From contig VIIQ02000002.1 of NCBI GenBank assembly GCA_007449985.2, positions 992,001 to 1,056,000 of the forward strand: a stretch of DNA of 64,000 nt, in the 5' to 3' direction. Below the pieces are notes generated by a model that searched no databases, had not been told where the DNA came from, and saw nothing but the letters and a program-made list of their open reading frames with translations. The position numbers were made by a program, and so were the translations under genes. Source of the stretch: Desmodesmus armatus (Eukaryota; Chlorophyta; Chlorophyceae; Sphaeropleales; Scenedesmaceae). Positions 1-64,000 of the stretch are shown piece after piece (positions within the stretch are counted from its first letter, which is position 1; every line of letters begins with the position of its first letter).

Positions 1-290
1 TTGAGACTGAGATCCTTCCCGCCCTGTCAGAGTCCGACAGCAAGTCATCCCTGCGCTCCCTGGCAGGGGCCTACAGGCGTGCAGCAGCAACAGCACCCAC
101 ACGGCCCCACTCCTGGCTGCTCAACACAGATGCAGGCACTAGCAGCGGGGGTGGTGGCATTGCTGGGGGCCAGGGCGGCAGGTCGGGACGGTGGGTGGCA
201 GCTGCAATGGGGGCTGCTGGTAGGGCTATGAAGGCACCTGTGAGGGCGGGAGTTGCCCTGGCAGATGCTGCTGCTGATGCTGCACACTAG
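1..290 (+). CDS. 3' end of an unrecognised gene (partial)
   Basis: The third forward frame is open from the window edge to a TAG at 288-290. It reads like real coding sequence at first: acidic and serine-rich (ETEILPALSESDSKSSLRS), then an Arg/Ala-rich stretch and a glycine-rich linker, ending in an Ala-rich helix-like tail (VRAGVALADAAADAAH). The other frames give Cys/Gln-rich translations typical of shadows. No family is recognised. The start lies outside the window, and splicing inside this stretch cannot be excluded. Coding status is inferred from composition only. Confidence 0.45.
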   Translation, partial: ETEILPALSESDSKSSLRSLAGAYRRAAATAPTRPHSWLLNTDAGTSSGGGGIAGGQGGRSGRWVAAAMGAAGRAMKAPVRAGVALADAAADAAH

Positions 291-1117
291 CTCGACACAC
301 ACCACTGAAGGTGTGAGGTGTGGGAAGGGGGCGGTATGTGGCCAGGAAAAGTACAGCTGCTGATGCTGTGCACAATGGGGTTGGTGATGTATGTGTATTC
401 ATTTATGTATGTGGGTTTGATTGCCAGTCACAAAGAAGGTGGTGACAACACAATTCGTGATATGTGTTGTACACCAATAATGGAGTTATGTGGGGTATCA
501 CGTCTGGTCTACAGTTGTTGTACTTCAGATACATTTTAAATGAATGTTAAGTTGAATGAGGGTGTGCAGGTGTCCGGCTATCTGTTGATTACTGCGCAGG
601 TGTATAACCGTACTGCAGCTGGTGATATGATCTGGTCAACAGATCGTGCAAGTTGATTTGTTACTGTTGTTGTCACATGTTGTTGTCAGACGTCGAGACA
701 TGTCCGCTTGATGCTGAAAGGTGGCTGGTGTGTTTGCTATCGCGTGCAGCACCATTCAGTGAATTAAGTGGATTCAACCTAAGGCTGCAGAATAAATGCG
801 CAAGACACGATTGCCACAGCGCAAACCTCCTCTGCACAGAGGCAGCATAGTCAGTGGGGCATACCTGCTCAACAACAAATGCGCCTGCAACAACTTAACA
901 ACATATGTGCCTGCAACAACTTTGACAACATGACTGCACCCAGCAAGAAGACCTGTCGTGTGCAGACACCTGCAGGCCTGATTATTCAGCCCTGCCAAAG
1001 CTGAACCAGGTGCCATCAACATATGCGCCTGTCTGCACATCAACAACCTGCTGGAAGACCTCCCAATAGCTGCTGCGCAAATTCGCCTGAATCAGCTATT
1101 GATGTTACACAGAACAT
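291..1117. other. Gene-free stretch
   Basis: No open frame with protein-like composition was found. The stretch probably holds the 3' untranslated region of the left-edge gene. Around 870-930 and again at 1018-1040 there are short repeats of a CAACA-rich phrase with 'gcgcctgcaacaactt'. Nothing else is supported. Confidence 0.4.
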
Positions 1118-1198
1118 CGCCCGTTTGGGGAGCTAACAAAAGGCTCATTGGGACACAGCACAACGCCCGTTTGGGGAGCTAACAAAAGGCTCATTGGG
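1118..1198. repeat. Tandem duplication, 46-bp period
   Basis: A 35-base phrase beginning CGCCCGTTTGGGGAGC occurs at 1118-1152 and again, unchanged, at 1164-1198. The 11-base spacer between the copies is ACACAGCACAA. It lies downstream (3') of the minus-strand F-box/LRR gene and is not coding in any convincing frame. Confidence 0.85.
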
Positions 1199-1348
1199 CA
1201 AAAGCAACTCTGAACCGAAACAAAGTGACTAACCACACCAACCGTCCTTCCTGATTCAAGACTGAGTGAAATCACTCATTGACCAGCACCACGCCATGAG
1301 ACAAACTGGGCGGCTGGTGCCTCACTGCCCACCAACAATGTTATCATG

Positions 1349-1690
1349 ACAGCCCCGCTTTGCCAGCATGCGCACGCGCTTCACCCTGCCTTCAGCACAA
1401 ATAAGGACAGCCAGAGCCACTACCCGCCTCTGTCACTGCCCACCAGACATTGCCATCACAGCCCCACGGCGCCAGAATGCGCCACGGCCTCACCCTGCCT
1501 TGAAGACAAGTAAGTCCACCCGTCAGAGCCACTACCGCCAGCACTGCCGTCACAAGCCCTGCTGCGTCAGCATGCGCCTCGGCCTCACCCTGCCTTGACT
1601 ACAAACTAGTACCCCGTCAATGACACTACCCTGCCTCTGTCATTGGCCGCCAGCCCTGTCACCGTCAGAGCCCCGCTGCGCCATCTTCAG
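1349..1690. repeat. Degenerate tandem array of about 95-110 bp units
   Basis: Related phrases recur: a 'cagagccactacc' phrase, a 'gccccgctgcgcca' phrase and a 'tcaccctgcctt' phrase appear in the same order at about 1384, 1494 and 1589, and once more near 1660-1690. Copies are diverged. The array runs into the last 50 bases of the F-box/LRR coding exon, so the C-terminus of that protein seems to be written in repeat sequence. Confidence 0.6.
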
Positions 1691-4600
1691 CAGGGGCGCC
1701 ATGGCAGCCGCCATCTCCCCCATGCTCTGCTGCAGGCCCGCCACCTGTGCATGCAGCTGCTGCTGTGCCGCCATGGTGCTGTCTATGAGGGACAGTGCTG
1801 CGCGCACCACCTCCCGCACGGCCTCAGGGCTGGTTGAGAAGGCGTCAAAGCGGGTCAGCACAGCCTGAAGGACGTACTGGGGCAGACGGCTGGCAATACT
1901 TGGGATTGGGCCGCCGTCGGGAGGAGCCTGCAGGGGGTCATGTGACATGTGAATGTGAAGGTGTGCAGGTGAAAGGTCACTGTGAAAGTTACGGCAATGT
2001 GACGTGCTCGAACGAACATGCATATTGGTGAGCACGCATGGCAGCTGCTGCTCTTGCATGCATGCTTGCATGCATCGGGGAGGGGAGGGAGAGGGGGTAG
2101 AGAAAGATGTGTGACGCTCTCAAAAGCCGCGCATTGACGAAGGGCAGTAGCAGGGGTGACGGCACTGCAGTTGCAACATCCCAAACACAAGTCCTGATTC
2201 ACAGATTGCGGTGCCAAACCCACAGTTTGCGGTGCCAAACCCACAACTTGCGGTGCCAAACCCACAATTTGCGGTGCCAACCCGCAAAACAAACCCACCT
2301 GGCTCATCAAGCAGAACTCTGCAAACCCTGCAGGGTCTTCAACATCTGCGCCCGGCAGGGCCTGGAACACTGTGCCCGCCAGTCGGGTGAGCTGCTGCAG
2401 TGCCGTCAGCTGCAGCATGCCCACCGTCAGTGGCTCCTCAACATGCTCCAGCAGCAGCACATGCAGCCCGGTGAGGGACGCCAGCTGGCCCCACACACCT
2501 GCAGCAGCAGGGGTGGGAGATGCGGTAAGGTAATACATTAACTACTAAGGATGATGGAATAGCCACCATCCTACAGAACGCGGGGTCAGTTCTCCGCTTT
2601 TCCGGCTCCAGTTCTTGCATGCTAGTTGGCCAACACGGGTAATTGTTGTGGCTGATGGAAGGAACAGTCACATCATGATGTGACTACATCAACCCCTGTC
2701 TCTTGCACTCTCCAAACAAGAGGGCGTATCAGACATCCTGACCCTACCTCCCTTCCACAGATTTACACAGCCTTACTTGCGGCCATGTTCATGTCCATGG
2801 CGTCCACACACACAGCCTTACCTGCAGCCATGTTCATGTCCATGGCGTCCACACACACAGCCTTACCTGCAGCCATGTTCATGTCCATGGTGTCCACACA
2901 CACAGCCTTACCTGCAGCCATGTTCATGTCCATGGCGTCCACACACACAGCCTTACCTGCAGCCATGTTCATGTCCATGGCATCCAATTTAAGCGAGGTC
3001 AGGCAGGAGAGGCCTGTCAAGCAGGCCAGGCCACGGTGCCAGGTCTCCGCCTCAACATCATCCACACCACCCGTGGAGCTCAGCTCAAGCTCCTGCAGGT
3101 TGGGGCAGGCAGCCACCATGCTGCGCACAATCCTCCTGCGATATGGACAGCAGGCGGCAGCAATCATTGAATGCAGCAGTGCCAGGCGTGTGGAGGATCA
3201 CCCACAACTCACGCTGTTGTGCTCACCCCCCCCCCCAATCATAGCATCCTGTTGAGTCCTCCCCGGCGTGGTCGTGTCCATCCATTGCAGATCACGCATA
3301 CCCGATCCGCTGCTTGTTGTAAGTTGACTATCCACACATCAGGCTAGACTGAGGTCACCAACACCAACACTGATACACTGGGCAGGAATCCCGTCCCCAG
3401 CACTAGCATGACTAGTAATCCTCTGCCTTACTCTATCCCCGACACCGCAGACGCACACCTGTCCAGCAGCCACTCCACAGTAGCCCGAGCAGGGTGACAA
3501 GGTGTGGCAGCACCCGCCGCTCCGGGAACACCTTCGCCACATCCTCAACTCTGACGCCCGACAGATCCAACCGGCTGAGCGCCGGGGAGGACGATATCGC
3601 CGCCCAGTCCGCATCACTAATCAGCGCCGACTGGGTCTCGTGCACATCAAATAGCTCCAGCAGCTGCAGCTGAGTGAGGGCTGTTAACACTGACAGGCTG
3701 GGCTCTCCTGCTGCTGAGGCCAGGGGGCCGGCTGAGAGTGAGGTGAGGTTGGTGAGGCCTGTAGACAGAAAACAGTGTAGTTGGTGGGAAGACTGTGGTA
3801 GCAGGCAACAAAGGGGAACTCTAGCTTTACAGAAGGTTCCGGCCAGCGGCTAATCCTGAGCCCCTTTGGGGTGTAGGGGTTTGTCCTGGTTCCTGGTCGA
3901 GGCACGGTGCAAGGGCTGAGTAGCATTGAAGAGGACCAGTTTCACGGATTTGTCCCGCTATTGTGATGCCGCAGTACACGGGACAAGCCTGGGAAAGTTA
4001 CCTGTCAGGACGGCTACGTGGAAGGCCTCGGCTTGTGCCACGAAGAGGTCGCGGAGGGCGGTCAGCTCACAGAGGCGAGGGGTGCTGCTGGGGCTGATGA
4101 CGGGACCCTGGGGGGGCGGGTGGGGGTGGGGGGGTGGGGGGGGGGGGTGGAAGCAAGTGAGTCGGTGAGGGAGTGAGTGGGCGATGGAGTGAGCAAGAGA
4201 GTCAGGGACAGAGATAGGAGGTCAGGAAAGGAGGGAAGGTTATGAGAGGTGAAGCATGGAAAAGAAAAGCGTGGACTGAACACATGTGATTGAGGAGCAC
4301 AGCAGTCCTCTGAAATGCAGGCTGAAGGGTGCTGCTGGGGCTGATGACGGGACCCTGGGGGGGGGGGGGCAAGGCAGAGGTGCAAGAAAATTGAGCCAGT
4401 GCATGTTGGCAGGGAGGTTTGGGAGGAGTGCAGATGGGGGAAACACACGGGGTCCTACCCAACATGACTGCCGCTGAGCCAGAATGCTCAGTGCAACTGC
4501 GATTGGGAAGGGTACAGCCAGTAGCAGCTGCTTGCTGCAACAGTTCACAGCATTTTCGCCCAACCCAGTTTCACAATAATCCACACCCTCCAAGACATAA

Positions 4601-6155
4601 ATTGTGCCCTGCCCGATGAAGCATACCTGCTTGTCTTCAGGTCCTGGCATTGTGCTGGCCGCCGCAAACGCGAGGCGCAGCGATGTCAGGCTGGTTGGCA
4701 GGCCGTTGAGTGTGGCTGCCGGGCATGTTGCATCATCACAGTGAAGGTCCACCAGCCGAGTGAGGTGGCTGACCTGCACAATGTTCACGCCAAACATGTC
4801 GTGAGAAAACCGAGTGAGAAGAACAAAGTGAGAAGACCGAGTTGGAAGACCGAGTGAGACAATGCTGTCATCCGCATGCGGATGGTCTGTCTCATTCCCT
4901 TGCTGTGAATGTCTCCGTTGTCAGCACCCTGTTTGTTCTGCTGCAACTGCCTTCCAGCAAGGTGGACTGGCCCCCACCAAGTTGGCGTACGTTCAACGTC
5001 CCCTTCCCATCCCCCCCCCCCTCCCCGCGCCCAGCCCCCGTCAGTCCATAGACGCCCCAATCATGATTTGTGCACCACCCTGCTGACCTGGCCCAAGGCT
5101 GACTCTGCACAGTAGGCTCCTCCCAGGTAGAGTGAAGTCAGCCGCAGCAGTGCAGGCAGGGCGTCCACCAGCACAACCTTGTTGCGGTCAACCAGACGGG
5201 CCTCACACTCACGCGGGCTGGGGGAGCTGCAGGACAGGTCACAAGTGAGTCAGAGTGAGTATGATTGAGTGAGTTGGTTGAGGTGTTATGCAGGAGTGAG
5301 GTTTTCGAAAAGAACTGTGAGAGAGTGAGCATGGTAAGGTCGACAAAGTAGTAAAGCAGCGACCCATGCAGAGACCAACCGCGGGAAGGAACGGGTGCAG
5401 CAGCACAAGACAACCAACAATGATCCAGCACTCCCACACTGCACACTGCTAGGTTTACAACAACACAGCACAACTTGATATATTTGATGCATTCCCTGTG
5501 GCTGGCTGGATGCACTCCCTGTGTCCACACACCTGAGTGACAGGTGGCTCAGAGAAGTGAGGGCAGGCAGCCCCTGCAGCCGCACATTGCACTTCTCAAG
5601 GTCCAGGTAGGTCAGGGCAGCAAGCCCAGGGTGCAGCAGGGGAGGCAGGAGGCCATCACCACTGCTGCCATCCTCATTTCCTGCTGCACCAGCCTCTCCT
5701 TCTCCTGCTGGTTCTGCTGCTGTTGCTGCTGCTGCATTATCAGCTTCGCCAGGTGCTCCTGCTGGTGCTGGGGGTACGGATGGTCCTGCTGGTGCTTCTG
5801 CTGGTGTTGTTGGTTGCTGCCTGCTGACCTGGAGGCGCTCCAGCACCAATTCCTGCAGGTTTGGCAGCTGCTGTGTGGGCAGCTGCAGCCCCACCCTGGG
5901 ACTCCTGCTGGGGCAGCCATGCACATGGATAGTAGTGATAGCTGATGCTGCTGCGTTAGAGGCCAGATAGGCCTCTAGTGCTGTGGCCTGGTGCTGTAGG
6001 CAGTGGTCCACGCAGATGATGTCAATGGCCAGGACGGAGGCTTCGTGCCAGAGCTGGGAGACCAGGCAGCAGGTCTGCAGGATTGCACCCTGGCTTACGT
6101 GCCGCAGCACACGTGCTAGTAGCTGCACCGGCAGCCGGGAGATGCTGGAGGGGCC
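1640..6155 (-). CDS. F-box / leucine-rich-repeat protein
   Basis: The first clear exon (6155-5533) opens with an F-box-like helix set (SRLPVQLLARVLRHVS... SQLWHEA), followed by LRR-type segments (LPNLQELVLERLQVS; LAALTYLDLEKCNV; LTSLSHLSLR) split by an Ala/Pro/Glu-rich insert. Exons at 5226-5088, 4773-4627, 4107-4002 and 3758-3459 join in phase and carry more LRRs (LTSLYLGG; LTSLRLAF; ALSRLDLSGVRV). Later LRR exons lie near 3150-2957 and 2505-2290. The last exon (about 1935-1640) is a helical Gln/Ala-rich tail ending in TGA. F-box/LRR proteins usually act as substrate receptors of SCF ubiquitin ligases; that role is inferred. The true start lies upstream of 6155 and was not found: a frame ending at a donor at 6388 could be an earlier exon but has no ATG. 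Exon joins below 3459 are uncertain. Confidence 0.75.
2204..2285. repeat. 21-bp minisatellite, 4 copies
   Basis: Four near-identical units of 'ttgcggtgccaaacccaca' plus two variable bases lie head to tail. On the minus strand they stay open and read as a seven-residue repeat (VGLAPQ-x). They lie just 3' of an LRR exon of the F-box/LRR gene, so they are either an in-frame exon extension or intron. Confidence 0.85.
2770..2984. repeat. 45-bp minisatellite spanning an exon/intron junction
   Basis: Five units begin at 2770, 2815, 2860, 2905 and 2950; the last is cut short where it merges into unique LRR exon sequence. On the gene strand each unit holds codons for DAMDMNMAAG followed at once by a GTAAGG splice donor and a GT-rich tail. 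Because 45 is a multiple of three and no unit has a stop, every one of the five donors could be used without shifting frame. The unit nearest the window start is the most diverged. Confidence 0.9.
4327..4363. repeat. Duplicated exon-start fragment inside an LRR-gene intron
   Basis: Thirty-seven bases here match 4080-4116, which contain the splice acceptor and the first 28 bases of the LRR exon at 4107-4002. Both copies carry GGGACCCTGGGGGG, the acceptor region on the gene strand. Beyond this the two regions differ, so only the 5' part of the exon was copied. The copy is a potential decoy acceptor. Confidence 0.75.
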
Positions 6156-7140
6156 CTGGAGGCAGCAGGAGACGGGACAAAGAGTGAGCAGGGGTGTTTG
6201 TGCCCGTAGGACTGCATTGTGGAGACATGACGAGGCAGTGCATGCAGATGCATTGCTGCAAACATGCAGCTGATTGAGATGTCCAGGTACTGGTTGCGTG
6301 TTGGGGTGCGAATCAGTATGTATGTGGCACACCTGATCCATATGACGCGGTCCTGGGTGTGATGAGCACACAGGTGGACCAGCTTACACTTTGCTGCTGG
6401 TGCTGCGTGTTACTGCTACTGCTGTTGGTGCTGCTGCTGGACCCTTCGACTGGTGTCGCAGCCTGACAGTCAACTTTGAGGATGCCAGGTAACCAAGAGG
6501 TTGAGAGGCAGGCCTTCCTGCAGCAAGGACATTGGTCCGAGGATGATGACCTTGCTGAAGGATGATGATCTTCCTTCACCACTCAGTAATCCGGTATCGC
6601 TGGCGATGAAGCAAAGCTGCTGACCTGACGACCCGACAAATTAACCTGGGTGTACTGTGATTGTAAGCCTGTCAACTGGGGTTCAGTTGGTTTGAACTGG
6701 CTCAGCCAGGCTGTCACAATAATCATCACGGCTCACTCTGGTCTTACAAGGTTTCAGTGGGCACGACAACATGAGCGAGTATGCTGAGGCTCGATGGATG
6801 GGACGATGGGGTAGAATAGTGGCATCCAGCCAAAGGGGCCAACGCAGATGGCCAGGGGGCGGGGTATCTACAGAGAGGAGGCGGGGAGAAGGGGAGAAGA
6901 TTTTCAGCCGAAGCCTGGCACACACATGGCCTTGATGTACACTTACAATGGTGCTCAACCAGCAGTCATTGAGCAGCCAACCCAGACTCTGGGTCTGAGA
7001 GACTGAAACTGTCCCCGTCTTTGACACGATGGCCACATGGTGCAGCTTCAACAGACACCTGTGCAGACAATCCAGCCTGCAAACACACCCCCCACTAACT
7101 CTGGGCCACTACCAACAGCAGCTGCTGTCAGCTGCATCAG
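6156..7140. other. Region between F-box/LRR and malic enzyme genes
   Basis: It holds the unknown 5' part of the F-box/LRR gene (an open minus-strand frame with a Ser-rich stretch ends at a GTAAGC donor at 6388) and the 3' flank of the malic enzyme gene. On the minus strand the motif TGTAA, the usual green-algal polyadenylation signal, occurs near 6943 and 6743. No other gene is supported. Confidence 0.4.
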
Positions 7141-10100
7141 CTACCTGTACCGTCTGTACTGCGGGTTGTACATCATGTTGCGCGCCCTGTCATACAAGCT
7201 GTGGGGCTTGGGCAGGTTTGTAGCAAAGCCACCCTCATAAGCCTTCTGAGCCACAGCACGGGCCACATACGCAGACACCTCCCGGATCTTGTGCAGCGGG
7301 GGCAGCACGGCACCCGCCGCGCGGTCTTCGTCTGTGACCATGCGCGCGACTGCCTCCGCTGCTGCGATGTATTGCTCGTCGCGGAGCTTGGTGCATCTGC
7401 TGATGAGGGTGCCCAGGGCTGCAGCAGGACAAAGGTAGCAACAGGCATCAGACACATGCCGTCAGTTTGCCAGCCAGCGTTCTGCTAGGGACACTGCAGA
7501 TCTGAAGATATTGCTGCGAATGTAGTGGGCCACACGTGATAAAACGACGCCAGCATTATGGGGGTGATCAGCTGGACGTGCACATCCACCAGTGGCACGC
7601 CTGAGTGTTAATGATGCCCAAGCGTGAAGCGCTGTGGCCCCAGCTGCTGCACACCCCAGCAGCACATGACCAGACTACGGACACAGACACACCCAGGTGA
7701 AACAATTCCATTTTGATAAACACGTTTACCACTATGTGCGTGTCGGAACGCACTTTTCAAGCCTGTCGTCATGACATGCACTTGATGGTTGTAATTCATG
7801 TGTTTAACACCCTGGTAGCGCTGCTGTTGTGTTGAATGCGCTGCTGTAGCAGCCAGCCAGCACAGGTGGCCCACCATGTCACCATTACTAGCAGCTACTA
7901 CTACAGCTACTGTAACTCGAGTTAGGTGAGGCACGGCTATGCCACAACAGTCCAGGGCCCTGCTATGACACAGTAGTTGAGGGCCCTGCTGTACTCTCTA
8001 AGGGAGGCTCACCTACACCAGGGAAGATGTAAGTGCTGGTGATCTGGCTCGGCAGCAGCTCCTTATGATCACCAGACTCATCCACCCCCGCGTGAGCGAC
8101 AGCGGCCCCATATGTGCAGCTGCACACGTCGCCACCACCGCCCGGCCGCCCGACCACACGTACGCGTCCCGCAGCTGGCACTCCGGCACCGTGGAAGTGA
8201 GCGGGAATATCAACGGGTGGTGCACGTTGCCTGCCATCGCTCCTATGACATGCTGGTCGAACATGAAGGGAGGAGGGCCGCCGACTTGGTCGCAGCCGAT
8301 AAGGACGGTGGGGCGCAGGGTCTGCACTGCGCTGAGCAGGTCGTTGCAGTCTGCTGGGCCGCTGTGGCAGTAGGGCAGCTTGTAGTCCTCCAAGGTACTG
8401 CTGTCACCTCTGCAAGCAGCACAGTCAGCAACAAACAACAATCAACCAGGTATGGATAGTGTGAGGGGCGAGGTAATTTCAGTGCTGTCGTCTCTTGATT
8501 GTTGTATGGTGGGCTACTTGCTGGCTGCTGCTTGACATGCAGCGCCACTTCCTTCCAAAACAAATTCAAATTTAAATTCAAACCGCACACGTACCTGCTG
8601 CGTGTGACGAGCCCCTTGCTGTCTACCAGCCAGATGTTCTGCCTGGCCTCCAGCACAGTGGTGCCCGTCTGGTGAGCGATGGCAGCAGCCAGCAGCTCAG
8701 CTATGCACGCAGAGGCAGCACCCTCGCCTGCAGCACAACATCCTCACAGCACAACACAGCACAAGTGAGCTGCCAGTACTGACAACAAGGTTTAGCTATA
8801 TGAGGTCCACACTTGTATTGTACTAACTCTGATGATGCGCCAGCCTCTGCTCTGGACAGTAGGCCTGTGCAAGGTTAGATCAAGCTCAACAATACTGTCA
8901 GGTTGGTAGTGTATGTCTGGAGCTACATGTGCTTGTTGTTGGAAGTTGGCACCCCACTACCAACTTGTACGGTACATGTGTTTTGGCGCGTTGCCCCCAC
9001 CTGAGAACAGGATGGTGTGGTCAGCAATGCTGCCGCCTGTCTTTGGCAAGCCACCCAGGATAGCTGCCAGCACAGCAGTGCCTAGACCCTGCACAAACAC
9101 ACACATGCACAGTGCGCTGACGTCAAGCGCTGTGTGACAGGACAACAGCCCACAACAAAAACCAAGCAGCTCCGCCCTTTCTGCCCAAATTGGTGACACG
9201 CAGTAGAGCACAACCCTCATACACAACTCAGCTGGCAGCCGTGCTTTCCGAGTATGAGCATATCATACAGCAGTAAGCAAGCAGCACTACCCCAACCCCC
9301 CGTCAGCCCCACCTGCAGCTCATCACTGAAGCATGGGAAGTCTGTGCGGTACATGTTGAGCAGCTTGCTGGCGTTGTCGTATGACATGTCGCTGAAGTGT
9401 ATGAGGGTGGTGTTGCCGTAGCGACGCTTCACGGCAGACAGGAACTCATCCAACAGCTGGTAGTAGGCATCACCACGCACACGCCTGCAGCAGCGACATA
9501 CAGCACGTGCTGTGTCATGTGCACATGACATGTCACACATCCGTACGACATGCGTTTGCAACTGGGTTTGAAGCAAGCTGCTTCCACTCCGTCTGTGTGC
9601 CGTGCTGTGGTGCTCGCCGACAGGAGGCTCTGCAGGAACGGACAGCCACACGCGCTGCTGTGTGCAGCAGAGTCCAGCAACCGGCCAAACTAGAGCCGGG
9701 ATGCAGGATGCAGCTTCAGGCGGTGCCCGGTAGTGGTGGTGGTGTCGTGGTTACAGTAGTACACCCTGCTGCATCTGCACACCTGGGCTGTCAGCCTGGT
9801 GTCAATAGTGGCAGGGTCCAAACATAAGTGGTGTGACGTAGTGGAAGGTTGGCAGGCAACCATCACCTAGGATAGGGGTGTCGGTTGTATCTCACTGGTG
9901 AGGGTTTTGCCTGCGGCTAGCTGGTGGAAGTCCCCCCTCTCTGAACCAACCCACAAAACAAAGCCATCAGCGTACCCACCTGTGCCGCACGCCGACATAC
10001 AGTGGGCTCTGCAGCAGCTCCTCGTTGTCAGTGCCCACATCAAACACAACGGGCATGCAGGTGGCCGGTTCAATGCCTCCACAGGCCGTGTGCAGCGCCA

Positions 10101-12435
10101 GCTTACTGATAGGAAGCCCTATGGCCTGCGATACACGACACACATACACCGCACACAGACACAGTCAGATGCATTCAGCTACAGGGAACAACCAACGACA
10201 CGGTCTCACTGCAGGCCACAACAGGGCTTTTGGCTTTCCCCCACTTATTGCATGTTGCTGCTTGCTGGACATCAAGCTCTTCAGATGTCCACCTAGACCA
10301 GATTATGTTCATGCTGCAGTGCCTTGTGAGCACACATGACTTTGGCACCCAATTGCTGGGGTGTCAGACTGCACCTCTATGCATACGTCACATGTCGTAC
10401 AATGTCACTGTGGACACACTGCTTCCCTCCAGCAGCCTACCTGCACACCCAGGTCTCCCATCGCGCCCACTTTCTCCCCATCTGTCACGCAGATCGTCCG
10501 CACATTGCGCTCAGGCCAGTTCTTGAGGATCCTGAACACACAACACAGCATGACACAGCACGACACAGCAGGCACAGCACAAGGAGAACTTGATTCGGCT
10601 GGCGAGAAGCAGCGCCAAGTGCCTCAAGGGGCCCCTGTCAGTGCTGTGTACGAACAAGCCGACAAATACTGAGCAGATGCTGCAAGAGTTCCCACATGCT
10701 GTGCAGGACCAGCAGACAACTACGGAGCAGATGCTGCATGAAGCCCTACATGCTTCGCCAGACGCATCTCACACATCCTGGCGGCAGCAACGGATGTCAG
10801 ACAGTCTGCTCGGCAATTGCTCAGCACTTCCAGTGCTGATAAAAAGAACAGACACCCACATCTGGAACGACGCCCAACACCGACATAAGACTACCATGTC
10901 AAGCCTGAACATGCCAGCCTGGACACACACAGCCTGACAAAACATACGCATGCACTCCACTTGCAATTGGAGTGTCACCTCCAAGGAGAGTCCCCCCCCC
11001 TCACACCCACCTGAACACCCTTCCCCTGTCCTCCAGTGTCACGAACAGGCCCCTGGGCAAGCTCTTGAACATCAGCCCGTAGCGCTGACACGCCTCACGC
11101 ACAGTGGGCACTGAAACAATCGGCAGCAGCTCCTCAAAGTGCTCCATCAACACACTGCGGGGTGGCGCGAGGGGAGGGGCGGGGGGCACGAGAACAACAT
11201 ATTGGGGTTGAGGACCACATCCCAGCTGCTGCCCAACTGCTGCTGACAGCCCAACTGCTACCCCCATGCTGCTAGCGGCCACAGACTACTGCCCAGCTGC
11301 TGCTGGCTGCTGCGGACTGTTGCCAATTGCTGCCGCCCAACTGCAGCCAGCTGCTGCCCCAGCAGCTGCTACCAATGGCTGCCATATCACTACTGCTGCC
11401 CCCCCCCCTCCCTGCTGCTCACCGGTAGAAGAGTCTCTCATTGCGTCCCTGCAGGCTTGAGAGGTAGTTGAACTTGTCGAGTGGGCTTTCCTTGCTGCGC
11501 ACGTTGAGTATGGATCGCTCCAGCTGGACCTCCTGGGTCAGCACCGCGGGGGGCAGCAGCCCACGCAGGTACAGACGGTCACGCTCACTCTCACTGAACG
11601 CAAGACCTGGGCGGGTTTTTGTTTGGGGGCGGGGGGGGGGTGGAGGGTGGAGGGGATGGGGGAAGGGGGGAGACGCAGGCGGGGGTGAACAGGGGGACAG
11701 TTGGTGAGTGCCGCTGTCTGTCACTCAGTGCAAGACCTGAGGGCTGAAGGGGGAGCGGGAGGTGGAGGCATGCTTTTACCCGGCGAACAATTTTTTTACC
11801 CGGCAAACTGCTCTCTGGGGGTCAGCATGTTTTACAGATCTGCTGAGCAGACACTGGCAGATGCGCCTTTGGTAGCGCTTGGACACTGCCTTGCCCCCTT
11901 TACCCAGCATGCTACTCTGGTTGTTTCTGCAAGAAGCTGTTGCAGGCCTGCAGGACGGCAAGACTGTAGGACCCTCCTCTGCCTCCCTTTCAACAAGAGG
12001 TGACAACTGTAGTGCATTGCAAGTACCAGTAGTGCCGCTTCCACTGCAATGCAAGCAGACCCTGCCTGTCACTCCTCACTCCTGAAACCTCAGACCCCAC
12101 ACCCAAAAACCCCTCACTCATTCCGTCACTCATTCCATCACGCGCTCACCCTTGTTGTACTTTGGGTGTCGCATCAGGTCCACCCCACTGATGACCTGGC
12201 GGACCCAGGGGGTGGTGGGCCTGCCCAGCTTGTCATCTGGATCAAACTCCTTGCCTGAACTGATGCTGCGCGCACTGACACAGCTTGAAGCTGCTGCAGC
12301 TGCCGGTCTGCTCCTGTGTGTATTGCAGGACTGCCTTGCTATGCTTGTCTGAGCTGGCAGCAGCCCGGCAAATGCAACTGCTAAGCAGGGCGCATACTGC
12401 CCAGCTGCGTACAGTGCAGGCAGCTGTGTGATCAT
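7141..12435 (-). CDS. NAD(P)-dependent malic enzyme, likely mitochondrial
   Basis: Malic enzyme decarboxylates malate to pyruvate, CO2 and NAD(P)H. Ten exons join in phase: 12435-12150, 11606-11423, 11154-11011, 10531-10441, 10125-9980, 9484-9313, 9088-9001, 8727-8595, 8409-8013, 7418-7141 (TAG stop), giving about 639 residues. Family hallmarks are [18 protein letters not shown], the conserved [20 protein letters not shown], the nucleotide-binding [10 protein letters not shown], the second fold [20 protein letters not shown] and the C-terminal YNPQYRRY. The first about 55 residues are basic and hydroxylated (SARSISSG), like a mitochondrial presequence. In the ninth exon the frame breaks near 8118-8135: conserved sequence ends at GGRAVVAT and resumes one base out of frame at YGAAVAH. 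One missing base explains it and restores phase with the last exon. NAD versus NADP preference cannot be read from here. The start ATG is the first in the exon. Confidence 0.9.
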
Positions 12436-13123
12436 CTTACTGCCAGGCGATGTTGGTATGCTGTTTTATGCCCAGTACTGGTCTAGTGACTGAGGCAACA
12501 GCAGAAGGGCTGTTTGCTACCCTCTGGTCACGACCCACGACAGGGCCTCTGCCCGCGAATGCTACAATAATAGGATCATTTGAGGTTTGGGTACGCTGTG
12601 TGAACCGTTTGAACACCCTTCAATTAGTGCCGGGACCCTCCAGTTCCGAGCAGCAGCACGGCAGCAATGGCAGTATCAGCCTCAAACATGCACCTGATCA
12701 AGCAGCAATAACCCAGCGACACGACTGAGAGAACTTGCGATCGCAAATGGACAGCTTACAGTTGGGTACAGTTGATTGTAACACTATGCACTATCAACGT
12801 TTCTAAATGCTCATCACCCTACTGTAGTACATCTTTTCGCATATTAACAACCAAACGCGACCTGGTCCAGAGGAGCTCGTGTCCTTGTCCTGCTGTTGCT
12901 GCTGCTGCAAGATCAGTTGTGCTGCAAGGTGCAGTTGTTAGCTTGTGCCAGGCTGCGTGTCTACACGCAATTCAGACACCTTTGAGGGTATCAAGTGCAG
13001 GCTGGAGCATCACACAATTGTGACATCAGCCCAACCCAAAAATCACTGCAGCTGGCTGTAGCATCGCCGCCAGTCTGCACCAGAAGCAGCTAAGCAAGGC
13101 TTGGAGTGGAGTCGTGTAGCAAC
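12436..13123. promoter_or_regulatory. Divergent intergenic region
   Basis: It separates the malic enzyme start (minus strand) from the start of the Gln-rich protein gene (plus strand), so it should carry both promoters. I see no clear TATA box or repeat that can be assigned. Role is inferred from position only. Confidence 0.4.
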
Positions 13124-14782
13124 ATGGTGAAGATAGGACCACTGGAGTTCACGGTGGAGACATGTGAGTGGCCTCAGGTTTTGATCGCAGATGAAGCACT
13201 CAGTGCCAGTGACTGGCATGGCACATGCAATTCTGGCAGCTGCTTGCAGCTGTCTGAGTTGGGTGAAGGGAGGGGTTACACAGCTTTGGTGCTGGTTGAG
13301 TGGGTGCAAAGCAAGCCGTGCAGCGCAGCTCACCAGTGCCCTCAATGCCACTGGCTGGCAGCAGCTGCTGCCTGCCGACAGCATTGATTTGGGAGGAAGG
13401 GTGGGATGGTGTTGCTACCTGCCAGCTTCAGCATGCAGCTGTAGCTACAGCCACAGGGTCCAGCACATGGTGTCCAACATCACCAAAGGTGCTCTCAATG
13501 CTGCCAGCCATCACATGCGTCATGGTGTCCATCCCCCCCCCCCCCACACACACACACACACAACTGGCAACTTTGCATGCAGGTGATTCTTGGGCTGGAA
13601 GCACTTCCTGTGTCCACACACACCACGAGTCAACACACACTCACACATACCCTCTTGCCGCCGCCTAGACCAAGGGCAAGGAGGTTCCCCAGCATTGGAA
13701 GGTCTGCTCACTCTACCACCGTCCACAAATGAACGTCCCACATGCTGTAAATTGTGCCCCCTTCCCCCTCCAACCCTCCTTCCTTCCCTCCCTCCCACCC
13801 ACCCCCCTACCTCCTGCCATGCAGACGAGGGTGCGGAGGTTGCTAACCGCCGCAAGTCTATGCCTGAGCCGGGCCGGTGTGCCGACCGCATTGAGGACTT
13901 TTTCACAGTGCTGTCTGGCGGTTGGAACAACAGCTGGGAGCAGCACAAGCAGGTGCTGTCACTGATGATTGAGTGCCTCAAGTCAGAGCCAGGGTGAGTC
14001 ATCTTGTTGAGCTGCCGCAACAGCCTTGTTGTGGGCCCCACAGTGGCAACCCGTACTGATTGTCAGCACAGCTCTTAGTCAGCGGGTTGTTGAGCTGCTT
14101 TATTGGCCATCCTGGGGGCTCAACTTGGCAACGTTCCACTAGTGCTTGCATAAGGCAGCAACAGTGGTTGCTGTGGCGGCAGCTTTTGAGCCTACCTGTT
14201 GGATCCCAGAATGCTTACATGTAGCCCAAATTGTTTGTCGACATCAGCTATACCCAGCCACCCTGCTGCTTGCTGACACAGCTCGCAGTTGCACCTGTTG
14301 ATGTCAGGGCCTTGCACTCACCCCTTGCATGATTGTGCTCCTGGCTGACGGGGATTGCATGTGCTCACATTCACTTTTGGATTGTCTTGGTTCACTCAGA
14401 CCACCTGTGCTTGCTGTGCTGTGCTGTGGCTGCTGTCAGGGATGAACCCAGGGACAAGTATGTGCAGCTGACGCAGGAGAGCCAATTCTGGCAAGACCAT
14501 ACAGCACGCCCGACAAAATTTGAGCGGCTACGAGCGTTAGAGCAGCAGCAGCAGGAGCAGGAGGCTCAGCAGCAGCAGCAACAGCAAGCCCACTTGCAGC
14601 AGCATCGGCAGCAACATCAGCAGGAGCAGCAGCAGCAGCAGCGTGAGCAGCAGCAGCGACATAGTGGGCAGCCAGCTCAGCAGCAGCAGCAGCAGCAGCA
14701 GGCAGCTCAGGCCTACGGATGGCTAACATGGTGGCGGCGTAGGCCTCAAACATTAGCAACAGCAGAAACAGCAGCAGAGTGA
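13124..14782 (+). CDS. Gln-rich protein of unknown function (183 aa)
   Basis: Three exons join in perfect phase: 13124-13163, 13825-13993 and 14440-14782 (TGA), 552 nt in all. The first 105 residues look folded (MVKIGPLEFTVETY..., DRIEDFFTVLSGGWNNSWEQ, ...DKYVQLTQESQFWQDHTARP). The rest is a glutamine-rich tail encoded by CAG runs, ending with an aromatic/basic patch (AYGWLTWWRRRP). I do not recognise the N-terminal domain. The gene lies between the divergent malic enzyme and a downstream lipase gene; its stop is only 290 bp from the lipase ATG. The short first exon is supported by phase and by a good GTGAGT donor, not by homology. Confidence 0.65.
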
Positions 14783-15072
14783 GATGTTGGTCTGCCAGGC
14801 TGGCCTTGTTAGGCAATTGTACAGTTGTGTTTTCAAAGTGTGAGACGCTCTCACTTAGTCAGCTGTGTGACCTTCCACCTGTAAGCGCGTCCTTGTCATG
14901 GTTCTGTGCCTGATACGCCATCCAAAGCGTCCGCTGTTCGGCTCGCGCCTTATGTACTGCGTTGTGGAGGCAGGTATTGCAGCCTTTTGTTCGCACCCAA
15001 CGGGGTTGCTTTGTTCATATTTTGAGCCCGAAGTGGACAGGCAGTTCTTCTGGACGAAACGTTGCACACGTG

Positions 15073-18000
15073 ATGGCTACACGGCGGGAAAAGCCGCGAA
15101 GGCACCTGTTGCTGTCAGGTAAGCAGTTCCGCAGCTAGAATGCTGATAAAAGCATTTAAAAGGTGTACATTTGACTTATTTAAATGATTGTATCACAGCA
15201 AGCACGCCTCGTAAGTTATCGCTGCAGATACTGCTGCAAGAACAGCATCAGTAGTCCCACTGCAACATTCTGCTGTATGATGCATGCTTCGCAGGCCTCT
15301 GCCTCCTAGCAATAATTTGCACGGCCCTTGCAGCGCATGAACCAGAGCCAGTGCTGGATGTAGTTGGTGGAGAGCTGGAGGTCACGCCACCAGCACTGGT
15401 GCCATGGGACGCAGAACCAGAGCAGCAGCAAGATGCCGCCAGCAAGCAGCACCAGCAGCAGCAGCAACCTCAAGACCAGGCCGCAGCAGCAGACCCTGAT
15501 TCAGGCACAGATGCATCCGCATTAGTGCCGGTACCGTCACTGTCCCCCTCCCCAGCCCCCAAACTGGCCACCATCCTGCCCCTGATGCCCATGGTACTGC
15601 CAGGCTGTCCCTTTGACAGCATCCTAGACAGCAACAAAGCTTGGGACTTCCCCAAAAACTGGGCCAGCATGACTCTGGAGCAGCAGGCCTTGCACCCCAT
15701 CAACCTGCTGCTGATGAACATGGTGGGGGTGCCCTCCACAGACATGATGAGTATGATCAACCCCTGCCTGCACAGCTGGGGGATGGTCAAGGGCTCTATT
15801 ACTAAGATCGTGAAGGACTACAAAGTGGGCAACAGCATCACAATGAAGACGGTGGTGCTGGTGTTCAGGACGAAGAAGCACGTCTGGGTGGTGTTCAGGT
15901 GAGGGGTTCCTCACCACGGCTAGCAGCAGCAGCAGTGAAGACTGAGAGGCAGGGCTGATCAACTGAGGCAAAAGCCAGCACACCAGGAGACAAGGGCTAG
16001 CAGCTGGGGTGGTTGTACATGCACCCCACAGTCGCCAGCCAGCACCAACCATGCAGCCAACCAGCTCCCTGCCCCTGCGTTCTGTGCCTTTGCTCTCCTC
16101 ATTTCAGCGTCGGCGGATTGATTTCTTCGACTGTCATACGGCTGTCATGAGCCTAAGCATGGGCTTCACGGCCACTACATTCCTGAACTCCCTCTGTCTT
16201 CCTCCCCTGCCCCCATGTCCCCCAGGGCCACTGATGACGACTGGGCTGCAGACTTTGACTGCATGTACACCAGTGACCTCCGCAAGAAGATGAATGTGCC
16301 CACACCACCCCTGGGTGCACCTAAGCTGCAGCTGCACAGGGGCTTCTGGTCAGCATACTCGGCAGTGGACAAGCAGCTGATGCAGGAGGTCAACAAGCAG
16401 CTCAAACTGGTCAAGGTGAGACATGGGGGCATGGCTGGTGCAATGCTGATGCATGTGGTGTGGACCCAGCAGCAGCGGTGGTGGTGGTGGCTCAAAAGCA
16501 GCAGCAGCAGCGATGTGAGCTGTTGAAACCAGAGCAGCAGCAGTAGCAGCTGGAGCAGAAGCAGCAACAACTGCCAGTGGGCATATTGTGTGCCTGCAGA
16601 ATAGACAGTCGGACCTCAACTACACACCGTCCACCATATCCCTGCCCCACACGCTGCCACTTGTGCCAATTTCCCGCCGTGTCTCATCATGGCTGCAGAC
16701 CAACAACCCCTTCCAGAAGCCACAGGTGTGGCTGGCAGGTCACAGCCTAGGTGGCGCTCTGTCCACCATCGCAGCCTTCCGCATGCAGTACGACCCCAAA
16801 TTTGCCGGCGAGATCGCCGGCATCGTCACATACGGCAGCCCACGTGTCGGCAACGAGGTCTGGCAGCAGCTCTACCAAGACAAACTGATGGACAAAACCC
16901 TGCGGTTCAGTAACCACAGAGACCTCTTTGCAGCGCTTCCAGCCAAGGGGCAGTTCTGCCTGTCCAGCTCTCCATTGAAGACCGTATTCAGCTTCAGGCA
17001 TGTGGGCAGGGCTGTGCTGCTGTGCCCTAGTACCACCCAGCCAGGCCTTCAAGAGTTCAAGTTCTACCCCAAGGGTACAGAGACCTCCTGCAAGACCGGC
17101 GAGACCCTCATCATAGGGACACACCTGCTGGGTCACTACTTTGACGGCTGGCGGAGGGCGTATGCGCATTTGAAGGGCCTTGCGGCAGCTACTGTGCTGT
17201 CCGGGGGGCCCCACGTGCGCTCGGTGATGTGTGCGCAGTGTGCACTGGCTGTGAAGCCTTACCCGCTGCCAGACAACAAAGCCGCGCGTAATGACGGTGT
17301 CGTCACGTGCGTGGACAGCCGCAGCTGCAATGATAAGGAGCTCTTCAGCGTGGTCAGCTGGGCGGGGCTGTTCCCGACCGCGTTCTTCCGCTCGGACGCG
17401 GTCTGCGACAGTGCGACGGCGCTGTGCCAGGTGCCGTCCCAGGCCCTGACGACGGTGCAGAACAAACTCATGGAGATAGCGCCTAACATTACAGCGGCCA
17501 TGGGTGCGTTTGCGTCCAAGGCGCTTGCGAACAACCCTGTGGCTGCGTTCTTCCAGGGTATGGGTGGCATCAATATGACAAGCTTCATGGCGGCTTACAA
17601 CGGTGGCAACTTCACGAATGCCCTGGGAGGTATAGGGTTCGGCCAGCAGGACGGTAGTAAGGTACATGACGGCAAGGCAGTGGCGAGTCCAGGTGTTGTG
17701 GAAGAAGAAGAGGAGGAGAGTGAGGGGGCTGAACATGAGGAGGGTGAGGGTGTGAAGGGTGTGAATGCAGCCTCGTTTGCTGGTGTTGCTGTGTCTGGCC
17801 TCTCTGGCAGTGAGCTGGTGGTGGAGCCATCGATGGATGGGGACATCATTGTCACACCAGAGGGACAGGAGAGCAGCAGCAACAGTAGCAGCAGCAACAG
17901 CAACAACAACAGCAACGAAAGCAGCAGCAGCAGCGCGCCTGATAGCGTGCATGGGGCGCATGGCCAGGCGCACGGCAAGCAGCAGCACCACCAAGCAGCC

Positions 18001-18246
18001 AAGGCAGCGAAGGCAGCGTCGGCAGCAGCAGAGCCCAGCGAAGAGGGTGATGCAGAGGACCTACCTGTCAGCATAGCTGCTGACAGTAGTGAGGATGGTA
18101 GTGAGGTTGGTGGTGAGAAAGATGGTGGTGGCGAGCCATCAGCAGCAGCTGTCAAGCCAGCGGGGAGCAGGCCCAGGGTGTTGGATGTGATGGGTGGCTT
18201 TGTGGCTGGCTTCTGGAGCCACCTGCAACCCAAGGCGCTGGGTTGA
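15073..18246 (+). CDS. Secreted class 3 (triacylglycerol) lipase, about 795 aa
   Basis: Four exons join in phase: 15073-15118, 15295-15898, 16226-16415, 16699-18246 (TGA). The start was chosen because exon 1 plus exon 2 gives a textbook signal peptide: basic MATRREKPRRH, a hydrophobic stretch, and cleavage after TALA near residue 29. A Gln/Ala/Pro linker follows. The lipase domain has the oxyanion-region strand (VWVVFRATDDDW), the nucleophile elbow GHSLGGAL with Ser296, the strand IVTYGSPRVGN, likely Asp355 (NHRDLFAALP) and likely His426 (LGHYFDGW). The family usually has RGT where this has RAT. The last exon adds a long low-complexity tail rich in Glu, Ser and Asn that ends VLDVMGGFVAGFW. 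Expected reaction is ester hydrolysis of acylglycerols or galactolipids after entry into the secretory route or plastid. I placed exon 4 at 16699 because it gives the normal spacing to GHSLGG; an acceptor at 16600 is also in phase. Confidence 0.85.
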
Positions 18247-19379
18247 GCCTGGTTCTTGCACTGACATTGGCTGCAGCATATGCTTCTAGGTGTTGTTGTT
18301 GTCTCTGCTGCTGCTGTTGGCATGTGCAGTGAGCACGTGAGCAGCCTGCAGTGGTTGGTGTGTGATGGTTATGCATGTGCAGCAGGGTTTGGCTTCGCTG
18401 CTGCAAATGTGTAGGGGTTTCAGAAACTTTGTGTAGGAATTTCTTATTGAATGTCTGTGCCTTTATAGTTGTGTGGCAGCTTGGCGATGAACCAACTTGG
18501 TTCCGGGTATGGTGCACACTACTGTTGCACCCACCACGTCCACTCGGCAACTAGCCTACTGTGTGGTGTGTTTAGCCTGCTGGGTCCGCATTTTGTGCCA
18601 CAAAATGCAGTGTCACTGCTTTCCTTTGCTGCATAAGGATGGTCAAGACCAGGCTGAGCATCTGTGATCTGTCGGGCTGTGATCTTGGGGCTGGCAGCTG
18701 TGACACACCGCTAGGCTCAGGCTGTGCGCAGGATACCCCACACCAGCAGTACACCGATGGGTAAACTGCAAGTCAGTCATGACATGTGCTGAGTTGACCA
18801 GTCCAGGGTACCTACTGCAGCAGTAGTTTTGGGGGCCAGCTGCAGAGATCCAATGTGCCACCTGATCCCTGGCTGTGATAGAGATTGTATTTGTCAAGGT
18901 TTTGTGGCCCTCGTGCATCCTCGAAGTGAACAAGACTTGAGTGCGCATGCCAGGCTGGCAGCAGCAGCAGCAGCAGCAGCAAGCTGCCAAAAGTAGCAGC
19001 AGGCATGTCCACAAGACGTGATGCTTCCTGCTGTAGCTTTTTCAAACACACTGAGATTTGATGATGGACACATGTTCTAGCTGGGAGGTCCGGTCAAGCT
19101 TGATCAACTGGACTCTGGACCAGCACCTCCTAGACACAACGAGGCTGCGTCACTTCAATACACATACAACCTGAGGACAGCTGGTGTGGATAGTGCTTGT
19201 TTTCTACACGTGTCACCAGCCAAGTTCCCAAAAAACCTAGAGCCCCAACTCGAACAGGCCAGCAGCGAGAGGACACTGTCTCGATCGTGTGCTGAAGCTC
19301 TCGATTTTTGTTGCCTGGGCTGCAGAGTGCAGCTGCCCCCTTCCTCGCCCCACTTCATAGGTTATGCTGAGCTAGCAGC
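18247..19379. other. Gene-free stretch between lipase and pyruvate carboxylase
   Basis: It holds the lipase 3' flank and the pyruvate carboxylase 5' flank. A CAG run lies at 18959-18980. No protein-like frame was found on either strand. Confidence 0.4.
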
Positions 19380-22300
19380 ATGAAGATGAAGCAAGTCCCT
19401 ACCTCGGGGCGTCGTCTCGTTTCTTGCAATGTGCTAAATGCGCGCCAGCAGCCCTGCAGGCTCCAGCGTCGCCCACCACAGCACCATCGTGCCTGCCCGT
19501 CAGTAGTACCAGCGTCCCTGCTCCAGCAGCCGCGCATTCAGGCTCTGGACGTGGAGGAAAGCATCAGCAGGAATGTTGTCACGCGTGTGTCCCACAACGA
19601 TGGTCTCGAGGTGAGACCCGACACAGAAGCAGCAGCCAACCGACAGCAGAACTGCTGCTGGAGCCAATCCTGAGCTGCTGCTTGTTGCTCGCAGACTTTC
19701 CACACCGGAGAGGTGCCATTCAACAAGATCATGGCAGCCAACCGTGGCGAGATCGCCATCAGGGTGTTCAGGGCAGGAACTGAGCTGGGCCTGCGCACGG
19801 TGGGTCAAACAGGGTTGTCACTCTGCAATTGCTGCACCTGCACCCCATACATCCTGCAAGCATGCCCGTTACACAAACACCCAATTCAATTACCTTTTGC
19901 ATGCAAAGTCAGCCCTGGTGCCATCCTGCAGAGCCGCACTTCCCGACTCTTATCAACCAAAACCCCAACCGCTGTGCTGACCCAAGCAACCGTTAATCTT
20001 CCTGCAGGTGGCCATCTACAGTCCTGCAGACCGCCTGCAGTCCCACAGATACAACGCAGACGAGTCGTACTGCGTTGGCACGGCAGACATGCAGCCTGTG
20101 TCCTGCTACCTTGACATTGAGTCGATCATCAAGGTAGCAAAGGAGGCAGAGGTGGATGCAATCCACCCCGGCTATGGCTTCCTGTCAGAGAACACAACAT
20201 TTGCCAGGCGCTGTGCTGAGGAGGGCATCGTGTTCATTGGACCCAGGGCAGAGACGATTGAGGTGTGTGCGTGGGCACCTTCGCTAGGAGTGCTTTACTT
20301 GCTATTTGGGGGGGGGGGGGGGGAGCCAGGAGGGGCTGATGTTGATGGTGTGTTTCGATGGTGTTGCAGGGGTGTTGGGATGGCAGGGGTGTTGGGATGG
20401 CAGGGATGAGGAGGGGTGGTATGGGGAGGGAGGCGGCTGGAACGGGATGTATGTGTGGGGACACACCCCTCCAGCAGTGGAGCAGCCGCAGCATGGTGTT
20501 GCCAACATTGTGTGTGTCGGTAGGCCGTGCAGCACACCCCCAGAACACAGCCACAGCGTATCTTGTGCACACGCAGTACCCAGCCGCAGCGGGTCGTGTG
20601 CAGCAGCCGACATGCATCTGGCGTCAGCCAGCAACTACTAGTTGATTTCGTCATGCTGAAGTTCGTTTTTCAGCAGTTGAACCAGGCTACCATAAGGCAG
20701 CTGTGTCACAATGTCATGTTGTGTGGTGCCGTGTGGTGTTGTGCAGGCCATGGGTGACAAGACAGCAGCTCGGCGTGCTGCCATTGAGGTTGGTGTGCCC
20801 ATTGTGCCAGGCACCAACCAGGCCCTGAAGGATGCTGAGGAGGCTAAGGCCTTTGCAGACGAGGTGAGAGGGGGGGGGGGACACAGCCAGCAGGGGGGGG
20901 GGCGGAGTGAAGGGAGAAGGAAGTATGCATCTCAAGAGGGTGCACGGCGGGCGCAGCTGGAAAGGGTGGACGGCAGGCTGAGGGGAGGCAGGGAAGGACA
21001 AAGAGGGAGGGGGGAGTGGGAGGAGGAGAGGGATAGAGGGAGAGGGGGTGTGCAGGGTGTAAGCAAGAAGGGAAAGATGTTGAGGGTGGCAGAGTGCAGC
21101 ATATTGGGCAGGGCAGGGTGCTAGTGGTGGTCGCTGCCACCGACATATGAATGGTTAACCGGAAACTCTTGCTTTGACAATGCAATCATTGCAGTGCGCC
21201 AGCTGCAAGCTTAGCACAGCACAGGCAGCTGTGTGCGGGGGGCTCTACATGGGCAGCAGCTGCTGGGTGATGCTGAGCAGCACCTGCTGCATGTGCCGGG
21301 GGAGCTTGTGTTGACTGGCATGTTGCGCGTGGGCTCCCATCCCCTCAACATCCTAGTGGGACATGTACAATCATGATGTCTGAGGCGCTTGAAGTGGCAT
21401 GCACATTGTTGGAGACGCTCACAAAGCAAATGCTTACAAGGCTCTTGTCCCTGATTGTGTCTGTGTGTGTCTCTGTGTGTCTGCACAGGTGGGCTACCCA
21501 GTCATTCTGAAGGCTTCTATGGGTGGTGGAGGCAGGGGCATGCGTGTGGTGCGCAACGGTGAGTTGCAGGACCAAGAGCAGCAGCACAAGGAGCAGCAGC
21601 AAAGTGGCTGGCGTGCGTGTCACAAGGTCCCCTGGCAGCAGTGCAGGCACACAGTGCTGTCTCAAGTGCCATGGGAATAGCTTGTGTGATGATGAGCTGG
21701 GGTGCAGGGCGCGTGCAGCAGCACACTAGCTCCTCGCCATGCCAGCTGTCAGCAGCAGGCTGCCTGCCACTGGTCTGGGTGGAAACAGCACTGGTGCCAC
21801 TCATATGCTGGGATGTGTGCTCAGCACAGTGCTGCCTGCCCCTCACTTGTGTGTCTTGCGCCATGTGTGCTGTGTGTGTCTCCCCTCAGACTTTGAGATG
21901 GTTGACCTGTTCAACCGTGCCTCCAACGAGGCCCAGGCAGCCTTTGGTGACGGCAGCATGTTTGTTGAGAAGTATGTTGAGGAGCCGCGACACATTGAGA
22001 TCCAGATCCTGGCAGACAGCTACGGCAATGTGGTGCACCTCTATGAGCGCGACTGCAGCGTGCAGCGCCGCCACCAGAAGGTGCGCGCTGTGTGCTGGGG
22101 ACGGGGGACGGGGAGGGATAGCGAAGGATGCTGGGGCTACAGGAGCAGGCGCTGCAGCAACAGCTGTTTTGGAAGCAAGGCGCAGCAGGGCGGAAAGCAG
22201 CAACGCGCACAGGACGGCAGCAAGCAGTACGGTGGCAGCAGGGCAGCTGTATGTGGCGAGCTGTAGCAACAGCTAGTTTGAAACAAGGCGCAGCAGGGGG

Positions 22301-25300
22301 GGCAAGCAGCACATACGCACAGGACGTTTGCTGGGGAGCAGCAAGCTGGGTGGGCCAGCAGGGTGTGAGGAGGTATGTGCAGCAGCAGCAGACAACGCAT
22401 GGGTGTAATTCTCTTATTAGCCTTATACGCATGTGTAGAAACAGCAGCTGGCAGCTGGCAGCACTCCTGTACATCCGGTAGCACAGGCTGTTGACAGGTA
22501 CAGGCATGCTCTGATAAGGCTGGCCTGTGGTGTTGTGTGGCTTGTGCTGCTCGTCCTGCTGCTGTTGCAGGTGGTTGAGATCGCCCCTGCCCCCAACCTT
22601 GCTCAGGGTATCAAGGATGCCCTGTATGCAGACGCTGTCAAGCTGGCCAGGCATGTGGGCTACAGGAACGCAGGTGTGTTGGTGCTCGACTGCACCTGTT
22701 ATATATATGCCCCATGAGCCTCACAGCAAGGCTTACAGCAGGTCTCTGTGCCTCTGCAGTTTTCTCTACAAAGCGACTCTCACTTTGCACGCGAGCCCAA
22801 AGGAACAATTAGCAGACCAGGTCAAGCTTTGCACTCCACTGAACACCTCACCCAGCGGTACCTTGATTTCAACCTGCACCGCACCCCTCGTGCCTCATGT
22901 GCTCCCCAGGTACTGTTGAGTTCATGGTTGACAAGCACGGCAAGCACTACTTCCTGGAGGTCAACCCCCGTGTGCAGGTGGAGCACACCGTCACAGAGGA
23001 GGTCACTGGCGTGGACATCGTGCAGTCACAGATCAAGATTGCTGGAGGGGCCAGCCTGGCAGACCTGGGCCTGGGCACACAGGCGGATGTGCCACCACCA
23101 AGGGGTATGCCATCCAGTGCCGTGTGACATCAGAGGACCCAGAGCAGAACTTCCAGGTGGGTTTGGGGGGATGTGCTGTAGTAACCGCTGGGTAGGTAGC
23201 TGTTTGCTTTGCCAACAGCTCCCAGCTCCAGGCATGGCTGGTGCGCGCTTTGGTCTTGTGAATATGTTACGCCCTGACGCAGCAGCAATGGTCATTGCGG
23301 CCTACTCTTTAGTCTTCCAGCTTCATGGTGCTATAGTCATATGTGTGTGCCTTGTGCTGCTGCGGCTGCTGCTGCTATTGCAGCCTGACAGCGGTCGCCT
23401 GGAGGCGTACAGGCCCCCTGGTGGTCCCGGCATCCGCCTGGACAGTGCCGTGACTGCTGGCAACGTTGTGAGCCGCTACTACGACTCGCTGCTGTCCAAG
23501 GTCATCTCCAGCGCACCCACCTTTGACAAGGCAGTGCAGCGCATGGCACGCGCCCTGCAGGAGTTCCAGGTGTGTGCTGACTCTGGGTTGGACTCACGGT
23601 TGGGCTATGATTGGGTCAGGTAGCTAGGAAGTGTACGCTTGAGGAGTGCATGTAGTACTCTAAGGATGGCAGCTGAGGCTACAGTCATTCTGCCAAGCGG
23701 CAAAGCAGTTTTTGGTTTACAATGGAATGCCATATATGTGCTCCACACTGCACCTGCTTACCCCCACCGTCCTCCCTGCCTGCCTGCCTTCTTTCCTGCA
23801 GATCCGTGGCATCAAGACCAACATTCCCTTCATGGAGAATGTGCTGCGCCACCCCGTGTTCCTCAACGGTGCCGCCACCACTGGCTTCATTGAGACATAC
23901 TCCAAGGAGCTGTTCAAGTTTGAGGGGCACAGCAACATCCGCGCCAACAAGCTGCTGCTGTACCTCGCTGACATGGTGAGCAGGGGCCTCAACTGCCTGA
24001 GTGCCAGCGCAGCTGTCCTGCAGTACTACTGGGTAGTTTGCTTGCAGCACGGCTGGGACTGCAGGCCTGTTGGCGCTCACAGGGCAAACCCAGCATGCCT
24101 CGAGCTCTGCTGTGATGTACTGCAGCACATCTTGCATCATGTTGCACATCAGACTGCAGCATGGTGCAAGCTGTGCTGGGAAGAAACTGCAGCACACCAT
24201 GAGGTGTGCTGGGGTTGTTTTGTGAGTGTTCAGCAGGCCGGCAGGTGCCCGCTGTGCTGCCGGCCCCCTGCTGTACATGCATGTGCGTGACACCTTGCTG
24301 TCACTACAGCTGTTGGCAGTGGCTGTGATGTGTTGACGAAGTGCGTTTCCTGATGTTGCCGTTGCTGTAGGTGGTGAACGGCCCCGACCACCCCGGTGCC
24401 GTGGGCCCTCCCCCTGCCAGGCGTGCCCCCCCAGCCCCTGCAGTGCCTGCTGAGCTGGCAGGCAAGCCCCTGACGGGCTGGAGGGACGTGTATGTGCGGG
24501 AGGGAGCAGATGGCTGGGCCAAGGCGGTTAGGGCACACTCTGGCGTGCTGCTGACTGACACAACTATGTGAGTAGTATGCTGCTGTAGGCATAGCACAAC
24601 AGGTGGACTTCCAGGGGCAGCCTTCGCCACTGGAGTATGCCTACATGGCTACAGACGTGTAGGAGCTGTGGGGTGGTAGCTTGTCCTGCATGTTTCTGTG
24701 CAAACGCCCTGGTTTTCATCTGTGCTGAGCATGCATGTGCTGACTGCATGCACTGCATGGGTTGTTTTCCTGCAGGCGTGACGCCCACCAGTCCCTGATC
24801 GCCACACGCATGCGCACACACGACATGGTCAAGGCAGCACCAGCCACAGCGGCCATTTTGGCCCCTGCCGGTAGCTTGGAGATGTGGGGTGGCGCCACCT
24901 TTGATGTTGCGTTGCGGTTCCTGCATGAGTGCCCGTGGAGGAGGCTGGAGCAGCTGAGGGAGCAGGTGCCCAACATCCCCTTCCAGGTGTGTGCTGGCAG
25001 ACACCCAGGTCATTCACTCTTAGTCCAGGGCAAGGCAAGAAGCAGTCTTTGGGGTTGGTGGTAGGGCAGAGGTATTTTGAGGCTGTGTTTGCTTGTGCAC
25101 ATGATGAGCCTTGTGGAGTACTCATCGGATGCAGCTTGTATGTTCTTGTGTAGAGGTGAGGATGTGTGACCAAAGGTGTGTGTGGTTTCTTCCCCTGCGT
25201 GTTTGCGTGCCTGTGCAGATGCTGCTGCGTGGTGCCAACGCTGTGGGGTACACCAGCTATCCCGACAACGTGGTTGACGAGTTCTGCCGCCAGGCTAAGA

Positions 25301-27976
25301 TTAGCGGTGTCGACATCTTCCGCATCTTTGACTCACTCAATTACATCGACAACCTCAAGTTTGGCATTGACAGCGTCAGGGCAGCTGGCGGTATCGCAGA
25401 AGGAACCATCTGCTACACTGGCGACCTCACCAACGCTGCGCGCACGAGGGTGAGCCGCATGGCTTGGGCACCACACCAGTGTGTGCATCATATGGCACAC
25501 GTCCCTCAGAACCTTGTAGGGGCTTCAAGCCTGGCAGGCAACTTGCGCAAGCCGCTTGACCTCCAAGCCACCTGCAGATATGACAGGATCGGTACATGTT
25601 GTTCCAATCGTTGCGTTGCACAATCGTGGCCGCGTGGCTGTTGCAGGATTTTGGATTATGCTCATGTGCTGTGTGTTTCCGGCCGCTGCCTGCCTGTGTT
25701 TCCCATCACCACTCATGCAGTACAACCTTGACTACTACATGGCAGAATCAATACACACCGTTCTAGTAGTGGCGTAAACGTAGTTACGAGACAGAAAAAA
25801 CCACACTCATGTGCCGTGTGTTTTGACCGCTGCCTGTCTGTGTGCTCTTTGCTGCAGTACAACCTTGACTATTACATGGACCTTGCAGAGCAGTTGGTGG
25901 ACCATGGCATCCACTCTCTGGGCATCAAGGACATGGCAGGACTCATGAAGCCACGCGCAGCAACAGAGCTGGTGGGAGCGCTGCGCGCACGCTACCCCGA
26001 CCTCGTCATACACCTGCACACACACGACAGCGCAGGTGTGCGGGCAACAAGTGAAGGGGTTGATTGGGTAGCTGTGGGTGTTGTTCATGCAGTGGGGTGT
26101 CACTTCGTGAGGGTGTGCGGGGGGTGAGCGGCTCGTGTGCCAGGCTGGGTGAGTGAGGAGGGCTGTACAGCATGTCACTCACACGCAATGTTGACGTAGA
26201 TGCAGGACAGTCCAGCTGAGTTGGGAGGAAGGCTCGGCGCTGAGTGGGCTGGGCACTGGTTGTTGGTGTTGCGGTTTTCAGCAGGAAGGGATAGTGCAAC
26301 GGCTGTGTGATGTTGCTGGAGTGGTCAGGCATGCCAGTAGATCTGATCTGTGTGTGGGGGGGGGGGAGCTGAAAGCTGGCACGCCCATCACACGCTGTGC
26401 TCTGTTCCTTGCCACCGTGCTGTTGTGTTGTGCAGGCACTGGCGTTGCCACCCAGATTGCTGCTGCTGAGGCGGGTGCTGACATTGTCGATGCCTGCATC
26501 GACAGCATGAGCGGCCTCACAAGCCAGCCCAACATGGGAGCTGTTGTGAATGCCCTGGCGGGCACCAAGCTGGATACAGGCATTGACCCCAAGCAGTTGC
26601 TGGTGCTCAACAACTACTGGTGCGTGATGAGGTTCCTGCAGCCTGTTTGTGTGCAGATGGCTGTGTATGTGTGTGCCAGTATGTACTGTAGACATGGTTT
26701 TACGGTCAGCTGTGCTGTTGGCAGCATCTGAATACCAGTATCTCTTATCAGCTGGGTTGGTCTGTTGCAGCAGTGAGAAGGTCGGCGTTGTTCTGTTGAG
26801 TACAGCACAGCAATTAACCAAGGGCGTGTGACTGCTGCTCCAGAGACACGATCAGACAGCAACAGGTGATCCAACCGCTGTTTCATTTCATAGCTGTATG
26901 TGTGCTGAAAGGATACTGTGCTGGGCTGCTGCACTTTTGTTTGCAGGGAGGCCACTCGTGAGCTGTATGCTCCGTTTGAGTCCAACATGCGCTACAGCAG
27001 CACTGACGTGTACCAGCACGAGATGCCTGGCGGTCAGTACACCAACCTCAAGTTCCAGGCAGCCAGCCTGGGACTGGGTGACAGCTGGGACAAGGTGCAG
27101 CAGAGCTACGCAGCAGCTAACAGGTGCGGGGTACCACGGTCGTGGGTGTGTGGGTAGCCTTCATTTGGAGCCGTTTGGGTTGGGTCGATCTGGGGTCGAT
27201 CTGGGGTACTGCTGTCAAAACACCGTCGTACCAGCTGGATCACGTGTCCCTGCAGCCGCTGCAGCCCTACATGGGCGTAGCTGCCTGCCTCAGCATGGCT
27301 TGATACCATCAGCTTTTGTTGATGATCCAGCCGCAGGACATGTGCGTGCCGGTGTGCCATACTGGAATTTTGTCCGCACACATTCAACCCATCCCGGCAG
27401 GGGCTAACAAGCTATTCCCAAATTAGCAGCAGTTTCACCGTTTTGCTTTGCATGTGCCCCTTGTGTCTCACAGTAGTTGTCAAGCGTGATCTGCCTGCAT
27501 GTTTACACCATGACACACCCCGGCCCCCTGCTCAGCACCACCTGCTGGAATCAACACACCCAACCCTCCCCTACCCTTCCCTCACCCCACCCTCCCCTAC
27601 CCTAAACCCCTCCCTACCCTACCCCAACCCTACCCCTGCCCCTGCAGGGCTCTGGGTGACATTGTGAAGGTGACCCCCAGCAGCAAGGTTGTTGGCGACC
27701 TGGCTCAGTTCATGGTGCAGAACGACCTGGACGAGCACAGCGTGGTGGACAAGGCGGGCGAGCTGTCATTCCCTGGCTCTGTGGTGGAGTTCATGCAGGG
27801 CTACATCGGCCAGCCCAGCTTTGGCTTCCCTGAGCCACTGCGTGAGCGCGTCCTCAAGGTGCGCAGTGTCACGTGTTGAGTGAGGAGTGAGTGGTTGAGT
27901 GGTGCGCAGTGGTGATACGTGAGGAGGGTTGTCTTGGATTGAGGCGTAGCCATCTTTACGTGTCGGAGATGCAATG

Positions 27977-28047
<71 letters not shown>

Positions 28048-28761
28048 CACATTATGTGCAAGGGGTTCCTGCAGTAGACCTGCAGTAGACATGAGTAGAC
28101 ATGCAGCAGGAAGTGTGTGCCTCCTAGGTTGTTATGCAGCAGGGTGGTCCCCGCTGGCACCGTGCCTTTTCTCCCATGTGCTGACATGCGTGGCTGTAAC
28201 ACGCTGCTGTCCTGCAGGGCAAGCCCACTGTTGAGGGCCGCCCCGGTGCCTCCATGCCCCCTATGGAGCTGGACAACTTGGAGGCCCGCCTGGTTGAGCG
28301 CTACGGCCGCAGCAGCATCAGCAACAAGGATGTGCTGAGTGCTGCGCTGTACCCCAAGGTGTTTGAGGAGTACCAGTCCTTTGTGCTGCGCTACAGCGAC
28401 CTCATTGAGAAGCTGCCCACGCGCGCCTTCCTTGCCCCTATGAAGGAAGATGAGGAGGTGGAGATCGAACTCAGCAAGGTGCGTGGGGACGGCGATGGTT
28501 GATGACAAACTAGCCTTTAGTCATGACAGTTGAGAATTTTTGCTGCTGCTGCTGCATCAGGGTTAGTGATCAAGATTATGTGTAATACTGGCACTTGCAA
28601 CAGTTGATTTTTGAATGTAGGGCTGGGTCATGCCCGTGATGGGCGATCTTCATGAGCTGACCCAGCCCTACATTCAACTAGTATGTGTTGCAACTGCCAG
28701 CATTCTACAACATCTCTGGTTCATTGCTCAATGATGGCTCCTGCTGCAGCCCCTGTCTACT

Positions 28762-28829
<68 letters not shown>

Positions 28830-29834
28830 GTGGCAGCTTGTGTGTGTTGTGGAGGGGGCATGGTCATCATGCGATGTGGTGTTCACTGAGCTGTTTTCCC
28901 CTGTGTTTTGCTGTCTGTGTGTCTGCTGCGTCAGGGTGTGAGCACGCACATCAAGCTGAAGGCTGCTGGTGAGCTGCAGGACAGCGGCAAGCGTGAGGTG
29001 TACTTTGAGGCCAACGGTGTGCCCCGTGTGGTGGAGGTGATGGACAAGAAGAGCATGGAGGTGCTAGGCAAGACAGCCATCCGCGAAAAGGTGGGCACGC
29101 AGGGAGCGCACTTGTATGCTTGCTTGGTCGGTTGGTTGCTCACAGTCATCATTTTGAGCCCAAGAGCCTGGTGGAATGGAGGTGCAAGGGCAGGAGCAGG
29201 ACGTTTTTTCCTTGGAAGGTTTCCAGACTCATCCAGACCTTGCTGACACACGCACCCGGCTGACTTCCCTGTACTCCAGATGTGTGTGTTGCTTAGTGTG
29301 GTGTCGGGAAGCTACTATGTATGGTGTGTGTGTGTTAGCGTTGCCGCCAACATCACGTGTGTCTTCCACCTTTACATTGCAGTCGTAACACCCACGTCAC
29401 ATGACCTGTTGTGTATGTGTCCTTCTGCTCTGCAGGCCGATGTGGCCATCCTGGGCAGTGTGGGTGCCCCCATGGCTGGCTCCGTCATCGAGGTGTCTGT
29501 CAAGGCCGGCCAGGCCGTTCACGCTGGGCAGCAGCTGGCAGTGCTGTCAGCCATGAAGATGGAGACCGCAGTCTGCTCACCCATCCCTGGTGTGGTCACA
29601 CAAGTGGCGGTTGTAAAGAATGACGCACTGGATGCAGGTGACCTCATCGTGTATGTGGATTCGGCCTCGCCAGCTGCGCCACCCCTCACAACCATCGACA
29701 GCGACCCTCTGGCGCTCGAGGGGTCGAGCTCGGAGTCCGAGTCGCGCCCAACTACGCCGGCACAGAACGGCAACGGCAGCGCGGCGGCACCTGCAGCAGC
29801 ACCACAGACGCAGCCGGCACAGGCACAGCGGTGA
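19380..29834 (+). CDS. PYC: Pyruvate carboxylase (biotin enzyme), about 1294 aa
   Basis: Converts pyruvate, bicarbonate and ATP to oxaloacetate. Exons: 19380-19610, 19695-19799, 20008-20262, 20747-20863, 21489-21558, 21890-22080, 22571-22673, 22910-23156, 23384-23569, 23802-23975, 24371-24567, 24776-24986, 25219-25449, 25858-26035, 26436-26619, 26947-27123, 27648-27858, 28218-28478, 28935-29090, 29436-29834 (TGA). The biotin carboxylase part starts at [17 protein letters not shown] and has the ATP-grasp loop [12 protein letters not shown] and [15 protein letters not shown]. The carboxyltransferase part has [31 protein letters not shown] and LHTHDSAG. The biotin carrier has AMKM near residue 1203. 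About 85 residues precede the first domain, basic and Arg/Gln-rich at first, possibly a transit peptide; a Ser/Ala/Pro tail ends the protein. In exon 22910-23156 the frame breaks near 23082-23100, just before [16 protein letters not shown]; one missing base restores it and the phase of the next exon. Confidence 0.95.
25661..25879 (+). repeat. Duplicated acceptor and exon start inside pyruvate carboxylase
   Basis: The segment 25661-25742 resembles 25806-25879. Both hold a pyrimidine-rich stretch, an AG acceptor and the exon phrase TACAACCTTGACTA followed by TACATGG. The downstream copy continues as the true exon ([12 protein letters not shown]...). The upstream copy diverges after seven codons and runs into a stop in 12 more. 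It could act as a decoy or poison exon, or be inert. Confidence 0.75.
27568..27636. repeat. Telomere-like pyrimidine tract in an intron
   Basis: A run of CCCTACC, CCCTAAACCC and CCCAACCCTACCC phrases precedes the acceptor at 27648 of pyruvate carboxylase. It resembles degenerate CCCTAAA telomere repeat, but it also serves as the polypyrimidine tract, so a telomeric origin is only a possibility. Confidence 0.4.
27982..28046. repeat. (GT)n microsatellite
   Basis: About 32 uninterrupted GT units lie in the pyruvate carboxylase intron between the exons ending 27858 and starting 28218. Confidence 0.95.
28588..28700 (+). ncRNA. Intronic hairpin (MITE-like or small-RNA-precursor-like)
   Basis: Two 43-base arms, 28588-28630 and 28658-28700, are reverse complements over 34 positions: 6 paired, 1 mismatch, 8 paired, an 8-base internal loop, then 20 perfect pairs ending at a 27-base loop. 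The perfect part contains GTAGGGCTGGGTCA against TGACCCAGCCCTAC. It lies in the sense strand of the pyruvate carboxylase intron 28479-28934. The size and bulge pattern fit an intronic microRNA precursor, but a tiny inverted-repeat transposon would look the same. Transcription as a small RNA is not shown. Confidence 0.5.
28762..28827. repeat. (CA)n microsatellite
   Basis: About 33 CA units in the same pyruvate carboxylase intron as the hairpin, close to the next acceptor at 28935. Confidence 0.95.
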
Positions 29835-30174
29835 GGGCTGGCAGCTGTAGTGGCGGTGCTGGTTAATGTTGGTGCTGGGTGCTGGTCTTCTTGGGGTGGG
29901 GTTGGGCACTGTACCCTGCCTTGTGGGAGGGAGCTGAGTGTGGTCCTGCGGTTGCTGGGTCTTGCTTTCCCCAATTTTCCAGGGTCATCTGTTGGTTGTT
30001 GCTTCATCGGCTCAACTATGCTATGGTGTGAGTCTGCTTGTCTTCCTTTGTGGGGTATTGTGGCGTGCCTGCAGTGGTAGGCTTGCATTGGCTGGGAGTT
30101 GTTGGGTTTCATGGATGCCAGGGCAGGGGTTTGGAGATTGCCCTTATACGGGGCGGTCGCGGCATGAGGGGCTA

Positions 30175-30179
30175 TGTAA
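30175..30179 (+). terminator. Candidate polyadenylation signal TGTAA
   Basis: TGTAA is the usual polyadenylation signal of chlorophyte genes. This copy is 340 bases after the pyruvate carboxylase stop codon and is the first clear one downstream. Cleavage site is not visible from sequence alone. Confidence 0.4.
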
Positions 30180-30948
30180 AGTGCACAGCATGCGGCATGT
30201 GCAGCAAGGCAAGGCCTGCAATACCTGAAACAAGGTCGCACCCAGGCGATTGCTGAGCCTGTACTGCCCTAGGCTGTATCCGGTTGGTTGGCAGTGTGTC
30301 ACACCATTCTTGCCAGATGTTCGTTGGCTGGTGCGTCTGAGCAGTGGGTCTGGTTTCTGGGGCTTTTCCTTTCATCAGCAGCAGCCGGGTGCTCTGTGCT
30401 GGGCTGGGCACGATTGTTAGGGCACCCCGCTGTTTAGTGCTGATGCTGTGTCAATGCCGTGCGTACAGCGAGACATGCATGTGATGCGAATGCACATCGG
30501 CGCTGTGCTGCTGCTTCGCACAGGCAGATTGTAGGGTCTGTGCAGTAGTGCTGGGCATGGCTTGCATGGCAGGTTGGCATCTTTGCTGGATGCACACGGG
30601 GATGGATGTATCTGTTGGTCAATCAATGGCAGTAGGTGTGCTTGTGAGGCCCGACTGAAGGCACTCCAGGGCTGTTGAGTGTGTGTGTCTGTGTGTTGCA
30701 CTATGAGCTTGGATTGAGCACAACCCTCAAACAAGTTGCGTTGTGTCTCTCAAGCCACCCAATATGTCAAGCAGGAGTTGGCCCGACATTTGCTGTGCTG
30801 AGTGCCAAAGTATCTCATGCGCAAGATTTAGTGTACCGACCTTGCACATAGTCCCACCATGTGCATGGCAAAGGAAAAGAGCATATGCAGGTGTGTGTCT
30901 TGACACATGAGCTGCCTGTGCGTATGTGTGCGTGTGTGTGGTTTGCAG

Positions 30949-30994
<46 letters not shown>

Positions 30995-31341
30995 GCGTGT
31001 GCAGGAGAGGCTGTGAGAGTCTTGTTGAACCCACAAATCCCGGCTCTGAGGGTGTGTAGGTGCCTCTTGAGTTGCAAGTGTCTGGTACAGTGCTCTGTTT
31101 TTTTCGACAAGCTGGGTTTGTTGCACGTCCTGGGCTGGTGCTGTGAGTTGCACAGGATCACACCCAACTGTCAAGCAGGGCAAGCGCAAATCAAGCGCAG
31201 ACCAAGCTGGGGCGCAGCTTTTGGTGCCGCCTTTGCACTCTGGTTTGATGATTGCATGGTGTGATGTTTGGTCCGTGTGCCTGCGGGCAGCACATGGTTG
31301 GCCAGATGAGGTGGCCTGGGACCAGTGGGCCAGTGATGTCA

Positions 31342-31620
31342 CTAGTGGGCCAGTGACTGGCCCACTGCGCTGACATCACTGGGCTGCTACTGTGCCGACA
31401 GTGACAAGTGACAGTGCATCCGGGTGCAAGGGTTAGCGCGATGCAGCCACTGTCTGACTGATGCGTTGATTCTGCTGTGGCTAGTGGGCCAGTGACTGGC
31501 CCACTGCGCTGACATCACTGGGCTGCTACTGTGCCGACAGTGACAAGTGACAGTGCATCCGGGTGCAAGGGTTAGCGCGATGCAGCCACTGTCTGACTGA
31601 TGCGTTGATTCTGCTGTGGC
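31342..31620. repeat. Exact 139-bp tandem duplication with a palindrome
   Basis: Copy 1 is 31342-31480 and copy 2 is 31481-31619/31620; no difference was seen between them. Each begins with the palindrome AGTGGGCCAGT-G-ACTGGCCCACT. In front of copy 1 the palindrome is extended: CCAGTGATGTCA (31330-31341) pairs with TGACATCACTGG (31371-31382), giving about 25 base pairs on each side of the centre at 31355. This could form a hairpin or cruciform. Confidence 0.9.
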
Positions 31621-32984
31621 CGTAGTAGGTTTCAGGCACGCCGTAACACAAGCAGCTGTCACCGTCCGCGCTCCCTCTGTACGTTTACTGACCGACCACC
31701 CGCATCAGTGTTCTCCAATCTGTTGTCAGTGGCTGGCTGTTGTTGGGGCTGCAGTGTTTGCTGCAGTTTTGTCCTTGGCCTGAGTTTTGATCAAGTCCTC
31801 CCTTACTCCTCCCTGAGCACTTGCTCCCTGAGTGCTGTTTTGTGTTATGGCCAGGATACAGAGGGTTTTAGGTTGCCCACACTTGTTTGCTGTAGCTGCT
31901 TGCCCAGACATGTCTGAGCCTTGTGACACATGCATTTTGTAAGTCTGCTATTGGTCTGGGGTTCAGTTGAACATGCCTGGGTCTACTGCAGGCGCTTGAC
32001 ACAGCATGGATGCTTTGCAAACTTCCCAGATGCAGTGCAACTATTCTCGTTTGTTATGGCCCACGTCTCAGTCCAGTCCCCACAACATGCTTGCCCAGCC
32101 ATCCAATCGTCACGCAGTGGTGAGCTCCTCAGCCTGACAACATCACAAAGGCTGCTATGGCTGATGTCCTGCATGCAGGTTGATGCCTTTGCGGCATGAA
32201 GTTCTCTGAAAAGCAAGTATAGGGGCCCTCACGGGCCAAGCAAGCCTCATAATCACATGCACTGTCTGCACCAGCCGCCAGTGCCCCACTCACTGGGTGA
32301 CTGCGGACACAAGGGTGCCCTAATGCACTGCTGCTGAATGACCTAGCGCTCTTTCAGCAGCAGTGCACTAGGAAAACAGATTGACAACAAATTTGCCAAC
32401 AACAACACAATGCTGTGAGGGACATCAACCGATGTTGACATGGCTACTAGCCTGCTTGGGCGTAGCACAATTGTCAATTGATGTGGGTGTATGGTGCACA
32501 AAAAGTTGTGTCAGCCCACTTCACACAGGTCTGCAGAATGTGCAGTCACTCGATTGCTGCCCGCTGCCCCTTGCATTAGCCGCCAAAGCATGCCAGTGCA
32601 ATGAGCACATCAGCTTCAATTCAACTTCCTGCATCACACTGCAGTTGCAAATCTGCAACTGCTGTTATTATCATCAGTCCACATCATCCAACTCACAAGT
32701 GTCTCTGCTGCAGGGAGCACTGCCCTACCACAGCACATGGAACACATAATACCCCTGGCACCAATGCATCACAGTGACCCCCTCCTCCCAACCCCCGAAA
32801 CTGCCGCAGCGCAGCAAGATCCAGAGCCTGACGCTGGTCTGTCCTACGAGGATGCTGTGAAGCACACGTCAAATTCCCGCACACCCAGTGAATGGGCCCT
32901 TGACAATCACCCGACCACCCTGCAATGCCTTTCAACACCAACAAGGATGAGATCAGAAAATCTCCGCACCACAGCAGTGGCCTG

Positions 32985-35900
32985 TCACGCCCGTAGCCGT
33001 GCATACAGGTTGATGTTGTGGCAAGAAGCTCGAGGGATTTGCGCTGCATCCCAGAATGGCCCCTGGAAGCTCATTGGCGAGATCTCATAGCCGAGGGCAT
33101 GTAGGAACTGTATGAACTTCTTGCCTCCCTGCTCCCCGATGATGCCGGTGTTGCACTCAGCAATGATGTGGTGCACCTTGCGCCTCTTGAACAGCGCCTG
33201 CCCTCCAGTCAGCACCTGCAGCACAATGCATGAACACATAAGCACTCGAGGTGCCATGTATATGCACATGCCGGCCACGTGCTTGAGACCTGTGCAATTG
33301 CCAATGGCGATGATTGCAGTGCGAGCTGTACGCTTCAGAAACAGGCGCACTCAAGTGCACCACAGACGGCCGCTCTTCAAGCACGAGCAATCGCCATGTA
33401 GCCCCAACTCGGTGCCCAACCGATTTACAGACCACATGTGCTGTCAAGCTGTCCAAGCACTTCTGTGGTGGCTACTGCAGCATACTAGCAACTGGTTTGT
33501 AGTGCTCACAGTGCAGTGCAGCACACTATTGCAAGTCAACATAAGCTTCCTTTCAGGCCCACCTTCTGCTCAAAGCCTTCAACATCAATTTTCAGCACCT
33601 GCCGGACGCACAGAACATGGCAGTTTGCTTGGCGGCAAACATTATTGAGGCAGCATGGACCATGTGTGTTGCCACAGGCATGCTCCCTAGCATTTGTTCT
33701 GCACAGTGCCCATAGAACACAGCGTGCATCTTGCAAAATAGAAGTTCAAGCAGAATGCAGCAGCATGCGCTTGCCAAGCGCGAAGGTGTGGCCTCTCGCA
33801 ATATTGGTCAGGCGTGTAGACCTACCAGAGGTCCAACAAATGCATGCATCCCTACACCCTAAACCCTGCATGCATTTGGGTGCGCCTCTGTCCAGCGCAC
33901 CTGCACATCCTCATCCAGCAGCTCCTCCAGCTTCATCAAGGGTATCGTAGCACGCACCTGCACACACATGCACATAGCCACACACGCCACATTTTTACTG
34001 GGCGCCCCCACGCGCTTATACCCAACTTCACAATGTCACATCCTTGGATGGTTGCATTGGCTGGATGCACTCCCTGTGTCTACACACGCCACGCACGACA
34101 GCTGGGTGCAAGTCATGTGTCAGCACACATGACAGCCGGCGGCTAATTCAATCACCAGAGGACACCCCAATCATCATGCTTGTCACTTACAAGATTGCGC
34201 CACATCCGATGCTCACATCCAGTTCAACATGTGCAACACAGTAACACCACCACTGCCGCGCATACTACGGCAGCCCTGGGGACGGTGACTACCTTCGTAG
34301 CCCAACCGCAGCTTTGAAATGCTCAATACTATGCGGCAATTGCAACACATTACATCAGTTTATTCAACAGCCTCTCGACTTAAGCGTACTTCGTAGCCCC
34401 TTGTGTTGTATGCCTCTGTCTTGTTGCACTTCATGATGCCGTCACCCTTGTTGATTACGTCACTGATGAGGTAGCACTCACCAGGCTGGTCACCAAGCCC
34501 TGAAGCAACAGACAGAGAAACAGCAGCTAGGCAGGCAAGATGAGCCCACTCGAGTTTTGCAGGACAGCAGACTATGCACGCCTTTGTACAATCACATCCA
34601 ATGGGCCACGGATACTACGGAGTCATGCCACGAAGACGGATACTACGAAGTCATGCCACAGGCTGTGGCTATGGCAGATGTCCTTCATTGCGCCCAACAC
34701 CTGCAGCAGCCTGCGACGTCCAGTGTCAAGGCGTGGGAGCACGCACACAGCTTTGCCACAATCAAGCTGCTGCCAACCCCTTCTGTTTCAACACTCCATA
34801 ACAGTGTGCATAGATGCGGGTTGTCTGCACCGGCAGCGCAGAACTATCACAGCTGGAGCAGTAGAGGACTTCGGCTCACAATAGGCCCACAAAACCCTTC
34901 GGTCTACAAGTGGCACCCTGCAAGGCGTCCAGCCCCTTACTTTCACCAGAAGCCACACCTACCTGTGTGGTACAGTGCAATCCGCTCCGCCAGCCAGGGG
35001 CTGGCACACAGAGTATGCCGGACAAGGGCAACATTTGCTGGCATAGCTGCAGAGCACAGCAGGGTGGCGGCACAGGGGCAGGCACTCAGAGTGTGAAGGT
35101 CGCGACAGCCTTTGCATTGCACAGCCTCACGTACACCACATGCAAGCTGATCAGCAGGAGGAAGTCCTGGTCAACCCCGGTGAAATCCATCAACGGCTAC
35201 TGCAAACCCAGTCAAAAGGCTCAGTGAACATCACTGCATGCCATGACGAGAGGTGCTTGATTGCATGCATTTGCTTGTTGCACAGCAGCCAGGTGGGCAG
35301 GCCTGAGGTGCATAGAGCCTAGCACAGCCCTGCCCAGGAGCTCACCCTCAAACGCCGCCACCCTAGCCCCTGCCATTGCTGCATTGATCGTGAACCAGCC
35401 CAGGTTGGCCCCAATGTCAACTGCCAAGGGCCGGTCAGGCACACTGCCAGCACCTGCTGCTGCTGAAGTGGCTGCACTGGGTGGCTGCCATTGCTTGAGG
35501 GCCCACAGCCATTCCTCTATCTCAGTCTTTTCCCACGTATGGAATTGCTGGAGGTCCTTTGAGACGAAGTCCCCGGAACCGTACACAAACAATGTGACGT
35601 TGCCTGCACCGTTCAGCACCACCAACACGCTATGTAAGCCCACGCTATGTCAGTTCGGTGGTCAATGACCAATGGAAGACCTACGCCATGCGCCATGCAT
35701 GTAAAAGTGAAAATGACACCAAGCAGTTGCAGCCCGACAATGCAGGCTGGTGTATGGGTCTAGGCGCTGCAATTGGAATGCAGCAGACCCGTTGCGCTGG
35801 TCGCAGATTAAGCAACCGGACGCATGTATGCGCTACGCAGACGCATGGCACCGCAGCAGCACACCCTCACCAATTGACACTCCCACGCTGCCTGGTACGG

Positions 35901-36506
35901 GCTGCTTGGCTTGGCCGGACCTGCATGCAGCACACACAGCAACCGGTTGCAAGCAGTCGTGCACGACGCATGTGAAACTGGCAGGTGTGTGCACAATAGT
36001 TGTTACTCAGGCCAGGGGTCATCTGGCATCAATGCTGATTCTGCAACAGGGTGCACACCCCATCACACCACAACATGCGACCGCCGCGACGTGCGCTTGA
36101 CTCACATGCAGTAGGATTGCTGCTGCAGCTGTACAAGGCGCCGCAGGTCTGGATATGCCACACCAGCCTTCACTGCTGAGCTGAGGAATGCTGACATGGC
36201 TTCGGGGTGAAGCAGCCCTGCTAACAGCCCCTGCTGCATGCCAGGCGAGATGCTGCTGCTGCCGGGGTGTTGCTGCAAGTTGGGCGTGGTGCTGCTGTCG
36301 CTGCTTGGCTGCCCCAGCAAAGTGTGTTGGATGAACTGGCTGGTTGGGCTGCATGGAGCCGTTCTACTGATGGATGAGTACGCCAGAAGCCCCAAAGAAG
36401 ATAGCAACGCAATTGCTATCACTGTGGTTGACAACTCTGCGCAGAGGAAGCACACACAGCAGATGCATGACAACAGCAGTCCAGGGCACCTGCACGCACT
36501 TCCCAC
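32985..36506 (-). CDS. FkbM-family methyltransferase, membrane-anchored
   Basis: FkbM proteins transfer a methyl group from SAM, often to sugars or polyketide-like substrates. Exons join in phase: up to 36106, 35629-35346, 35046-34963, 34499-34390, 33957-33901, 33598-33563, 33215-32985 (TGA). The SAM-binding motif AVDIGANLGWFTINAAMAGARVAAFE lies at the end of the second listed exon, TIPLMKLEELLDEDVQ follows, and the diagnostic KIDVEGFEQK is encoded by a 36-base exon. The N-terminal exon has one hydrophobic segment (VIAIALLSSLGLLAY) like a signal anchor, then a Ser/Gln linker, so the enzyme probably sits in the endomembrane system with the catalytic part in the lumen. The start is unresolved: the open frame to 36506 has no ATG in its first part, so an upstream exon or an acceptor near 36440 is likely. 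Confidence 0.8.
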
Positions 36507-37182
36507 GCGCGCGATGCCTCAATACCTTACTTTTGGGCATCGTTATGTATCTTCTCATGTGATTGAATTTGTTTGTCCGAGGAGAACCCAGAAGGCCCAG
36601 CAGGTCGCGAGCCTGTACGCTCATTGCCGAGGAGCTGACGTCCAAGATATCAGGTTGCTCTTGTCAAAAGCTACGTCGCTTTTTGTTGATTTGATCGTTT
36701 CTGGGTGACCTGCCAAACCGACGTTCTTGGGGCGAACTGCCGTCGCCGTCAGGTGTCCAAGGATGTTACGATTTTGACCAAAATGTTCGATCAAGCAATG
36801 GAAGAGGCGTTGACGATATGTAGCAATGCACAACGATTCATTTGAAACTGAAGCCGGGAGGGACGCACACCCAGACAGCATGAAGCCATTCCCAACCGCT
36901 CACACTCTGTCCACGACTCTGTCACAGTGTGGCACGGTTTCCAGTTGCCAAGTTGTCAGAGCCACACCCCAGTCAGCATGTCTGCCAGCACGTGATATAC
37001 AGCTGCACATCTCAGCAGATCCACTCCACTCCACCCCACCCCACCCCACCCAATACAACACAACTTGATCCATATAGAGCATACGCTTCACCACCAGCAA
37101 ACCACCGCCACTGCGCATGCTCAGGATGATCCCCACTGCCGATGGTGACCGCCCTCTCTCCCACCCCATGACCACCATAAAA
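36507..37182. other. Gene-free stretch
   Basis: Between the FkbM gene 5' end and the 3' end of the next minus-strand gene. It may hold the missing first exon of the FkbM gene. A CCACCCCACCCC-type low-complexity run is at 37028-37050. Nothing else is supported. Confidence 0.35.
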
Positions 37183-38726
37183 CTACAGCCTAAGCGTGGG
37201 TGGCACAGTGGGTGTGCCAAACACCCTCTGCTTGAGGTAGGGCTTCTTGCGCTGCCAGCCCAGGCTGCAGCGAACCTTCTGCTGCTTGGTGCTCTTGCTG
37301 ACGCGCTTGCGCTTCAAATGGGGCTTCAGGTGGCGCAGCATATAGCCAGGGTTGAACAGCGCTGGGAAGAAGCACTCCATCGGGGGCCACAGGAAGATGA
37401 AGGAGTTGCTGGTGTAGTTGACCTCCAGGTGGTTGGCCAGCAAGTGCGCATGCGCCAGGCGGCTGCAGCAGCACAGGAGCATCAGGTCAGCAATGATTGT
37501 AAGGGTTACCAACTCTCACTGGCAGTGATGCTAAGCCTCTGTGGGTTGGTGACCAGGATGCCTGAAAGGAGGTTGGAGGCTTAGTGGTTAGCACAAGGCA
37601 CAGCGGCATCCTGCTTGCAGGTACACACGCCAGCTGCCAGAGGCTCATGCAAGATCCTTGCTGCCCTGTGCAGCTGCTGATAAGGCTTCCCTGTGCAGCT
37701 GCTAATAGGGGTCGCATACACGACATTCAACAGCACTGCAGGGCATCGCGCCAGCAGACAGGAGGTGCTGTGCATGGGGCCGAGCAGCAGGTTGCTGCAC
37801 AGGGTTGCACAACACCCAGTCTGCAGCTCAGGGTTGACGCCCTGCACCTGATGCAGCTGCAGGACTGACAGGTGCAACTGGCGTACAGCTGCAGGCAGGT
37901 TTAGCGCCACTCACCTGCCGATGATATTCTCCTGTATGTGATGCCTGTAAAAGCCATCTGGAGGGACAGGCTGGTCTGGTAGCTTTGTCAGATCACGCAG
38001 CGGGTAGAACATTTGTGTGTGGTTCAGCTGCGGCTGCTCCTCCTGTTGCTGCTGCTGCTGCTGCTGTGCTGCCTGCTCTGGCTGGCTGCTGCTTGGCTGC
38101 GGCGGTTCGTCAGTCAACGGCCTCGGAATACCCAGTATGTCTCGTTTATGGAATTGGTCCATGACGACATACAGGTCACGGTAGCTCGCTGTAAGTGCTG
38201 TCAGCAGTGCTGCATTCTGCGCTGCTTCCAAGGGCCTAGCAATGAGGTAGCGCAAGGTGTCTAGGTGTTGCTGCTGCTCTGGTGTCTGCAAAAGCACAGA
38301 AGGACAGAAGCCACACACACACACAGTGGCTGGATGTGCTGCTGGAGACCACGTGCACCACCCGTGAGTCATGCGATGCAGCATAACACTTACCAGCTGT
38401 GGTACAGCCGAATCCTTAGAACTATTTTTGGCCCTGCTGCTGCTTTTGCTGCTGCTAGTGCTTGCCCAGCACTTCTGAAGGTGTGAGCTGCAAGCTGTTG
38501 CCACTGCTGCTGCTGCTGACATGCAGGTGCCCGGTCCTTGTAGCAGCCTGCTCAGCATGGTTGCCACAGACAAAACAACCACTCGATGACTGTGATGATG
38601 GGTACGGCGCCGCTGGGTGTGTGTCAAGTGCAGACTGATAGATCACAGCACAGGCAACGCGCCTGTTGAGGAAAAAAGCGGCTGGATCCCTGTCCAAGTG
38701 TATCAGATAGACAGAATGTAGCCCTC
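37183..38726 (-). CDS. Unrecognised protein, possible sulfotransferase remnant
   Basis: Several minus-strand segments look coding. The first (38726 to about 38460, after an AG acceptor) begins GLHSVYLIHLDRDPAAFFLNRR, which recalls the LIHLxRDPRA-xxxSR phosphosulfate-binding motif of sulfotransferases, then becomes Ser-rich. Next is an exon ending at a GTAAGT donor near 38392, then one at about 38290-37915 (RYLIARPLEAAQNAALLTAL...YRDLYVVMDQFHKRD, a Gln run, GFYRHHIQENIIGR), then GILVTNPQRLSITASES near 37575-37515, and a last exon near 37465-37183 (NHLEVNYTSNSFIFLWPPMECFF, basic KRKR tail, TAG). The family assignment rests on one motif and is weak. No start codon was found; upstream lies a mobile element. 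The frame between the first two segments does not join cleanly. Confidence 0.4.
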
Positions 38727-39321
38727 CTGCGGATTGCTCTCGCCGTGAATTGCTCGCGAAGTCAAAACACTCAAACAGCTCATGAGCTGATCAGCAGCTG
38801 GGGTTGCGAGTTGGGGCTTCTTTGAGGCCCAGACACGCCTGTGCGGTGATCCACACACTGGGGTGTATTTGAACTCGCTCAGCAGAAACAGAATGACAGA
38901 CTTGCAGATACGTGTGTGGGCGTATCTTTTGAGAGTGGAGTCCGTCACTGAGTGCACACCAAGCGGGCAAACCTGCTGTCAGAACCCTGACAATGCCTCA
39001 ATGACTGTGCAATGGGTTGACAGTACTTGGGCATCGTCTGTAGTGCTATGCACAGCCTCCCCACTGTTCAATTCGGCCGCCCAGCACCCCCTTTCCCTGG
39101 CCTGCCATGCCATGATGGCATATACAAATGGTGGACATGTAGCTTGCAGCCATCCAGGTAGCTCAGCTGCTGGCTCTGCTCGGAATGCTACTGATGAGCT
39201 TGCTTTGCACCCTACGTCCGCGTCAGACATTGACAGAACTCAGGGCCAATGAGCTGAGCAGGTGTGCCAGGCTGGCACGCCAAGGAAGCACCCTGAGTTG
39301 TCAAGTCCAGGCTTGTGACCC
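38727..39321. other. Flank left of the mobile elements
   Basis: No convincing coding frame. Upstream exons of the preceding minus-strand gene would be expected here but none with sulfotransferase-like 5'-phosphosulfate motif was seen. Confidence 0.35.
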
Positions 39322-39339
39322 ACTAGTTAGGGAAAGTGT

Positions 39340-39400
39340 GCGGACCACTGGCGGACCTAAGCGGACCCTCAGGCAATGACCGGTGCGGACCTGTGCGGAC
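39340..39400 (+). repeat. GCGGAC hexamer array, left element outer end
   Basis: Five GCGGAC sites at 39340, 39351, 39361, 39385 and 39395, four of them followed by C. Spacing is about one or two helical turns. Likely recombinase-binding sites, by inference from position and repetition. Confidence 0.7.
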
Positions 39401-39750
39401 TCCCTGCCCCCACCATGAGTGGCTCATGCCTTAGCACCCCCTCCTCAATGCCCTCACCCCCCCCAAGTGCTGGACTGCATTCGGCCGCTCACAGCAGACA
39501 GTCACCCAGTACACCTGACGTGCCACCCAAGCACAAGCAATGATATATGCAGCGCGTTCGATCATGAATTTACAAGAGAAATAATACTGCAACTGGTAAG
39601 GGGCTGTGCGGACGCATAACATCAACGACTGAAGAATCGATCAAACTTGGTGATCACAACAACAACTTCAAGATCAGCCAACGACCAACTTGCACCACAA
39701 CGTGGCATCTTGCGCCCCCAAAACAATTATTAACAACGTGTTGCCGGCCC

Positions 39751-42715
39751 TCAACCTTTGCTCCTTTGGTTGGCCCTGCCAGCCCTGCTGCCAGCCCTAG
39801 CCCTCGCCCGCGGCGGCTTCTGCTCCTGTGCCTCCCCTGCTGCCTCCTCCTCCCCCTCCCCCTGCACCTGCTGCCGGCGCCGCTTGGTTCTGCCGGGCCC
39901 TGCAGCACCAGCAGCTGCAGCTGCCTGGCCAGCAGCTGCCAGGCCGCTGCTGCTGTCACTCTCTGCTGCCACCTTGGTGCCCTTCTTCTTGAGGTACTTG
40001 GTGAAGTAAGCTGAGGGCTTCATCTTGTACTCCAAGTCCAGCGCTGCTGCTGCATCTGCGTAGCTGGCGATATCATCGGCACTGTGTGCTGCTGTCAGCT
40101 GCTTGGCCCTGCCCTTCACAACTCCCCAGAGCATCCTGTGGTCGCTCCAGCGGCGCTTGTCACACCCCTTGCGCCAGCTGGAGCCTGCCTTCTCAAGCTC
40201 TATCCGTGTCTGGCTGTAGCCGGGGGCCTGCTCATCAGTGTACCAGCTGGTGTACTGCCGGAAGGTAGAGAAGGCGCTCATTGCAGGCACAGGGCCAGGC
40301 TCAGCCACGCTGCTCTCGCCCCCAGCTGCGTCCCCAACAGCAGCGGCAGCAGCACCTGCAGCAGGAGGTATCTGCTGCATGCCTGCCCCAGGTGGCGCTG
40401 GCCCCAACATGCCTCCCAAACCCTGCCCTCCCTGCTGCTCTGAGAGCTTTCCTACGATGTAATCCCCCAATGCCACCATGACCTGTGCTGAGCGCCCCAT
40501 GTCTGACCTGTAGCCAAGCGCTGCTGCTGTCGCAGGCAACCTGCTGATCGTGGGCTCCAGGAACCCAAAGGGGTTGCCACTCAGCTGCAGGGCGGGCTGC
40601 TGAAGAGCAGCAGCAGCTTGCAAGACAGACTGCTGCTGCTGCTGCTGCTGCCGCTCCTGCTGCAAACCAGCCCCTGCATTGCTGGCCACCTGCTGCTCAA
40701 GGCTATTCAGCAGTGCGAGCCCTTCTGGGCCAACATGCGACCGCAGCTGCTGCAGCAAAGCAGCAGTTGCCTGCTGCTGCTGTCCCTGCTGTTGCTGCTG
40801 CGGCAGCTGCTGTGGCGGCTGCTGGAAGACGTGCTGCTGCTGCTGCGGCAGCTGCTGAAAGAGCTGCTGCTGTGCATGGAGTGGCCAGCCTGCAGCCGCT
40901 GCTGCTGCTGCTGTAGCTGCTGTGGGACCAGGCTGCTGCCAGAGCTGCTGGTTGCCCATGGAATGGCCAGGCTGCAGCCGCTGCTGCTGCTGCTTCAGCT
41001 GCCGTGGGACCAGACCTGCACGCCAAGGCTGTGCGGCACACATGCCAGCAATGTGCTGCTGCTGTTGCTGCTCCTCCTCCTCACCCAGCCACCAGCTGTG
41101 GGTGGGATCACCAGGGGAGACAGCTGCGCGCGCAGCAAACTGTGAGCGAGGCCTCATCCCCCCTGCCGGTGAGTAGAACATGGGGCTGCTGATCATCTGC
41201 TGCTGGTGGTCTGGCTCTTCAACCTCATACATCTGCATGATGTCAGCTGCCTCTTGCCTGCTGTGCTGTGCTGGCCCCTGCTGCTGCTGCTGTTGTTGGC
41301 GTGGGCGGCGCTGCTGCTGCTGCTGCTGCCGCGGTGGCTGCCGCTGCCGCAACACACGGGCTTGCCTCTCGGGCATGTCTTCTGGCTCCTGCACATGCAC
41401 AAATGGCACACATGCAGAGGTGATGACCATTGTCAGCACTTTGCCGGCCCAGGTGTGATTGAAAAGCGGTGATCTTTTCGTCATACAAACACTTTCGCCA
41501 GCCCTTCACCGCTGCCATACCAGCTTGCCAACCTTTTCAGGCAGCACAACTAAGTTTGAATAGCTGGTAGGCGAGCGCCTGCTGTCTCTGCAGAAGAAAC
41601 CCGTGTGAAGTGCACTCCCGCTCACCTCGCTTTCTGCTGCCGGCGCCTCCTCACTTGCCCCATCTGCCTCTGCTGCTGCCTCTTCCTCAGCAGCAACAAG
41701 CTCCTCCCGCTGCTGCTGCAGTTCTGCCAACTGTGCAGCACTGAGGCCATCTGGGCCGCACTTCAGCTGCTGCAGGATAGCAGCCAGTTCCTCTTCTTCA
41801 GAGACGGGCTGCTGCTGCCTCTGCTGCTGCAATCCGACCTGGCCATGGCTGCTGCCTGCAGCTGCTGGTGGCGGCTCGCCTGCTGCTGCTGCTGCTGCTG
41901 GTGGTGACAACTCGGCGGCTGCAGCCGCAGTCGCCGTAGTGCTGCTGGCCTGCAGCTGCTTCTGTTCCTCTTGACGCAGCTCCAGCAGGCCCTGCTGCAA
42001 CTGCTGCTGCATGTCTGTGACACCCTGAAGGGCCATGCCAAGCATCTCCTTCTCAGTCACAGGCTTGTCCACCCAAATGGCACCACTGTCCTTGGCCAGC
42101 TTGAAGCGGCGCATCTGGTCCCTGAATTGATTCACAACACAACAGCAGTGGCAGGAACAGTGGCAAAGCAGCGCACTCCAAAAATGCAAGCACAGCATGT
42201 GTGAACACCATGGGTTGCACGTAGGGGCATGTACAAAGCCTATGGCCCTTACCCCCCCCCCTCCTGCATCTGCTTGTGTGCTGTCAATCTTACCTGACTA
42301 GTGCTGCCTGTGGTCCCTTCAGCAGCAGGTTGCAGACAGGGTTGTTGGTGTACTTGGTGGGCCTGTCAGGGTCTGTCACCACCTCCAGGAAGTCCTGCCA
42401 CACCACGCCTGCCAGGTATGGCAACAGGTCTGCCATGCCCCTTGCTGACACCGGCACTGGCCGCCCAGCGGCATCTGCAGCTGCAATGCTGGCCCTGAAG
42501 GCAGCTGCACAGGGCAGCAGCAGGTCGATGATGGGCTGTGGTGTAAGGACCATGAGCGCAGGCCTCCAGTACTGGTCGTAGGGGTGGGCGTGCGGCCAGT
42601 TGCCCATGACCAGCAGGGTCGAAGGCTTGAGGGCTGTCAGGAGGTACACCCTTGTCAACGAGTGCAGGCGCCAACCGCAAAAGCGGCAGGTGTCCTAGAA
42701 ACACATACACACGCA

Positions 42716-42746
<31 letters not shown>

Positions 42747-45322
42747 GCAGCAGAGTGGCACTTTTGTGTGTGCAGCTGCATCACCAGGGCGTGTAAAGTA
42801 TCCTAGCTGAACGAGCATGCAGTATGCATCATAGCTACAGGTGTAACAAGAATGCATGTTATGCCCATGTCTTGTCCCTCGCCCACTTGATCCCTCCAGT
42901 ACCCACCTCCTCAGGCACGCCTGCCTCGTCTGCTTTGCGCACAGTGTGGTACCGGGGGGCATGTGTCACCTTCTTGATGCGTATGTCCAGGGCCATGTAG
43001 ATCTTTGCGAACCGTGCCCTGTGCCCGCCGTACGACAGGCTGCTGCTGAAATCCTTCCTGCCGGGCCAGATCTTCACAGTCAGGAAATCCCGGCTGCAGG
43101 GGTCAGGGAACACCTCACCGCCCAGTGTGAAGCGGGTCACAAAGTAGCGGCCGAGGGCAGACTGTACATCTAGCAGCGGCTCCTTGTGCCTCAGGCAGCC
43201 CTTGGTGGCCAGCTTGACACCTTGGTTCTTGCCAAAGGTCTGCAGGATGCCGATCACCCAGCAGTGTGCAGGCCCTGAAGACATGCAAGCAATAACAGCA
43301 GCAACATGTGTCAGAACCTGTGCCACAGGCTTGCAACCAACAGCGTGGCTGCAGCTACTAGCTTAGTAAGCAAAGCAAATCCCTTGTATTGAAAAAAGCG
43401 TTCTGAAGTTGGCATGCAGTATCTCACCTATGCAGGTGCGCAGCAAGGGTGGTGTGAGCTCACACAGCCGCCGCTCTCGCACGTCATCTCCCCTGCCTGC
43501 TGTGAAAGACATGGCTAGCAGCATGCTCAGGTCCCTGGCGTCTATGGCCTTGGGAGAGGCCAGCGAGTGGTCAGCAATCTTCACAAGGTCGTCCCTGCGA
43601 GTCACAGCACGGCAGCAAGGGCGTGCACAGGGAAACAGCATAGGTCAGTGGGAGGCATGGGTAGATCTGCCACAGCATCTGCACAGCTGCTTTGGTGCAT
43701 GCTTTGCGGTGACAACATCACATTGCTGTTGACTGCACAGCTCCAGCATGCACCTCTCCTGCCCTTGAGCATATCTTGGTTGGGATGTGGGAAGTGGCTG
43801 GCATGAGCGCTTGGAGCTTCATAGCTACAGGTTTGTATGTATGCATGCATGTAGGCATGTATGCAGGTGATGTAAGCGTAAGCGCATCACTCACGTGCTG
43901 AAGGTGGATGCCAGGGTGTTGTCCTGCGGGTCGAGGTGTTGCGGATCAATCTGCCCTGCCTGAAGCTTGCTGCGCGCCTAGCACTGCTTGCACACCTCAG
44001 CATACACTTCATATGCCAGCAGGCCGCGCTTGGGCATGATGCTGCCACTGCTGCCGCCCTTTGCACGCAGTTGCAGGCCACGGCCCCTGAACACCGCCTG
44101 CAGCATGCTGTGGACCCTCTTGAACATGGCAGTACCTTTGAAGTCTGCTGCCTCCTTGCCCTGCCACATCACAACACAACAACAAACATAAGTGTGTCAG
44201 TTGCAGCTGACAAGTGTCTAGGCGCTACCTTGGCCTGTTGAGTGTGCCCCATGCCGCTGTCACACCGGCAGTGCAGGTAAAGAGTGTAAGCCGCAACACA
44301 CACCACTTGACTTCCTCACCTTCAGGCCTGGGTGACCCTCCAGTATGTACCAGGTCAAGAACCTGGCGGCCAGGTCAGGCCCATCTGAGCCGGACAGGGT
44401 TTCGTCAAAGGGGTTCTTGCGTCGCACGGGGGGCTGTCCAGCAGTCATCTGGAACTCGCAGAACGCCTGGAACACATACAGAGGCACCAAGCGCAAAGTC
44501 ACTAAGGCGTGCAGCTAATGGCAAGATACATTGTGCAAGACATGCACATGCTTGTGACATTCACCAGCCAACGGTCGCAAGTGTGGGGAGTGGGTGTGCT
44601 GTTCTACTCAGCCGCTGCCATGCTGTGGTTGTCTGAGTTCGCGTGCACTCACCACAAGATGCACGCGGAGGCCCTCATACTGGCCTGCAGTGTTGTTGTT
44701 CCAGGCCAGCCGTCGCTTCTCCACCAGCTGCTTCACCTCTGCTGGTGTGTATCTGCAGCAGTGCCAAGCATCAGGTGTGTTTTGGGTGTGCGTGCTGGCT
44801 GGAGGAACAAACACAAACGAAAGTTGTGAAATAGCATCAGCAACACTGCCTCAACACTTGTAAAGCAGCAACACCATCACTTCCTGTTCCACTTTGCCAA
44901 CACCACTAACAGACATGGAACCAACAGACATGGCACAGGCTTGCTGTCTGGCTGGGTCATTACCTTGCTGAGGCTTTTGGCTCCCTGCGTTGCTGGTGTG
45001 CATCTGCCTCCTGGTCTGACTCCTCCTGGTCTGACTCCTCCTGGCTGACCTCTGACTCGTCGAGAAGGCCACCCAGGATGTCGTCAGCAAGCTCACTGTC
45101 TGCTGCTGTTGGATCCCACTCGCCATCCTCCAGGTCTTCCAGCGGCTCTGGGTCGCTGTCATCGTCAAACTGCTGTGCTGCAGCTGCTTTTGGGGCCCTC
45201 TTGCGCTTTTGAGGAACGTGTGCATCATGCTTGGCATCCTGCTCCTGCACCTGTGCTGCTGATGGCTTTGCAGTGCCTGCTTTGCTTGCAGGAGCTTGTT
45301 TGCCTTTGCTGCCCCGAGCCAT
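39751..45322 (-). pseudogene. Crypton-like tyrosine recombinase with one in-frame stop
   Basis: Nine exons join in phase: 45322-44964, 44752-44653, 44466-44320, 44160-43895, 43594-43428, 43274-42907, 42694-42294, 42121-41626, 41388-39751 (TGA), 1314 codons. Order: Lys-rich start and acidic region (residues 1-119); recombinase core with Arg330 (GRGDDVRERRL), His451-x-x-Arg454 (THAPRYHTVRKADEAG), GNW at 500-502, candidate Tyr508 or Tyr511 (PYDQYW); long Gln/Ala-rich stretch; and a GCR1_C-like domain (FRQYTSWYTDE...SSWRKGCDKRRWSDHRMLWG) near 40100-40280, then a basic tail. Codon 263 is TAG (43978-43980), with the frame open on both sides. TAG is a real stop elsewhere here (malic enzyme), so this copy is probably disabled unless read through. 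Most intron positions match the right copy. Confidence 0.8.
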
Positions 45323-45992
45323 GATAATCTTAAGGGTCTACACTAGCACGTAGAAGCGGGTAACCGAGCTGATATCGTCTGCACAGATTGAACGTGCTGT
45401 TGTGATGGAGGTTATGATGGGACTGTAGGTGCCACTTCACAACGATACGCGACGATACAGTGCACAAAGGAAAGCCTCATCATAGAAGGATAACATACGC
45501 AGCGCTGCAGCGTTCTCGTTACCCTCACGGGCATGTAACCTGCAAGTAACCGTTTTTGAAACTGTGCGGACTTTGACTAGGTCCGCATGGGTCCGCCAGC
45601 CCATTGACCAAGGTCCGCACTCCGCACTATAAGTACTAGTTCTCTACTGTGGGCGGACAGGGAGTGCTGGTGGGCGGACCCTGGACGGACAGTGCAGCCT
45701 GTCCGTCCACCTTAGGGAGGGGTTCTGGAGGGGTTCGCTGCGCCTGCAGCGCCTGGAAACGCGCGTGAGAGGTCTCTTATACGTATAGGAACAGAGTGCG
45801 CCCGTTATTTGCAGCAGCGCCGCTGTACTGGGGAGGTGACAGCGGCTGACTCGGGTTTGGGCCCAGCTGTTCCCCCGTGGCTGTTCAGTATGACAACGTC
45901 TATCTTAAGCATCCATGCAAACTTTTTGCTGGCTTTGGGCGCGTTACAGTGCATGCCTGGCTTACATGGATTCCTAATTCAAACGATCGAAC
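45323..45992. promoter_or_regulatory. Shared region between the two divergent recombinase genes
   Basis: This 670-bp stretch lies between the two start codons. It contains the central hexamer array and a TATA-like CTATAAG at 45627-45633. Both promoters must lie here if the genes are expressed. The proposed junction of the two elements is near 45640. Confidence 0.55.
45566..45708. repeat. Central hexamer arrays, inner ends of both elements
   Basis: Left half: GCGGAC at 45566 and GTCCGC at 45581, 45591 and 45613, the inverse of the left outer array. Right half: GCGGAC at 45653 and 45674, GGACGGAC at 45683 and GTCCGTCC at 45701, matching the octamers of the right outer array. The two halves thus use slightly different motif families, with the switch near 45640. 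Confidence 0.7.
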
Positions 45993-48900
45993 ATGCCAGC
46001 AGCTGGCAAGCGCCAACGCCGACCTCCAATCAGATTTCAAACCTCTGAAGACACCACAGCACCTCCTCAAGCAGATCGGGACCAGCAACAACGCAGCAAG
46101 CCCGGCAGGAGGTCTGTTCCTGCCTGGGGTCAACAACCAGCAGCTGCAGCTGCAGAGGACAGTTTCGAGGAGTATTCTGCAGACGAGGAGGCATCAGACA
46201 GTGATGAGGATCTCAGTGAGCAAGGCAGCGAGGACGACAGCGAGCATGAGGGTGATGACTGCTCCAGTGATGATTGGGACGCTGCTGCTGCTGTTGGCGG
46301 TGGCCTGTGCCGGTGAGCTGTGGATTGCAGCAGAAAGCAGACACTGCTGATTGTATGCCAATCACTGATGATCAGTAATTGAGCCTCGTATGTGGTGTTG
46401 CAGACCCCTGGAGTCCCATCAGCTTGGCCAACTGGCAGACGAGGCAAGGGGCGTACTCGGAGCCCGAACACTCAAGGATTATGACACCATTATCAACGTG
46501 CTGGAGGTAATTGAGGCTTGCTACACTGACTGACGTTACAGACATGCAAGACCCCAGGCACATCCAACATGACAGCAACTGCCAGGGACTTGTGCATGTG
46601 CCAACTGTGTGCTGCTGCTGACTGCTACTGACTGCTGCTGCTGCTGGTGCTGCTGCTGCTGCTGCTGCTGTGTGCTCGTTGCTGCTACAGCGTTGGTATG
46701 CCGCAGACGGCTACCAGGCTAGGCACAAGAAGCAGGTCAAGGCAGCAGCACTGGATCTTGGCCGCATGTCTGACATGCAGGTGGCCAACCTGTGCTCCCG
46801 CTTCTTCACGTGGTATGTGGTGGAGGGCAGGCCGAGGGACCCCCTCAAGGGCGGCAAGGAGGTGAGGAGTGAGAGCTGAGCTTCTGTTTGTCCAATGCCG
46901 CTGCCACTGCAGTTGCGACAGCTGTCAGCTGTCATGTTATGCAAACTACACACACTGTAGTTTGTGGGTCCCAGCACAACACCTGCCTCCACACGGCTTG
47001 GTGACAGCATTGCAGTGCATCTTATGTTTCACACACTAACCTGCCTGTGGTGAGCAGTACAGGACAGTTTTCATTGGTGGTTGACAAAGCGGTGGTTGCC
47101 CAACTGCACACTTGCAGGTTCCAAAGGGCCAGTTGGGTCGGTCTGCTGCTATGAAGGTGCACTCAGCGCTTCAGTTGCACCTGATCACCATGCGCAGAAA
47201 GGCAGGTCGGCCGAGCTTCCAGCTTGCTGCGACAGAGCCTTACAGCGCGCTGTACGTCGTGTGGTGCTCAAAGAAGCGTGACAGGGCCATGGGCGAGGCA
47301 GCAGACGAGCAGTGTGAGTACAGGGCAGCTGTGGTGCACACCAGCTTTGGACGTGACCCCTACGTGCAGGGTGCGCATGCCATGCTGGCCTCCAGTGACC
47401 CACAGCAGGCCAAGCTGCTCAGCATGTACACTGGGCAGGTGCAGATGGTGGCACGAGGTGACGACCTGCGGGGGCGCAAGCTCAAAGACCTGGGCACGCG
47501 CAACCTGGCTTGTGTGGGTGAGTGCTGCTGATGAACTGCAGTGCTGGTATCACGTTGCACAGCTGTTGAAAGCAGGGCAACGAAGCAACCGCCTTCCTTC
47601 CACAGACATTTTGGAGAGTTGTGTTGTTGCTTTGTTAGGTCATGAGTTGTCTTTTCGGTTTGCGCCGACAGCCAACCTTACAGCCCTATACCATGTACTG
47701 GCCACTCCTGAAGCTCGTCGCCTTCCCTTGACCCAGTAACTCTGATCCTGCTGAACCCACACCTTGTGCAGGGCCCTCTACTGCTGTGGCACTGACCATC
47801 CTGCAGCCGCCAGCTACCGGCAAGGCCCTCAAGACGCGCCCCGGCTACAAAGGGATGCTCCGTGGCAAGCTCGCAGCGCTGTGTGGCATTGGTGCCCTGT
47901 TCCGGTGGCTGTCCGTGCGCCTCGCTGTGCTGGCTGAGAGCCTGCCCAGGCCCGGCACTGAGCAGTTCAAGCGCTTCTATCTCTGGCCAGGGCGCAAAGG
48001 TGGGCGTTACGCCGCTTGCACACCGTCCTTTGCAGCCCTCGAGGTGTGGTTGGTATCCACGAAGTCACTGCATACTGATTTTGCCATTGCAGCTACTGTG
48101 ATGGTATTGTGCCTTGGCCTTGTAAGTGTACATTATTGTTGATGTGTTGGGCCTTGTAAGTGTACATGATTGTTGATGTGTTGCTGACTGTTGATTACAT
48201 GTGTGCATGTGTAGGTGGTTTGATGTCCTACACGACCCACGCCAGCCACATGAGGGAGCTGTTTGGCAAGCTGGGGGTTGACACTACGAAGCTGACGCAT
48301 GAGCTGCGTATCTTCGCTGCTCAGCTCCTCTACGAGATGGGTGTGCCCCTTGAGGTGAGGCCAGTTTGTCACATGCTGTCCCGCCAAAAGCTGTGCAGTA
48401 GCGCATGTTTCAACCCCCGCTGTGGCTGTGTTTGCTGTGTTGCAGCACATACCAGTTGCAACTACAATTGTGGCGGTACACTATTTGAGCTGTGGCGCGC
48501 TTTGTTGACCCACACAGGAGGTGTTCACTCCAGCTTACGCCTTTTCCCCGCTGGCATACATTCATGTTCACACTACGATGCTGTTTGCTGCAAGCATGGG
48601 CATATGCTTGCTCTACACCCAAATGGGTGGTGGCTGATTGTTCTGCACATGTGGTCCACCTCCGTGCAGGTGATTCAACGCATTGGTCACTGGCTGCTCG
48701 ACGCCTTTGGCACAGCCTACATTGTGCCCGGCTTCACAGCAGAGGCCCTACTTGCCCTTGCTTTCTGGCCTGGGGCAGCACAGAAGGACTTCACCGGCTA
48801 CTGGGCTGAGCGCTTCCATGTTGCAGTGCCAGAGCAGCTCATCCAGCTGGTCATGCCCGGCCTGGCCGCCCTGGAGGAGGAGAATAAGCAGGCAGCAGCA

Positions 48901-49393
48901 GCTGGCAAGCCCAACAAGGCAGCCACACACTTTGCCACAGTGGTGCGCATGGGTGGTACTGTGGTGGTGCAGGATGCCCTGGTGTTGGCAGACGAGTCCA
49001 GCAAAAATCCTGTGCACGCCATGCTGCTGAAGCAGCAATCCTTCCAGTGAGTGCCGACAGGGTCCGACAGCATGGGATCAACTGACACATGGCTGCATTT
49101 ATTTGCTGCCTTCCTGCTTGTGACTCAGCAAGGCTGCGGGCCAGTCACGATGGCTGTGCATCAGTTGCAGCTCAGCTTGCTACATGGTGCTCACACAGAT
49201 ACTCATGTTTGCGTCGTGGGCGTCCAGCCTGTGCATTTAGAAAAATCTGTGTTGAGAGGCCAAACATGCACAACAGCCACTGTGACAGGGCTCCTGACCT
49301 TGGCACAGCTTCGTTGGTTGTGTGCAGCCAACGGCGCTGACAGCATGATCGGTTACATGCAACGACTCTACAACCTGCCGGTCAACTTCACTG

Positions 49394-49424
<31 letters not shown>

Positions 49425-51723
49425 ATGTTGTGCATTGCTCTTTTTGCAGGGAGCTCAAGTTGGACTTCCAGTCCTTCCAGAAGCTTGGGGGCTTCCAGTC
49501 ACAGCAGCCTCGCTCGATGAAGGAATTAATCGCACAGCAAACCCAGCAGCTGCAGGATCACATTGTGCGTACCTTCACAGCAGCATTCAGTGGGCACGCG
49601 CCGCCCCTCAACATGACCCCGCAGCTGAACTGGTCAGCGATGCAGCAGCAAGTGCAGGAGGCTGAGGTGCTGCAGCAGCAGACCAGGGCTTTCCAGCCGG
49701 AGCCAGTGGATGCAGCAGCTGAACTGGCCAAGCTCAGCAGCATGGCAGCGGGCAAGGCAGACCTTTCGCAGCAGATCCTGCAGCAGGTGCGGCAGCAGCA
49801 AGACGTGCTGGCAGCACAGGACAGCACTGAGTCCTCTGTATCCGAGCAGGACAGCGACACAGAGGATGAGGAGCAGACAGCAGCAGGAGGCCCACCGGCC
49901 AAGAGGACTCGAGGTGCAGCAGCAGCTGCGGCGGCGGCAGCAGCAGCATGCGCGCCTGCATCACCAGCAGATGCTGCTGCTGCAGTAGACATCCCTGCCG
50001 CAGCGGCAGCAGCAGGAGCAGCAGCAGACATTGCGGGCGCCTCTTTGGCAGCACGTGCTGCTCCAGGCACACTTCCCTCAGCAGCTGCGGAGCGGCAGCA
50101 CCAGCTGCTGCTGCTGCCGGTGCTGGTGCAACAGGTGGTCGTGCTGGTAGCGCTGAGGTACAGTGGCAGTATGAGGTACAGGAGCCTACAGGTGCAGGTC
50201 CATCAGCCTTCACCACACCCAGCGGCAAGAAGCACACAGCAGAACAGCTGTACAGCAGGAGTGAGCACACCCTCACACCAGGGGGCGCACACCAGACGGC
50301 GTTCTTCACAAGTCGCCACCTGGAGCACTTGCGGGAACAGCACCAGCAGCAGCAGCAGCAGCAGCAGGGAGGGGGCAGCAGCAGTCAGCTGCCACTTGTA
50401 CCCTTCATGCAGCAGCAGCAGCAGATGCTGGACTTGCTGCGCCAGCTGGCAGGTCAACAGCAAGGTGCTGCCGTCCCAGCACAACAGCAGCAGCACCCTG
50501 CGGCTGCTGGTGCTGGCAGTCCGGGCGGTGGCACTGAGGTTGAGCAGCTGCGCCAACAGCTGCAAGCAGCGCAGCAACAAGTGCAGCAGCTCACACAGGC
50601 CCAGCAGCAAATCCAACAGGCTGCCGCAGCCCAGCAGGTAGGGGCCATGAGCAGTCAGTACGCCAGCAGGATGGGGGCTGTGGACCCGCTGGGCAGCATC
50701 ATGCAGCCCTGGATCGCTGCTCAGCCAGGCCTCAATGCAGTGCTGGGTGCGGCCAACAACAGCTCACTCCTGCCAGCTGGGCAGAACAGTGGCATTACTG
50801 CAGCGCAGCTGATGGCAGTGCTCGACCTGCGAGACGGCCGGCTGGAGCAGCGGCTGTCTGCTGCTGTGGTTGCAGCAGTGCAAGGCAGCAGCCTCGGGGC
50901 TGCTGCAGCAGCAGCGGGTGGCCTGAATGCAGTGCACGGCACAGCAGCAGCAGCTGGTGAAGCAGTGCCTGGTGCTGGCGCAGAGGCACAAGCAGCGGCT
51001 GCAGCAGCGGCCGTAGCTGGGCAGGCAGGGGCTGATGTGCAGCGTGTTGGGTTCCCAGAACTTAGCACTCACAGCACCATGGTTGAGCTGGCTGAGTGGT
51101 ACTACTGCAAGCCGCTGGGCGACACGGGTCTTACTCCTCAGCAGCATGAGAGAGCTGGCAAGGCAGACAAGCAGCAGTGGAGGGGTGGCAGTCAGGGCCC
51201 ACGCTTCCGACGTTGGGCAGAGTACGTTCAGCTGCTGCGTGCAATCGAGAGGAGCAGGGATGCCCTGCAGCAGCAGGCACGCAGCTCCTCTAGGCACCCC
51301 CACAGCGTGGAGGAGGTTGACAGCATCACAGCAGCAAGGGAGCTAGACAGGCAGCGGGAGCGGCTGGGCCTGTCAGTTTGTGAGTATAGGCAGTTCATCG
51401 TGGGCAGCAGCAGCAGCAAAGGGTACAAAAAGGGCAAGTCGGCTGAGGAGCGGCTGCAGCAGGAGGAGCAGCAGGAGGAGCAGCAGCAGGCAGCAGCAGA
51501 AGCAGCGACTGCTGCTGGTGCTGCTGGTGCTGGTGCTGCTGCAGCTGCTGCTGGTACCACCTCTCAAGGGCAGGGGACCCTGGATGCTGCACAGCAGGGA
51601 AGTGGTGCAGCTGGGCCGAGTCCACGGCAGCCGTCAGCCATGCAGCAGCTGCAACAGGTGCACAGGGAGCGGCAGCACCGGGGGCAGCAGAAGGGCAGGG
51701 GGGCCCAGTGTAAGAAGAGTTGA
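45993..51723 (+). CDS. Crypton-like tyrosine recombinase / GCR1_C protein (one frame break)
   Basis: Eight exons: 45993-46312, 46404-46506, 46691-46861, 47118-47517, 47772-47999, 48215-48354, 48670-49046, 49450-51723 (TGA), about 1337 residues. The N-terminus is basic (MPAAGKRQRRPP) then strongly acidic. The recombinase core has Arg316 (VARGDDLRGRKLKDL), His436-x-x-Arg439 (LTHELRIFAAQLLYEMGV), GHW at 460-462 and candidate nucleophile Tyr471 (FGTAY). A Gln/Ala-rich region follows, then a GCR1_C-like domain at 51060-51290 (MVELAEWYYCKP...QQWRGGSQGPRFRRWAEYVQLLRAI) and a Gln/Ala tail. Members of this class cut and rejoin DNA through a tyrosine, moving circular intermediates; that activity is inferred from the residues. 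The last exon changes frame once, near 50070-50150 in a CAG/GCT-rich stretch, equal to one missing base. All four core catalytic positions are kept. Confidence 0.8.
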
Positions 51724-52704
51724 CATGGGCATGCTGGTGGCTGGTGATCTGGGGGCTGGTAGCAACTTGTTGTGATGGGGTGGTATTGTTTTGGGCTGAT
51801 GTATGGATACGTGGATCACGGTTGAGGTTCAACCTTGAGGTTCAAGTTGTTTGTGAGGTTGATTGTCAGATTGAGTGTTGCTGTACAGATTGTGAGGTAC
51901 GTACGCATCTGCACATCCATGTACCTATGTGCATAACTGTGGTAGGGTGCTATTGGGATGTGGTGTTGTGACGGTGGATTACATGATGGCCGACTGTTGA
52001 AATCAAGGTTGATTGCTGGGTGCTTTTTTACTGAAACCGAGGTAGTTGTTACTTTTTGGTGAGGTACCGTCCGTGTATGCATACAAGCGTTGGACACCTA
52101 CGCACATGGAGTGTGAGGGAGTGCCAGCTGCCCGTTGAGTTGTAAAGTTTGTCTGCACTACTGGGTTGGGGTGCTAGCTGCGTGTTGAGTTGTGATGGTT
52201 GGTTGTGATGGTTGGTTGCATGGCTGGGCTGGCTACATGAAGCAAGGCTGTTTGGCCAATTGGTACGTTGCTTTTGAGGTGGGACGTTGTTGGTGTGGCA
52301 CACACATACACATGTTGATTACCTAAGCACATGAACTGTGATGGGCTTAAAAGTTGCACTTTGTGTTGTGAAGGTCGTTTGCATGGCTGAAGCAAAGTTG
52401 TTGGGTAAGAGGTTGATTGCTGAGAGCACACTGGCGCCAAACTCCCAGCAACGCCAACGTGATCCTACTGTGAGCCTGCGATGCAACTGAAATAAGTGAT
52501 ATTTAATATCCAAAAAACATTACATGGCTGTAGGGTGCACATCGGTAAGGAACATAGAACTCTACAGGAAAACGGTCTCTCATCGATCGAATTGCAGGAT
52601 GCCGAGGTGGAGACATACGTCAGGCTGGACCACGCACTATATCAGTGTGCCAGCATAGTGTGTTACCAACGCGGTTGCTACGCTTTGCGGAGTGTCCAGC
52701 TGCC
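51724..52704. other. 3' part of the right element
   Basis: No coding frame. TGTAA occurs at about 52141 downstream of the recombinase stop, a possible polyadenylation signal. A 'gttgagttgtga(a/t)' phrase with 'ggttggttg' is repeated around 52130-52230. Confidence 0.4.
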
Positions 52705-52746
52705 GTCCGTCCGCCACAGCTGGCCGGTGTCCGGCCGGGTCCGTCC
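52705..52746 (-). repeat. GTCCGTCC array, right element outer end
   Basis: GTCCGTCCGC at 52705-52714, GTGTCCGG at 52727-52734 and GTCCGTCC at 52739-52746, in opposite orientation to most of the matching motifs at 45653-45690. Confidence 0.65.
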
Positions 52747-52971
52747 ACAAGGGAGAACCACAAGCCACAATGGTCACGTACCACATTGTTACAAAAATGC
52801 CACCACCCCTGCCTAAGCTTTGAGCCATATAACCGCTACTGGTGACATCGGCCAGAAATTAAGCGCGGAATGCATGGGTTCTGTGCAGGTACTCCCTGAA
52901 TCACCGAACGTATGGCATGCTTCAGCATAGCTAGGCCGCCACCTGACGTCCACTCTCATGCGTTTCACCAT

Positions 52972-55900
52972 TCATTCGTCTGCTGCATCGCCGCCTGCGT
53001 TGAGCTGTGTCATCTGCACCCCCTCCTGCACACGCGCTGCTGGCCGCTGCTTGAGCCCCCCTGCTGAGTGGCTGATGCTGTGCGAGTTGCCCTGGTGCTG
53101 CAGCATCCCCGCATGGCCTGCACCACCCCCTGCTCCTGCACCCGCTGCTGCAGGCGTCAGCGATGCAGTGTGACTGTTGCCATCTGAATGCATGCCTTGC
53201 TGCACGGCCTCAACAGCGTTGCCTCCTAAGTGCTGCAGCATCTCCACATTGTGTTGGAGCACCTGCGCACCATCAGCAGCGCCGACACCTCACACAGCGT
53301 CAGAAACAAACCCTGCTGGGGAACAATACCTATGCTCATGCCTCCCTGACACTGGTTCTGGCAAGGATGTTGCCAGACACACTCACAAGCCATGTGGTAG
53401 GCCTATCACACACTGACGCTTTACGCATACACTGAGAAAGCAGGCACAGGCTCGAAACACAGGTACCTCTGTCGCCTGCAGGCCAACTAATAGGAACAGC
53501 CGCAGCTGCGCTCATCACACCAGGTGCACACTGCATCACACCTGCACCCTGCTAACACCGACTCCGGTCAAGCCTGCAGCTGCCAGCAGCCACACTCACC
53601 GACTTCAGCACTTTCCCCAGCTTGCCCCAGATGTTCATGGCCCCCATCACCCAGCCCCGCTGCAGCTCCGCATCAACATCCAGCTCATTGTACATCTGGT
53701 AGCCAAACACGAACGCCAACAGGCCCGCGATCAGCAGCACTGGGTTCCACAGCACGGCCATGAACTCGTTCCAGCCCAGGAACATGATGGCTGCCAGGGC
53801 CCAGATGGGCGCTGAGCGCTTGCCCGCCATCATGTTGGCTTGCTGGGTCACCTTGGCCTGCAGACGGGCAGAAAATGTGATGCAGTAGGCGAGGCACCAA
53901 CAGCGCTGAGCGTGGACACACACAGGGTGCCAGCTAGAGCTTCAAACATCTGAGCTCTAGCAACAGTGGCATGTCTCCCGATGGCTCAAAGATGCTTACT
54001 GCCTTGCAGAGCCCGGCTGCAGACAACTCACTGTAGCTGGTACCAGTCCACTAACCTCCAGACACCAAGTCAGGCTGTCTCTGAAGCCCATCCCACACAA
54101 CTGCACACCCAGGGATAGTGCGCACCTGCTGCACAGAGAGGGAGCTGGCTGTCAGGAAGTCCCGCCAAGCCATGCGTGCTTCATGAGGCGCCACCAGCAC
54201 GTCCCCAGCAGGCACGCCAGGCCAGGACGTGGCCGTGGCGATGTCAAAGCTGCCTCTGCTGCCGCCTGCTGACGCTGTACTGGTGCTGCTGCTGCTGCTG
54301 CTGGCTCCATCCTCGTCGTCGATATCCTTGCGCACCATCGCCATAACAGCCTCCTCCACTGCATCACCACCCACATAACTAGGACCCCGCATGACAGACT
54401 GGACAGCACGGCAGCAAGCACCAGACACACTCCCTGTCAGGTTCAACGTCAGCCCAGCCAAAGCCTGGGCACACCAGCCAGTAGATATGACGAGGCCATG
54501 TCATGGTGATGAAGCAACCTGCCTCTTTATGTGTGAGGCATCGCCATTGAGTGAAGTTCAGCCCGAATGTCTGCTTAAGCCAAGGAGACGCAACAACAGC
54601 AGGCAACACAAACCATCATCCCAGCTACACATGCTGTGCTTGGTGCTCACCAGCAGTGCCAACACCTGGGCCGCCTGCCGCCGCGCTGCGCGGGCCAACA
54701 GCGGGATGTTCTCCTTTGGCCGCCACGTGCGGGGTGTGCCCTCGTCGTCCAGGCTGAAGTGCTTGTTGAAGACATCCCGCATCTTGCTCACGCGCGTCAG
54801 CGCAGCCTCCTGCAGGGTACACAGGGCATAACCAGTCAAGCACACAGCTTCAATACAGCTTCAACAAAACTTGGCTTCAAGGCAGCGGCTTGAAGCCAAG
54901 CTTGGCCCCATCAACGACACCTAAAAGGAATGACAAACCCCGTGATACATACATCAGCCTACACCACTGACTTTATGACACGATGGCCAGCACCAGCGTA
55001 AGGCTTCCAGTCCACTGCCCACTGATGTTCTGCAAAAGTATGCATTCTGCCAAAGCGGGGCAACCACTGGTGCAGCTGCCGTGTTCTCAGCAGTCCCCCA
55101 CCCCACCTGCAGAAGGTCCCCGAGCTTCTTGTCTGCTGCACCCTTGAGCCGCCCTGCCAGTGTCTCCTGCTCATCAGCTGTCAGCGTGACACCAGTCAAG
55201 GCTGACGACAGCGCCTTGTGCGCAGACGCAACAGCCTGCAGGATGCAGCATGTGCAGTGTGAGATAGCCTGTCCACGCGACGGCTGCTGTGTTGCTGGGG
55301 GACGTCTACAAGGCCCAGCAAGCAAATAGGCAAATAGGCAAATAAAATAAATAAAATAGGCAACCAGGCAGGCTGGATACCTCCAGGCTGTTGGACTGCT
55401 CACAACAAATGAACACGTGACAGCAACCCTGTGGCAGATGCTGCAGAAGCTGGCAGCAGTGGCAAGTTGACCGCAACAGCTGCAGCGCAATGTCCCGCCC
55501 AGACATACCTGTGTGCGTGCTGAGTGCAGCTGCTTCCAGAGGTCAGCCGGGAAGTTTGACAGCAGCTCCACAGCATTGACTGCTATGATTTTGCTGAGGG
55601 TCACCTCTGTGGTTGCGACTGCCTCATCCACTCGGACCTTCTTGGCCTTGTGAGTGTGCTTCACAATCTGGTCTGCCAGGTGCTGCCGGGCCTCATCCAC
55701 TGCAGTCACACACAGGTTGTACAACCACCACACCAGTGTTGATGACGCAGCCAACCGCAGTGTTTGACTCCAGTGCAACCGTGCCTGCGCAAGGTGCTGG
55801 AAAATATGCATTTCCTTGGCACTGCCAGCTGATGCACGCTTCACACAAAGCTCGCCCAGCACAGCACCCAGGCCCACACATGCATGGAGGGCCAGCTGCT

Positions 55901-58858
55901 GCAATGAAGCAAGGGTGCTGCATGTGTGCGCGTACCTGTGAGGTCAGTGCCAGCAACAACATACTCCTCAGCCCTGCTGTCAAAGCCCTGCAGTGCTGCT
56001 GCTGCTGCCCGCTCTGCTGCCGCTGAGAAGCCCTGCGGCTGCTCCACCAAGGCCACAGTGAGGTCCTTGTCAAAGCCGGACAGCTGCTCTGCTGCCAGGA
56101 GGCGCAACTGTGTGCTGAAGGACGGCTGCAGCTGCTCCTGCAGCGCCTCTAGCAGCTTGTCATAGTGCTCCGTGCGCACATGGCTGTCAAAGTACATGGC
56201 CTCCACCTCGTACCTGCACATCAGCAGGAACGGCAAGCGCGGGGCAGAACACAGTGGCAGCTGTGAAACAGCTTGCCGCCAGCTGACGCATGTGCAACTG
56301 CCAGAAGCAGCAGCGCCACGCTGAGACGCAACATCAATTTGCTTTGTACCCCAGTTGCCCCTAGCATTGCCACTGTGCTATGCAGCAAAAGCGCATCGCA
56401 AGCTAGCAGGGGTTGGGTGCGTGGCGGGCAACGTATGGCAACAGCTTGTGCAGGACTTCAGCACTCACCCCTTCAGGCAGCTGTCCAGCAGGCGCGCAGC
56501 ATTTGCCCCAAAGTCGCGCACCAGCTTCACGCTGCTCTCCTGCTGCAGCGTCGCCCAGGCCTGGTCCTGGGTGAAGTTCTGCAGCTGGTCCTTCATGATC
56601 TCAGCACACCTGATGTTGGCCACCATGATCTGCATGCAGGGCAGCAGGACACATACACATTCATGCTGGGCAACCAGCTGCTTGCAACCCATACGGCCAA
56701 CATGTACCCTCAGGTTGACCACATGCCCTGTCCTGGTTGGACGCAACCCCCAACGTACTGCAAGTGTGCGCCAGGCAGGATGCAGCAATCGCACAGACCT
56801 GCTGCATGCAGTACATTACACAGCCGCATGCATTACACAGCCGCAAGGTAAGCTACAGGTTCAACAGCACTGCACGAGAGCGATATGCATTTTGGCGATC
56901 CAGCTTGTAACACAAGTGCAACACTAGCCCCACATGCACTATGGCGGACGTCCCTGTCCTGCTGGACCCGCTGCCCCCCACCTTGTGTGCAGGCAGGTTG
57001 AGGTCCTTCTGGGACCTGATGATGTCCCAGATGTTCTTGGTGCTCAGCACCAGCGAGTCCGCAGGCAGCTTGTCACCTTCACGCACCAGGGTGTCGTCTC
57101 CTGAAGGGGCACATGCAGGCAAGCACATGAGCGCAGCATGATGCAAGCATGCTGCCGTATTGAGGCTACAAAGCCACACTGACCGCAAGAAGGCTTGCGT
57201 ACACCTGCAACCACAACCTGATGCTGCCACAGCTACCAGCACCAGCACGGGTGCAGTATGCACCTGAGGTATTCCTCAGGGGTGTGCTGGCATGCACACT
57301 CTGTGTCAACACACTGGTGCTGCTCAGCGTTGCAGCCCACAAGCCTCAAAGGAGCGTGATGAGCGGGGCATCCAGGCCTGTCAAGCAGCCTTGGCTCACC
57401 TTCTGGCGTGAACCTCCTGCGCAGCACCACTGTGTCTGCCTTGAAGTCCTCATACCTATCCTCATAGTGAGGCAGGGCAGTGTACTGGACCTGCAAGGCG
57501 AGCGTGTGTGTCGGCAGAGGGAGCATGCATTTGGAACTGTTGAAAGACAGTCCTACAAGAATAGGCATACACTGATGTTGACACGCCATTCATGTATGTG
57601 TGTGTCTTTGGCGCTGGCTAGGCATAACAGCAAGGCTCAGCATGGCCGACTTGTAACATGATGATGTGGTGCTCACTCACCCCCCTGCACCAGCAACGAA
57701 CTGCTGCTATCACATGATGGTTGGTGTTTGTGCAGCTTTGGATACTATACAGCTGCCTCCTGCCTGGAAGGCAGCGCCAACTGCTGCGCTGTGCACAGTG
57801 ACTGGAAGTTTCCTTACAAGGACAATGCTAGTGTCGATGTGCTGACATGCTGGGCACCCACCTCGAAGAAGTCATCAATCTTGCTGTCCTCATACTGAGG
57901 TGGCTTGCTGATGGTGTCCCACATCTTGTGCACGTCCTCGCTCAGCACCTCAACCAGCTTGCTGAGGGGCGTCTTGGACTTGTCCCGGATGACAAACAGC
58001 AGCACTGTGCGGCGTCTGTTGGGCTCTGGTGCAAACAACTTCAGGTTGACCTGCAGGACGCAGGGCCAGCGGAAATGCACCATCAGAGTCACAATCACAT
58101 GGTGAGGTCCATGTGCAACGGGCGGAGCCAGATGCTGCCTGCCCAGCTGCAGTGCTTGCGATTTTGCTTGCTGAGACCAAGGCAGTGTGCTGGGTGAAGC
58201 TTGCTCAGTCCATATCCCAGCTGCTAGTACCCCAAGCCCTGGCCGCACCTGGAAGATAGTCTTCATCAGTGGCTTGCCAGAGCCCTGCTCACGGCCAATG
58301 TCGTGGCACCAGACATTGATCAGCAGCACATCTGCCACGGCCAGGGCAAAGAGAGCGCTCTGCCTCTCGAAGTTGGTGTCGTCCTCACCGCGCTCACGCC
58401 CGTCAGAGCCCTCCAGGTCCAGGATGAGGGTGCAGACCTCGTCAATCTTTGGGGCCTTGGCCAGCCACACTCCCTTGGTGGTCTGCTGCCGGCCTATCAT
58501 GGCGTCCATTTCCAGGAAGCCGGTGCCAAACTGCATGGGCCAGCAGTAATGGGATGCAGCACACGGTTGCTGTTGCTGTTGACTGGCACATGCATGCCGG
58601 TCAACAGAAGAATGCCTATCAGACCAGATGGCATGACCTGGACCCTGCTGCCCGCCATCGCACTACACTTACCACATGGTTCATGAGTGTGCTCTTGCCA
58701 GAGCTCTGTGGGCCCATGATGGCCACAACCTGGTAGTTGGTGCGAGCATCCAGCACTCCATGCTGCTTCACAAACTGCTCCAGGTTCTCAGCCTGATAGG
58801 CGCCTACTGAGTCAATCACCTGACAACATTCAGATTTCGGATGCTGGAGGCCGGACAT
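52972..58858 (-). CDS. RHD3: RHD3/Sey1-type dynamin-like GTPase (ER membrane fusion)
   Basis: Thirteen exons join in phase (2607 nt, 868 aa): 58858-58673, 58530-58249, 58050-57862, 57490-57400, 57100-56982, 56629-56469, 56213-55936, 55699-55509, 55235-55107, 54809-54651, 54398-54126, 53857-53600, 53262-52972. The GTPase domain has the P-loop GPQSSGKST (residues 49-57), the switch TTKGVW, DLEGSDG (about 100-106) and VIRDKSK (about 176-182, the RD base-specificity motif). A long helical middle part follows ([17 protein letters not shown]). Two membrane segments form a hairpin near residues 703-738 ([28 protein letters not shown]), then a C-terminal tail rich in Gly, Ala, His and Ser. Plant RHD3 and yeast Sey1 tether and fuse ER tubules; this is the algal orthologue by motif. 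No frame breaks. The ATG at 58858 is assumed; an upstream exon is possible because an AG precedes VIDSVG. Confidence 0.92.
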
Positions 58859-59858
58859 GGCTGCCCAGCTGTTTCGTTGCAGTTGATCAAGGTGGGCACC
58901 AAAGATGACTCAGTCGGACAGGTCTATGGGTCACGCCATCAGGGTTGTACAACAACGTACTAGGGCATGCTGGTGTCGTTCAATACGCTGTGCGGGCTGC
59001 ACGCATTGCGGTTTTGGCTGGGCGGGTTTACCGTTGATCGTGTTTTGTTTGAGGCAAGTTGGGTGCCATACAGGTTGCTGGCATCCCATCCATGGCATCC
59101 ATCACACACTGGGTACTGATAAAGTTGACATGCATCACCAGCCCGCACAGTCCAGCTGACCAAGGGGCAACAAGGGGTCAGGGGCTACCAACACAATTTC
59201 CTGTTGTGTGCTGCAGCGTACTGTACACCAGGCAATTGCATTTTGAGTGCAGCTCTCCAGTTGGCACATTTCCAAGCCTTTTCCTTTCAGCCTCCACACA
59301 AGTACCATGCGCATGTCCCTCAGGCCCTGAGTCAGGGCCTGGGAGCGTCAGGCACGCGTGTACCGTATTGCCGGTGTGTGCTATTCAGCCCGCACCCTTG
59401 AACACGGCATACATAACGAGGCTGTTGTGTACCACGTGCAAGTGGATTGTACATAGTAGCCATGGCATCTGAATGCAGCTGTCAAGGTCCAGCAAAATGA
59501 CTGTGGGTTACGGCCGTGCCGCGGCAAGTAGGCATGTAGGCAAGCAGGCGTGCCCACAATGGTACACAATGCGTAAGGTGCTACCTTTGGTAAATCAGTT
59601 GCGAGGCAGCACATCACAATCCGTACCCTATTCAGTGGGGCCTGAAACCCCAACCCTACGGAACCCTACACAGAACCCTAACCCCCTCGCACCCTGATTG
59701 GTCCGTGGAGCCCTACGTCTCACAGTTGGATCTCTCCTCTATACAACTGCCATTATTCCCTCTTTGGAAGCCTACTTTCACGATTGCACACCACACAAGC
59801 ACTGCACTGCAGCCATCAGTGCTCTGTCCTTCCCAACACGCAACGCAGCGTCCCTGTC
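58859..59858. other. Divergent intergenic region
   Basis: It separates the RHD3-type gene and the helical-repeat gene and should carry both promoters. At 59645-59695 there are telomere-like ACCCTA phrases (AACCCTACACAGAACCCTAA). No gene is supported. Confidence 0.45.
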
Positions 59859-62825
59859 ATGACTCTGGCTCTGTCCGGTGCATCCCATCTGTTCCTGACG
59901 TCTGCATGGTCCCAGGCCCTCCCTGCGGCGTCCAGGGCTGTCTCCCATCTCGGTGTGTCGAGCCTCGGTGCTGCTGGTGAGTGCTGCTTTGAGCGCACGC
60001 CTTGCACAAGGCTTTAGTATTATCAATGATCACACAAGGCCAATTATTCAAGGGTCACGGGGTTGGCTGCGGACACTCCTATGGTCACGTATCAAGTTGC
60101 GTCAGTTCAGTCTGCAAGCAGGAGATCGCCGTTGGGCCTGGCAGCGTCATCCATGGTGTCGGTGTAGGTGTAGATGCCCAGATCTCTGGCTGCATGCGCT
60201 ACCGAGGGACTGCCTGTGTTGAAGCTGGGTTACTGTCGTGCTGCAACTACTGTCTGTGGTTGCAGACGGTCTGTACGGTAGCGTCCCGGCTGCTGAACAG
60301 CCACACAAGGAGCGCTTCAGCCAGCAGTCAGCACCTGGCATCGCCCGCAAGAGCCTGCTTGCCAGCCTTGGTGCAGGGTCCCATGCCCCTCTGCTGGGTG
60401 CCAGGTTCAACCGCCAGTTCACCATCGCAGCCAATGTTGTTGCCGCGGCTGCACCAGCAGAGGAGTCCGCTGATGACGTGGTGGCCAAGGTGCTGTCATG
60501 TGCAGCCACCAACGATACAGAGACGGGGGTCCTGTCTCAGGTGCGCAGCTGTCTGCCATGAGTGCATCACTCGTGAGCATATCAATCAGTCTGCTTGCGA
60601 TTTCAATATGATTGCAGCAATTGCTGGGTGCAACTCCATCATTTTGCTGCATGCTTCTACTCAAGGCTTGTGGAGCAGCCGGGTTGCCAGCCACCCGCCT
60701 CAACCACTGCACTGTACTGTTGTCAGACAAATTACAAGGCCTAACCATCCTGTCCTTGGTGTTCTGTGTCTTTTTGTCCTTGTCTGCTCTTTTTACTGCC
60801 TGCCTGGGACATCCTCTCCTGCCTCTGTCTTTTTGTGCACCCCAGCTGGCAGACTGTGCCATGGGCCATGCCCAGCAGCTGAGTCCCGAGCAGATCCGCA
60901 ACCTGTGTGTGTCATTTGCCAAGCTGAAGTACTTCAACACCCAGTTCAAGTCAGTGATGGCAGATGCCATCATTGCAAAGCTGGATGAGTTTGAGCCCTC
61001 ACTGCTGGCCGACACGGCCTGGGCCTTCGGCGAGGCCATGTACTATGACTTTGAGCTCATGAGCGTCCTGCACTCACACCTGCAGCAGAACGCAGACAAG
61101 TTCGACGCCAGCGGACTTGCAAAGGTGTGTATGGGTGGGGAAATGACCATCCTTTGGCCATGGCTGTAAAGGGATACAAGGCTGCGCTGTGACAGTGTGA
61201 TGATGGTATGCCGCGCATGTGTGTTGCTTACGTGGGCTGCTGACAGCAAACTGCACGGACACCTGACCTGCTGGCTACCATGTGCCAAGGGTGCACTTTA
61301 CTGTTGACGGCTATGCATACTGTACTGTACGTTAGGTGTCCTTAGGTGTCGTATGACACTGAGGCGGTGTTACATGTCCTGCTGTTGTGCACGTGTGCAG
61401 ATGCTGTGGACCTTTGGTCAGTTTGGCTACCAGGACCAATTCCTGATGGACATGATGCATGAGATCGCGCTGAGGCTGCAGGCAGACTGCAACAGCAAGG
61501 CACTGGCAGATGTGATGTATGCCATGGCACGCATGGGCTGGGCCGACCCCCGCCTGCACACGCTGGTGGCAGAGTATGCCATGGACAATATCCAGGTGCG
61601 TGTGTGAATATTCAACGCGTGCGGACTGCTTGTGTTCCTATTCGTCCAGATGTGGTACTCTTGACGTGCAAATGGCTACATGCCCGTGGGTATAGGAACA
61701 GTTGTATGCCAGCTGAACTTGCAGCAGCTAGTAGTTGACAAGTACTTTTTAGTTGATACCGCTGCTGCATGAGGCTCAGGCCTTCACATCGGCAGCATGT
61801 GTGTGGGTTCATTGGCTGCCTTGTTTCAGCTAATTGTTGGTTTGAAGGGGGTCCGTCCCTGCTGTCCTGTACAGCCCCTGCTGTCATGTACAACCACCTG
61901 ACCCATGTCCTTCTGCACAGTCGCGCAATCCACGGCAATGAGAGGCCCGGAGGCAAGACAGTGGCCCTGATTGTGTTCACCCACTTGTTTCCTCTGCAGT
62001 AGCAGTTGACTGATCGTTTCCATCGTGTGTGCTGGCGGTGACTGCAGGACTTTGAATCCCACAGCCTTGCGAAGCTGGCCTTTGGCCTGGCATCAGTGGG
62101 CTATGATGATGCAGACCTGTACTCAGCCATCACGCTGCAGGCAGCAGCAGACCTTGACAACCTGAGCCCAGCTGATGTGTCACACATCCTGTGGGCATGT
62201 GGGGAGCAGGGACACCTCTGCAAGAAGTTCATGTCAGGTGGGTGACAGCCACAGTACAACATCGATGCATCTAGACAACACAACCCTTGCTGCAACACTT
62301 GCATGTATCCAGAAGCTGCAAGCCCGGATGCATGCGTGAATCGCAATATAGGGTTTATGCTGCAGGTGGAGTCAAAGCTGCACAGCTGCCAGTTGCATGC
62401 TTTTTGTCCAGTGCATGGGTGTGAGGGCCACATGGGGAGCGTGGAAGTGCAGGTGGTGAGGGCCTGCGTTGTCATCACTGCACCCGAACCAGCCCGTGCT
62501 GCATGCTGTATGGCAGTAGGCAAGGTGCTGGCATGTAGCTGACGCACCTGTCTGAACAGTCTGTGGTGGCTGCCTTTGCTCAACACCTGCCATGTGTTTC
62601 CCTGCTTGGTGTCGCTACTGTACAGCTGTTGCGGACACCTACATGCCAGCACACATCCAGGAGTTCACCCCTCAGCAGCTGCAGACCGCAGTGGTGGCCT
62701 GGAACAAGCTGGGCTTCACAAACCCTGCAGTTGCAGCAGCAGCGGTGCGCCTCAGCGAGGTGCTGCCACACCTGGCTCTCGAGGAGTTCCCCGAGAAGGA
62801 GGCAGCAGCAGGCCAGAGCCCTTGA
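59859..62825 (+). CDS. Helical-repeat protein, likely organelle-targeted (418 aa)
   Basis: Six exons join in phase: 59859-59976, 60266-60540, 60846-61124, 61401-61595, 62048-62237, 62626-62825 (TGA), 1257 nt. The first about 130 residues are Ala/Ser-rich with few acidic residues at the start (MTLALSGASHLFLTSAW...), like a plastid or mitochondrial transit peptide. The rest is a series of helix pairs of about 35-40 residues: NLCVSFAKLKYFN, DTAWAFGEAMYYD, MLWTFGQFGYQD, DVMYAMARMGWAD, KLAFGLASVGYDD, HILWACGEQGHL, TAVVAWNKLGFTN. This alpha-solenoid pattern resembles the octotricopeptide/FAST-kinase-like repeats of algal organelle RNA-binding proteins. No RAP domain is visible at the end. RNA binding is an inference; the repeat family could differ. 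Confidence 0.75.
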
Positions 62826-64000
62826 GGGCACTGCCAGCACACACATGCCGTGAACGCTGCCTGGGCGACAACACCCCTGGGCTCTGTAGTATCCATTGCA
62901 GCACTTTCAACACCTTTCAGGGAGTAGGAGGTGTTAGGGCATGGGTGTGCAAGCTGGGCATGCACTTTTGCGTCGTGAGGCCGCACCTTCAAGGGGCGTG
63001 CTGCATGTGGATTGGTGTGTTGCATGAGTGTAGGGAGCCGGTGGTGCAGCCGGGTGGTGTGGAAGGGTGATGCCGGAGTTGAGCTGCATGGGGTGTGGGG
63101 TGTAGCTAGAGTTTTTGCAGAGTGACACCGAGTGACAAGATTGGGGTTGTGGTTGATGCTGTTGCCAGGGGGCGTGTGATGCCAGCCCTAGGGCTCCCTT
63201 GCACCCACCAAGTTTTGTAGGTCCAGTTATCTACCGGCTATGCTTGCCGTTTTGGTGTTGTTGTCGTTGTTGCCACAGCCTGCACTACTTTGCGTATTGC
63301 TTTTGAGAAGTTGGGTTCCCCACTGTTGGCTGTGGTGGCCTTGTGCACAGCAGGGCCCCCGGCTGAAGCTGCATAAATTTGCATGTTGTCGCTCCATGTC
63401 TCAAGAGTGTGCTGAGTACTATGAAGTAGGGCTGTTGCTGGGTGTTGCGGTCAGTGGCGGTTCCTGGCTGTGGACGTGGCGCTCGCACCTGTGACTTCTT
63501 GTTATGTGGGCACACATTTTGACCAGATGGCAACTCGAACGTCAGACGGTGCCTGAACCTGGCACCGTCCAGGCGCCCCTTCTTGATTTTGTGTGTGGGT
63601 TGTGTACTAGTTAGCTGAGTGCAGGGAAACTGCAGTCTCTTTTTTCCACCACCAGCTATGATGCTTGGGTACTGCCACTTGGTGCTGCGTCCGACCCTTA
63701 CAAGCCAGAAGCATCCGGACAGCACCAGGACATTTCACTGCGTATACTGGGCAACCTTTTTGTGCCACCACTGCATCAGCCACTGGTATCCAACCACAGA
63801 TTCTATCACTGTGCTGTGGTTTGATCCTTGGCGCGCAAGGCTGTGCTGTAATGGTCCATGCTCGTGCACGTTTTGTCTGTGCATGACTGGTGATGCACCC
63901 TGGCCGCTCTTCTGGGTGCGCTTTTTTGTAGGTGACATCTCAGGTGCTGGTCTTGTGGTTGCCCAAGTCTACCACTGCCGGCCTGGCATGCATCTGCGCA
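62826..64000. other. 3' flank at the right edge
   Basis: Downstream of the helical-repeat gene. TGTAA occurs near 63846. No protein-like frame was found up to the window end. Confidence 0.4.

Follow-up and report, generated by a model that had tools for sequence, protein, structure and literature searches.

Two genes lie head to head in the analysed stretch of DNA (the window, G000:C2:992001-1056000, 64 kb), and both encode a protein with tyrosine-recombinase motifs. They start at 45322 (minus strand) and 45993 (plus strand), with 671 bp between, inside a pair of elements that covers 39322-52759; the sequence-only reading of this DNA had placed the pair at 39322-52760 and the starts about 670 bp apart, in close agreement. 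The locus raises the question of whether the two genes belong to one mobile element or to two, and of how they came to abut. We sought copies of both halves across the 116-Mb assembly. From the sequence evidence set out below, we consider it very probable that there are two independent Crypton-like transposons here, of different families and with one predicted tyrosine recombinase each, the left one having most likely entered the outermost bases of the right one by site-specific recombination.

The limits of the left element (39327..45639, 6,313 bp, gene on the minus strand, TTAGGGAAAG...TATAAGTACTAG) were taken from the limits of its matches and from flanking sequence at 23 left and 28 right ends. 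The right element, minus its first five bases, occupies 45640..52759 (gene on the plus strand, TTCTCTACTG...GGGAGAACC), as defined by match limits and the ends of other copies. Those first five bases, ACTAG, lie at 39322..39326 (plus strand), severed from the rest by the left element, and are identical to the left element's last five bases; other right-family copies have an unbroken CC/ACTAGTTCTC (here and below, a slash within a junction marks an element boundary). The junction between the left element and the rest of the right one (45634..45646) reads TACTAG/TTCTCTA, with no host DNA between the two elements. The gene fills nearly the whole left element, leaving 424 and 317 bp outside it, and the right element has about 350 and 1,040 bp outside its gene.

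The flanks of the left element tell how the two came together. Its outer flank reads GTGACCCACTAG/TTAGGG (39315-39332) and its inner flank TACTAG/TTCTCTACTG (from 45634), so that the right-family terminus CCACTAGTTCTC, split at AG^TT, has its parts on both sides: the right element's missing terminus, CCACTAG, closes the outer flank, and the inner flank carries on with TTCTC. Because this terminus is divided across the left element, insertion of the latter at the end of the right element is the most likely event, and a nested insertion at a preferred site, one of the options raised earlier, agrees with the sequence to the base (CCACTAG/TTCTC). CCACTAG precedes the element at none of the 22 other left ends, the nearest being GCACTAG in copy C219. 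The right element would have been the first to arrive, its neighbour being a gene that matches the Sey1 three-helix domain; no empty site for the window's own locus was found among the matches listed.

Since ACTAGTT occurs in the joined ends of both families, it is also conceivable, if quite unlikely, that the right element was inserted into the left one, or that circles of the two fused through this shared motif and entered as a co-integrate. The former order would leave ACTAGTTA after the far-end GAGAACC, where the window reads ACAAGCC; the latter needs an extra step, and no second co-integrate was present among the matches listed. From the far-end sequence it is most likely that the right element came first and that the left one entered its edge later.

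The left family is represented by at least 23 further places in the genome (the best 24 of 532 candidates were scored) and its exon 7 by at least 29 further places, giving at least 30 matches. These matches start at nearly one base and stop at nearly one base, and their flanks are unrelated. The ends read numbered 23 on the left and 28 on the right and included 22 pairs. The left ends were AG/TTAGGG in 21 of 23 and GG/TTAGGG in the other two; the right ends were CTAG/TTA in 23 of 28, the five deviants being the window (TTC), C569 (TTT), C429 (ATA), C187 (TAC), and C219 (irregular). AGTTA stood on both sides in 15 of the 22 pairs. The other seven pairs were unequal, and six of these had the odd base on the side that would derive from the target if the crossover were AG^TTA; C219 does not simply fit such a crossover. 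Duplication by a staggered cut gives equal copies at first, so the unequal cores disfavour a simple target-site duplication by this family. The joined flanks of 25 left-family sites were searched for empty sites, and matches across the join were obtained for at least two (C781 and C9). All five empty relatives of the C781 site that were read had a single AGTTA and no element. The three relatives of the C9 site (about 88% identity) all had AGTCA rather than AGTTA and are weaker evidence, being one base off. Together, the unequal flanks and the empty sites place the predicted crossover between AG and TTA. A terminal direct repeat of 4-6 bp without target-site duplication, as expected of Cryptons, was found in the form of AGTTA in the left family, and the corresponding repeat in a third family (C202, C26, and C282) is TGTAAC. 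Inspection of the left family's joined ends by eye revealed no inverted-repeat core.

The AGTTA on both sides of most paired ends and the inward repeats at the element ends (see below) could instead be attributed to cut-and-paste transposition of the DDE type, with inverted terminal repeats, a 5-bp AGTTA target-site duplication, and the recombinase genes as passengers. We regard this as quite improbable: the 5-mer is almost invariant from site to site, which duplicated random targets would not be, nearly all the unequal pairs deviate in a fixed direction, the gene takes up almost all of the left element, and neither protein had a DDE match in Pfam.

The right half gave, among the matches listed, three further near-full copies (C321, C553, and C602), a broken copy (C95), and an array (C504). 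Its left end was CC/ACTAGTTCTC in five of six cases (C553, C602, C95, C504, and, split, the window) and irregular in C321; its right end was GGGAGAACC in all five places read (C321, C553, C602, C504, and the window), with varying flanks. A GAACC or CC direct repeat was present at part of the sites only. The derivative on C504 keeps the outer 351 and 97 bases of the family and is arranged as 13 head-to-tail units of 437-438 bp, with 99-100% identity to the first unit among those of equal length. GAGAACC/ACTAGTTCTC stands at each of the 12 internal junctions; by its sequence, this junction is the expected product of one element's two ends joining. Unequal exchange following a single tandem insertion could also account for the array. 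Recombinase cores are often a short inverted repeat around a spacer, and the joined ends of the right family contain GAGAAC-CACTA-GTTCTC, in which the two arms of a 6-bp inverted repeat enclose 5 bp.

Both elements also have short repeats clustered at their ends. The outer end of the left element carries five inward CGGAC (39341..39400, plus strand) and its inner end three inward GTCCG and one outward CGGAC (45567..45617, minus strand); the inner end of the right element carries three inward CGGAC and one outward GTCCG (45654..45705, plus strand) and its outer end four inward GTCCG, two of them overlapping (52705..52743, minus strand). Of 68 occurrences of CGGAC or GTCCG in the 64 kb, 17 fall within these element ends (477 bases in total), 15 of them oriented inward; elsewhere in the window the density is about 0.1 per 120 bases, with at most two in any other 123-base stretch. 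The third family shows the same layout with a different motif, GAGTAC, which is present as three inward and one outward copies at one end and four inward copies at the other, out of 14 in 9.9 kb. Short, mostly inward clusters thus occur at both ends in all three families, and no long inverted repeats were seen by eye in the element ends. A scan of 39-53 kb for tandem repeats returned only short CAG/CTG-type and other small repeats. We take the clusters to be putative arm-type binding sites.

These features suggest how the elements may move. Each would be excised in circular form, an attachment site arising where its two ends join; with the recombinase bound to the core, and perhaps also to the inward CGGAC repeats, the circle would then recombine with a short matching target. 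The right terminus, ACTAGTT, could have served as the target for a circle of the left element because it resembles the left family's joined ends (TACTAG + TTAGGG). Both the circles and the recombinase activity are predictions.

The separate distribution of the two families bears most directly on the number of elements. The suggested comparison of each half with the rest of the genome, to see whether the halves move together or apart, gave a clear answer: they have separate, dispersed copies. No left-family match was found on the contigs with right-family copies (C321, C553, C602, C95, and C504) among the matches listed. A 90-bp fragment on C571, 89% identical to the left end of the right family and about 31 kb from a left-family copy, is counted as a relic rather than a second pair; apart from it, the window's contig is the only one among the matches listed with both families. 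A single composite 13.4-kb transposon whose two divergent recombinases move as a unit, the other option raised earlier, is therefore extremely improbable, for although the genes abut head to head without intervening host DNA and CGGAC terminal repeats are common to both families, left and right copies occur separately with complete ends of their own, and no second pair is among the matches listed. Single-copy genes without dispersed copies, which had been named as a finding that would speak against mobile elements, were looked for as well; the dispersed copies dispose of that objection, and the copy number rules out single-copy domesticated genes.

Divergence within the left family was measured over about 4.1 kb. 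The 20 copies read of the main group differ by a mean of 0.25%, some pairs being identical, and a small group (the window, C624, C786, and C571) lies about 2% from it. The left gene (39751..45322, minus strand) was modelled with nine exons (45322-44964, 44752-44653, 44466-44320, 44160-43895, 43594-43428, 43274-42907, 42694-42294, 42121-41626, and 41388-39751). This model is open from end to end, encoding 1312-1317 aa, in every copy of the main group that could be stitched, six in all (C18, C53, C130, C154, C84, and C90), which supports the splice sites. In the window, codon 263 is an in-frame TAG (43978..43980, minus strand), upstream of the catalytic residues; 4 of the 24 copies read have TAG and 20 have CAG, and the stop was found with the same exon model in all three small-group copies read. 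The C571 copy is also truncated. Since the members of the small group share the TAG yet occupy different sites, either mobilisation in trans or a bypass of the stop is probable; in the former case, recombinase from intact copies would have mobilised them. The window copy alone (1 of 23 readable among 24 copies) also has a Cys codon (42677..42679, minus strand; FCGW) in place of the Gly of FGGW, next to a conserved Trp. The right gene (45993..51723, plus strand) has eight exons (45993-46312, 46404-46506, 46691-46861, 47118-47517, 47772-47999, 48215-48354, 48670-49046, and 49450-51723) and, in the window, a frame change in the last one, near 50.1 kb, a point at which the sequences of C321, C553, and C602 depart from it. 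Both window genes are damaged; the in-frame TAG and the frame change had been overlooked in the sequence-only reading. Two introns match in position and phase, as judged from exon lengths and a four-way protein alignment: the left 5/6 intron corresponds to the right 4/5 intron (phase 1), and the 6/7 introns of the two genes correspond to each other (phase 0).

Both predicted proteins have an acidic N-terminus, a tyrosine-recombinase-like core, and a Gln/Ala-rich C-terminal part, as had been proposed. An Arg, an HxxR motif, a Trp, and a Tyr are common to the left, right, and third families and to P0001, a Tetradesmus homologue of the right core, in the four-way alignment. The residues recognised earlier are corrected in part: the Arg is at 325 (left) and 311 (right) in the present models rather than at 330 and 316, and, as far as one can guess which residues were meant in the left protein, its H-x-x-R is THAPR (from residue 450 of the window protein), not HTVR (456), and its Trp is found in FCGW (474) and its Tyr in RVYLL (484), not in GNW (500). 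The R-H-R-Y set of a Crypton tyrosine recombinase is present as motifs, and the profile matches are weak. The right protein matched PF00589 with an E value of 9e-4 (19.5 bits) and its core a PHROG integrase with 1.1e-4; P0001, 51% identical to the right core over 98% of the searched stretch, matched PF00589 with 1.5e-5 (25.3 bits), both PF00589 scores being below the curated cut-off. The left core matched NDC10_II (E value of 0.022, 14.2 bits, likewise below the cut-off), the whole left protein had no recombinase match in the Pfam search, and neither window protein reached a Pfam cut-off. The left family has relatives within the same genome: the protein of its exons 6-7 matches the right family (E value of 6e-7), and the third family, 36% identical to the left core, has a core that, spliced by eye, just passes for NDC10_II (26.7 versus 26.3 bits). 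Taken together, core motifs, termini, and dispersed copies support the earlier identification of Crypton-like tyrosine-recombinase elements.

A protein database search with the left core gave no homologue, and searches with the right core and P0001 returned the same two proteins and no others; the closest entries belong to Tetradesmus obliquus and Scenedesmus sp., which makes a green alga close to these the probable host. Sequence searches of the PDB gave nothing relevant. The structure model of the core (P0001 with exon fragments) was poor (pLDDT of 44.5) and for that reason was not used for a fold search. A genome scan with NDC10_II was silent here and in control genomes alike and so shows no absence. 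The GCR1_C-like C-terminal domain that had been proposed found no support: neither C-terminal piece had a Pfam match at E values up to 10, a Foldseek search with a 138-aa C-terminal model of moderate confidence (mean pLDDT of 76) gave a best E value of 1.1, and the genome scan was silent, as it was in the control genomes. Both C-termini share a W-R-x-G...R-W pattern.

Among known systems, the closest are Cryptons, above all CryptonF and CryptonS, with which the present elements have in common a single tyrosine-recombinase gene, the lack of a recognised reverse transcriptase, terminal direct repeats of 4-6 bp, and small non-autonomous derivatives, as described in PMC3212892. The third family's match to NDC10_II, a domain of Ndc10/Cbf2, adds a tie to CryptonF, to which that account links Ndc10/Cbf2 (PMC3212892). 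Its authors proposed a circular intermediate for Cryptons by analogy with bacterial elements (Kojima and Jurka 2011, PMC3212892). Cryptons are described there as having neither inverted nor long direct repeats, whereas the present families have short inward repeat clusters at both ends, and green algae are not among the hosts in its Table 1 (PMC3212892). The present genes are, moreover, intron-rich, the right family has an array of joined ends, and, unlike in CryptonF, GCR1_C had no Pfam match at E values up to 10. No green-algal Crypton appeared among the titles and abstract openings listed, which take in neither Repbase reports nor most subscription papers. CryptonV also includes target-specific families, but these, set beside the present elements by description, are cnidarian and target microsatellites (PMC4455052, PMC8869645). 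The Starships of fungi likewise owe their mobility in a eukaryotic host to a tyrosine recombinase and carry direct and sometimes inverted repeats, but are described as large and cargo-bearing, with a DUF3435 captain (PMC12134995). The present elements are 6.3-7.6 kb long, with one gene recognised and no DUF3435 match in Pfam. DIRS and Ngaro retrotransposons carry a reverse transcriptase beside the recombinase; neither window protein has a reverse transcriptase match in Pfam, as expected of a recombinase-only Crypton, and the elements have no room for one.

Phage-type attachment sites consist of a short crossover core and repeated flanking arm motifs. The left family's joined ends differ from these in having no clear inverted-repeat core; those of the right family, GAGAAC-CACTA-GTTCTC, known here from sequence alone, can be likened to them. 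The genome offers young, exactly bounded copies, together with unequal cores, empty sites, a joined-end array, and a nested insertion, which jointly place the crossover and are ready substrates for an assay. Crypton-like elements are thereby extended to a probable green-algal lineage. More tentatively, green algae may possess a distinct lineage of Cryptons whose attachment sites resemble those of phages (a short core and clusters of inward arm repeats whose motif may vary by family), in which mutual recognition of cores makes one element's end another's docking site and circles integrate as head-to-tail satellite arrays.

Two ORFs on the reverse strand of the window (53552-53941 and 55841-56377) each matched the Sey1 three-helix bundle domain, PF20428, with an E value of about 4e-10, and they likely represent a host gene adjoining the right element. 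Elsewhere in the assembly, a deletion derivative of this element forms a head-to-tail array of 13 units of 438 bp on contig C504 (3100-9100, locus L087), with the element's two termini abutting, as end-to-end joining would give, at all 12 internal junctions. In the right-family copy at C95:29334-37107, about 5.8 kb of unrelated sequence separates the two parts, which overlap by about 7 bp at the break; the copy looks as if another element had inserted there.

For the left family, the right ends of two elements face each other across about 0.8 kb at C13:693808-694956 (locus L050), each element sitting at its own AGTTA site. The left-family copy on contig C781 sits in one member of a repeat family whose unit exceeds 120 bp and which has dozens of copies in the genome (examples lie on contigs C121, C779, C250, C721, and C328, loci L071 to L075).

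Another tyrosine-recombinase family was found at eight places (L001 to L008), with PF00589 matches above the cut-off, the same score in seven of the eight, and open frames of 348 to 366 amino acids (351 in L001).

A third Crypton-like family, with an element of about 7.6 kb, is represented on contigs C202 (L081:2238-9869), C26, and C282, and by a 474-bp derivative at C381:38269-38742. Its termini carry TGTAAC direct repeats, and it has inward-pointing GAGTAC motifs. Immediately outside the C202 copy, at L081:1212-1440, lies a dispersed repeat that is about 230 bp long and has more than 30 matches at 80 to 98% identity. In the profile search, this third family matched NDC10_II slightly over the cut-off.
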